Shown here one piece after another: positions 1-38,084 of a stretch of 38,084 nt of DNA. The notes under the pieces were generated by a model, which was given only the letters and a program-made list of their open reading frames with translations, had not been told where the DNA came from and did no database searches. Both the position numbers and the translations under genes were made by a program. The first letter of the stretch is position 1; each line of letters begins with the position of its first letter. This DNA comes from a virus: positions 1 through 38,084 of the IMG/VR virus record IMGVR_UViG_3300008119_000019; one strand, 5' to 3'.

Positions 1-1
1 A

Positions 2-3000
2 AAAGTAGGTGGAATTGTAAAGTCTATATTCGGTAGCTCCGTAAGTGGACTGTCAAACTACAGTATAAGTTCAGCAACCAGAAACTACTTTGTTTCAAAA
101 GATGATGGGTATAAATACTGGGCCTTTATTAGAAAAAATCAAGCTAGTACTTCTGTGAATAAGTCTATCTATTTCAATTATGATAGAACGGTAAAAGTTA
201 ATAAATTAGTTGTTAAGTTTGAAACGTCACACACTGTACCAAACAGTTATACTATTTTTGTAAGGCAATCTGGATCATGGGTTCAGGCTTATACATCATC
301 CACACCATTAACAAATGGTGGGCTAGCATTGTATTATAATAATGGCGCATGGACAACAACAAGACACTTATCCCCATCGGTAACTTCTAACACTCAAGAT
401 ATTTCTGGCATCAAGGTTTTGGTATCTACAGTAAATGTTGGATATGCACCTTTAGAGATTATTGAAGTTTCTGGAAGGCTGGAAGCAGATGTAAGCTCAG
501 ATGTAGTATCTTGGAGTATAGAAAAAACGTATTTTGAAGACCACGAAGTTTTGCCAGTGGGAGAAATTAGCTCAAATAGCGCTACAGTAAATTTTGACAA
601 TACTTCTAATATATTTAGCTATGAAAATACACTATCTAGGTACTACAATTTAATTGATAAGCGTATTGGGGTAAAAATATTTACAATAATTAATTCAAAT
701 GAAATACCACAATTTACTGGCTTTACAGACTCATGGAATTTATCAGCAAATGATGTTGCTTCTGCTACCTGTTACGACATGGCAAAAATATTGCAACAGA
801 CACAAGCCCCAGACATGGTTATTGGAAACAACCTTCCTATATCCAGAGTAATAAGAACAATATTCGACTCTGCTGGATTAAATGAAATTAATATAGATAC
901 TGTTGCAGCATCAACTCAAGTAGTAGATATATTCTGGATGTCAAAAGAGCAAACCATCTGGCAAGCGTTACAGCAATTATGTATATCAAACCAGTGTTCA
1001 ATTTTTGTAGACGAGTACGGAAAGTTTGTATTTAAGTCAAGAGCAAATGTACTGGACTCATCAACAGTAGAGCAAATATTAACATATAACAATTTTGGTG
1101 GGGTTGTGTCAAATATAGTAAGCATAGACCAATCAGCCAAGCCACGCATAGGAAACCTTGTAGTAAAATATTCACGAAGATCTTATGAAACACAAAGCGA
1201 TGTTCTCACAACATATCAAAGTATTGCAAATAATCCAAAAGAACAGTTGGTAAGTTTTAGAGGGTCTTCATATGCTACATCTATATGGGATCCAGGCGAG
1301 GCCTGGGTTCTTGGAGCCGCACCATTAGTCTATCCGATATCACAATCAGAAACAACATCAATACAAACACAAGCGCCAGAAATGCAGCAAGTTGTTCAAA
1401 AAAATGGCGAGGTGGTATGGAAAGTGGTTTCTGGTTTAACTTCATTTTCTGGATACTTTTATTTAAATGGTGAGATTATATATTATGATGCTATTAGGCA
1501 TAGAGTAGTATATAAAGATGGAAGAGCTCCAGAGGATATTAATATATCATCCAGACAACAGTTTGAGTCACTAGTCCAAGCAGACCCAGGAATAAGTACT
1601 ATAACTAATACTGGAATATTAACTGGAATCAAAAGAGCACAGTTTTCTACAACTCAAATAGCACATAACCCAGTATCCACAGACAACGGCTTGTGGTCTA
1701 GGAAGCAATTTAAAATTGGCACAACAACACAAACAAGTTTAACAGCCCCATCATTTAGTTTACAGCAAAGAGCATTAAAGCTTTCTACGGATAATGATTC
1801 TGGTGCAAGCAAGATATCATCGTTGTCAAATACTGAAAGAAGAAAATACATACAGATAGGATTAGTTGATTTAAAGAAATCTAACTACAAGAGATTTGAA
1901 TGCACAATGAGAATAGTTAACAAGCAACCTGGAGAAGAGGTTGGGGATGTAGACAGTCTGGGCGGCATATTTTTTGACTATAACCCAGCAACAAATTCTG
2001 GATACTTTATAGAATTAGGACTAGACTATACGACAGCAACATATAAAACAGCTAATGCAAATAAGTCTGTAAATATTTATAAAATAAATTCAAGCGGTAA
2101 TATTTCTGAAATTAAGAGTGTTGGAAGTCTTACTGGAAGAGCAAAAACAGATAGCCCAGAAAATATATTTAAGGATACGGTTTCTTTTGAAACCGTGCAG
2201 GACTATGACATACAAGTTTTGCGTGTTGATAGAAACGGAAAGAGATGTATTGATCTTTACATAATGGGTCAGTTAATAATACAGGTAGAAGACTCAACAC
2301 CACTACCACCGACAAATAAAGCTGGAGTATTTGTTCGTGGTGACTCAACTGCATTCTTTACAAAATTTGCTGCATGGGGGGCAAATAATGAGTCTACTCT
2401 TCAGGACGGTAGCTTCTTTGCAGACTCTATTAGAGGATTTATGACAGAAATAGTAGCAGCAGGAAACCTTGGAGTTCCAAGCAAGGCAAGTCTTGAAAAA
2501 GATTATGACTACTATGAATTTTATCCACACATGAGGGAAATACGTGTAGCAGAGTTTGACTATACTAAATTCCCAGCATCACCACTAAAAATATCTGCTG
2601 GTCCAGCTATAACATTATATGGGGCAACCATACTAGAGTCTAATTCATTTAGGGGTAAAGTAGCGGTTGTTAATGAAACTAATTCACCAGTAGATTTGGC
2701 TAGTACATTTCCTGGAACAACTACTGCCGTTTATCCAAAGCTTTTAGGATATGCATTGAAAAAATTTGAACCCAGGGAATATAAGACGACCATATCTAAG
2801 GCAAAATCAGATGACGCAAAATTTGAAATAGACAGCGAATGGATACAATCTGAGGGCCAAGCGAAGGATATAGCAGAGTTTATTAAGTTAAATTCAGTAA
2901 CCTTGAAAAATGGCAAATTAAATGATATCATAATACTAGATGCTGAAATTTTTGCTAACCCATTAATTCAGCTAGGGGATACGGTAGATGTAATACACCC

Positions 3001-3106
3001 AGACCTAGGGCTATCAGGAGCAACACACACATTTGTTGTTACTAGAGTTAGCCAGGAATTTAATGGTGGAATTTCAACTAGTGTCAGATTACAGGAGATA
3101 CCATGA
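2..3106 (+). CDS. Large minor tail / tail-tip protein (5' partial)
   Basis: The reading frame is open from the first base, so the true start is upstream. The GTG at 155 is internal, since codons 2-154 read sensibly into it. The visible part is about 1034 residues. Its middle third contains a jelly-roll, LamG-like stretch (roughly window bases 1840-2380, with an FDYNP turn and FFTKFAAWG), and the C-terminus ends in a beta-rich segment with LGDTVDV and ISTSVRLQEI, a style common in tail-hub or baseplate proteins. No enzymatic motif was recognised. It overlaps the next gene by ATGA and is followed by other tail genes. From position and architecture it is probably part of the tail tip that carries the fibres. 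The exact family is not assigned; being structural is likely, being the hub is inference. Confidence 0.75.
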   Translation, partial: KVGGIVKSIFGSSVSGLSNYSISSATRNYFVSKDDGYKYWAFIRKNQASTSVNKSIYFNYDRTVKVNKLVVKFETSHTVPNSYTIFVRQSGSWVQAYTSSTPLTNGGLALYYNNGAWTTTRHLSPSVTSNTQDISGIKVLVSTVNVGYAPLEIIEVSGRLEADVSSDVVSWSIEKTYFEDHEVLPVGEISSNSATVNFDNTSNIFSYENTLSRYYNLIDKRIGVKIFTIINSNEIPQFTGFTDSWNLSANDVASATCYDMAKILQQTQAPDMVIGNNLPISRVIRTIFDSAGLNEINIDTVAASTQVVDIFWMSKEQTIWQALQQLCISNQCSIFVDEYGKFVFKSRANVLDSSTVEQILTYNNFGGVVSNIVSIDQSAKPRIGNLVVKYSRRSYETQSDVLTTYQSIANNPKEQLVSFRGSSYATSIWDPGEAWVLGAAPLVYPISQSETTSIQTQAPEMQQVVQKNGEVVWKVVSGLTSFSGYFYLNGEIIYYDAIRHRVVYKDGRAPEDINISSRQQFESLVQADPGISTITNTGILTGIKRAQFSTTQIAHNPVSTDNGLWSRKQFKIGTTTQTSLTAPSFSLQQRALKLSTDNDSGASKISSLSNTERRKYIQIGLVDLKKSNYKRFECTMRIVNKQPGEEVGDVDSLGGIFFDYNPATNSGYFIELGLDYTTATYKTANANKSVNIYKINSSGNISEIKSVGSLTGRAKTDSPENIFKDTVSFETVQDYDIQVLRVDRNGKRCIDLYIMGQLIIQVEDSTPLPPTNKAGVFVRGDSTAFFTKFAAWGANNESTLQDGSFFADSIRGFMTEIVAAGNLGVPSKASLEKDYDYYEFYPHMREIRVAEFDYTKFPASPLKISAGPAITLYGATILESNSFRGKVAVVNETNSPVDLASTFPGTTTAVYPKLLGYALKKFEPREYKTTISKAKSDDAKFEIDSEWIQSEGQAKDIAEFIKLNSVTLKNGKLNDIIILDAEIFANPLIQLGDTVDVIHPDLGLSGATHTFVVTRVSQEFNGGISTSVRLQEIP

Positions 3107-3483
3107 AAAATAAAAAAGTAAACTATTCAAATAGGCAGGTTAAAGGCGAGGAAGACGTATTCTCACCGTTTGACACAGATGCAGATTTAGTTGGTGGAGT
3201 AAATCAGTCAGATCCATATGGATATCAATCTGCTGCTATTAAAACTTCTTCACAGTCATCTGATGATAGTGGAACTGGGTCTGGAGAAGAGTCACTAGAG
3301 GGTGCAAATTTAGAAAAAGCAGACGATGATTTAGAAGAAAAGCTAGGAACAGTAAACTCTGTCTTATTTGAGCAAACTGGGTCATTTACTGGAGACGGTA
3401 CATATTTGGCAAATGTTACTGCAATAATTACAGATGTTAAGGGGGCTACAAACTATGAAGTTCAATTCACCAAAATCTCTTAG
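3103..3483 (+). CDS. Small acidic tail-associated protein, unknown function
   Basis: A 126-residue protein whose ATG overlaps the stop of the large tail gene (ATGA), so it is translationally coupled to it. The N-terminus is polar and basic; the middle (about residues 45-80) is rich in Ser, Gly, Glu and Asp and probably disordered; the last 40 residues look like a short beta segment (FTGDGTYLANVTAII). The 3' end overlaps the next gene by 29 bases. No family is recognised. Its place between a tail-tip protein and the fibre suggests a connector or assembly factor, which is inference only. Confidence 0.6.
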   Translation: MKNKKVNYSNRQVKGEEDVFSPFDTDADLVGGVNQSDPYGYQSAAIKTSSQSSDDSGTGSGEESLEGANLEKADDDLEEKLGTVNSVLFEQTGSFTGDGTYLANVTAIITDVKGATNYEVQFTKIS

Positions 3484-4063
3484 TGGAGAGTATGTATTCT
3501 ATAAAAATGGCGTAGAGGTAGCAAGATCAAAAAATATTATAACAACTGCTGGTAAAGAAGCAATATTAAAGTATTTATCAAGAGAGTCTTACGAGTATGC
3601 ATCTAGAATAGTTTTAGGTTGTGGTTCTACAACTGCATCATTATCCGATGAATTTTTAACGCTAGAAATGTTTGCTACAGCAATTAACTTTAAAACACTA
3701 GACTATACACAGACACCAACCGAATTAGTTTTTAGAACAACACTTCCATCAACATTTAATGGAAACTATTACACATTAACTATACCTTCAGCCAACCTAT
3801 CGATTGGCTACAACATAGTTACATATAACATAGCTCAACTGATTGCAACTGGTTCACCTGAAATAAGTCAAACGCAGTCGATATCTGTAATTGTAAATTC
3901 TGGTGCTTCACAATCAGTTGTAACAATGGATGCAATAAAATTTGATAATTCATCAGATTTAGAAAAACCAACTTTAGTAAGTAGATCTGTTTTGGCAACA
4001 CCATTAATTGTCGAAGGCGGGTACCCATTCGATATCGAATACAGATTGGCATTTGATATTTAA
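3455..4063 (+). CDS. Beta-rich tail protein, unknown function
   Basis: A 202-residue protein predicted to be mostly beta strand, with no catalytic motif seen. An in-frame ATG exists at 3434, but the ATG at 3455 is preceded at proper spacing by an AAGGGGG ribosome-binding site (3439-3445), so 3455 is preferred. The N-terminus (SGEYVFYKNGVEVARSKNII) resembles small phage tail proteins in which a short strand-turn-strand is followed by a TAGKEAIL helix. It overlaps the previous gene by 29 bases and ends in TAATG, sharing one base with the fibre gene. It is probably a tail-fibre attachment or adaptor protein; this rests on context. Confidence 0.65.
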   Translation: MKFNSPKSLSGEYVFYKNGVEVARSKNIITTAGKEAILKYLSRESYEYASRIVLGCGSTTASLSDEFLTLEMFATAINFKTLDYTQTPTELVFRTTLPSTFNGNYYTLTIPSANLSIGYNIVTYNIAQLIATGSPEISQTQSISVIVNSGASQSVVTMDAIKFDNSSDLEKPTLVSRSVLATPLIVEGGYPFDIEYRLAFDI

Positions 4064-6759
4064 TGGCAACAAAAAGAACGATATCTGGATTAACACCAGG
4101 TACATGGGCGTTTAGATTTAAGGCTATAAGTGATAATGGATTATCTGGAGATTGGTCACCAGCATTCACATACACAGTTATTGGAGACACTACACCACCA
4201 CCAGTTCCATCAAAACCAAACGTAACATCTGTCATTGGTGGGGTTTCTGTAAAGTGGGTTGAAACAGCATACCAAACACCAATTGACTTTAATCGTGTAG
4301 ATGTTTATGTATCTAGTGGGGGCGCATATACTAAATTTGGATCGATAGCCTCAATAAATAGTGTTGTTACATATGTACCACCAGAAGGAGTTACTGGACC
4401 ATTTACATTTAAATTTACTGGTGTTGATAGAAGTGGGAACGTTTCTGCACTTTCAGAAGCATCAGACAGCGTGTCTGCTGGAACAATTGGTATAGATACC
4501 ACACCACCATCTTCACCAAGTGGTCTGTCCGTCCTTGCGTATAACGATACATCAGATACCTCTGGATCAACAGGATATGTTGATGCATCTTGGACAGGGT
4601 CAACTTCTACAGATTTACTAGGACATTATATTAGATATGGAAGAAGCTCAACAGTTTGGGATGAGTATTTATTTATTCAGGCAGGACAAAACACTAAAAG
4701 AATATTTAATTTAAGGTCTGGAACAACATACTATTTTCAGGTTAATGCTACAGACGGCAGTAACCCTAGCGCTTATGTTCCTGCTACGCCAATATCAGTT
4801 TTAATTCCTGGAGATGTAACAGCTCCAGCTGCACCACAAAATCTGTCTGCTATTTCAGGATTAGATTATGTAATTGCATATTGGGATAGAAATTCTGAAA
4901 ATGACGTGGACCTTGCAAGGGGTCAGTATCAAGTACAAATTTCAACTTCCAGTAGTTTTGCAACTATAGTAGAAGATACTGTTATAACTGGAACAGTTGC
5001 TACGTTTAATGGATTAACAACTGGAACATTATATTATGTTAGAGTAAGGGCCACAGATTCTTCTGGAAATTCTGGACCGTGGTCGTCTATAGCATCTACA
5101 ACACCATCCACATTAAATGCTGAAACATCAATAACATCTGGAACTATTGTGGGTAACTTAATAGCAGCAAATACTATCGTGGGAGATAAAATACAGGCTA
5201 ACACTGTAGACGTAGATAGATTTAAAACAAATACTGGAATTGCTGGAATTATATATGTTGGGTCTGATGACTCACCAACTGGAACTAATAGAATAGTACT
5301 TGATGGAGCAAGTACACTACCAAAAATATATTATGGTAGCGGTGTATACAATAACTCTAATACACCATTTTATATAGACGCTGCTGGAAAATTTAGTTTA
5401 AAAGACCAACTTACCTGGGATGGATCATCATTAACAGTAAGAGGATCACTAAATGTAACACAGGCTTCAACAATGACATCAAACCTAAACATAAACTCTG
5501 GAGGTAGCCTAATAGTAAATGGTGGTGCTATAAGAGTCACTGGAACAGCTGGTCGTGTAGAAATGAGTTCTTTAGGTTTAGTTGGATACAATGCATCAAC
5601 TGGTGGAAGTCCACTAGTAACTATTCAGGCAAATACTGGACAGATAGTTGCCACTGGTGGACAAATTGGCGGATTTACACTTGGACCAACATCTTTAACT
5701 ACAACAAATACTTCTGGTCAGGCTGTAGGACTGTACAGTAATGGACAGTTTAGCTTAGGATCAAACTTTAATATTAGTGCTGCTGGAGATCTTACCGCAA
5801 CTGGAACATTTACTATTGCTGGAACTGGAGGACAAACAGCAATTGCTGCAAATCAAGTAAACTCTAATGTTACCTCTATCTCTGGCGGAGTAATAACAAC
5901 TGGAACAATTAATCTTAACAATGTTCTTGTAAATAGTGGATCTGGAACAGTCAATACAATGAAGTTAAGCAGTAGCGGTTTAGAAATTTATAACTCTAGC
6001 GGTACAAGAACTGTATTCCTTACTCCTTCTGGAAATGCATCTTTTAATGGTGAAATAACCTCGACTACTGGAAACATTGCTGGTTTTAGCATGGATGCAG
6101 ACGGATTAATTAACTCTGGAGGCACACTTAGGCTATTTGCTGGAACAACTGGAATTAATAATATTTATTCAATATTCACAAGTAAACCAGTTAGGTTTGG
6201 GCAATATGTACAGATACAGGGAACTGGATTCACAGGATTTAGTATAATTGCAGAACAAGGAATTTCTTTAGCAAATGGTGGACTGACAATAAATTCTAGT
6301 GGACATTTTAGTTCAAATGCTACATTTAATAACTATATATACTATCCAGGATATCCAGTTTCTACAAGCGGTGGTACTGCAAGAGTTAACGATGCAACAA
6401 CTCCTATTTCCAGACTAGTTGCTGCTTCTGGTTCTAGTATTAGATTTAAGGAAAATATTGTTGATATATCAGAAAAACCAAATTTGGACCCTACAGCACT
6501 GTTAAATTTGCCAGTTAGATCTTTTACATATAAGAGCGACTATTTACCAGAAGACGATGCTAGATATGGAATGGATTTACCAGGATTTATAGCAGAAGAG
6601 CTTGAAGAGGTTTATCCTATAGCAGTAGATCGTGATTCAGACGGTACGCCACAAAGATGGAACAGCGACTTCTTAATACCAGGACTATTAAAGATAGTAC
6701 AATTACAAAATGACTCCATAGTTTCAATCAAAGCCAGGCTTGACGCTCTTGAGTCATAA
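4063..6759 (+). CDS. Tail fibre with fibronectin-III repeats and C-terminal S74 chaperone
   Basis: An 898-residue fibre. Residues ~1-350 contain three to four fibronectin type III-like repeats (TTPP linkers; TYYFQVNATDGS, LYYVRVRATDSSGNSGPWS). Residues ~380-780 are a long Gly/Thr/Ser/Asn-rich beta-helical shaft (TGTINLN, GNIAGFSM). From about residue 790 comes an intramolecular chaperone of the peptidase S74 family: SSIRFKENI at its start, then RSFTYKSD, PGFIAEELEEVYP and a terminal helix. In this family the domain drives trimerisation and then cleaves itself off at a Ser before the R-x-K motif, leaving a mature fibre; that is known biology, not shown here. It starts at TAATG overlapping the previous gene. 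It is very likely the host-recognition fibre. A promoter for the next genes begins inside its 3' end. Confidence 0.9.
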   Translation: MATKRTISGLTPGTWAFRFKAISDNGLSGDWSPAFTYTVIGDTTPPPVPSKPNVTSVIGGVSVKWVETAYQTPIDFNRVDVYVSSGGAYTKFGSIASINSVVTYVPPEGVTGPFTFKFTGVDRSGNVSALSEASDSVSAGTIGIDTTPPSSPSGLSVLAYNDTSDTSGSTGYVDASWTGSTSTDLLGHYIRYGRSSTVWDEYLFIQAGQNTKRIFNLRSGTTYYFQVNATDGSNPSAYVPATPISVLIPGDVTAPAAPQNLSAISGLDYVIAYWDRNSENDVDLARGQYQVQISTSSSFATIVEDTVITGTVATFNGLTTGTLYYVRVRATDSSGNSGPWSSIASTTPSTLNAETSITSGTIVGNLIAANTIVGDKIQANTVDVDRFKTNTGIAGIIYVGSDDSPTGTNRIVLDGASTLPKIYYGSGVYNNSNTPFYIDAAGKFSLKDQLTWDGSSLTVRGSLNVTQASTMTSNLNINSGGSLIVNGGAIRVTGTAGRVEMSSLGLVGYNASTGGSPLVTIQANTGQIVATGGQIGGFTLGPTSLTTTNTSGQAVGLYSNGQFSLGSNFNISAAGDLTATGTFTIAGTGGQTAIAANQVNSNVTSISGGVITTGTINLNNVLVNSGSGTVNTMKLSSSGLEIYNSSGTRTVFLTPSGNASFNGEITSTTGNIAGFSMDADGLINSGGTLRLFAGTTGINNIYSIFTSKPVRFGQYVQIQGTGFTGFSIIAEQGISLANGGLTINSSGHFSSNATFNNYIYYPGYPVSTSGGTARVNDATTPISRLVAASGSSIRFKENIVDISEKPNLDPTALLNLPVRSFTYKSDYLPEDDARYGMDLPGFIAEELEEVYPIAVDRDSDGTPQRWNSDFLIPGLLKIVQLQNDSIVSIKARLDALES

Positions 6760-6768
6760 TGGTACACT
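6740..6768 (+). promoter_or_regulatory. Candidate sigma70-type promoter before the post-fibre genes
   Basis: TTGACG at 6740-6745, a 17-base spacer, and TACACT at 6763-6768 preceded by TGG. It straddles the stop codon of the fibre gene. Start of transcription would be near 6775, ahead of the small coiled-coil gene at 6797. Same spacing and TGG extension as other candidate promoters in the window. Prediction by eye only. Confidence 0.5.
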
Positions 6769-6796
6769 TATTAGAGGTATATACTGAAAGGTAAAA

Positions 6797-6961
6797 ATGG
6801 AAAATAACGAACAACAGAATAAGGCTGAATTGGTAGTATTGGCACTACAACAGAGAATCGGTGAGCTGGTATCAAATTATGAAACTCAAATTGCTATCCT
6901 TCGTGCAGAAATTACTCGAATGGTCAATAAGAGCAATTCTGAAAATACACCAACAGAATAA
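6797..6961 (+). CDS. Short coiled-coil protein (possible N-terminal part of the next reading frame)
   Basis: A 54-residue ORF starting at ATG after an AAAGG site (6787-6791). It encodes a nearly continuous amphipathic helix (ELVVLALQQRIGELVSNYE...), typical of a trimeric or dimeric coiled coil, followed by a polar tail ending NTPTE. Its stop falls inside the next frame, which continues with a Pro-rich linker. Either this is an independent small structural protein or it is the N-terminus of a protein completed by a +1 frameshift at 6959 (see findings). The amino-acid pattern shows this frame is the coding one between 6797 and 6961. Confidence 0.65.
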   Translation: MENNEQQNKAELVVLALQQRIGELVSNYETQIAILRAEITRMVNKSNSENTPTE

Positions 6962-7340
6962 TCTAGTAGATCCGCCAACAGTACCTACAGCATATCCAAG
7001 CGGAGTCGCTGTATTTGATGGGATCAATACTTATTTTATTAAAAATGGTAAAAAATATAGGATAATCTCTGACAGGGCTTTAGAGAGCTGGGGATTCTCT
7101 GTTTGGTATGGAAGTCCAGAATCCTTGTCAAAAACGGTCCTAGGTGGCATTCTAGGCTTTAGAGACGGTACTGTGATTAAGGACATATCAAATGGTAAAA
7201 TATATCTAGTGGTAAATAGCAAAAAACAGCATATTACAAGTCCAGATGTGTTTACTAAGTTTGGTATTGATATAGACTCAATACTACTAGTGAGCCATAA
7301 AGAGGCTGAATTGCATAAGGACGGGGAGCCAATAAGTTGA
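6891..7340 (+). CDS. Tail-associated protein with two KK-x-x-I-x-S-type repeats (start uncertain)
   Basis: The convincing coding part begins about 6960 (NNLVDPPTVPTAYPSG) and runs to 7340. It holds two copies of a short motif: YFIKNGKKYRIISDRALESW and YLVVNSKKQHITSPDVFTKF, each a strand-turn-strand followed by a helix. Similar repeats are familiar from actinobacterial surface and cell-wall proteins, so binding to the host envelope is plausible. No convincing ribosome-binding site precedes any start; in-frame candidates are ATG 6879, TTG 6891 and GTG 6903, all of which overlap the coiled-coil gene in another frame. The residues encoded upstream of 6960 in this frame look like a shadow, so a frameshifted product with 6797 is likely. 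The end overlaps the next gene's TTG. Confidence 0.6.
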   Translation: MLSFVQKLLEWSIRAILKIHQQNNLVDPPTVPTAYPSGVAVFDGINTYFIKNGKKYRIISDRALESWGFSVWYGSPESLSKTVLGGILGFRDGTVIKDISNGKIYLVVNSKKQHITSPDVFTKFGIDIDSILLVSHKEAELHKDGEPIS

Positions 7341-7948
7341 CGATAAATTACCTGAAGCCATTTGAGCCAGGAGACCCAATAGACATCAATGTATTAAATA
7401 AACTTATACAGAATGTTAACTATTTGTCTTCTCAGATTGCACAAATTTATAAGCTTCCTGCGGTAGAAGCACCAGTATTAGTTTCTGGACCAGTTGGAAC
7501 AACAAGTGGTTCAACTACTGCTGGAACAACAACATCAACTACTGGTACTACTGGGGCAGCATACGTTGACTATCCATTTAAATGGATTGATAGTAATATT
7601 AACTTTAGCTCATATAATACTCGTGTCGTAAGAACAGTAACAGCGACCACGCTTGCTACGTATTTACCTGGAATATCATACAAGAGCTTTGAAGTACTAT
7701 CAGCATCAACATCTAGCTTATACTTCCATCCAGGTGGAAACTCTAGTGTTAGACAACAGGCAACTGGAGTTCAATTGAAGTATTACTCTATCAATGGAGA
7801 TAAGCAAGGATTTAGCTTTATGCCAAAAACAGGTGGGTCTGATGGAACTGTCTATAGATCTGGAGTTAATGGGCCAAGAACAAATGGAACTACCCTACAA
7901 AACAGACTATTGGCAACCTTTGATGTTACTGTTAGACTATATAGGTAA
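7337..7948 (+). CDS. Fibre-like structural protein
   Basis: A 203-residue protein starting at TTG (7337), which overlaps the previous stop and is supported by GGGGAG at 7323-7328. Residues 1-37 carry a short helical attachment region (PFEPGDPIDINVLNKLIQN), residues ~50-75 are a Thr/Ser/Gly-rich flexible linker, and residues ~80-203 form a compact beta-rich domain with SYKSFEVLSAS and QGFSFMPKTGG. N-terminal anchor, disordered linker and C-terminal globular domain is the usual plan for small head or tail decoration fibres. No enzyme motif is present. Part of the tail operon; host-binding or decoration role is inferred. Confidence 0.65.
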   Translation: MTINYLKPFEPGDPIDINVLNKLIQNVNYLSSQIAQIYKLPAVEAPVLVSGPVGTTSGSTTAGTTTSTTGTTGAAYVDYPFKWIDSNINFSSYNTRVVRTVTATTLATYLPGISYKSFEVLSASTSSLYFHPGGNSSVRQQATGVQLKYYSINGDKQGFSFMPKTGGSDGTVYRSGVNGPRTNGTTLQNRLLATFDVTVRLYR

Positions 7949-8211
7949 TGTATAAGCCAATCAATGATTGGTCTAAAAGAAAAAAAGAAAAACTAAATAA
8001 GTATATAGTGGTATGGGTACCAGAACATCCTAAATCTTTTAATGGTGGATGGTACTATGAACATAGATTAGTTTTAGAAAAACAATTAAATAGGATCCTG
8101 AAAGCTTGGGAGACAGTACACCATTTAGATGGTGATACAAAAAACAACTCAATAGACAATCTCTTTCCGTGTACGGAAAGGGAACATAGATATGCTCACA
8201 AAATAGCTTGA
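7948..8211 (+). CDS. Free-standing HNH endonuclease
   Basis: An 87-residue protein with the HNH_3-like pattern: YEHRLVLE (H39, R40), then ETVHHLDGDTKNN (H58, H59, D61, N66, N67), SIDNL (N71) and a final His (EREH, H80). These supply the beta-beta-alpha metal site of a nicking or cutting endonuclease. It starts at TAATG overlapping the fibre-like gene. Small orphan HNH genes in tailed phages often behave as homing or intron-less mobile endonucleases; others assist terminase, but here the terminase is 16 kb away, so a selfish role is more likely. An 18-bp near-palindrome lies inside its 3' end (8163-8180). Confidence 0.85.
   Translation: MYKPINDWSKRKKEKLNKYIVVWVPEHPKSFNGGWYYEHRLVLEKQLNRILKAWETVHHLDGDTKNNSIDNLFPCTEREHRYAHKIA
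8163..8180. repeat. 18-bp near-perfect palindrome
   Basis: CTTTCCGT, two central bases (GT), then ACGGAAAG: eight-base arms that are exact reverse complements. It lies within the last third of the HNH gene. It could be an operator, a nuclease recognition site or a transcript hairpin. Confidence 0.5.
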
Positions 8212-8237
8212 CTTTATAGTCAGGGCAAGAGTAGAAT
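8208..8237 (+). promoter_or_regulatory. Candidate promoter of the replication region
   Basis: TTGACT at 8208-8213 overlaps the HNH stop codon; an 18-base spacer leads to TAGAAT at 8232-8237. Predicted start is near 8244, 20 bases before the phosphoesterase ATG. A TGACT-TTAT-AGTCA inverted repeat overlaps the -35 element and could serve as an operator. It lies at the switch from tail genes to replication genes. Confidence 0.5.
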
Positions 8238-8263
8238 AGATATAGGACACAGAAGGGTTCTTA

Positions 8264-9079
8264 ATGAGTAACGATTTAAAGTGGATGCTATCATCCGACC
8301 AGCAGTTCCCATACCAGGATGATAAAGCAATTGCTTTATGGTTTAAGGTTATGAAATGGTTTAAACCAGACGTAGTTGACTACCTTGGGGATACCGACGA
8401 TCAGGCATGTTACAGTAAGTATACAGAGGGTAAACCGACAGAGTTTATTAAAGCGTATAAAGACGATAATGTAACAAATGACCTAGAGTTAATGATGAAA
8501 GATATGCGTATTGAGGCTAGCGGAGCAAGAGAGTTTTATGCCAAAACAAGAAAGATGCTGCCTAACGCACAGCTATTTTCAGCACTTGGAAATCACGATA
8601 TAAGAATTTTTGATTATTTAGACAAGAAGATACCAGAGTATGCAAAGCACGTAACGCCAGAAGCTTTGTGGGGATTAGACTCTATGGGGTATGATTATAT
8701 TTATTATAATGAGTTGCCAAAAAGAAGATTTGGTGACATACATGTTCATCATGGAATGTCAATAAGTGCAACTGGAGCAGTAAGAAAAGACATGGAGGAT
8801 ATGCAAATATCTTTAATCCGTGGTCACTCACATAGAATTGCTTCACACCTACAGACTTATGAATTAAGAAATAATGGTAAGGGTGAAACAATTAGAGGAT
8901 ATGAGATTGGTCACATGTGTGACGAAAAAGGTCCAGGCATGAAGTATACACAACACCATGATTGGCAAAAAGGTTTTGCAGTAGCACATATTGAAAACGG
9001 AAAGTATCCGCACATAAATATGATTCATATTTCTCCAAACTATACATGCGTCGTAGATGGGAAGCTATTCTCTCTATGA
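8264..9079 (+). CDS. Calcineurin-like metallophosphoesterase
   Basis: A 271-residue protein with the metallophosphatase motifs in order: SDQQ (D12; the usual His is Gln), YLGDTDD (G42-D46), ALGNHDIR (N110, H111, D112), HVHHG (H161-H163) and RGHSHR (G187-H190). These form the two-metal site that hydrolyses phosphomonoesters or diesters. The substrate is unknown; phage members are annotated variously as phosphatases or DNA/RNA end-processing enzymes. The D-x-H to D-x-Q change in motif I is seen in some members and may alter metal choice. It is the first gene after the 8208 promoter, with AAGGG (8253-8257) upstream of the ATG, and overlaps the next gene by ATGA. Confidence 0.85.
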   Translation: MSNDLKWMLSSDQQFPYQDDKAIALWFKVMKWFKPDVVDYLGDTDDQACYSKYTEGKPTEFIKAYKDDNVTNDLELMMKDMRIEASGAREFYAKTRKMLPNAQLFSALGNHDIRIFDYLDKKIPEYAKHVTPEALWGLDSMGYDYIYYNELPKRRFGDIHVHHGMSISATGAVRKDMEDMQISLIRGHSHRIASHLQTYELRNNGKGETIRGYEIGHMCDEKGPGMKYTQHHDWQKGFAVAHIENGKYPHINMIHISPNYTCVVDGKLFSL

Positions 9080-9267
9080 TGTTTTGCAGAAGATGTAGAA
9101 CTGGCAGAGTGTTCATAGACAGGGTATATTCCCAATATGATCACTTAGAGCTTTACTGTATTAAGTGTGCTAAAAGATGGGTCTTTCATAAACAAGGGAG
9201 TAGATTTGCATCATGGCTAATGAAAAAAGAAGCCGAAAGAGCAAAGACTTACGGTACTTTTTCCTAA
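9076..9267 (+). CDS. Small zinc-ribbon protein
   Basis: A 63-residue protein. The ATG at 9076 overlaps the phosphoesterase stop (ATGA), which fits the coupled style of this genome better than the upstream ATG at 9046. Two Cys-x-x-Cys pairs (FCRRC near the start and YCIKC about residue 30) form a classic zinc ribbon; the rest is basic with aromatic residues. It could bind nucleic acid or act as a partner protein. The 3' part overlaps the following HTH gene by 55 bases. No specific family recognised. Confidence 0.65.
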   Translation: MMFCRRCRTGRVFIDRVYSQYDHLELYCIKCAKRWVFHKQGSRFASWLMKKEAERAKTYGTFS

Positions 9268-9728
9268 ACGGAGAATTACATAAGAAGTTGCATGTAAATA
9301 AGTCTTCAGACGTTATAACTGCTTGGAACTATGATCAAGCAAAGCGTGTTGGATACTCTCTTAGCGATGCAAAAAAGAATTTACAGCAAGCCTATACTAT
9401 TAATGAAGCAGCATCATTACTTAATAGGCATAGAAATAGAATATTAGAGTATATTGAAAAGGGGTTTATAACTAAACCTAAAATGACATATACCCTAGAT
9501 TCTAAAAAGAAGCCAGTAAAATACTTAATGTCAGAAGATGATGTTATGCTGGTAAGAGAATTTTTATCCACATTACACAGAGGCAGGCCAAGAAAAGATG
9601 GCTTGATTACTTCTAAGAATGTGCCTACGAAACAGGAGCTTCGTGCAAAAATTAAAAATGAAGTTGTTTTATATCAACAAACATCAGACGGAGAATTTAT
9701 ACCTGTCTGGAAACAGCCAGAGTGGTAA
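9213..9728 (+). CDS. MerR/excisionase-like helix-turn-helix protein
   Basis: A 171-residue protein with a winged-helix HTH at about residues 60-120: YTINEAASLLNRHRNRILEY, then a recognition wing with KYLMSEDDVMLVREFL, followed by a basic RGRPRKDG segment (AT-hook-like, around residue 125). This is the arrangement of MerR/Xis-type DNA-binding domains that read a binding site with a HTH and a wing. The C-terminal QTSDGEFIPVWK may form a small beta tail. There is no integrase nearby, so excision is unlikely; transcription control or replication-origin binding is more plausible. It overlaps the zinc-ribbon gene by 55 bases. Confidence 0.7.
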   Translation: MANEKRSRKSKDLRYFFLNGELHKKLHVNKSSDVITAWNYDQAKRVGYSLSDAKKNLQQAYTINEAASLLNRHRNRILEYIEKGFITKPKMTYTLDSKKKPVKYLMSEDDVMLVREFLSTLHRGRPRKDGLITSKNVPTKQELRAKIKNEVVLYQQTSDGEFIPVWKQPEW

Positions 9729-9730
9729 TA

Positions 9731-10042
9731 ATGACTAAACAAACAAATAAGAATATTAAAAAAACTGCAAAAAAGTCTACTAAAAAGGCTCCAGCTAAAA
9801 AAACAAAAATGAGTTCTGAGCCTAATCATGAAGTGGATATAAATCAAAAGCTGGCATACACTAGGTCTGCAGTATATTTAGAAGAGGCTGGAAGTCGTGC
9901 TGCTATTTCTAAAAATCTCGAGGGATTATTATTGGTAGCTAAAGGCTGGATGGAATTGGCGGACATGCTAGATACTGGACAGGAATCTAAGAAACGTGCT
10001 AAACTGGGATTCAGACCGCATACGGAGGAAGAAAATGAGTGA
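9731..10042 (+). CDS. Lys-rich (histone-H1-like tail) small protein
   Basis: A 103-residue protein. The ATG at 9731 comes three bases after the previous stop; a GTG at 9722 would add only three residues. The first ~30 residues repeat Lys with Ala, Thr and Pro (KKTAKKSTKKAPAKK), like histone H1 or HU tails, and should bind DNA non-specifically. Residues 40-90 are helical (SAVYLEEAGSRAAISKNLEGLLL, LGMELADM-like helix), the end is acidic. It may compact or organise DNA during replication. The stop lies inside the next gene's start region (8-base overlap). Confidence 0.65.
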   Translation: MTKQTNKNIKKTAKKSTKKAPAKKTKMSSEPNHEVDINQKLAYTRSAVYLEEAGSRAAISKNLEGLLLVAKGWMELADMLDTGQESKKRAKLGFRPHTEEENE

Positions 10043-10253
10043 AATTGATAATACAAGAGTAACCGTAACCCTTGGCTTTACTAAAAACTTAGGTAATTTT
10101 GAAAGCCTAAGAGTGGATATTGGAATACAGGATCATCTAAGATCTGGTGAAAATATTAATGATGCCACTGATCGTGTCTATAAGTTTGTTGAAAAGAAGT
10201 TAGAAGAGAAGGCAACAGAGATAGCGGAAGAATTAAGTGTCGGCAAAAAGTGA
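10035..10253 (+). CDS. Small conserved-looking phage protein, unknown function
   Basis: A 72-residue protein. The ATG at 10035 follows an ACGGAGGA ribosome-binding site (10022-10029), so it is chosen over the frame's earlier ATG at 9996. Predicted fold is beta-beta followed by a long C-terminal helix (NDATDRVYKFVEKKLEEKATEI). No motif recognised; it sits in the replication operon just before the putative helicase-associated gene and overlaps it by 17 bases. Confidence 0.6.
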   Translation: MSEIDNTRVTVTLGFTKNLGNFESLRVDIGIQDHLRSGENINDATDRVYKFVEKKLEEKATEIAEELSVGKK

Positions 10254-10590
10254 TCCAAAATTATCCTATGCATTAATATCACTGTATGAAAATCTATACT
10301 TAGATAAGTATGGTAAAAGACCAGTAGTTAATAGATATAGAGAGAAGTGGGGAATGCAGGACGTAATAGAGTCGGTTGGCTATGACCGTGCTAAAGAATT
10401 ATTGGATTACTATTTTAAAACCAATAAGCCTGGACATCCAGTAAACTGGTTCTTTATGAATTTTGATAGCATGGACAAAATGCTATACCAAAAAGCTGAA
10501 GATGAGATTAATAGAAAAAAGCTTAAGCAGCTAACAAAACAAATGGTAGAGGAGATGGAGAGTAATGAACACCGAAGCAGCAGTAATTAG
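10237..10590 (+). CDS. Helicase-neighbour protein, possible helicase loader
   Basis: A 117-residue, mainly helical and highly charged protein starting at GTG (10237) behind GGAAG (10226-10230). Contains WGMQDVIESVGYDRAKELLDYYF and PVNWFFMNFDSMDKML, then a long C-terminal helix rich in Lys and Glu. No ATPase motif. Phage helicase loaders are often small helical proteins encoded directly before the helicase, as here (26-base overlap with the DnaB-like gene). The function is therefore a positional hypothesis, not a family match. Confidence 0.6.
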   Translation: MSAKSDPKLSYALISLYENLYLDKYGKRPVVNRYREKWGMQDVIESVGYDRAKELLDYYFKTNKPGHPVNWFFMNFDSMDKMLYQKAEDEINRKKLKQLTKQMVEEMESNEHRSSSN

Positions 10591-11779
10591 TGCAGTATGT
10601 AAAAATAAAGACATAAGCACACTCCTTGCAGATAATGTAGACGAGGTATTTCAATCACACAAAGATGTATGGGATGGATTGAAGTCATACTACTATAAGT
10701 TTAGAGCTGTTCCAGACATTGGAGTTTTGCAAGACAAGTACCGTGATTTTGATGCTGTAGAGGTAAATGCAGAAACTGGATTTTATTTAGAACAAATGAA
10801 GTCGGAGTTTTTAGGAAATAAGATTAAGACAATTATCTTAAACTCTGGATCATCATTAAAGGAAAATGCACCATCTAGAGTTCTTCAGCAAATGCAGATG
10901 CAATTGGCTGGACTTAGTAAGTTTACAAACAATGTTAGAGACTTAGACATTACAGATGTTCAATCTGCTAAGGATCATTATCTTTCAGTAAGAGATAGAT
11001 CATTAGCAATGGGTGGCTCCCCAGGAATACCAACTGGATTTAAAGCAATAGATGCTGCCTATCCAACTGGATTAGCTCCAGGTCACTTAGCAGTTGTTAT
11101 TGGTTGGCCAGGAAAAGGAAAGACTTGGTTTACATCATATCTAGCATGCAAAGCTTGGGAGCAGGGATTTAAACCAATGATCATCTCCCTTGAAATGTCT
11201 CCAGAGAATATGCGTGACCGCATATACACTATGCTTGGATCTGGATTATTTAGAGCAAGTCAATTTCAAAGAGGAGATATTAACCTAGATGACTTTGGCA
11301 CATGGGCAGATAAAAGTTTTAAAGATAAGCGTGGGTTTATTCTAGTATCCAACGAGGGAACTAATGAAGTAACACCAGCAACAGTACAGGGTAAGATAGA
11401 CCAGCACAGACCAGACCTTGTAATTCTTGACTATCATCAACTATTTAATGATAATAAAAGATCTAATTCTGAAGTTGAAAGAAATAGAAATATTTCTAGA
11501 GAGTTCAAGCTGCTTGCGGTAACAAATAACATACCAGTTATTGATATTACTGCTGCTACTGCAGATGATATATCTGACCACGATACACCACCTATGATGA
11601 GCCAGGTGGCATGGTCAAAGGCTATCGAGTATGATGCTGATATAGCTATGGCTGTCCATAGACATCCAGATACAAATATGATTGAAATTGTATCTAGAAA
11701 GAATAGACACGGTAGAGATTTCAGCTTCTTTTTGGACTGGGATATTGATAGGGGTATAATTAAAGAACTGTACGAGTAG
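10565..11779 (+). CDS. DnaB-type replicative DNA helicase
   Basis: A 404-residue RecA-fold hexameric helicase that unwinds DNA ahead of the fork. Residues 1-120 are the helical N-terminal collar. Walker A is GWPGKGKT (180-187), followed by MIISLEMSPENMRDR (206-219), typical of DnaB motif H1a; Walker B is DLVILDYHQLF (284-293). Later come SREFKLLAV, IPVIDITAA and an arginine-bearing VSRKNRHGRDFSF near the C-terminus. It is shorter than bacterial DnaB (about 450-470). ATG at 10565 lies within the previous gene. Primase, SSB and polymerase follow, so this is the core of the phage replisome. Confidence 0.93.
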   Translation: MNTEAAVISAVCKNKDISTLLADNVDEVFQSHKDVWDGLKSYYYKFRAVPDIGVLQDKYRDFDAVEVNAETGFYLEQMKSEFLGNKIKTIILNSGSSLKENAPSRVLQQMQMQLAGLSKFTNNVRDLDITDVQSAKDHYLSVRDRSLAMGGSPGIPTGFKAIDAAYPTGLAPGHLAVVIGWPGKGKTWFTSYLACKAWEQGFKPMIISLEMSPENMRDRIYTMLGSGLFRASQFQRGDINLDDFGTWADKSFKDKRGFILVSNEGTNEVTPATVQGKIDQHRPDLVILDYHQLFNDNKRSNSEVERNRNISREFKLLAVTNNIPVIDITAATADDISDHDTPPMMSQVAWSKAIEYDADIAMAVHRHPDTNMIEIVSRKNRHGRDFSFFLDWDIDRGIIKELYE

Positions 11780-11793
11780 AAAGATGCTACAGT

Positions 11794-12111
11794 TTGACCC
11801 ACAAAAGAATAAAGCGTTTTAAGATAAATGGTACATTTAGGGACGATTCGGACATGATTCGAATACGTGCCCAATTTGAGTCCACTTTAATTCAATCAAT
11901 GCGTGGGGATGGGTACATACCAGTGCTTGACATAGACCCAGCCTTTTCAGTATCATATAATGTAGAAGATAAAAATTGGTCGTTTGTATTAACGATTCAT
12001 GGTATTTATATAGGAAAGGTTAAGGCGTGGCAAATAGAGGGATTCTCAAACGGCAAGATGCTTCCACGCAGTATACAGAAAAGCAAGTTAAAAAAGTCCT
12101 TAAAGCAATAG
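11794..12111 (+). CDS. Unknown protein between helicase and primase
   Basis: A 105-residue alpha/beta protein. The start is uncertain: TTG at 11794 gives a basic N-terminus (HKRIKRFKINGTF), while the first ATG in frame is 11854. Contains DIDPAFSVSYN, WSFVLTIHGIYIGK and a closing EGFSNGKMLPRS, a layout that small proteins in actinophage replication clusters share. It overlaps the primase frame by 85 bases. No catalytic motif is visible. Its constant position between helicase and primase suggests a replication accessory role, as inference. Confidence 0.55.
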   Translation: MTHKRIKRFKINGTFRDDSDMIRIRAQFESTLIQSMRGDGYIPVLDIDPAFSVSYNVEDKNWSFVLTIHGIYIGKVKAWQIEGFSNGKMLPRSIQKSKLKKSLKQ

Positions 12112-13052
12112 AGATATCTTTAGTATCAGAAACTGGAAACGACTTTTTATGCTTATGCCCAATACACGGAAACAGAAATACACCAAGCTTATCTGTATCT
12201 AAACAAACAGGTCTGTTTCTTTGCTTTAATCCATCATGTGGGGCAAGTGGATCTTTACAGGAGCTCGTAAAAACAATTACAAAAAGAAATGAATTTGAGT
12301 CACTGAGATTAATATCTAAATGTGTGACTGATTCATTAGAAGATTTTGATGAACAAATTGTAGAAGTTTTAGAAGAAAAGCCAGAGTTCGTTCAATTCGA
12401 TCCACATATACTAGACAAACTTTGGTCTGAGATGGAATTATATTCAGATGGCAGAGACTATATGCATAGTCGTGGATTCAACGATGAAACAATAAATTAT
12501 TTTCAGGTTGGATATTCTCATAATCAAGAAATGGTTACAGTTCCAGTTCATTCTCCAGATGGACTACCTATAGGAATTGTTGGTCGGGGCATAAAAGATA
12601 AAAAGTTTAAAAATTCTACAGGGCTACCAAAAACCAAAACATTATTTAATGTGCATAGAGCCAAGAGATTATCATCAACTGTAATTGTGACAGAAGCATC
12701 GTTTGACGCCATGAGAGTCCACCAATCTGGTTATCCAAATGTTGTGGCAACTTTGGGCGGACACCTAAGTCCACACAACTACGATCTTTTAAATAGATAT
12801 TTTACTAAAATTATAATTGCTACAGATTTTGACGATAAGTCTAGCCACAATGGTAAAAACCCAGGAAGAGACTTGGGCAATTCAATAGCTAATCGCCTAA
12901 AGAATAAAGATGTTTACTGGGCTAGTTATGAATATAATGTTGTATATCCCCATGGTGCAAAAGATATGGGAGATATGACAGACGAAGAAATAAAACAGTG
13001 TATAGAAAATTCTGTACCAAATTACGAGTACCACTCTTGGGAAATCTACTAG
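12027..13052 (+). CDS. DnaG-type DNA primase
   Basis: A 341-residue primase that lays down RNA primers. The N-terminal CHC2 zinc domain shows CPIH (C44, H47) and CFNPSC (C66, C71), with the usual PSLSVS strand between. The TOPRIM catalytic core has TVIVTEASFDAM (Glu223) and the metal-binding ATDFDD (D267, D269, D270). It lacks the C-terminal helicase-binding domain of bacterial DnaG (about 600 residues), as in many phages. The GTG at 12027 (GAAAGG upstream) is the only standard start before the zinc domain and lies inside the preceding gene. It pairs with the DnaB-type helicase upstream. Confidence 0.9.
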   Translation: MANRGILKRQDASTQYTEKQVKKVLKAIEISLVSETGNDFLCLCPIHGNRNTPSLSVSKQTGLFLCFNPSCGASGSLQELVKTITKRNEFESLRLISKCVTDSLEDFDEQIVEVLEEKPEFVQFDPHILDKLWSEMELYSDGRDYMHSRGFNDETINYFQVGYSHNQEMVTVPVHSPDGLPIGIVGRGIKDKKFKNSTGLPKTKTLFNVHRAKRLSSTVIVTEASFDAMRVHQSGYPNVVATLGGHLSPHNYDLLNRYFTKIIIATDFDDKSSHNGKNPGRDLGNSIANRLKNKDVYWASYEYNVVYPHGAKDMGDMTDEEIKQCIENSVPNYEYHSWEIY

Positions 13053-13065
13053 AATGGTGTATACT
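13037..13065 (+). promoter_or_regulatory. Candidate promoter for the SSB/polymerase genes
   Basis: TTGGGA (13037-13042), exactly 17 bases, TATACT (13060-13065), with TGG just upstream of the -10. The leader that follows includes a short GAGGC/GCCTC hairpin (about 13074-13090) and AAAGG ahead of the SSB start. It would give extra expression of the abundant ssDNA-binding protein. Confidence 0.55.
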
Positions 13066-13118
13066 AGAATGACAGAGGCATTTATAGCCTCAAATATCAG
13101 AAAAGGAAAATATATAAT

Positions 13119-13787
13119 ATGATGGCAATAGTTAAAGGGCTTAAGAACATTAATAGTGCTCTAGATAAGCCAAGCGATTCAGAAGGTAGCAAAGCTCGTT
13201 GGGTAAAACTAGCGGACGGCGAAAGCGTAAAGATCAGATTTTTACAAGAATTAGATCCAGACTCACCAAATTATTTAGAAAAAAATGGGTTAGGCTTTAT
13301 AGCAGCAGAACATACAAACCCAAAAAATTACAAATCAAAAGCATTATGTACTTCAGATGACCAGGGTCGTTGCTGGGCATGTGAGCAACATCGTAAAGAC
13401 TACAAGGCTGGCTGGAAGGCACGTAGCAGGCTGTACATCAACGTTTTGGTTGACGACGGTAAAGAAGAGCCATACGTAGCAATTCTTTCTCAGGGTACAA
13501 GCGGTAAGTCAATAACACCAACATTAATTGAATATGCTGGAGAAATGGGCAGCGTATCAAATCTCACATGGAGACTAAAGAGAAGTGGTACAGGCACATC
13601 AACAGAGTACGTAGGTATTTCATTGGGCCAAGACAAAGAAGCCTTTGACCTATCAAAGTACGAATTATTCCAACTTGAAAAGGTTGCAGTTAAGGAAATC
13701 CCATATGAGGAACAAGAAAAGTTCTACATGGTCGGAGAATCCGAAGAGCAATCATCAGATAGCTCATCTAGTAACGTAGAGTGGTAA
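13119..13787 (+). CDS. gp32-like single-stranded DNA-binding protein
   Basis: A 222-residue protein. The start ATGATG at 13119/13122 follows AAAAGGA. KWV-K-LADGESVKIRFLQEL at residues ~26-46 is the entry strand of the OB fold of T4 gp32-like SSBs; a zinc-site-like set follows (ALCTSD...GRCWACEQH, about 76-92), then aromatic/basic strands (SRLYINVLVDD) suitable for ssDNA contact. The C-terminus is acidic and Ser-rich (GESEEQSSDSSSSN), the usual protein-docking tail. In this family the protein coats ssDNA and recruits replisome partners. It has its own promoter upstream and a very stable hairpin downstream. Confidence 0.85.
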   Translation: MMAIVKGLKNINSALDKPSDSEGSKARWVKLADGESVKIRFLQELDPDSPNYLEKNGLGFIAAEHTNPKNYKSKALCTSDDQGRCWACEQHRKDYKAGWKARSRLYINVLVDDGKEEPYVAILSQGTSGKSITPTLIEYAGEMGSVSNLTWRLKRSGTGTSTEYVGISLGQDKEAFDLSKYELFQLEKVAVKEIPYEEQEKFYMVGESEEQSSDSSSSNVEW

Positions 13788-13788
13788 G

Positions 13789-13816
13789 TTGTGGGGGCGG
13801 GAAACCGCCCCTACAA
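13789..13816 (+). other. Very stable GC-rich hairpin with GAAA tetraloop
   Basis: Left arm 13789-13800 (TTGTG then GGGGCGG), loop GAAA 13801-13804, right arm 13805-13816 (CCGCCCC then TACAA): 12 base pairs with one G-U. It begins one base after the SSB stop codon and ends 20 bases before the polymerase ATG. There is no downstream T-run, so it is not a standard intrinsic terminator; a 3'-protecting hairpin or processing site that separates abundant SSB mRNA from polymerase mRNA is more likely. Confidence 0.8.
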
Positions 13817-13835
13817 ATATTCAAGAAAGGTATAA

Positions 13836-16800
13836 ATGTCTAACTTCACACACTTACACGTACATTCACAGTATAGTGTAATGGACGGATTAAATAGTCC
13901 AATGGAATTACTGAGTGCTGCACAAAAACTTGGTCACACATCCATTGCTATTACAGATCACGGTACCCTATCTAGTCATAGAGAAATGCAAAAAGCAGCC
14001 GAGGAACTTGGCATGAAGCCTATACTTGGTGTAGAGGCATATATTTCTGCAACCGATAGATTTGATAAGCGTGATACAAGTAAGCGTGATGATAATACTT
14101 CTATATTTAATCACATAATTATTTTGGCCAAGAATGAGGCAGGTCTTCGTAATCTAAATAAGTTATCTGAAATTGCTTGGACAGAAGGATACTATCATAA
14201 ACCTAGAATTGATAGGGAAATTTTAGCGGAGTATAAAGAAGGGCTAATAGTTTTATCTGGCTGTATGAATGGCCTTATATCAAAAGCAATTGAACGTGGC
14301 GAAGAAGACGAAGCAAGGATGCTTGCAAAATGGTTTAAGAATACATTTGAAGATGACTTTTATATGGAGATTCAGCCACATAATCCAGTTGAGCTGAATA
14401 ATAAGCTATTAGAAATTGCAGATGCCACTGGAATCAAACCAGTTGTTACAGCAGATTGCCATTTTTCATGTGAAGAGGAAAGAGCTCTAGAAGAGGCAAT
14501 GCTTATTCTATCAACATCTCCCAAGCCAAATAAAGATGCAGACTTTGAAAAGTCTAGACAAATAGATAATATATTTGAAAGATTTAATTATTTGTATCCA
14601 GATAGAAAGATTAGTTTTGAGGATCTAGATGTATACATCATGGACCGTGAAACAATTGAAAAGCAAATGATTGAACAAGGTATTACAAGGTCCGATATTT
14701 ACGACAACACTGTTTTGATTGCAGACTCAATAGGAACATATAAGTTTCATCAGGGGCTAAGTATTCTTCCAAGACCAAAAGAGGACCCAGACGATACTGT
14801 AAGAAAGTTTTGTTGGGAGGCTATGGAAAGATTAAAACTTACATCTCCATGGCTAGGTAATGATATATATGAAGTAAGACTAGAAGAAGAGCTACATGTA
14901 ATTAAAGAAAAAGATTTTGCTCCATACTTTTTAGTTATTTCAGATATGATTAACTGGGCTAAGTCTCAGAATATTTTAGTGGGTCCAGGTCGTGGTTCAG
15001 CAGCAGGATCCCTAGTTTGTTATTTATTAGGAATTACAAATGTTGATCCTATAGAGTATAACCTTCTGTTTTTTAGATTTATTAATGAAGAAAGAAATGA
15101 CTTTCCAGATATCGATACAGACTTTGAAGACCGTAGACGTGGAGAAGTAAAAGACTATATTCGTAAAAAATTTAAAAACGTGGCGTCTATATCTACATTT
15201 ACATACTTTAAAGACAAGGGTGTTGTCCGTGATGCTGCCCGTGTATTCATGGTGCCACTTGGAGAGGTCAATAAAGCTCTCAAGCTTGTGGACACATTTG
15301 AAGAATTTGAAGAGTCTGAAAATCTTAAATGGTTTAGATTAAAATATCCAGAAGTAGTTAAGTTAGCAAGACAACTTCGTGGAAGAATAAGATCTGTAGG
15401 AATGCATGCTGCTGGAGTAGTTGTTGCAAATAAGCCACTGAATGCATATGCACCAATTGAAACTAGAACAGATCCTAGCGATAAAGTTTCTGGGCGTGTT
15501 CCAGTAGTCGCATATGATATGGACCAGGTTGCAGATATTGGACTTATTAAACTCGACGTTCTTGGACTAAAAACATTATCTGTAGTTTCAGATACTGTGT
15601 CAATGATTGAACAAAGAACTAAAAATAAAATTGATCTATCTCAAATATCATTAACTGATGAGAAAGTATTTCAGTCTTTATCTGCTGGATTTACAAAGGG
15701 TGTATTCCAGGCTGAAGCGGTTCCTTATACAAACCTACTTATTAAAATGGGTGTAAGCGAATTCGAAGATTTAGCTGCCTCAAATGCACTAGTTCGACCT
15801 GGGGCAATGAATACTGTTGGGCAAGCTTATATTAATAGAAAGAATAAGTATGAGGCTGTTTCATATATTCACCCAATTATGAAAGAGTTTACAGAGAATA
15901 CATATGGTGTTATTATTTATCAAGAGCAAGTTATGCAAGCCTGCGTACACCTAGGCGGCATGTCTTGGGCAGAAGCCGATAAGGTTAGAAAAATTATTGG
16001 TAAAAAGAAAGATGCAAAGGAGTTTGATCAGTTCCGTGAGAAGTTTGTTGTTGGTGCAAGCAGACATATATCAAAAGAGGCAGCGGAAAGTCTATGGCAT
16101 ACTTTTGAAGCTCATGCTGGCTATTCCTTTAATAGGTCTCATGCTGTTGCTTACTCTCTACTATCTTATTGGACGGCTTGGCTAAAACTTTATTACCCAT
16201 TAGAGTTTATGTTTGCCTTATTAAAAAATGAAGGCGATAAGGATGCAAGAACAGATTATCTGATAGAAGCCAAGAGACTTGGTATTAAAATATTGTTGCC
16301 ACACGTAAATGAGTCTGATTTAGACTTTACGATACAGGGAGATGCAATAAGATTTGGTCTTTCTAATGTTAAGTATATTTCAGATAACATTGGTCGTAAA
16401 ATTATTGAAAACAGACCGTATAAAAATTACGCAGACCTTAAGGAAAAAGCATCTCAGAAAAAAAGCGGTATATCATCAAGAGCTTTGGATGCACTTAATT
16501 CAATTGGTGGCGCATCGTTTGACGATAACCCAAGAACTGGAAAAGAAAAAGACCACCTATATGAATACTTAAACATACCTAAGTTTGATATAAGTGGTAT
16601 TACGCCATTTATTAAATCTCAGATCAACAGGCTTGAGGATTTTGAAGAGCTAGGCACATTTGTATTTATGGCTATGGTTAAATCAATCAAGCGTGGTCAG
16701 GGCTGGTCAAGAATTGAGTTAGTTGATGAGAGTGGTTCTATAGGTGTATTCCATAATGAACAAACACAAATTGAAACTGGACAGATGTACTTTTTCTTAG

Positions 16801-17129
16801 TTGGAGATAATAGAATACATAGGTATGTTGAAATAGATAAAGTGGTCAAAGAAGATCGCTCAGACCCATTCGTTAACTTCCTGTATTCACAAAAATTTGA
16901 TCTAAGCGATAATAATTTTTATGTAATAGATTTTACTAACTATAAGACTAAGGCTGGAAAAATGATGGCGCATACAATTTTAACTGATCCTAATAAAAAG
17001 TTAATACGTGCTATTGCATTCCCACAAATATATGCCAGAGCTTTAGGTAAGATGAAGCCAGGGCATAAGGTAGAACTAATGTTTGGAAAAACAGATGATG
17101 GAACAATAACAATAAAGGAGATAAAGTGA
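13836..17129 (+). CDS. DNA polymerase III alpha-like (DnaE family) polymerase with intact PHP domain
   Basis: A 1097-residue C-family replicative polymerase. The PHP domain (residues 1-~270) keeps all nine metal-ligand positions: HLHVH and the following D17, ITDHG, GVEAY, NHIIILAKN, LSGC, QPHN region and TADCHF. Palm: GPGRGSAAGS, catalytic PDIDTDF (D425, D427, D429 neighbourhood), IKLDVLG (D574), then YQEQVM and the fingers/HhH region (YSFNRSHAVAYS). The C-terminus has an OB domain (GTFVFMAMVKSIKRGQGWSRI). A clear AAAGG precedes the ATG. In mycobacterial DnaE1 an intact PHP does the proofreading, so this enzyme may proofread too. The next gene overlaps by GTGA. Confidence 0.95.
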   Translation: MSNFTHLHVHSQYSVMDGLNSPMELLSAAQKLGHTSIAITDHGTLSSHREMQKAAEELGMKPILGVEAYISATDRFDKRDTSKRDDNTSIFNHIIILAKNEAGLRNLNKLSEIAWTEGYYHKPRIDREILAEYKEGLIVLSGCMNGLISKAIERGEEDEARMLAKWFKNTFEDDFYMEIQPHNPVELNNKLLEIADATGIKPVVTADCHFSCEEERALEEAMLILSTSPKPNKDADFEKSRQIDNIFERFNYLYPDRKISFEDLDVYIMDRETIEKQMIEQGITRSDIYDNTVLIADSIGTYKFHQGLSILPRPKEDPDDTVRKFCWEAMERLKLTSPWLGNDIYEVRLEEELHVIKEKDFAPYFLVISDMINWAKSQNILVGPGRGSAAGSLVCYLLGITNVDPIEYNLLFFRFINEERNDFPDIDTDFEDRRRGEVKDYIRKKFKNVASISTFTYFKDKGVVRDAARVFMVPLGEVNKALKLVDTFEEFEESENLKWFRLKYPEVVKLARQLRGRIRSVGMHAAGVVVANKPLNAYAPIETRTDPSDKVSGRVPVVAYDMDQVADIGLIKLDVLGLKTLSVVSDTVSMIEQRTKNKIDLSQISLTDEKVFQSLSAGFTKGVFQAEAVPYTNLLIKMGVSEFEDLAASNALVRPGAMNTVGQAYINRKNKYEAVSYIHPIMKEFTENTYGVIIYQEQVMQACVHLGGMSWAEADKVRKIIGKKKDAKEFDQFREKFVVGASRHISKEAAESLWHTFEAHAGYSFNRSHAVAYSLLSYWTAWLKLYYPLEFMFALLKNEGDKDARTDYLIEAKRLGIKILLPHVNESDLDFTIQGDAIRFGLSNVKYISDNIGRKIIENRPYKNYADLKEKASQKKSGISSRALDALNSIGGASFDDNPRTGKEKDHLYEYLNIPKFDISGITPFIKSQINRLEDFEELGTFVFMAMVKSIKRGQGWSRIELVDESGSIGVFHNEQTQIETGQMYFFLVGDNRIHRYVEIDKVVKEDRSDPFVNFLYSQKFDLSDNNFYVIDFTNYKTKAGKMMAHTILTDPNKKLIRAIAFPQIYARALGKMKPGHKVELMFGKTDDGTITIKEIK

Positions 17130-17374
17130 CAGAACAAACAGATATAAAAAATATAGAAATATCACTGCCAAGATTATTATTGGCAGCAACCGCTACTATG
17201 GGTGAGCTTCCAATAAGTATTGAGAAGTATCTTTCTCATGATTTAGACCACAAGAAAATGATGTTAGATTTAGACGAGGACCAAAAAACTTTTGTCGTCA
17301 GACTTGTGGATAAAGAAAATGAAGATCACGTACATTCAGAAGAGGAGAGCAATGAGTCTGGACCTACTAGCTAG
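17126..17374 (+). CDS. Small acidic protein, unknown function
   Basis: An 82-residue protein starting at GTG in a GTGA overlap with the polymerase stop, so translation is coupled. N-terminal helix (PRLLLAATATMGELPI), then a strongly acidic C-terminus ending EEESNESG. Nothing in it matches a known family. The coupling suggests a polymerase accessory protein, an inference from position only. Confidence 0.55.
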   Translation: MTEQTDIKNIEISLPRLLLAATATMGELPISIEKYLSHDLDHKKMMLDLDEDQKTFVVRLVDKENEDHVHSEEESNESGPTS

Positions 17375-17672
17375 AGAAACACACACCGTTGCAAGATCCA
17401 AAGGTTTTTGGGAGGGTGAAGTTACATACGACAAAATAGGTAACAAACTTGCTTTAGTGCATTCAGAAGTTACAGAAGTTCTAGAGGCTATTAGAAAAAG
17501 CAAGGGCGGGGACGAAGTTGTTGAAGAAATGGCAGATGTCATAATTAGATTAGTAGACATTTACCAGGCAATGGTTAACTCTGGTGATATAACAAAATCG
17601 CTAGATATTGCTATAGAAAGAAAAATGATGAAAAATAAGGAAAGACCAGCACTTCACGGAAACCTATTTTAA
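17352..17672 (+). CDS. MazG-like nucleoside triphosphate pyrophosphohydrolase
   Basis: A 106-residue all-helical protein. The ATG at 17352 follows GAGGAGAG and overlaps the preceding gene by 23 bases; upstream in-frame starts have no such site. It has the MazG metal pattern: ALVHSEVTEVLEAIR (E-x-x-E) and, after a spacer, VEEMADVIIRLVD (E-x-x-D). Family members hydrolyse (d)NTPs to the monophosphate; phage versions are thought to alter nucleotide pools or alarmone levels. Located between polymerase and recombinase genes. Short single-domain form, so dimer or tetramer assembly is expected. Confidence 0.8.
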   Translation: MSLDLLARETHTVARSKGFWEGEVTYDKIGNKLALVHSEVTEVLEAIRKSKGGDEVVEEMADVIIRLVDIYQAMVNSGDITKSLDIAIERKMMKNKERPALHGNLF

Positions 17673-17686
17673 TGGTATAATATAAT
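17653..17686 (+). promoter_or_regulatory. Candidate promoter of the recombination region
   Basis: TTCACG (17653-17658), 17-base spacer, TATAAT (17676-17681) with TGG extension. A second overlapping TATAAT lies at 17681-17686. The ATG of the following small gene is at 17693, only 6-11 bases beyond, so its mRNA would be leaderless or nearly so. Confidence 0.6.
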
Positions 17687-17692
17687 ATACAA

Positions 17693-17992
17693 ATGAATGG
17701 TTACTTCTTATTTGGAACCAATGAGGAGATCATCCTTGTCATAAAGTCAAATGACGAGGAAGATATACTAAATATCATTAAAAAAATAGCTACAATGCGT
17801 AGCAAAAAGGTGAAGGCTTTAGCTTCACAACTAGAAGAGAGTTTTTATGAGCGCAGTTACAGAAATAATGTCAAAACTGGACCCAAAAACAAGACAGAGG
17901 GTACAAACAGCACTAGAGGTAGAAACACCAAAACAGAAAACACCGAGCATAGGCCTGAACATGGCTCTAAGAGGCGGTCTGGGTCACGGTAG
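17693..17992 (+). CDS. Small protein overlapping the recombinase gene, possibly leaderless
   Basis: A 99-residue ORF. Residues 1-51 look like a small alpha/beta protein (GYFLFGTNEEIILVIKSNDEEDI, then a helix IIKKIATMRS). Beyond residue 52 it overlaps the start of the recombinase in another frame by 146 bases and becomes a polar Lys/Arg/Thr/Asn-rich tail, probably a by-product of that overlap or a disordered basic tail. No ribosome-binding site precedes the ATG, but a strong -10 element sits right before it. Existence is likely, full length uncertain, function unknown. Confidence 0.45.
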   Translation: MNGYFLFGTNEEIILVIKSNDEEDILNIIKKIATMRSKKVKALASQLEESFYERSYRNNVKTGPKNKTEGTNSTRGRNTKTENTEHRPEHGSKRRSGSR

Positions 17993-18848
17993 ACAAGTAC
18001 TCGTATGGGGAAATAAGTCTGCTGGAAAATCTTCATTCTGTTTGCAGTTAATTGCAGAAGCACAAAAAGAAGGAAAATCGTGTGCTTGGATTGATGCAGA
18101 AAATTCTTATTCTCAAGACTGGGCAGAAAAGCTAGGCGTAGACTCTGAAAATTTAATATACTCTCCAGCAAAAACAATAAATGATATGGTTGATGTTGCA
18201 ACACAATTAATGGAAGCTGAAGTTGACATTATTGTAGTAGACTCAATTTCAGCACTACTTCCAGCCATCTATTTTGAAAAAGATAGTTCTGAGTTAAAGA
18301 AGTTAGAAGATACAAAACAAATTGGTGCTGAAGCAAAAGACATGACGCATGCCGTAAAAATGTTAAACTATTCTAATAAAAACACATTATTAATTCTTAT
18401 ATCACAGCAAAGAAATCAATTTGGATCAATGCATGCTTCTCATATACCTACTGGCGGAATGGCCGTAAAGTTTTTTTCATCAACAGTTATTAAATTGTGG
18501 TCATCAGAGGCTGAAGCAAATGCTATTAAATCTGGAATAAAGGTGGGGGATAAAATAATTGAACAGCGTGTTGGTAGACCAGTAAACTGGATTATTGATT
18601 ACAATAAGTTAGGTCCACCAAATCTTTCTGGACAATATGACTTTTATTTTCAGGGTGATCACGTAGGTGTTGATGGGGTTGGAGAAATACTAGATGTTGC
18701 AGAGCAGTTCGGTGTTGTTGAAAAAGGTGGTGCTTGGTACACAGTTCTTGGAGAAAGATTCCAGGGAAGAGCTAAAACTGTTGAGTGGCTTAGAAATAAT
18801 CCAGAAGCAGTAGATAAATTACGTGAGGAAGTATATGCCAAATCCTAA
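17847..18848 (+). CDS. RecA/UvsX-like recombinase
   Basis: A 333-residue strand-exchange protein. ATG at 17847 follows AGAAGAGAG. Walker A is GNKSAGKS (55-62), a conserved WIDAENSYSQDWAEKLGV follows (81-98), Walker B is DIIVVDSISALLP (127-139), and LILISQQRNQFG plus the mobile loop 2 region (HIPTGGMAVKFFSS) come later. The C-terminus carries a small helical domain (GERFQGRAKTVEWLRNN). It would form filaments on ssDNA and drive recombination and recombination-dependent replication. It is followed by three more recombination genes, so this is an operon for that purpose. Confidence 0.9.
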   Translation: MSAVTEIMSKLDPKTRQRVQTALEVETPKQKTPSIGLNMALRGGLGHGRQVLVWGNKSAGKSSFCLQLIAEAQKEGKSCAWIDAENSYSQDWAEKLGVDSENLIYSPAKTINDMVDVATQLMEAEVDIIVVDSISALLPAIYFEKDSSELKKLEDTKQIGAEAKDMTHAVKMLNYSNKNTLLILISQQRNQFGSMHASHIPTGGMAVKFFSSTVIKLWSSEAEANAIKSGIKVGDKIIEQRVGRPVNWIIDYNKLGPPNLSGQYDFYFQGDHVGVDGVGEILDVAEQFGVVEKGGAWYTVLGERFQGRAKTVEWLRNNPEAVDKLREEVYAKS

Positions 18849-19026
18849 CATTGAAGACTTTATGTTTAAAAAGAATCCACAGGGAGCACCGTACTGGACT
18901 GCTATAGAGGGATCATTTGACTGCCAAGAATGCGATGAAAAAGTTAAGTCAGCAATATATCAAGAAAGAACTGGCGAAATAAAGTGGCAGTGCTCACAAA
19001 AACATGAATCAAAGGCGTCAATGTAA
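18835..19026 (+). CDS. Small zinc-finger protein in the recombination operon
   Basis: A 63-residue protein. ATG at 18835 with GAGG just upstream lies inside the recombinase 3' end (14-base overlap). Contains DCQECDEKVKSAIYQERTGEIKWQCSQKH, shown here as two halves: C-x-x-C then, after a beta hairpin, W-x-C-x-x-x-H, a probable treble-type zinc site. It may bind DNA or a recombinase partner. No named family recognised. Its stop codon shares one base with the next gene's ATG (TAATG). Confidence 0.6.
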   Translation: MPNPNIEDFMFKKNPQGAPYWTAIEGSFDCQECDEKVKSAIYQERTGEIKWQCSQKHESKASM

Positions 19027-19331
19027 TGTCAGAGCGTGGAGAAATAAAACGAGATAATGCTAAGGCACAAAAAAATTCTGGTAGAGGTCAATACCAGAAG
19101 GGTGATGCAAAATGGAAAAGTTTTGTTGTTGACTATAAAGAGGCTGGCACATCGTTTACTTTGAATAAAGATAATTGGGCAAAAATTTGTACCGATACTT
19201 TTAAGGTTAGTAGAAGCATGCATCCAGCGTTAAAGATTATTATCGGGTCTGAGTCTAAAGTAAGGTTAGGAATTATAGAATGGGCAATACTAGAAGAATT
19301 AATAGAGTTCTGGGAGGAAAATCATGATTAA
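19026..19331 (+). CDS. Candidate PD-(D/E)XK nuclease / Holliday-junction resolvase-like protein
   Basis: A 101-residue alpha/beta protein. RGQYQKGDAKWKS (D27) and FVVDYKEAG (D36, K38) give a D-x8-D-x-K spacing typical of PD-(D/E)XK cores, and the N-terminal NAKAQKNSGRG motif resembles small archaeal-virus and phage resolvases. After that come a strand TSFTL, a helix, and an ALKIIIG strand, consistent with the fold. Most resolvases have Glu in the second acidic place; Asp here is allowed but unusual. Gene order (recombinase, this gene, Cas4-like, RuvC-like) supports DNA processing. Biochemical role unproven. Confidence 0.5.
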   Translation: MSERGEIKRDNAKAQKNSGRGQYQKGDAKWKSFVVDYKEAGTSFTLNKDNWAKICTDTFKVSRSMHPALKIIIGSESKVRLGIIEWAILEELIEFWEENHD

Positions 19332-19434
19332 TTTTATGTATGGTGTTTTGTTAGGATGGGTTGCTGGATACGGCGTAGGCTTGTGGGCAGCTTGGTATTC
19401 ATTTAAAGAGGTGAAAAAATATGTCAACAGATAA
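19324..19434 (+). CDS. Tiny membrane protein
   Basis: A 36-residue ORF starting at ATG 19324 within the end of the previous gene (8-base overlap), with GGAGG upstream. Residues ~3-27 form a single transmembrane helix (MYGVLLGWVAGYGVGLWAAW), then a short basic tail (KEVKKYVNR) that would face the cytoplasm. The stop overlaps the following gene's start. Unknown function; small phage membrane proteins of this kind often modify the host envelope or exclude other phages. Confidence 0.55.
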   Translation: MINFMYGVLLGWVAGYGVGLWAAWYSFKEVKKYVNR

Positions 19435-19738
19435 TGTACTAGAAACTATTAGTGAAATTACAGAGTTTAATGATATTAAAGAGTTTATGAATGATCCAGA
19501 ACTAGATTCTGCATTAGAAGCAATTATTAAAATAATTGCCAAGCCAGACATTCCACCTGCTGCTGCATCAATTTTAATTATTAAATTGCAGGCCATATCA
19601 TCAAAGCTTGCTATTTTAGCAAGATACTATACCACTCTAGAAAAGGGCGAGGCTGCTAGTAAGAAGAAGAATGTCTACTATACGGTAAGCGACTCTTTGG
19701 ATAAGCTTGTTGCAGCACTTAAGTATGGTGCAAAATGA
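19421..19738 (+). CDS. Helical phage protein, unknown function
   Basis: A 105-residue all-helical protein, ATG 19421 preceded by GAGGTG. Acidic first half (ETISEITEFNDIKEFMNDPELD), then helices with IPPAAASILIIKLQAISSKLAI and a Lys-rich segment. It overlaps the Cas4-like gene by four bases (ATGA). No family recognised. Similar small helical proteins often sit in phage recombination clusters, but nothing here indicates a specific function. Confidence 0.55.
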   Translation: MSTDNVLETISEITEFNDIKEFMNDPELDSALEAIIKIIAKPDIPPAAASILIIKLQAISSKLAILARYYTTLEKGEAASKKKNVYYTVSDSLDKLVAALKYGAK

Positions 19739-20505
19739 TGGCTAGAAACCTAGTAAGTAATTTAAAGTTTAAAAAGTATACTGGCGCATTTGATCCAGAG
19801 ACCATGTCAAAGATGTTAGACGAGGCATACTTGGGCGGTAAAAATAATAAAAAGTTTATGAAGAAAACAACATTTTCTCCAAGTACAGTTGGATATGGAC
19901 ATGGAACATGCCCTAGATATTGGTACATAGCGTTTGAAGGAGCAGAATTTACAGATAGTTTTGATGCCATATCTATTGCAAATATGTCTACTGGGGTTGC
20001 TGCACACGAAAGACTTCAAGAAATGTTTAAGAAAACTGGAACTGTAAAAGCAATCGAGCAGGAGATTATAAAAAATCATCCACCAATAAAGGGATATGCA
20101 GACGTTGTTTTAGACTGGGAAACAAAGACTGTAGTAGGAGAAATTAAGACAACTAAAGATGAGGCGTATCTATTTAGACAAAACTCTATGGAACCTTCAA
20201 GAAATCACCTTTTACAAATTCTTATTTATATGGACGTAATGGAAACAGACGAGGGATTTGTGTTATATGAAAATAAAAATAACCAAGAAATTTTAATAAT
20301 CCCAGTAAAAATGACAGAGTCAAACAGAGAGTTTTTGGATAGCTGCTACGCATGGATGAAGGAAGTATACCTATCATGGGGACACAAAGAAATGCCAAAG
20401 AGACCATTTAGAAGAAACAATAATATTTGTAAAAACTGTCCAGTAGCGGACACATGCTTTGAAATGGAGGATGGAGAAAAATTAATCCCAGTTCTAAAGA
20501 TCTAG
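19735..20505 (+). CDS. Cas4/RecB-like PD-(D/E)XK nuclease with iron-sulphur cluster
   Basis: A 256-residue exonuclease-type protein. Start ATG 19735 overlaps the prior stop. The first cluster ligand is GTCPRYWY (C59); a helix with GVAAHERLQ (H91) follows; the catalytic core is KGYADVVLDW (D123) and VVGEIKTTK (E136, K138), then a Q-x-x-x-Y-type motif (NHLLQILIYMDV). Three C-terminal cysteines (C232, C235, C241 in CKNCPVADTC) complete a 4Cys Fe-S cluster as in Cas4/AddB/Dna2. Such nucleases process DNA ends to give 3' overhangs for recombinases. No CRISPR array or other Cas gene is nearby, so it is a phage recombination enzyme here. Confidence 0.85.
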   Translation: MMARNLVSNLKFKKYTGAFDPETMSKMLDEAYLGGKNNKKFMKKTTFSPSTVGYGHGTCPRYWYIAFEGAEFTDSFDAISIANMSTGVAAHERLQEMFKKTGTVKAIEQEIIKNHPPIKGYADVVLDWETKTVVGEIKTTKDEAYLFRQNSMEPSRNHLLQILIYMDVMETDEGFVLYENKNNQEILIIPVKMTESNREFLDSCYAWMKEVYLSWGHKEMPKRPFRRNNNICKNCPVADTCFEMEDGEKLIPVLKI

Positions 20506-20789
20506 TTTGCGGATATGATGAGTGTAATAACACATTTATCAAAGCAACCCATAATCAAAAATACTGTTCCGAAGAGTGCTGTAGGCTTGCAACAAATAAG
20601 CGTACCATGGAGAGGTATTATGAAAGAAGGGCTATAAAGCTTGGGTCGGTAAGGCATTGTAAAAAATGTAAAACCAAACTAAGTAGATATAACTATGAGG
20701 ATATGTGCTCTGTGTGTATTGATGCTGCAGTTTATGAAGAAAGAAAAAGTATATTGGATATGATAAATGGGAATAGCAAGTCTAGTTAA
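20481..20789 (+). CDS. Zinc-finger protein with probable AUU start
   Basis: The in-frame ATG at 20607 would cut through a zinc finger. Upstream codons in the same frame, open to 20463, encode CGYDEC, then KYCSEEC, a standard Cys4 finger, followed by HCKKCKTK and MCSVC (a second finger) in the ATG-initiated part. There is no ATG, GTG or TTG from the preceding stop up to the first finger; the plausible start is ATT at 20481, with GGAGGATGGAG at 20466-20476. That gives 102 residues. It overlaps the Cas4-like gene by 25 bases and the RuvC-like gene by 23. Likely a DNA-binding or nuclease-associated zinc protein; start call is inference. Confidence 0.6.
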   Translation: MNPSSKDLVCGYDECNNTFIKATHNQKYCSEECCRLATNKRTMERYYERRAIKLGSVRHCKKCKTKLSRYNYEDMCSVCIDAAVYEERKSILDMINGNSKSS

Positions 20790-21333
20790 GCCAAGGGCTC
20801 GCCGTGTAATTGGTATAGATGCATCCACCTCATCGGTGGCTTTTGGCATTATAGAAAATGGAAAATTAGTAAAGCACGGTAAAATTATGATAAACGGTAA
20901 TGATATTTATGAAAGAATTTATGATGCAAGAAAAAAAGTATCAGCCATGCATAGCCACCTAATGTCAGACTATATTGCCATAGAAGGCGCAGTATTTGTT
21001 AAATCAGCAGATGTAGTTATTAAACTTTCTTATGTTTATGGGGCAATAATTTCTCAGCTAATGCAAGACGGAACAAAAGTTGTAACTGTCGCCCCAACTT
21101 CATGGCAAAGTTTTATAGGAAATAAAGTGTTTAATAAAGAGCAAAAGGCGGCTATTAGAATTGAATATCCAGGTAAATCTGACACTTGGTATAGCAATAA
21201 GATAAGGGAAATAAGAAAGCAGAGAACCATGGACTTTGTAAATACTAAATTTAATGTAAACGTAGAAGATAATGACGTCGGAGACGCTATCGGAATAGCA
21301 CATTATGCATACGAGAATTTGACTGCAAGATGA
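20767..21333 (+). CDS. RuvC-like Holliday-junction resolvase
   Basis: A 188-residue RNase H-fold endonuclease. Catalytic acids: VIGIDASTSSVAFGI (D18), DYIAIEGAVF (E73) and the C-terminal EDNDVGDAIGIAHYA (D170 and D173), the D-E-D-D arrangement of RuvC. It would cut four-way or branched DNA before packaging. The ATG at 20767 lies within the zinc-finger gene, and the stop overlaps the ATG of the small HTH gene. It may act on branched intermediates made by the recombinase upstream, so having two candidate resolvases (with 19026) is notable. Confidence 0.85.
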   Translation: MGIASLVKPRARRVIGIDASTSSVAFGIIENGKLVKHGKIMINGNDIYERIYDARKKVSAMHSHLMSDYIAIEGAVFVKSADVVIKLSYVYGAIISQLMQDGTKVVTVAPTSWQSFIGNKVFNKEQKAAIRIEYPGKSDTWYSNKIREIRKQRTMDFVNTKFNVNVEDNDVGDAIGIAHYAYENLTAR

Positions 21334-21476
21334 AACTATACGAATCAAAAGAATGGCTTTATAGAAGATATATTGTCCAAAAGAAAAACATAAAAGAAAT
21401 AGCTGAGGAGGCTGGTTGTTCACATATGACAATACAAAGGTATCTAGAGAAATTTGGGTTGATTAAAAAAAGATAA
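21330..21476 (+). CDS. Small helix-turn-helix protein
   Basis: A 48-residue ORF in an ATGA overlap with the RuvC-like stop. Residues ~20-42 are a clear HTH: NIKEIAEEAGCSHMTIQRYL, the pattern of transposase or sigma-factor region-4-like DNA-binding helices, followed by KFGLIKKR. It is only the DNA-binding unit, as in short phage regulators. It could control the genes around it. The stop shares a base with the glycosyltransferase start (TAATG). Confidence 0.7.
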   Translation: MKLYESKEWLYRRYIVQKKNIKEIAEEAGCSHMTIQRYLEKFGLIKKR

Positions 21477-22159
21477 TGTATACACATAAAGTTTTTCATA
21501 CAGATGGTCTTGATGTCCGTAGATCAAAATTAACAGAAAGTATTAATGAATATCTATCTGGGGATTCTATAGTCCTAGACACGCCAACATTTAAAATATC
21601 TAATAGAGAAGAGTACGATAAATTTTTATTAGACAATCCACACTTTAAGCCAGACACAAATGGGTACGAGCTAGACGGACTATCTGGTTGGAAAATGGGT
21701 GAAATAGGAATATGGGCAAGCAATTGGACTGCATGGATGAAGTTTTTAAAATCAGATCAAGAATATTTAATATTGATGGAGGATGACATTGTTCATAATG
21801 AAAACTTTCTTCCTCTTATAAACTATTATATTTCTCAGTTGCCAGAGAATTGGGATGTGTTTCACGCATTCAGTCCAGCAGACCAGTTTGGTAAATATAA
21901 TGATACTCATGATATTGGGGCTAGGGATATATGTAGGGCGTATCAAGATTGGTCGTGCCTATGCTATGTTATCAATAAAAGTGGGGCAAAAAAGTTATTA
22001 CTAAATGCAGATATGTTTAATCTACCACTAGACTGGTATATGTTTAGACAGCAAGATAAGTTTAATGTTTATACAATAAAACCAACATCTGAATTCCCAT
22101 GTACACTAATGGCATTAGAATCAACCTTCCAGTCAGATGAGGTTAGGAAACCATTGTGA
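21476..22159 (+). CDS. Glycosyltransferase, family 25-like
   Basis: A 227-residue enzyme with GT25 (LPS-type) features: GEIGIWASNWTAWMKFL (76-91), and EYLILMEDDIVHNENFLP with the E-D-D metal/nucleotide-sugar site at 102-104, then a second part with WDVFHAF and DWSCLCYVINKSGAKKLL. These enzymes transfer a sugar from a nucleotide-sugar donor. In a phage it could glycosylate phage DNA, virion proteins or host envelope. It pairs with the next glycosyltransferase through a 4-base GTGA overlap. Confidence 0.75.
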   Translation: MYTHKVFHTDGLDVRRSKLTESINEYLSGDSIVLDTPTFKISNREEYDKFLLDNPHFKPDTNGYELDGLSGWKMGEIGIWASNWTAWMKFLKSDQEYLILMEDDIVHNENFLPLINYYISQLPENWDVFHAFSPADQFGKYNDTHDIGARDICRAYQDWSCLCYVINKSGAKKLLLNADMFNLPLDWYMFRQQDKFNVYTIKPTSEFPCTLMALESTFQSDEVRKPL

Positions 22160-22944
22160 TACCTAAAATAATATGGCAAACATATAAAGATAAAATTGAT
22201 GATTTGCCAGACTATGCAGTTGAAGCAATGGCCACATGGACAGAAAATAATCCAGGCTGGGATCATAAATACATGGATGACCAGCAAGCTAGAGACTTTA
22301 TTCTTTCCGAATATGGTAGAGAGTATGTAGAAATATTTGATAATTTACCAGTGCCAGTAATGCGTGGAGATATGTGGCGGTACTTGGTAATATATAAATA
22401 TGGTGGGGTGTATGCAGACCTAGATACAAGGTGTTTGGCTCCCATAGATTCATGGATTAAACAAGATCATAGAATGGTAGTATGTCCAGAAAACAACCTA
22501 CACTTTTGTCAATGGTCCTTTGCAGCAGAGCCTGGTCATCCAGTAATGAAGGCGGTAGTTGACGCAATGATTAATAGGCTAAAAAATCCAGACTACTCAA
22601 TAAAACATTTTGTACACATACATACTGGTCCAGGTGTTTGGACGGAGGGTATACATAATGGCCTTGGTATAGTCAAAGAAAAACATGAGTGTAATATGCA
22701 GGACAGTAATGGTGTATGCGGACACCTATCGCTTATACTTGACTCCATAGAGTATAATGGATATATAAGAACAAAAGAACTTGGATTTCATTGCTATAGC
22801 TCTGTTCAGGAAGATGAAGAGTCTTTTTATGGGTGGAGGATATTTCATAATAAAGCTATTGAGCATATTTATGGAAGTCAAAAATGGAACGATGGAAGAT
22901 ACACGCAGTGGATAGAAGACAAACTAGTTAAGGGGATAGAATGA
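22156..22944 (+). CDS. Glycosyltransferase, family 32-like (DXD)
   Basis: A 262-residue enzyme starting at GTG in a GTGA overlap. It opens with PKIIWQTYKDK and has the GT32/capsular-polysaccharide pattern VMRGDMWRYLVIYKYGGVYADLDTR (69-92 region); the D-x-D at 88-90 binds divalent metal and nucleotide sugar. The rest is aromatic-rich (AAEPGHPVMKA, HIHTGPGVWTEG) as in this family. It likely adds a second sugar to what the first transferase builds, for the same target. Located between recombination and packaging genes. Confidence 0.85.
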   Translation: MIPKIIWQTYKDKIDDLPDYAVEAMATWTENNPGWDHKYMDDQQARDFILSEYGREYVEIFDNLPVPVMRGDMWRYLVIYKYGGVYADLDTRCLAPIDSWIKQDHRMVVCPENNLHFCQWSFAAEPGHPVMKAVVDAMINRLKNPDYSIKHFVHIHTGPGVWTEGIHNGLGIVKEKHECNMQDSNGVCGHLSLILDSIEYNGYIRTKELGFHCYSSVQEDEESFYGWRIFHNKAIEHIYGSQKWNDGRYTQWIEDKLVKGIE

Positions 22945-23495
22945 TTATTGGATTAAGTGGATATGCAAGGTCTGGAAAAGATACTGTTGCAGAGATACTT
23001 GTATTAAATCACGGATTTAAAAGATTAGCCTTTGCAGACAACATTAGAAAGGCTGTTATAAAGTTAAACCCAATATTAGAAAATGGAAGACGTGTATCTG
23101 ACATGGTAGAAGAGTATGGTTGGGAAATTACAAAATCATATGAGGAAACCAGAAGACTCCTACAGGTATTTGGAACAGAAGTAGGAAGAGACATGTTCGG
23201 ACAGAACTTTTGGGTAGAGCAAGTATTTGAGGAAATGAATCTTTATCCAATGTATGATAATTTTGTAATATCGGATGTTAGATTTCCAAACGAAGCCGAC
23301 ATGATTTCCTGGAAACAGGGCGAGGTTTGGAGAATAAATAGATCAAGTATATCTCCAGTAAATTCACATCCATCAGAGCTAGCATTGGACGAATATAATT
23401 TTACAAAAACTTTATCAAATGATGGCACTATAGAGAATTTATCTAGAGAGGTTTCTTTATTATTAAGGAGTAGTGATGCCAGTATATCAATATAA
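22941..23495 (+). CDS. Deoxynucleoside monophosphate kinase
   Basis: A 184-residue P-loop kinase: IIGLSGYARSGKDTVAE with GYARSGKDT at 7-15, then FADNIRKAV, a LID/substrate region (RRLLQVFGTEVGRDMFG) and NFVISDVRFPNEAD, hallmarks of phage dNMP kinases of the T4 gene 1 type. These convert dNMPs to dNDPs, raising precursor supply for replication. Its ATG overlaps the GT32 stop by four bases. Its 3' end overlaps the zinc-ribbon gene by 20 bases. Confidence 0.85.
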   Translation: MIIGLSGYARSGKDTVAEILVLNHGFKRLAFADNIRKAVIKLNPILENGRRVSDMVEEYGWEITKSYEETRRLLQVFGTEVGRDMFGQNFWVEQVFEEMNLYPMYDNFVISDVRFPNEADMISWKQGEVWRINRSSISPVNSHPSELALDEYNFTKTLSNDGTIENLSREVSLLLRSSDASISI

Positions 23496-23682
23496 GTGTG
23501 ACTGCGCCGAAGAGTCGGACCAGAATCCAATTTTTGAATATGAGCGTGGAATAAAAGATCCAGAACCAACCTACTTGTGTCCAGAATGTGATATGCCAAT
23601 GGGAAGGGTGTATAGTGTTCCTGGTGTAAAGTTTAAAGGTTCAGGATTTTATGCAACAGATAGTAGGATAAACCCAAAATGA
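23476..23682 (+). CDS. FmdB-like zinc-ribbon protein
   Basis: A 68-residue protein. ATG 23476 has AAGGAG (23465-23470) upstream, so it is preferred to the GTG at 23473. PVYQYKCDCAEES and TYLCPECDMPMGRVYS give the metal-binding CxC / CxxC pattern of FmdB-type regulators, and the ending KFKGSGFYATDS is highly typical of that family. The phage version may be a transcription or capsid-gene companion; its function is not known. It shares four bases with the small terminase gene. Confidence 0.75.
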   Translation: MPVYQYKCDCAEESDQNPIFEYERGIKDPEPTYLCPECDMPMGRVYSVPGVKFKGSGFYATDSRINPK

Positions 23683-24209
23683 CAGAATTAGAAAAACCAT
23701 TTGAGCAAATGAACACTGTTGTTGAAATGACCCTTAAGGGATACAATCCAACAGAAATTGCAAAAGAGCTTGATATAAAAAGGGCTGATGTTCTTCGAAT
23801 AATTGATGAGTGGAAGTCATATGCACAAAATGATAAAAGTATTCAAGAACGTGCCAGAGAAGCACTTGTTGCCTCTGATCAACACTATAGCATGCTAATA
23901 AATCGTGCATGGGAAACAGTAGAGCAATCAGATGTGGCTGCAGACTTAAAGGCAAAAGTATCTGCACTTAAACTTGTGTCTGATATACAGTCTAAACAAA
24001 TGGAAATGCTACAGAAAGCTGGTTTGTTAGACAATGCAGAAGTGGGTGCTAGAATTGCTGAAGCAGAGGAAAAGCAAGAAATTCTTATGGGTATATTAAG
24101 AGATGTAACATCTGAATGTAGTCACTGCCGTAGAGAGGTAGCACAAAGACTTTCTAGAATATCTGGGGCCGTAGAGCCTATACATATTGTGCAAGTAGAC
24201 AATGGCTGA
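23679..24209 (+). CDS. Terminase small subunit-like protein
   Basis: A 176-residue, mostly helical protein directly before the terminase large subunit (8-base overlap). Residues ~15-45 contain a HTH: LKGYNPTEIAKELDIKRADVLRIIDEW, suited to recognising the packaging site. A long coiled-coil middle (QHYSMLINRAWETVEQSD, KAKVSALKLVSD) would drive ring oligomerisation, and ECSHCRREVAQRL near the end holds two cysteines. Named from position and architecture; sequence similarity to a specific family was not established. Confidence 0.75.
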   Translation: MTELEKPFEQMNTVVEMTLKGYNPTEIAKELDIKRADVLRIIDEWKSYAQNDKSIQERAREALVASDQHYSMLINRAWETVEQSDVAADLKAKVSALKLVSDIQSKQMEMLQKAGLLDNAEVGARIAEAEEKQEILMGILRDVTSECSHCRREVAQRLSRISGAVEPIHIVQVDNG

Positions 24210-25995
24210 TTTTAGCGATTTTTTAAGTGCATTAGATAAGGACGAGTTTGAAGAAACTCCTGCCGACTTACACGAGTTTGTAACTTCAACAAAGTATCTT
24301 GGTTTACCACCACTTTCTGAAAACCAATACATAATGCTTAAAGCAATGACTCAGATATACAAAAAAGAAACATTAGTTAGATGGCTTGGCCAAGATGAGG
24401 GTGAAAAAAGGTGGAAGCAAACCTGTAACGAAGTTATTTTTCAGTTAGGAAAAGGTTCTGGAAAAGACTATACATCAACAATTGCTGCAGCCTACATAGC
24501 ACATTTACTTCTATGTTTAAAGGATCCTGCAGTATATTATGGTAAACCACCAGGAGATTCAATTGATATTTTAAACGTTGCTATTAACGCAGTTCAGGCC
24601 AATAACGTTTTCTTTAAAGGGTTTAGAGCCAGATTAGATAAGTCCCCTTGGTTTGTTGGAAAGTATAATGCTAAAGCTGGGTCAGTAGAATTTGATAAAA
24701 GCATTACTGTACACTCTGGACACTCAGAAAGAGAAGCCTGGGAGGGATACAACGTAATGGTAGTTGTCCTTGATGAGATATCTGGATTTGCTCTAGAGTC
24801 AACAACTGGTCACGATCAGGCTAAGACTGCCCAATCTATTTATGATATGTACAGAGCATCAGTATCCTCACGTTTCCCAGACTTTGGAAAGTTAATACTT
24901 CTTTCATTCCCTAGATTTAAAAATGACTTTATTCAACAAAAATACGAAGAGGTCATATCTCAAAAGAGTGTGGTTGTAAAATCACATACATTTATACTTA
25001 ATCCAGATCTTCCAGAAACAGAGCCAGGAAATACATTTACTGTTCAGTGGGAAGAGGATGAAATAATTGCATACAAGATACCCAATGTTTATGCCCTAAA
25101 AAGACCCACATGGGAAATCAATCCAACTAGAAAAATTGAAGATTTTAAAATTGAGTTTTATCGTAATGCCGAAGACGCACTATCTAGATTTGCTTGCATG
25201 CCACCAGAGGCAGTAGATGCTTTCTTCAAGTCTAGAGAAAAAATAGAGTCAGCTTTCAATAATCCAAATTTAGCAGTTGATTTGTCTGGCAGGTTTGCAG
25301 ATTGGTTTAAGCCACAAGATGATAGGGAGTATTTTATACACATCGACTTGGCTCAAAAGCATGACCATTGTGCAGTTGCTATGGCACATGTAGATAAATG
25401 GGTAAACTTAAAGGTTGGAAATGAGTATGCACAATCTGCACCAATGATAACGGTAGATGCTGTAAGATATTGGACACCTACTGCATCTAAAAGCGTAGAC
25501 TTTAGCGAAGTAAAAGATTACATTCTTTCATTAAAGCAACGTGGATTTAACATAAAGCTAGCGACATTTGATAGATGGAACTCACATGAAATGATGCAAC
25601 AATTAAAAGCGTACGGAATGAATACCGAATTGCTTTCGGTTGCTAAAAAGCACTATGAAGATTTTGCCTTAATTATTGCTGAGGAGCGGGTTAAAGGACC
25701 AGTGCTTCCATTACTTATAGATGAGTTACTTCAGTTAAGAATTATAAGAGATAGAGTTGATCACCCTAGAAAAGGATCCAAAGATCTTGCGGATGCAGTT
25801 TGCGGGGCTATATATAATTCCATATATCACTCTAGGCGTAAAGAAAATAAAGAAATTGAAGTTCATACCTTTAAAGAAATGCAAAGGGACAACTACTTAG
25901 AAGAAGAACAAAAACAGGTCAAAAACTTAATTCATCCACCAAGACAAATGCCACAAGAATTATCGGATGCATTAAATAATATGGGCATAGTATAA
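24202..25995 (+). CDS. Terminase large subunit (packaging ATPase/nuclease)
   Basis: A 597-residue motor. ATPase domain: Walker A-like QLGKGSGKD (82-89), Walker B VVVLDE (187-192), and a coupling-type LLSFPRFKND (233-242). Nuclease domain (RNase H-like) acids: FIHIDLAQKHD (D382), ATFDRWN (D457) and SKDLADA (D528/D531). It cuts concatemers and translocates DNA into the prohead. ATG at 24202 sits inside the small-subunit gene. Only the packaging proteins, not capsid or portal, are in this window. Confidence 0.95.
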   Translation: MADFSDFLSALDKDEFEETPADLHEFVTSTKYLGLPPLSENQYIMLKAMTQIYKKETLVRWLGQDEGEKRWKQTCNEVIFQLGKGSGKDYTSTIAAAYIAHLLLCLKDPAVYYGKPPGDSIDILNVAINAVQANNVFFKGFRARLDKSPWFVGKYNAKAGSVEFDKSITVHSGHSEREAWEGYNVMVVVLDEISGFALESTTGHDQAKTAQSIYDMYRASVSSRFPDFGKLILLSFPRFKNDFIQQKYEEVISQKSVVVKSHTFILNPDLPETEPGNTFTVQWEEDEIIAYKIPNVYALKRPTWEINPTRKIEDFKIEFYRNAEDALSRFACMPPEAVDAFFKSREKIESAFNNPNLAVDLSGRFADWFKPQDDREYFIHIDLAQKHDHCAVAMAHVDKWVNLKVGNEYAQSAPMITVDAVRYWTPTASKSVDFSEVKDYILSLKQRGFNIKLATFDRWNSHEMMQQLKAYGMNTELLSVAKKHYEDFALIIAEERVKGPVLPLLIDELLQLRIIRDRVDHPRKGSKDLADAVCGAIYNSIYHSRRKENKEIEVHTFKEMQRDNYLEEEQKQVKNLIHPPRQMPQELSDALNNMGIV

Positions 25996-26015
25996 CCGTT
26001 TTAGTAGTCATTTAC

Positions 26016-26048
26016 TGATATAATTATCCTGGTAATCATTGTATTACC
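26016..26048 (+). promoter_or_regulatory. Extended -10 promoter with 5'-end hairpin
   Basis: TGATATAAT (26016-26024) is an extended -10 element; no good -35 was found. The predicted start (~26031) coincides with the first base of an inverted repeat, GGTAAT (26031-26036) and ATTACC (26043-26048), separated by six bases. So the mRNA would begin with a hairpin lying just before the AGGAG site (26050-26054) of the next gene. Confidence 0.5.
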
Positions 26049-26063
26049 TAGGAGAATTGGAAA

Positions 26064-28604
26064 ATTAACAGATTAAGACTTATATTAGGTTCATTCCTAC
26101 TGACCGTGTTTCTTCTATTCATAGGTCAGTCTTCGTCGTATGCAGAAGGAACAGATAGCTCTTCAGAGCAAGTAGTAGTTAGCCCAGCACAACAAGCAGT
26201 AAACACAGCGCTTGGAATTGCTACAACAGAAGTTCAACAAGCTATAGATGCTACTACAAATTCAACCACAGAAATATCACAGGCACAAACAGAATTATCT
26301 CAGGCGCAGTTAGCCGTATCTCAAGTTACTTCGGCAATTTCTACAGCTCAAACAGATGTAAATAATGTTCAATCTGCAATAAATACAATAACCGCCATAG
26401 ACGCCACAGTTACACAAATTGATCAAAGTTCGCAGGCTGTTCAGGATGCCAAAACAACTGTAAATACGGCACAAACATCAATTAATAATATTAATGTGTC
26501 TACTGCACAATCAGAGATTTCTCAACTAACAACGGCAAGAACTGAAGCTGTTACGGCGCAGTCAGTGGCACAAACAGAACTGACTCAAGCAAACATAGCA
26601 ATCGATAATGCTCAAAACGCAGTCAATGCTTTGCAGGCAACCATTGGGTCAAGCACAAATGTTCTTGCTGGAGTAGATGATGCTGGAGTTAGAATGGATC
26701 TTCCATTTAATTTATTAATGGGTGGAACACTATACAACAACGTGTTTGTTGGCTCTAATGCAACCATTACTTTCGGAGTTAACGAAGGGTCTAACTATTG
26801 GGCAACACCAAATGCACCTTCTGTTTCTATAGCAGGATGGGACTGGACTACATGGAGTACAGGAACTGGTATTACATATGCAACAACAGGATCCTCTTTA
26901 GATATTGCTTGGGATCTTAGACCATTTCCACAACAAGATGCCTCTACACAAATGGTTCAAGTAAGATTTAATGCCGACGTAAATCCAGCAAATGGGGCAT
27001 GGAAGGCAGATGTCTCTGCTATTGGACCTATTCCAAATGGGGCTAGATTTAATTATAGAGAAACAACAAATGGTACTGTAACAAATATTATTGATACAAA
27101 TTCTGGAGCTGGATTTAATGGGCAGATTAGTCAGGGTCCAGATTTCACCCCTATTGCAGATCCAAACAATGCTTCAGTTCAGGCAGCAGTTGACGCCGCA
27201 AATGCTACTATATTCCAATTAAATTCAAGTTTGAGCCCAGTTGTAACACAAAATGCTACAAATAATTCTATTATTTCTGGATTACAATCTGGAATTAACT
27301 CATTAAACAATACAGTAAACTCAGCAATATCTACCAAAACAAGTTTACAAGCAACACTAAATACAAGGGCAACCGACTTGACTAATGCAATTAATAGTAA
27401 TATACCTACACCATCCCCTATACTTGCAGAGCCAGTTATTGAGGGAACTACAGTAACCATTGCCCCTGAGTTGCCATTAGGTTACACAGCAAACACTTGG
27501 TTTTATCAAGTAATTACTGATGATCCAAATGCGGAGAATCCTTATGCTGGAGGAACATATAATACAGATGGTGCTCCAGAGTCTATTCAACTTACTGGTT
27601 TGACAGAAGGTGCTACCTATACAATTAGAGTTGCTAACTGGTCTGGTCCAGTAAGCCAATATACTGAAACTGTTATTTCAATTCCAACAACACAAAGTTC
27701 TAATTTAACTAGTGGAGGATCAGCACCAGTAGATTACCCTGTTGACCAGCCAATAGAAGAAACACCAGTAGATGAAAATCCAGTAGATGAGACTCCAATA
27801 GAAGAAACTCCTGTAGACGAAACCCCAACAGAAGAAACCCCAAATGAAGATACTGTAGATGAAGAACCTTCAGATGAAAATAATACAGAAGAGTCTGCAA
27901 CAGAAGAATCTGGAGATACAGAGGGTTCTGAATTAACTTCAGACGAAGTTGTTTCTATTGTAGAAGATTTTGCTTCAGATGGTAATTTAACAGCATCAGA
28001 TTCAGAGGCAATACTAGATGCACTTTCAGCAGATGGAGAAGTAACAATTGATGAAGTAGCAGGTCTATCAGAAGCATTATCTGAAGATGGAACATTAACT
28101 GAATCTGAAAAAGATTTAATTGCAGACGCATTAATTGAGTCAGCAGATGGTGGTGCAATATCGGCACAAGATATAGAAGCCTCTGGTCTTGAATTTAAAG
28201 ATTTACCACCACAAACACCAGTTGATATACGTACAGATGAGAATGGTAATGCGGTTGTCATTGTAGCTGCTGTAGCCTCAGCTTTACAAAATTTAGAAAG
28301 TCCAGCTGCATTAATCGGTGGAATTGCAAACTGTATAAACCCACCAGGACCAGAAGATCCAAACTATGATCCAGATGCACCTAAATGTGAAATTTTTACT
28401 GCGCTATCTAATATTGGTGCAGATATGTCAGATGAAGAAAGAGAAGAGTCTACCGAAATGATGGTAGCAACAGTTGTGGCAGCTGGAGCAGCAATAAATG
28501 CTGTAGCTGCGGCAGGAACAACCACTGGAGGATCTAGTAATACTGGATCAAGTGGCGGAGGAACCTCTGGTGAATCCAAGGGGGTAAGGAGAAGAAGACG
28601 ATGA
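26064..28604 (+). CDS. Large exported multidomain protein with probable AUU start
   Basis: Read from ATT at 26064 (AGGAG at 26050-26054, nine-base spacing) the protein is 846 residues and has a complete Sec signal: INRLRLILGSFLLTVFLLFI, cleavage after SSSYA. The only standard start, GTG 26106, lacks an RBS and removes half of that signal. Then: coiled-coil repeats (~30-190), a beta domain like the nidogen/NIDO entry motif (LPFNLLMGGTLYNNVFVGSNATITFG, ~200-340), a second coiled-coil/PilZ-free linker and a fibronectin-like part (~430-530), an acidic EETPVDE repeat (~560-610), EF-hand-like DG loops (~620-700), a Cys pair (~755-770), and a final RRRRR. Function unknown; host envelope or tape-like role possible. 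Confidence 0.75.
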   Translation: MNRLRLILGSFLLTVFLLFIGQSSSYAEGTDSSSEQVVVSPAQQAVNTALGIATTEVQQAIDATTNSTTEISQAQTELSQAQLAVSQVTSAISTAQTDVNNVQSAINTITAIDATVTQIDQSSQAVQDAKTTVNTAQTSINNINVSTAQSEISQLTTARTEAVTAQSVAQTELTQANIAIDNAQNAVNALQATIGSSTNVLAGVDDAGVRMDLPFNLLMGGTLYNNVFVGSNATITFGVNEGSNYWATPNAPSVSIAGWDWTTWSTGTGITYATTGSSLDIAWDLRPFPQQDASTQMVQVRFNADVNPANGAWKADVSAIGPIPNGARFNYRETTNGTVTNIIDTNSGAGFNGQISQGPDFTPIADPNNASVQAAVDAANATIFQLNSSLSPVVTQNATNNSIISGLQSGINSLNNTVNSAISTKTSLQATLNTRATDLTNAINSNIPTPSPILAEPVIEGTTVTIAPELPLGYTANTWFYQVITDDPNAENPYAGGTYNTDGAPESIQLTGLTEGATYTIRVANWSGPVSQYTETVISIPTTQSSNLTSGGSAPVDYPVDQPIEETPVDENPVDETPIEETPVDETPTEETPNEDTVDEEPSDENNTEESATEESGDTEGSELTSDEVVSIVEDFASDGNLTASDSEAILDALSADGEVTIDEVAGLSEALSEDGTLTESEKDLIADALIESADGGAISAQDIEASGLEFKDLPPQTPVDIRTDENGNAVVIVAAVASALQNLESPAALIGGIANCINPPGPEDPNYDPDAPKCEIFTALSNIGADMSDEEREESTEMMVATVVAAGAAINAVAAAGTTTGGSSNTGSSGGGTSGESKGVRRRRR
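27758..27850. repeat. Short in-frame Glu/Thr/Pro/Asp repeat tract
   Basis: Within the exported protein, the block EETPVDE-type is repeated with variation about six times (P-I-E-E-T-P-V-D-E, P-V-D-E-N, P-I-E-E-T ...). The DNA repeat period is about 15 bases. It is a flexible, strongly acidic spacer, and accounts for the long spurious ORF seen in the opposite direction. Confidence 0.7.
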
Positions 28605-28771
28605 TGAAAATAATAAAAGATATGATTGATCAACTTTGGACACTTCTTGGCATGTTTATCGCCTGGGTTGTCCTAGATGGTAGTGCAAAGACAGTGGTGG
28701 GCTATGCAATAGTTGGAACAATCGTAGCTTGGATGATTACATATCCAATACGAAATAGAGAGGAGGACTAA
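28601..28771 (+). CDS. Small two-helix membrane protein, possible holin partner
   Basis: A 56-residue ORF starting ATGATG inside the exported protein's stop (AAGGAG upstream). Two probable transmembrane helices: WTLLGMFIAWVVLDG and TVVGYAIVGTIVAWMITY, then a charged end (IRNREED). The next gene begins two bases after its stop and is also a membrane protein. Such pairs are common as holin/antiholin. Role is therefore probable, not demonstrated; it was too small to be a typical ORF call. Confidence 0.6.
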   Translation: MMKIIKDMIDQLWTLLGMFIAWVVLDGSAKTVVGYAIVGTIVAWMITYPIRNREED

Positions 28772-28772
28772 T

Positions 28773-29090
28773 ATGGCAAAGAAGAAAGATATTGACTTAA
28801 CAGTAATCGATCCAGCAACTGGAGAAGAAGTGTTAGGTTCATCAGCCGTAACTAATATTTGGAACATCCTAATGAGAATTGTCGCAGTTTTTGCGGCATC
28901 TGGACTTTCAGTAATTGGTGCAGGATCTTTGGTAGGAATTGACACAATGAAGGCGGTCATTCTTGCTGGAACACTTGGTGTTGCTACTGTAGTTGAAAAA
29001 CTTGCAAGAGCATTCCTAGATGATGGAAAACTATCAGCTGCAGAAATTAACTCAGCATTTGCAAAAATTGATAAAAACGCAAAAGAATAG
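28773..29090 (+). CDS. Candidate holin
   Basis: A 105-residue protein: charged N-terminus (MAKKKDIDLTVIDPATGEEV), then hydrophobic helices NILMRIVAVFAASGLSVIGAGSLVGI and MKAVILAGTLGVATVVEKLARAFL, then a charged C-terminal domain (DDGKLSAAEINSAFAKID). The pattern is like the short phage r1t-type holins found next to lysis or packaging genes. It is preceded by GAGGAGG and follows the two-helix gene by one base. No lysin is in this window, so the lysis role rests on membrane topology and neighbours. Confidence 0.6.
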   Translation: MAKKKDIDLTVIDPATGEEVLGSSAVTNIWNILMRIVAVFAASGLSVIGAGSLVGIDTMKAVILAGTLGVATVVEKLARAFLDDGKLSAAEINSAFAKIDKNAKE

Positions 29091-29108
29091 TAGACATAAA
29101 AAATATAG

Positions 29109-29131
29109 GGGTGTATAGTTAATATACACCC
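29109..29131 (+). other. Perfect hairpin directly before the tRNA
   Basis: GGGTGTATA, five-base loop GTTAA, TATACACCC: nine base pairs. It ends two bases before the 5' end of the tRNA. There is no T-run after it. It may be a processing signal for the tRNA, or terminate the holin mRNA. Confidence 0.65.
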
Positions 29132-29132
29132 A

Positions 29133-29209
29133 GCGGTGTTAGCTTAGTTGGTTAAAGCCCCCGACTCATAATCGGGTAATCGTAGGTTCAAGTCCTACAC
29201 ACCGCACCA
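29133..29209 (+). tRNA. tRNA with CAT anticodon (Met, or Ile2 reading AUA)
   Basis: All four arms fold: acceptor GCGGTGT/ACACCGC, D stem GCTT/AAGC, anticodon stem CCCGA/TCGGG with loop CTCATAA, T arm GTAGG-TTCAAGT-CCTAC, discriminator A and encoded CCA. Anticodon C-A-T. The CGACTCATAATCG core of the anticodon arm matches that of tRNA-Ile2 rather than elongator tRNA-Met, and this genome is rich in AUA codons, so a lysidine-modified Ile2 is plausible. Identity needs confirmation. Confidence 0.9.
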
Positions 29210-29290
29210 GCCCCACAGGCCTTTAGGATGGCTAGTTACACATCTATTCCCCTGCAAAGTGCAGGAATTTCTGTGGGGCCCCTTTTATTG
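29210..29290 (+). terminator. Structured terminator after the tRNA
   Basis: GCCCCACAG (29210-29218) pairs with CTGTGGGGC (29271-29279), nine bases, followed by CCCCTTTTATTG. Inside are two further hairpins: GATG...CATC (about 29227-29244) and ATTCC-CC-TGCA-AAG-TGCA-GGAAT (29246-29268). So a multibranched RNA of about 70 bases ends in a T-rich run, directly after the tRNA CCA end. Confidence 0.7.
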
Positions 29291-29319
29291 TTGTATATTA
29301 TATAGATAGATGATATACT
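29291..29319 (+). promoter_or_regulatory. Candidate promoter for the genes after the tRNA
   Basis: TTGTAT (29291-29296), 17-base spacer, TATACT (29314-29319). Predicted start about 29326, leaving a very short leader that holds only the GGAGG site for the gene at 29337. Confidence 0.5.
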
Positions 29320-29336
29320 TAATTAACGGAGGACTA

Positions 29337-29576
29337 ATGGACGGTGTCAATTTTCAGATGGGTGGATATCAGGATGAAGACGGTACCATTAATCTAAGTT
29401 TAAAGTCGGGAGACGATTTTAACCTTGATGTCTCATATAAAGATCCACTGCTAGCCCAGTTTGTAGTATTTAATTTACCTTACATACTTTCAGATATGAT
29501 GGAGCAGGCGATGGAAGAGTCCTTTGAATACAACATGGATGAAGAATTAAGAAAAATTTTAGAGGAGGGTAAGTAA
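29337..29576 (+). CDS. Small acidic protein, unknown function
   Basis: A 79-residue protein. An in-frame ATG exists at 29310, but ATG 29337 is preceded by GGAGG (29328-29332) and is preferred. Beta-hairpins in the first half (DGVNFQMGG, DGTINLSLKSGDDFNLDVS), and an acidic helix at the end (ILSDMMEQAMEESFEYNMDEELRKI). It ends in TAATG, leading straight into the next gene. Unknown function. Confidence 0.55.
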   Translation: MDGVNFQMGGYQDEDGTINLSLKSGDDFNLDVSYKDPLLAQFVVFNLPYILSDMMEQAMEESFEYNMDEELRKILEEGK

Positions 29577-29710
29577 TGCCAAAAAGAAAAGCAACGGCTT
29601 TTAATCCGATGCAGATTAAAAACGGTAGAATTGTTCGTTTAAGAAAAGACGGAACAATTAAAGCAGACTTTGGTCCTTATACTCCAAAAAAGAAAGTTGG
29701 TAAAAAGTAA
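29576..29710 (+). CDS. Tiny basic protein
   Basis: A 44-residue ORF with GAGGAGGG upstream, starting at TAATG and ending one base before the next gene. It is rich in Lys and Arg (PKRKATAFNPMQIKNGRIVRLRKD; KKKVGKK at the end), with a possible beta hairpin and nucleic-acid-binding charge. It is conserved in context with a gene that also has a small basic domain. Function unknown. Confidence 0.6.
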   Translation: MPKRKATAFNPMQIKNGRIVRLRKDGTIKADFGPYTPKKKVGKK

Positions 29711-30237
29711 TGCCTAAAGGTAGATATACAATCGGTGGTAAAGGTACGCATGGATGCAAAGGCTATCCAGTTGTAGGAGACACTGGTAAAGTTCATGGAT
29801 GTCATACAACAAGACAGGCTGCACAAAGTCAACAAGCAGCCATTTATGCATCAGAAAATTCTAAGAAATCTGTAGATGAAAATGATCCAAGAATTGGTGA
29901 AAACCATGACTGTGAAGAGTGTCGTGATTCAATGAATAAGTCTATGGATTCAGATACAGACCCAATCACTGGAGAAGAAAGAGAAGCGGTATTAGACCCA
30001 GCAGAGTCTCCAATAAGTTGGGGTGGTGTATTTAAACCAGTATTGACCAAGGCATCTAAGCCAAACTATGGAAACATTATTAGACCACGTAAGGGTGAGC
30101 CTTCAAATAAAGAGTTATATGCTAGAATAGTCGCTGAGGCTAAGCGTAAATTTGATGTTTACCCATCTGCAGTAGCAAACGCCTGGGTAGTCCAGGAATA
30201 CAAAAGACGTGGTGGAACATATAAATCTAGCAATTAA
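29710..30237 (+). CDS. Phage protein with two small conserved domains
   Basis: A 175-residue protein. N-terminal: a short Gly/Cys/His-rich segment (GGKGTHGCKGYPVV...GCHTTRQAA) of a type found at the ends of phage head-related proteins. Middle: polar, with HDCEECRDS and a Pro-rich region. C-terminal ~65 residues: NKELYARIVAEAKRKFDVYPSAVANAWVVQEYKRRGG, a recurring phage domain of unknown role found in the same proteins as the domain in 33601-34347. Both domains may be nucleic-acid or capsid-binding parts. Start at TAATG overlap. A terminator follows at 30258. Confidence 0.6.
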   Translation: MPKGRYTIGGKGTHGCKGYPVVGDTGKVHGCHTTRQAAQSQQAAIYASENSKKSVDENDPRIGENHDCEECRDSMNKSMDSDTDPITGEEREAVLDPAESPISWGGVFKPVLTKASKPNYGNIIRPRKGEPSNKELYARIVAEAKRKFDVYPSAVANAWVVQEYKRRGGTYKSSN

Positions 30238-30247
30238 CCAAAAGCTC

Positions 30248-30277
30248 TTGACTTAAGCCCACATTACTTGATATATT
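30248..30277 (+). promoter_or_regulatory. Strong candidate promoter for tRNA-Asn and the secreted protein
   Basis: TTGACT (30248-30253), an 18-base spacer, and TATATT (30272-30277); predicted start near 30284. The elements lie inside the terminator stem of the upstream operon (30258-30294), so upstream RNA is ended where downstream transcription starts. Confidence 0.6.
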
Positions 30278-30294
30278 AGTTGTGTGGGTTTTTT
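30258..30294 (+). terminator. Intrinsic terminator overlapping a promoter
   Basis: CCCACA (30258-30263) and TGTGGG (30283-30288) form the stem, 19-base loop, then TTTTTT (30289-30294). It ends the operon that stops at 30237. tRNA-Asn begins two bases later. Confidence 0.65.
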
Positions 30295-30295
30295 G

Positions 30296-30368
30296 TGGGG
30301 ATTAGCTCAGCAGGCAGAGCGAGAAGCTGTTAACTTCTATGTCCCTGGTTCGAATCCAGGATTCCCAG
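30296..30368 (+). tRNA. tRNA-Asn (GTT)
   Basis: Acceptor TGGGGAT/ATTCCCA (one G-T), D stem GCTC/GAGC, anticodon stem AGAAG/CTTCT with loop CTGTTAA (anticodon GTT), T arm CCTGG-TTCGAAT-CCAGG, discriminator G. CCA is not encoded. It reads AAC/AAT, both common here. Confidence 0.9.
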
Positions 30369-30428
30369 CGGTGATATCCAGAAGGGTATTTCCAAACTCT
30401 ATATATAGAAAAGGAAAAACAAAAAAAT

Positions 30429-32042
30429 ATGAATAATACAATCAAAAGGATCTCTACTGTAGTAGTTTCGGCTATTGCAGCAACATTCTTGGTTGCAGTT
30501 CCACAAGCTCAAGCAGCGGTAAGTAACGGATACGTACTATCCGATTCTTTATCTGCAGGTGCTCGTGGTGTAACAGTATTGGCAGATACAACTAAGGCAG
30601 AGGCTGGAGTTAATGCAGTTGTTGCACTAACCACAAGCGATACCTTAGCTTCTACAGCAGATGACAATGTCTCATTAGAGATTTCTGGACCTGCAACATT
30701 TACTGATTACACAGCAGCGGGGTCAAACCCTACTGGTGCAACACTTACTAGTTTAGGAAAACTGTTTACATTTACAGCAACAACCTCATCAGCGGTCACA
30801 TTGCCAACAAATGTAAAATTAACTATTAATGGTGAGGGCACAGTAACTGTAACACAAAAGAAGAAGGTTGGATCAACTACTTCTACAATTGATATCAAGA
30901 CAATTTATGCCACAACTAGCGCAAAGACAAATACATTGTCTGTAGCGAACAGTTTTGGACGTGTCCAAGATACTTCAACACAAGGCACACTTGCTTCTAG
31001 CGTAGATGTTGCTGGATCAACAACAGTTGTTAATGGTGGAACAGGCTACGTAAACGTTCTTGCAAAAGACGCCTACGATGCAACACTTTCAACAAATGGT
31101 GTAATCCAAGCAATTGCTACTGGCGGAGCAGTTGTAGCGTGGGATGCAGCACCAACAACACAAGTAAATGCAGCAGCAAAAACTGGTGTTGGCGGAGTTC
31201 TTTATGTAACTCAAGGTACTGCTAATGCTGGAAAGCCAGTATCAACAACCATTACAATCACATTTAATGGAACACTACTTACAACAAAATCAATTAACTT
31301 TACTGGACAAGCTGCGTCTATCGTAGTTTCTGGTGAAGATATTGCACAGGCTGGCGGAGCACGTACAGGAACCTATGACTTTGTAGTCAAAGATTCTGCT
31401 GGTAATCAATTAGCTGGAATTACTCCAACTGCTGATACCACAAAGTATAGCGCACAAGTAACTGCAGTTTCTGTTGGCGGAGCATCATCTGCTACAGCAG
31501 TACAAACTGGTGGTTGGACATGCGCTGCTACATCAGGATCAACAAAGGTACGTATTCAGCACACACTTTCAGACCTTTCAGTAATCTACTCAAATGAGTT
31601 TGATGCACGTTGCGGTCAAGGTGTAAATAAGTACACAGCAACAATGGATAAGGCTTCTTATCTTCCAGGAGAGATTGCAACATTAACCGTAAGTGCAACT
31701 GATATTTCAGGAGCAAAGGTACACGATGCAGCGACACTTGGAACAGGAGTAGCAATTTCTGCTGGTGGCTTAACGCTAATCGGAACTGCTGCCTCAACAG
31801 ATACATTTACAAACGGTGCCAAGACATACAAGTTTACCGTTGGTAATAACACTGGTTCATACAATGCGGTAGTTGATCTACCTGCTTATGTATCAACAGA
31901 TTCTGCTAAGGTAGTATCATACAAGGTTGCACCAAGCTCAGCAGAGGTATCCAATGCTGAAGTTCTAAAGGCAATCGTTGCTCTTATTGCTCAAATCAAT
32001 AAGCAAATTGCAGCATTACAGAAACTACTTCTTAAGAAGTAA
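30429..32042 (+). CDS. Secreted Ig-like repeat protein
   Basis: A 537-residue protein with a textbook Sec signal peptide: basic NNTIKR, hydrophobic VVVSAIAATFLVAV, and an AQA cleavage site (about residue 29). The mature part is Thr/Ala/Ser/Gly-rich beta structure, with several Ig-like or bacterial adhesin-type repeats (VVNGGTGYVNVLAKDAYDATLSTN..., TYDFVVKDSAGNQLAGI, LPGEIATLTVSATDISG). The extreme C-terminus is an amphipathic helix (EVLKAIVALIAQINKQIAALQKLL). That end resembles tails seen on secreted proteins of small actinobacteria. Codons look like the rest of the genome. Could coat the infected cell surface or be a virion-surface protein. AAAAGGAAA precedes the ATG. Confidence 0.75.
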   Translation: MNNTIKRISTVVVSAIAATFLVAVPQAQAAVSNGYVLSDSLSAGARGVTVLADTTKAEAGVNAVVALTTSDTLASTADDNVSLEISGPATFTDYTAAGSNPTGATLTSLGKLFTFTATTSSAVTLPTNVKLTINGEGTVTVTQKKKVGSTTSTIDIKTIYATTSAKTNTLSVANSFGRVQDTSTQGTLASSVDVAGSTTVVNGGTGYVNVLAKDAYDATLSTNGVIQAIATGGAVVAWDAAPTTQVNAAAKTGVGGVLYVTQGTANAGKPVSTTITITFNGTLLTTKSINFTGQAASIVVSGEDIAQAGGARTGTYDFVVKDSAGNQLAGITPTADTTKYSAQVTAVSVGGASSATAVQTGGWTCAATSGSTKVRIQHTLSDLSVIYSNEFDARCGQGVNKYTATMDKASYLPGEIATLTVSATDISGAKVHDAATLGTGVAISAGGLTLIGTAASTDTFTNGAKTYKFTVGNNTGSYNAVVDLPAYVSTDSAKVVSYKVAPSSAEVSNAEVLKAIVALIAQINKQIAALQKLLLKK

Positions 32043-32053
32043 CTTCTGACACC

Positions 32054-32078
32054 TGGGGTATGTGTATAAAATGCCCCA
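32054..32078 (+). other. Hairpin just after the secreted-protein gene
   Basis: TGGGGTAT (32054-32061) and ATGCCCCA (32071-32078) pair over eight bases (one G-T) with a nine-base loop. Its right arm can alternatively pair with TGGGGC at 32153-32158, which would enclose the tRNA-like segment. No T-run follows. Confidence 0.6.
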
Positions 32079-32082
32079 CCTA

Positions 32083-32150
32083 GGTCTTATAGTTCAGTAG
32101 GTTAGAACACCATTATATTGGAAGACACCAGTTCAAGTCTGGTTAAGATC
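32083..32150 (+). ncRNA. tRNA-like RNA with a shortened anticodon arm
   Basis: Acceptor GGTCTTA/TAAGATC, D stem GTTC/GAAC with loop AGTAGGTTA, and T arm ACCAG-TTCAAGT-CTGGT all fold. But only 17 bases lie between base 26 and the T stem, where about 21-22 are needed for a normal anticodon arm plus variable loop. The best remaining stem is CCA/TGG with loop TTATAT. No usable anticodon is apparent. It may be a decayed tRNA or a non-coding tRNA mimic. A 3' CCA is absent. Confidence 0.7.
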
Positions 32151-32153
32151 GCT

Positions 32154-32197
32154 GGGGCGGATCAAAATTCCACCACCACACCTTTTTGGTCTGCCCC
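32154..32197 (+). terminator. GC-rich stem downstream of the tRNA-like RNA
   Basis: GGGGCGGA (32154-32161) pairs with TCTGCCCC (32190-32197), eight bases with one G-T. The loop holds ACC-TTTTT-GGT. Because the T-run is in the loop, this is not a standard terminator; it competes with the pairing that would enclose the tRNA-like RNA. Confidence 0.45.
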
Positions 32198-32202
32198 TCC
32201 TA

Positions 32203-32230
32203 TTGACATAGTACAAATTAATAGTATACA
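32203..32230 (+). promoter_or_regulatory. Strong candidate promoter
   Basis: Consensus TTGACA (32203-32208), 16 bases, TATACA (32225-32230); TACAAT at 32227-32232 gives an alternative 18-base spacing. It drives the glycosylase-like gene starting at 32263 and the tRNA-Arg/Thr run. Confidence 0.65.
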
Positions 32231-32262
32231 ATTATTATATAACTACTAGAGAATGGATAGAG

Positions 32263-32757
32263 ATGCAAACATTTCTAACATCTACAAATTCATACGAATG
32301 CGCTAAGTCGCTTGACTCTAAAAGATTAAATAAACAAATATTAGAGTGCTATCAAATACTAAATATCCTATCAAATAATTCGCCTTCTGGAGCATGGAGA
32401 AATCATCCAGCAGTTTTAATGTGGAAAGGCTATGAGCATGGCCTATGGAAATATGTTCAGTCAATGATACATGAAGCTAAGGGTCGTGGCATCAAAACAG
32501 ATAAGAACGAAGATAATTTAAATTCTTTATATAATAGATTTAGTAGTGATTGGGGAAAGCACCCACAAAATTGGTGGATGAATCAAGATACAGTTATGCG
32601 TATCATCACCACACATAAAGCTAATCTATTTAAAAAAGATCCTATGTATTATATTAAATATCAACACGCTACTACTAGCCCATACAATACTCCGTGCTGT
32701 GACAAATGCCAGTATTTTTGGGTAACACATTGGGAGAGAAATAATGCAGGAAGTTAA
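32263..32757 (+). CDS. Pyrimidine-dimer DNA glycosylase-like protein
   Basis: A 164-residue protein. The start QTFLTSTNSYECAKSLDSKRLNKQILECYQILNIL and AWRNHPAVLMWKGYEHGLWKYV match the pattern of the actinobacterial pyrimidine-dimer glycosylase family (LD-x-KRL-x-KQ, NHPA-x-x-MW-x-GYE). It would remove UV-induced dimers and be useful in surface waters. The C-terminus adds a Cys-x-x-Cys region (CCDKCQYFW) not expected in the family, perhaps a zinc site. The N-terminal helices differ from T4 DenV, so activity is inferred. It has its own promoter at 32203, and its 3' end overlaps the next gene by 14 bases. Confidence 0.65.
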   Translation: MQTFLTSTNSYECAKSLDSKRLNKQILECYQILNILSNNSPSGAWRNHPAVLMWKGYEHGLWKYVQSMIHEAKGRGIKTDKNEDNLNSLYNRFSSDWGKHPQNWWMNQDTVMRIITTHKANLFKKDPMYYIKYQHATTSPYNTPCCDKCQYFWVTHWERNNAGS

Positions 32758-32968
32758 ATTAACAACGCTTGAGGCAGAGCAACTGCAGAATTTTATTACA
32801 GATCATAGAAATTCATGTTATAATTTTTTATACGAAGATGATATAAAGGATAACTGGGAGCCCTACGATCTGTACGATGGTTGTGAAACTTGTGAGACAA
32901 GGGAGCAACTTATGGCTACATTTGATTGGCTTAAAAAAAATAAGTTGGTCGACGTATACGTTGAATAA
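32744..32968 (+). CDS. Small protein with CETCETR motif
   Basis: A 74-residue protein starting ATG inside the glycosylase-like gene (GAGAGAAATA upstream). A CETCET pair in the middle (about residues 46-51) may bind metal, flanked by an acidic region and a C-terminal amphipathic helix (REQLMATFDWLKKNKLV). No family recognised. Confidence 0.5.
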   Translation: MQEVKLTTLEAEQLQNFITDHRNSCYNFLYEDDIKDNWEPYDLYDGCETCETREQLMATFDWLKKNKLVDVYVE

Positions 32969-32976
32969 ATGTATAT

Positions 32977-33050
32977 GTCTCTGTAGCTCAGTAGGATAGA
33001 GCAACTGCCTTCTAAGCAGTAGGTCGCAGGTTCGATTCCTGCCAGGGACG
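32977..33050 (+). tRNA. tRNA-Arg (TCT)
   Basis: Acceptor GTCTCTG/CAGGGAC, D stem GCTC/GAGC, anticodon stem ACTGC/GCAGT with loop CTTCTAA (anticodon TCT), T arm GCAGG-TTCGATT-CCTGC, discriminator G. No encoded CCA. It reads AGA, a frequent codon in this AT-rich genome. Confidence 0.92.
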
Positions 33051-33054
33051 CTTA

Positions 33055-33126
33055 GCCTCTGTAGCTCAGTGGCAGAGCAACCGCCTTGTAAGCGGTAGGT
33101 CGGGGGTTCAAATCCCTCCAGGGGCT
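33055..33126 (+). tRNA. tRNA-Thr (TGT)
   Basis: Acceptor GCCTCTG/CAGGGGC, D stem GCTC/GAGC, anticodon stem ACCGC/GCGGT with loop CTTGTAA (anticodon TGT), T arm GGGGG-TTCAAAT-CCCTC, discriminator T. It reads ACA, also common here. It starts four bases after tRNA-Arg, so both are likely co-transcribed. Confidence 0.9.
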
Positions 33127-33142
33127 CTAGAAAAGGAGAAGT

Positions 33143-33460
33143 ATGGAAGACAGCAGTAGGGAAGAGGAAGACGCCTTATTTACCTATTTAATGGATGTTG
33201 GTGCAATAAACATAGATGGGGTATCTAAAGATGGCGAACTATTGTATAAAATAGACCCAGATAAAATGAAAGAATACTGCCCAGAACTCCTAGAGGTTTT
33301 TAACGAAGACCTTGAAGAATCATTAATGGATTTGTTTAATAAAGGCTTGGTTGACGTTCAGTATAATGAGAATTTAGAGGCTATATTTAGTGTTAGTAAT
33401 GAGGGTATAAATGAGATTGAAAAATATGGCTTTTATCATATGGACGATCCCAAAGATTGA
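33143..33460 (+). CDS. Small acidic protein, unknown function
   Basis: A 105-residue protein with AAAAGGAGAAG before the ATG. Two parts: acidic helical stretches and a likely winged-helix-like core (GAINIDGVSKDGELLYKID, SVSNEGINEIEKYGF). No motif assigned. It sits between the tRNA run and the next promoter, whose -35 box lies inside its 3' end. Confidence 0.55.
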   Translation: MEDSSREEEDALFTYLMDVGAINIDGVSKDGELLYKIDPDKMKEYCPELLEVFNEDLEESLMDLFNKGLVDVQYNENLEAIFSVSNEGINEIEKYGFYHMDDPKD

Positions 33461-33469
33461 TGGTATAAT
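33441..33469 (+). promoter_or_regulatory. Candidate promoter with TGG-extended -10
   Basis: TGGACG (33441-33446), 17 bases, TATAAT (33464-33469) with TGG before it. The following start codon is at 33473, so the mRNA would be leaderless or start just inside the ORF. Confidence 0.55.
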
Positions 33470-33472
33470 TAT

Positions 33473-33634
33473 ATGATAGAGTGTACAAGCTGTGGCACAA
33501 AAGAACTGCTTATTGTTTTTTCAAAGACAAAAAGTGGTGAGCAAATTTACTTGTGTCCCATGCATGTTCCATTACAAGTATTAGAGGATGGTGAAGAAGT
33601 ATGGCTGAAGGATATAAACCAACAGATGGTATGA
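33473..33634 (+). CDS. Small zinc-ribbon protein, possibly leaderless
   Basis: A 53-residue ORF: IECTSCGTKELLIVFSKTK, then IYLCPMHVPLQV. Two cysteines at the start (C-x-x-C) plus C-x-x-H later form a zinc-ribbon-like site. No ribosome-binding site; a strong -10 element lies four bases upstream. It overlaps the next gene by 34 bases in another frame. Unknown function. Confidence 0.5.
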   Translation: MIECTSCGTKELLIVFSKTKSGEQIYLCPMHVPLQVLEDGEEVWLKDINQQMV

Positions 33635-34347
33635 AGTCTGCTGCTCGTCGTGCCCTTCAATGGAAAAAAGAAGGAAGACGTGGTGGAACTAGAATTGGTT
33701 TAACTCGTGCAAACCAAATAGTAAATAATGAATCTCTAAGCGAAAGTACTGTAATGCGTATGTACTCTTTTTTTAGTAGACACGAGGTAGATAAAAAAGC
33801 CACTGGATTTAGTTCTGGTGAAGAAGGTTTCCCTAGCCCAGGCCGTGTTGCTTGGGATCTTTGGGGAGGAGACGCAGGTTATTCTTGGTCTCGTCAAAAG
33901 GCACAATCAATCAAGAATAAAAGAGAAATGAGAAAAATGAGTTCAATTTGGGACGGAGCATTCCTTGGACAATTGGGTAGAGAAAACTCTGCTCAGGCCG
34001 TGGAAGTAGAAGAAATTGATGCTCCACTAGAACCAGACACAGAGCCAGCGGTTGGAAATAATGTACCCGTAGTAGAGGAACAAGTTCCAGCACAAACACA
34101 ACCAGTCGCACAAATTACAGAAAATGTAGAAGTAAAAGAAACTGTTGAAGTTCCTGCCGTAGCAGAAGTTGCCCCAGTTGAAGTTGCTCCAGTTGTTGCT
34201 GAACCAGTTGTTGCTGAGCCAACAGTTGCTACTCCAGTATCGGAAGAGCCAAAAGCTGAAGTACAAAACGATGCTCCAGTTGAAGCAGTTCAAACAGAAG
34301 CACAAGTTGTAACAGAAGCTCCAAAAGTAAATCAACCTACGGAGTAG
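33601..34347 (+). CDS. Protein with a conserved phage N-terminal domain and Pro/Val/Ala/Glu-rich tail
   Basis: A 248-residue protein. Residues 1-~110 form a small basic helical domain: AARRALQWKKEGRRGGTRIGLTRANQIV, MYSFFSRHEVDK, RVAWDLWGGDAGYSWSRQKAQSI. The same domain type occurs in phage head-protease or portal-linked proteins. Residues ~130-248 are a low-complexity acidic tail (VAEVAPVEVAPVVAEPVVAEP). It overlaps the zinc-ribbon gene. A structural, head-associated role is possible, as the same motif set appears with the protein at 29710. Function not known. Confidence 0.6.
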   Translation: MAEGYKPTDGMKSAARRALQWKKEGRRGGTRIGLTRANQIVNNESLSESTVMRMYSFFSRHEVDKKATGFSSGEEGFPSPGRVAWDLWGGDAGYSWSRQKAQSIKNKREMRKMSSIWDGAFLGQLGRENSAQAVEVEEIDAPLEPDTEPAVGNNVPVVEEQVPAQTQPVAQITENVEVKETVEVPAVAEVAPVEVAPVVAEPVVAEPTVATPVSEEPKAEVQNDAPVEAVQTEAQVVTEAPKVNQPTE

Positions 34348-34350
34348 GTA

Positions 34351-34725
34351 ATGAAATTATGGGCTACTGGATCCCAAGACTGGGATGATTCATTAACTAT
34401 TGCTAGAGTTATTACATTAATGATTCAAGAAATGGATAAAGAAGATAAAAATATTACCTTTATGCACCTAGACAGACTGGGCGCAGAACAAATAGTAGGC
34501 TCTTATGTTGCAAAAACTAAGAACTTTCTTACTGGAAAAGGTTTTAAAGTATCTGAATTCATACCGTCTAAGTCTATAGATTTTGATCAAAGACTAGATA
34601 AAGTTTTGGACCAGTCCCCAGATTTCATGGTTTTGTTTAATCGTGGTAAAGACTTTAGGGCTGGCAAAATAAGAGAGTTTGCCCAAAAAAATAATATAAG
34701 GGTTATAGAGCATAAAACCGCTTGA
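34351..34725 (+). CDS. SLOG/YspA-like nucleotide-binding protein
   Basis: A 124-residue Rossmann-like protein. It opens with WATGSQDWDDSLTIARVITLM (a G-S-x-D-W motif of YspA/DUF2493-type SLOG proteins), has a middle FMHLDRLGAEQIVGSYVAK in place of the usual H-G-A-x-x-G-A-D, and a later SPDFMVLFNRGKDFRAGKIREFAQK strand-helix. SLOG proteins bind nucleotide-derived ligands. In phages the family could be involved in NAD or cyclic-nucleotide signalling, but no activity is shown. TAGGTAATG precedes it. A promoter starts just after its stop. Confidence 0.5.
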   Translation: MKLWATGSQDWDDSLTIARVITLMIQEMDKEDKNITFMHLDRLGAEQIVGSYVAKTKNFLTGKGFKVSEFIPSKSIDFDQRLDKVLDQSPDFMVLFNRGKDFRAGKIREFAQKNNIRVIEHKTA

Positions 34726-34749
34726 CATATACCCTATAAATTTGATACT
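34722..34749 (+). promoter_or_regulatory. Candidate promoter for a small ORF
   Basis: TTGACA (34722-34727), 16 bases, GATACT (34744-34749). The next ATG is at 34759, and no ribosome-binding site exists, suggesting a leaderless or nearly leaderless mRNA. Confidence 0.55.
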
Positions 34750-34758
34750 ATATATATA

Positions 34759-34914
34759 ATGATTAAATCTATTAAGCAAATTGCTGTATCTGTAAAGGAG
34801 ATTGAAAAGCTTCTTAGAGTGCTTGTAAAATACATTGCACTACAGGAGCAGCAAAGAATGTCTAGGCTAGAAAAATCTTCTAGCTTTAATAAGTTATCTA
34901 AGGAAAAAAAATGA
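34759..34914 (+). CDS. Small helical protein, possibly leaderless
   Basis: A 51-residue ORF, a continuous amphipathic helix (IKSIKQIAVSVKEIEKLLRVLVKYIALQ) followed by a charged tail. Start ATG without Shine-Dalgarno, eight to ten bases after a -10 element. Ends by ATGA overlap with the next gene. Unknown function; possible coiled-coil or protein-binding. Confidence 0.5.
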   Translation: MIKSIKQIAVSVKEIEKLLRVLVKYIALQEQQRMSRLEKSSSFNKLSKEKK

Positions 34915-35144
34915 CAGCATTAAAGTTCAACATGTTGGATTTAAATCAAGCAGAATCTTTTGTAAAAAATACACCGAATGTATGGTGGGAAAACTACGAC
35001 ATTATAATTTGGCAACCAACAAGTTCTGGTTGGTCAAAAACTAATGGGAGATTTCACAATGACCAGTGGGGTACTGCTAAAAGAGTTGTTGTAAACAACA
35101 ACGGGCTATGGAAAGTACCTACAAGTGTCAGATCTTCTAGATAA
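34911..35144 (+). CDS. Small protein, unknown function
   Basis: A 77-residue protein with a coupled start (ATGA) and AAGGAAAA upstream. Trp-rich, with WWENYDIIIWQPTSSGWSK and DQWGTAKRVVVNNNGLWKV, predicted as two beta hairpins; such short Trp-rich folds often are SH3- or OB-like. It precedes the WhiB gene (20-base overlap). Function not recognised. Confidence 0.5.
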   Translation: MTALKFNMLDLNQAESFVKNTPNVWWENYDIIIWQPTSSGWSKTNGRFHNDQWGTAKRVVVNNNGLWKVPTSVRSSR

Positions 35145-35451
35145 ACTAGGACTAGATAAAGATAGATTTAGGTGGCAAGACCTGGCTGCTTGTAATGGGC
35201 TGCCAACAGATTATTTTTTTGATAAGTACGAAGAAGATGCGATACACGCTGCAACAATAGATGCTATGTGTTTATCGTGTCCAGTGTTAAAGAATTGCCA
35301 TAAAACTGGCATTGATAATGCTGAAGTTGGTGTCTGGGGCGGGATATACTTATCTAATGGTAAGGTAGATAGATCCAGAAATATGCATAAGTCACAGGAA
35401 GACTGGAGACTTATACTAGAAGCTCTTGGTGTATATGACACTATACAGTGA
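35125..35451 (+). CDS. WhiB-family iron-sulphur transcription regulator
   Basis: A 108-residue protein with the four cluster cysteines of WhiB proteins: AACNG (C23), MCLSC (C49, C52) and VLKNC (C58), followed by the GVWGG motif (about residues 69-73) and a basic tail (KVDRSRN). The 4Fe-4S form binds sigma factor and changes host promoter choice; phage WhiB proteins are known to interfere with host regulators. It is the best indicator of an actinobacterial host. GTG start at 35125 lies inside the preceding gene. The usual C-terminal basic stretch is short, so DNA contact may be weak. Confidence 0.9.
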   Translation: MSDLLDKLGLDKDRFRWQDLAACNGLPTDYFFDKYEEDAIHAATIDAMCLSCPVLKNCHKTGIDNAEVGVWGGIYLSNGKVDRSRNMHKSQEDWRLILEALGVYDTIQ

Positions 35452-35674
35452 TGATATAGCCAAAGCTATAAGGCAGATAAAATTGCCTTATCCGAATTTA
35501 AAGGTTTCGGTTGTAGAATATCCTGGCATGTTGAGTGTTAGAATCTATGAATCGAATTTGTCAGACTTTAGCTCCGCACAACATATTACGATCATGGAGT
35601 ATTTGAACATGGTTAAAAAACTTGTTGAGACTTTTGGAGTTAAGTGTGATCTAGAGGTTGCGGAGGGCATATGA
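35435..35674 (+). CDS. Small alpha/beta protein, unknown function
   Basis: A 79-residue protein. The ATG at 35435 is chosen; TTG 35426 and GTG 35429 would add only three residues. AGAAG at 35419-35423 is a weak RBS. Fold: LPYPNLKVSVVEYPGMLSVRIYES and a helix with AQHITIMEYLNMVKKLVETFG. It overlaps the WhiB 3' end by 17 bases. Could be a partner or regulator of the WhiB protein, which is inference from position only. Confidence 0.5.
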   Translation: MTLYSDDIAKAIRQIKLPYPNLKVSVVEYPGMLSVRIYESNLSDFSSAQHITIMEYLNMVKKLVETFGVKCDLEVAEGI

Positions 35675-35859
35675 GTAACGGGGATAAAATATATATCCAT
35701 TCAGAAAGTGTGTACGGTGAAATTGTTTCATATGGTGCACATGTATCCAGGGTAAAATATTTTAAAGACAAGACAATGTTTGAAACCTATATTGAAAATG
35801 ATGATTTCGACATAGTAGAAGAAATTCATTATCCAGACTTTTGGGAAGAGGAGAACTAA
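35671..35859 (+). CDS. Small beta-barrel-like protein
   Basis: A 62-residue protein with GCGGAGGG upstream and an ATGA overlap to the previous gene. Sequence KIYIHSESVYGEIVSYGAHVSRVKYF looks like a small SH3-type barrel, ending in an acidic tail (HYPDFWEEEN). Function unknown. Confidence 0.5.
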   Translation: MSNGDKIYIHSESVYGEIVSYGAHVSRVKYFKDKTMFETYIENDDFDIVEEIHYPDFWEEEN

Positions 35860-36087
35860 ATGCTTTGCTATTCATGTGGTAAGCAAAAACATAGGCTAAC
35901 ACCAATCAAATCATCGTTATTTGATATCAATTTAATAATGTGTGATGCTTGTATTGAGGGTAAATATGAGCCAAGATGGGCAATCATTCTAGGCGGTAGA
36001 CAGTACGGCCCAGATAAGGTTAGAGATTATATAGTAAAAAGAAGATATCACGGAAAAGATATTACAGCTAACGAAATTATTATTTAG
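35860..36087 (+). CDS. Zinc-ribbon protein
   Basis: A 75-residue protein: LCYSCGKQKHRLTPI, then MCDACIEGKYEPRW, two C-x-x-C pairs forming a zinc ribbon, then a basic helix-strand tail (KVRDYIVKRRYHGKDI). GAAGAGGAG precedes the ATG. The 3' end meets the minus-strand gene tail to tail (8-base overlap). Unknown role, possibly nucleic-acid binding. Confidence 0.6.
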   Translation: MLCYSCGKQKHRLTPIKSSLFDINLIMCDACIEGKYEPRWAIILGGRQYGPDKVRDYIVKRRYHGKDITANEIII

Positions 36088-36424
36088 ATAGGTTGGTATT
36101 TATTTTGTGGATTTCTTTACGCAGCTTGACGTTTTCTGCCAAGAGCTTGATGTTTTGTTCCTTAACATCTGCTATTTCTTTTTGTAGGTTTATGTTCTCT
36201 TCAATTAAATTATCAATTTCAAGCTTAAGTAGGTCGTTTGTTTCTTTTATTTCATTCATTGATAATTTTAATTCATCCATTACCTTTAAAAGCATTTCTA
36301 CCGATGTTTCGGCTGCTGATACTATAGATCCAGTAACCTCAGCATGTTGCTTAGGCTTACCTAGAAAAAATGCAATAACGGATCCCACTATTCCAAGTAG
36401 GGCTACAACAACGGTATCGTTCAA
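36080..36424 (-). CDS. Membrane-anchored coiled-coil protein (sole minus-strand gene)
   Basis: Read on the minus strand, the TTG at 36424 is preceded by TTGGAG, nine bases upstream, giving 114 residues; the TTG at 36439 overlaps that Shine-Dalgarno. N-terminal transmembrane helix: TVVVALLGIVGSVIAFFLG, then KPKQHAEV and a coiled coil of about 80 residues (EMLLKVMDELKLSMNEIKE, LIEENINLQKEI, KEQNIKLLAENVKLRKEI). It has a promoter on its own strand. This is like membrane-tethered spanin or superinfection-exclusion proteins, but no match was established. The opposite frame is a long open but uncoding shadow. Confidence 0.75.
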   Translation of the reverse strand: MNDTVVVALLGIVGSVIAFFLGKPKQHAEVTGSIVSAAETSVEMLLKVMDELKLSMNEIKETNDLLKLEIDNLIEENINLQKEIADVKEQNIKLLAENVKLRKEIHKINTNLSK

Positions 36425-36456
36425 AAGTATTATCTCCAATAAATTAAGTATACATT

Positions 36457-36486
36457 ATTATACCAAACATATTGACCAAACTACAA
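36457..36486 (-). promoter_or_regulatory. Minus-strand promoter with TGG-extended -10
   Basis: On the minus strand: TTGTAG (36486-36481), 18-base spacer, TGG then TATAAT (36462-36457). It faces left and drives the coiled-coil gene. It overlaps the rightward promoter at 36472-36500, so the two are mutually exclusive. Confidence 0.55.
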
Positions 36487-36500
36487 AAATGATGTATTAT
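36472..36500 (+). promoter_or_regulatory. Rightward promoter overlapping the leftward one
   Basis: TTGACC (36472-36477), 17 bases, TATTAT (36495-36500). Its -35 lies between the two elements of the leftward promoter. It reads into the gene at 36529. Confidence 0.5.
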
Positions 36501-36528
36501 AAATATATAGTCAGGGCGGGAGTCTAGC

Positions 36529-36726
36529 ATGAACAATGAAGATCTAAGCGTAATATCTGCACATGTGGCAAAAAAGTTATTTGATAAGCTGTTTGAAGGC
36601 AAAGATTTAGATATGAACGAGATTGATAAAAAGATGGGCTACTGCGCCCTTGTTACAGATTTTGTTTTGAGCACCTTTAAAGATGAGGTAGAAAAGGCAA
36701 TTGGAGAGTCTAATGCATCTGTATGA
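36529..36726 (+). CDS. Small protein, unknown function
   Basis: A 65-residue protein, mostly helical (AHVAKKLFDKLFEGKD, DFVLSTFKDEVEKAI). GGGAG (36518-36522) lies before the ATG. It overlaps the thioredoxin gene by 14 bases. No motif recognised. Confidence 0.5.
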   Translation: MNNEDLSVISAHVAKKLFDKLFEGKDLDMNEIDKKMGYCALVTDFVLSTFKDEVEKAIGESNASV

Positions 36727-37117
36727 AGTAAAAGATAGAGTTAATATATCTAATAAGTCATTGATACACTTTACAGCCGATTGGTGCCAGCCATGCAAGA
36801 AAATGCTGCCAACAATTGACATATTAATATCTGAAAATCCAGATATTGATTATATTAAAATAGATATAGATGCTGAGCCAGAAATAGCTAAAGAATATAA
36901 TGTTTCATCTGTACCAACATTTATTGCTACTAGCAATATGCATGTGATAAGAAAATCTGGTGCGATGCCACTTCCAGAATTAAGAAAAATGTTTGATCCA
37001 CCATCATGGGCTGTCGTAGAGGAATTTCAATATAATTCTGACGGGAAAATAAGAATTGAAACAGATGCCATGGGAAGAGAAAAATTTTGGGAAGATATAG
37101 GCAGACCCAATGATTGA
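36713..37117 (+). CDS. Thioredoxin-like protein
   Basis: A 134-residue protein with the active site FTADWCQPCKKM (C25, C28) and the cis-proline motif SSVPTFI, inside a thioredoxin fold (YIKIDIDAEPEIAKEYNV). ATG 36713 follows GGAGAG and is preferred to a TTG at 36701. The C-terminal ~40 residues after the fold (PPSWAVVEEFQYN..) are an extra tail. Thioredoxins can donate electrons to ribonucleotide reductase or serve as a polymerase processivity factor; neither is demonstrated, and no reductase gene is in the window. Confidence 0.85.
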   Translation: MHLYEVKDRVNISNKSLIHFTADWCQPCKKMLPTIDILISENPDIDYIKIDIDAEPEIAKEYNVSSVPTFIATSNMHVIRKSGAMPLPELRKMFDPPSWAVVEEFQYNSDGKIRIETDAMGREKFWEDIGRPND

Positions 37118-37274
37118 GAAAGTCCTTATATTTTATTTGATTATAACTGTATGGTGGTATTCCTATAGGTTAATTAAGGCTAAGCAGATCATTACTAAAT
37201 TAAGTAAAGATAAAGATGCCTATTATGAGGCCTGGAAAAACAACTCTAATATAATTATACGGGAGAAAAAATGA
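37110..37274 (+). CDS. Small membrane protein
   Basis: A 54-residue ORF. Transmembrane helix VLIFYLIITVWWYSY, then a charged coiled helix (RLIKAKQIITKLSKDKDAYYEAW). Start ATG lies in the end of the thioredoxin gene (8-base overlap); the stop shares its bases with the next small gene (ATGA). Function unknown. Confidence 0.55.
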   Translation: MIEKVLIFYLIITVWWYSYRLIKAKQIITKLSKDKDAYYEAWKNNSNIIIREKK

Positions 37275-37423
37275 AAAAGAAGATAATAGGTTGGGGATCT
37301 TTAATTAGTCTATTAGGCATTATATACCTATGGACAATTTTAAAAGGAGTTGCTATACTAGATAGTATAGAAGATATGTTCGACCACGACGACGACGAGT
37401 CGGAAGAATGGGAAGAGTTATAA
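37271..37423 (+). CDS. Small membrane protein with acidic tail
   Basis: A 50-residue ORF with GGGAG upstream and a coupled start. KKKIIGWGSLISLLGIIYLWTILKG is a transmembrane helix, followed by a strongly acidic tail (DHDDDESEEWEEL). It is followed directly by the methyltransferase start. The pair of small membrane genes (37110 and 37271) may function together; purpose unknown. Confidence 0.55.
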   Translation: MKKKIIGWGSLISLLGIIYLWTILKGVAILDSIEDMFDHDDDESEEWEEL

Positions 37424-37990
37424 ATGGAATATCCTAATTGGTTTGCTAATGTCCAGGACAGCTTTGAGAGAAACTTATCACGTTTTTCTGGTCAAGATAA
37501 CATTAACTTTTTACAAATAGGTGCCTACACTGGCGATGCCTCCTTGTGGATGTTAGAAAAAATACTTACTGGAAGTAACTCAAGCCTATATGACCTAGAT
37601 ACTTGGGCTGGATCAGATGAAGAAATACATAAAACCTTTAACTGGGCAGAAGTAGAAAATACATACATGTCAAAGGTAGAAAAGTTTAATAATGTAACTA
37701 AGCTTCGTGGTGACTCAAAAGCTATCCTGCCTTCTATGTTAGATGAGAAAAGAAACTTTTTTGATTTCGTATATGTGGATGGAAGTCATAAACTAATGGA
37801 TGTTTATGATGATGCCAGATACTCCTGGCAACTACTAAAAGTAGGTGGACTGATGTCCTTTGACGACTATGGCTGGAATGGAATGAATGTAGAAGTTCAA
37901 ATGGGTGCAGACAGATTCCTGTATGATGTTCATAATCAGGTTAGAATTATTGAAAGAGGTTTGCAACTTTGGGTGGAGAAAACTGAATGA
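37424..37990 (+). CDS. Class I SAM-dependent methyltransferase
   Basis: A 188-residue protein. NFLQIGAYTGDASLWML is motif I of the Rossmann-like fold that binds S-adenosylmethionine; LYDLDTW follows, FDFVYVDGSHKLMDVYDDARYSW and LLKVGGLMSFDDYGW are the later motifs. The pattern fits the Methyltransf_24 type, which usually acts on small molecules or sugars (O-methylation), often with glycosyltransferases. It might modify the product of the two transferases at 21.5-22.9 kb. Start is immediately after the previous stop. Confidence 0.8.
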   Translation: MEYPNWFANVQDSFERNLSRFSGQDNINFLQIGAYTGDASLWMLEKILTGSNSSLYDLDTWAGSDEEIHKTFNWAEVENTYMSKVEKFNNVTKLRGDSKAILPSMLDEKRNFFDFVYVDGSHKLMDVYDDARYSWQLLKVGGLMSFDDYGWNGMNVEVQMGADRFLYDVHNQVRIIERGLQLWVEKTE

Positions 37991-38084
37991 CAACAATCGT
38001 AGGTATACAGGGTGATGGCTGGTCTGTAATGGCTGCAGATAGTCAGATTACAGAAGACAACAGTAGAATTATTAGTTCTGCTAC
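37987..38084 (+). CDS. Proteasome-beta-like N-terminal nucleophile hydrolase (3' partial)
   Basis: Only 32 residues are visible: MTTIVGIQGDGWSVMAADSQI followed by TEDNSR. After Met removal, Thr1 would be the nucleophile and the Asp of AADS falls at position 17, exactly where proteasome-type proteases have their catalytic Asp; Lys33 would be just past the window edge. Family members degrade proteins. The ATG overlaps the methyltransferase stop (ATGA). It needs the missing sequence to confirm the family. Confidence 0.6.
   Translation, partial: MTTIVGIQGDGWSVMAADSQITEDNSRIISSA

What the first reader, a model, noticed from the sequence alone, without database searches (positions are those of the whole stretch)
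32043..32260. tRNA-like RNA without a proper anticodon arm inside competing hairpins
Acceptor, D and T arms of a tRNA are intact, but the anticodon arm is about five bases short and reads CCA-TTATAT-TGG. Flanking GC blocks can form alternatives: hairpin 32054/32078, an outer clamp 32073/32158 around the tRNA-like part, or hairpin 32154/32197. These are mutually exclusive, so the segment could be a switch or a tRNA mimic, not just a decayed tRNA.
Basis: partly seen in the sequence, partly recalled or inferred. Interest (0 to 1): 0.65.

Follow-up and report, generated by a model that had tools for sequence, protein, structure and literature searches.

The report
Phage tRNA-Asp that lost its anticodon
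In one group of freshwater phages a transfer-RNA gene for aspartate has lost the piece that reads the genetic code, yet the rest of its fold has been kept through later mutations, so it has probably been kept as a tRNA-shaped RNA signal rather than as a working tRNA.

Summary
Rfam scores 32083-32151 (+) as tRNA (51.3 bits, cut-off 29). Acceptor, D and T arms are intact; the anticodon arm is 12 nt (CCA-TTATAT-TGG) instead of 17, so it has no 7-nt anticodon loop.

Relatives explain it. More distant phages carry a normal tRNA-Asp(GTC) in the same place, between tRNA-Asn and tRNA-Arg, inside the same two flanking hairpins. A 4-5 nt anticodon-loop deletion yields the short arm. It is shared by all nine contigs of this clade (window plus eight; four haplotypes).

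It does not evolve like a working tRNA: 12-17 of 69 bases differ between haplotypes, against 0-2 of about 75 in the neighbouring tRNA-Arg and tRNA-Thr. It does not evolve like free decay either. D stem, T stem, tertiary positions and every acceptor pair are kept, one acceptor pair by a double change.

The two outer hairpins are strongly supported by covariation. The proposed clamp around the tRNA-like part is not, so the switch idea fails.

Best reading: an anticodon-less tRNA-Asp kept as an RNase P/RNase Z-readable tRNA-like element (processing or 3'-end signal), comparable in logic to mascRNA. A young pseudogene remains the main rival. Expression and processing are untested.

The parts
32054..32078 (+). 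Hairpin 1 (5' flank), 8 bp, with a loop GTGTATAAA that is conserved across relatives
   Evidence: Predicted in the minimum-energy fold. Covaries over 10 sequences: 4 of 5 consensus pairs have a double change; loop core TGTGTATAA is invariant.
32083..32151 (+). Anticodon-less tRNA-like RNA derived from tRNA-Asp(GTC); 7-bp acceptor, G as discriminator base, no encoded CCA
   Evidence: Rfam tRNA 51.3 bits. Syntenic normal tRNA-Asp in L177-L182, L342/L344. Model R1 built from it scores 65-72 bits on the best of those tRNA-Asp (L177, L178, L182, L179, L180; 41 for the divergent L181) against 27-48 for other tRNAs of the cluster.
32092..32108 (+). D arm; A14, G18, G19, A21 kept
   Evidence: D stem unchanged in all four haplotypes; D-loop changes fall only at positions 15, 17 and 20a.
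32110..32121 (+). Collapsed anticodon arm CCA-TTATAT-TGG (12 nt instead of 17); CTAC-TAAA-GTAG in L085-L087, CTAC-TATAA-GTAG in L088
   Evidence: Alignment A2; one compensatory pair C-G/U-A, one pair U-U versus C-G; derivable from CCACTCTGTCGAAGTGG by a 4-5 nt deletion plus about 3 substitutions.
32127..32143 (+). T arm ACCAG-TTCAAGT-CTGGT
   Evidence: T stem unchanged in the four haplotypes; one T-loop change, at position 59, in L084.
32154..32197 (+). Hairpin 2 (3' flank), 14 bp, C/A-rich loop TTCCACCACCACACC; terminator-like with a U-tract in the tRNA-Asp relatives, U-tract lost here
   Evidence: 8 of 13 consensus pairs have a double change; loop conserved; relatives read ...CCCCCTCTTTTATAG after it.
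32203..32232 (+). Promoter-like TTGACA-18-TACAAT ahead of the pyrimidine-dimer glycosylase gene
   Evidence: 11 of 12 consensus matches, the best in 28.5-38 kb, but the number of such sites there is as expected by chance. TTGACA is invariant in the four haplotypes and absent at the corresponding place of the tRNA-Asp relatives.

Best explanation
The segment is a phage tRNA-Asp(GUC) gene, in its own cassette of two flanking hairpins, that lost 4-5 nt of its anticodon loop (including the anticodon) in the ancestor of this clade and can no longer decode (shown: homology, synteny, deletion, arm length). Its acceptor stem, D/T elbow and flanking hairpins have since been kept (shown, with moderate statistics). 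It is inferred, not shown, that the transcript is still recognised by host RNase P at its 5' end (32082/32083) and by RNase Z or exonucleases behind the discriminator G. The element would then work as a tRNA-shaped processing or 3'-end signal between the 537-aa gene and the pyrimidine-dimer glycosylase gene, releasing a short, stable, uncharged tRNA-like RNA.
For: Normal tRNA-Asp at the same place inside the same hairpins in seven distinct relative sequences. Shared shortened arm in nine contigs with four haplotypes. Against tRNA-Arg and tRNA-Thr next door (0-2 differences in about 75) the element differs at 12-17 of 69 positions, so decoding constraint is gone. None of these differences lies in the 25 D-stem/T-stem/T-loop sites (P = 0.002 and 1e-4). 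All four acceptor changes keep pairing, one as a double change; random placement over the acceptor, D and T stems keeps all pairs with P = 0.004. No broken pair and no changed tertiary base in three lineages; neutral simulation gives P(0) = 0.026 to <1e-3 over the branch lengths tried. RNase P cleaves acceptor + T-arm model substrates without an anticodon arm (PMC11143913); RNase P and RNase Z read the elbow in mascRNA, which is not aminoacylated (PMC11693755).
Against: Only four haplotypes (effectively three lineages), few substitution events, and partly post hoc tests. With a strong transition bias the acceptor result alone weakens to P = 0.10. Local divergence next to the element between L086 and L088 is low (0.03-0.05), so part of the conservation may be recency. 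In the window lineage the anticodon stem has lost a pair (U-U), which looks like decay. No transcription or cleavage data. The 3' end reads G-CUG instead of the G-CCA seen in L177, which may weaken RNase P binding.
Confidence: 0.5

Rival explanations
1. A young tRNA-Asp pseudogene: the anticodon loop was deleted, nothing selects for the remainder, and it looks intact only because little time has passed.
For: Evolves about ten times faster than the neighbouring tRNAs. Anticodon stem partly broken in the window lineage. Variable region differs at 5 of 5 positions between window and L088. Hairpin 2 has lost its U-tract.
Against: No change at 25 D-stem/T-stem/T-loop sites between window and L086 or L088, while other parts of the element differ by 30-50% and fourfold sites of flanking genes by 19-51%. 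Acceptor double change U6-A67/C6-G67 and wobble-to-Watson-Crick changes; neutral simulation P 0.026 or lower.
Confidence: 0.33
2. A repurposed non-decoding tRNA mimic acting in trans, for example a decoy for a host tRNA-binding protein, tRNA-cutting defence enzyme or modification enzyme, expressed from the hairpin-bounded cassette.
For: Elbow and acceptor retained without decoding function. The cassette stays together next to different upstream and, in L179/L180, different downstream genes. Conserved single-stranded loops in both hairpins.
Against: No partner gene or target identified; most known anticodon nucleases need the anticodon loop that is missing here (general knowledge). Hairpins and loops predate the anticodon loss, so they do not argue for a new trans function.
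Confidence: 0.12
3. Switch of mutually exclusive hairpins around the tRNA-like part.
For: The alternative pairings exist in the window sequence.
Against: Clamp shows no covariation and is broken in L088; hairpins 1 and 2 are each supported by compensatory changes and flank ordinary tRNA-Asp genes in relatives.
Confidence: 0.03

Closest known systems
Phage-encoded tRNA-Asp genes (syntenic copies in L177-L182, L342/L344)
   Same: Same position between tRNA-Asn and tRNA-Arg, same flanking hairpins, same acceptor, D and T arms and discriminator G
   Different: Anticodon loop with GTC deleted, arm 12-13 nt instead of 17; hairpin 2 without its U-tract; sequence evolves much faster
mascRNA / menRNA (tRNA-like 3' ends of MALAT1 and MEN-beta RNAs, PMC11693755)
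   Same: tRNA elbow and acceptor kept, no functional anticodon loop, sits at the boundary of a longer transcript
   Different: Eukaryotic, reduced D arm, processing shown by experiment; here a full D arm, a phage genome and no experiment. No homology claimed
MHV68 TMERs (viral tRNA-like followed by stem-loops, PMC7773990)
   Same: Viral tRNA-like followed immediately by a strong hairpin; most lack a 7-nt anticodon loop (review PMC4810235)
   Different: RNA polymerase III and miRNA pathway; analogy of layout only
tRNA gene fragments left by element integration (PMC9897764)
   Same: Low-scoring tRNA-like sequence that tools may miscall
   Different: Here the gene is whole at both ends and only the anticodon loop is gone; the ancestor sits in the phage, not at an integration border

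Membership tests
tRNA (Rfam RF00005) | Overall cloverleaf sequence/structure score above the family cut-off | tested here: met
   51.3 bits versus 29, model positions 1-71
tRNA (Rfam RF00005) | 5-bp anticodon stem with 7-nt loop and an anticodon | tested here: not met
   3-4 bp stem and 4-6 nt loop in all four haplotypes
tRNA-Asp (by descent) | Homology and synteny with tRNA-Asp(GTC) of relatives | tested here: met
tRNA-Asp (functional) | GUC anticodon read by AspRS and the ribosome | tested here: not met
   Anticodon deleted
RNase P-dependent tRNA-like processing element (mascRNA-like logic) | Intact elbow (G18, G19 with T-loop) and 7-bp acceptor | tested here: met
   Invariant in four haplotypes
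RNase P-dependent tRNA-like processing element (mascRNA-like logic) | Cleavage by RNase P and RNase Z in cells | not testable with these tools
   Needs end-mapping or in vitro cleavage
Bacterial Y RNA / YrlA (tRNA-like module) | Match to an RNA family other than tRNA, with a Y-RNA stem | tested here: not met
   No other Rfam family at or above its gathering score in the segment
tmRNA | tRNA-like domain with a tag reading frame | tested here: not met
   ARAGORN reports no tmRNA
Conformational RNA switch | Both alternative states conserved by covariation | tested here: not met
   Clamp has no double changes and is broken in L088

The most novel reading that the evidence does not exclude
A phage lineage has exapted a tRNA gene: after losing its anticodon the RNA is kept as a tRNA-shaped processing or regulatory RNA, a bacterial-virus counterpart of mascRNA or of herpesvirus tRNA-like transcripts.
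Probability: 0.45. Interest if true: 0.6.

Novelty: new variant of a known kind. Interest (0 to 1): 0.45.

Why it matters
Why phages carry tRNA genes is debated mostly in terms of codon supply. A tRNA that has lost its anticodon but keeps its fold under constraint would be direct evidence that phage tRNA genes can serve as RNA-processing signals or non-coding RNAs. It also gives a testable before-and-after pair: the same cassette with and without the anticodon in related phages.

Tried and rejected
Single-copy deletion or assembly error: rejected, the short arm is in nine contigs including the window. Normal tRNA read with another register: rejected by inspection, no 5-bp/7-nt arm fits. ARAGORN's tRNA-Tyr(ata) call on the L088 copy: rejected, the loop is 5 nt. 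Switch/clamp: rejected. Known RNA families other than tRNA: none. DNA match in annotated phages: none. Host via genome contigs with the 537-aa protein: no relative. The exact pattern ACCATTATATTGGAAGAC also hits L164 and L166, which show no tRNA-like context there and are chance. Literature searches found no described anticodon-less phage tRNA in the held open-access library; this is not proof of absence.

Full report
WHAT IS THERE. The window is a 38-kb IMG/VR virus record. It carries tRNA-Met, tRNA-Asn, tRNA-Arg and tRNA-Thr genes and a fifth tRNA match by Rfam at 32083-32151, 51.3 bits. The fifth lies between a 537-aa gene of unknown family (30429-32042) and a pyrimidine-dimer glycosylase gene (32263-32757, PF03013). 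Acceptor, D and T arms are complete, but the anticodon arm is CCA-TTATAT-TGG, 12 nt instead of 17. Two hairpins flank it closely: 32054-32078 and 32154-32197. The phage is probably an actinophage: its DnaE protein is 59.8% identical to that of Streptomyces phage BillNye.

RELATIVES WITH THE SAME FORM. A scan with the upstream protein and one with the hairpin-2 loop found eight other contigs with the element. They form four haplotypes with the window: the window type; L083/L084; L085-L087 with arm CTAC-TAAA-GTAG; L088 with CTAC-TATAA-GTAG. The short arm is therefore a shared, inherited state.

RELATIVES WITH A NORMAL tRNA. A scan with the 248-aa protein at 33601-34347 and one with the hairpin-2 loop brought in more distant phages (L177-L182, L342/L344). 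At the same place, between tRNA-Asn and tRNA-Arg, they carry an ordinary tRNA-Asp(GTC). The same flanking hairpins are present, with conserved loops TGTGTATAA (hairpin 1; not covered in L181) and TTCCACCAC(C)ACACC (hairpin 2). Their hairpin 2 is followed by a short U-tract, as in a terminator; the window clade has lost it and shows a promoter-like TTGACA there instead. The upstream gene differs between the groups, so the cassette is a self-contained tRNA unit. The L344/L181 arm CCACTCTGTCGAAGTGG turns into the L086 arm by a 5-nt deletion in the anticodon loop plus three substitutions. The tRNA-like element is thus tRNA-Asp without its anticodon.

STRUCTURE TEST. On ten cassette sequences the consensus fold has 39 pairs, 20 with compensatory double changes, 99% of cells paired, far above slid and shuffled controls. 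Among the four short-arm haplotypes alone there are four double-change pairs: one in the acceptor, one in the anticodon arm, two in hairpin 2.

SELECTION TEST. Window against L086/L088: tRNA-Arg and tRNA-Thr differ at 0-2 of about 75 bases; the tRNA-like element at 12-17 of 69. Decoding constraint is therefore gone. [quoted passage not shown] The four acceptor changes keep every pair (P 0.004 for random placement over the acceptor, D and T stems; within the acceptor alone 0.013, or 0.10 with a strong transition bias). A neutral simulation on three lineages expects 4-12 broken pairs or changed tertiary bases; none is seen (P 0.026 or below). Fourfold-site divergence of flanking genes between window and L086/L088 is 0.19-0.51, though local divergence next to the element is lower. 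I read this as moderate evidence that the tRNA-like shape, not the tRNA function, is still selected.

MECHANISM. RNase P needs only the acceptor/T-arm domain and cleaves such model substrates (PMC11143913). RNase P and RNase Z recognise the elbow in mascRNA, which lacks a functional anticodon loop and is not charged (PMC11693755). The parts kept here are those parts, and the part lost is the one they do not need. The most economical account is an RNA-processing or 3'-end element between two genes. Transcription, cleavage and benefit to the phage are inferred. The main rival is a young pseudogene.

NOVELTY. By descent it is a phage tRNA-Asp; by function it fails the anticodon test for a tRNA. 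I found no description of a conserved anticodon-less phage tRNA in the searched library, which covers only part of the literature. I class it as a new variant of a known kind.

Noticed in passing
32168-32182 and relatives (A3 columns 136-150): Hairpin-2 loop TTCCACCACCACACC is nearly invariant across phages whose stem has been rewritten by compensatory changes; such a conserved C/A-rich loop suggests a protein or RNA partner.
   Followed up: partly
32061-32070 and relatives (A3 columns 24-33): Hairpin-1 loop core TGTGTATAA is invariant while its stem covaries; the role is unknown (processing site or a -10-like element were considered).
   Followed up: partly
29109-29131 and about 29210-29290: tRNA-Met is also preceded directly by a hairpin (GGGTGTATAGTTAATATACACCC) and followed by pairing blocks CCCCACAG/CTGTGGGG, so hairpin-bounded single tRNA genes may be a general habit of this phage group.
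   Followed up: no
30429-32042: The 537-aa protein has many relatives (75-100% identical) in freshwater viral contigs but no Pfam or PHROG family; in most of them a classic U-tract terminator follows instead of the tRNA-like cassette.
   Followed up: partly
L088:3910-3980 (also L176:3479-3549): ARAGORN annotates this copy of the anticodon-less element as tRNA-Tyr(ata), an example of automatic miscalling.
   Followed up: yes
L181 / record IMGVR_UViG_3300047272_000250: The same tRNA-Asp cassette lies at both ends of this 104-kb record, suggesting terminally repeated or circularly joined ends.
   Followed up: no
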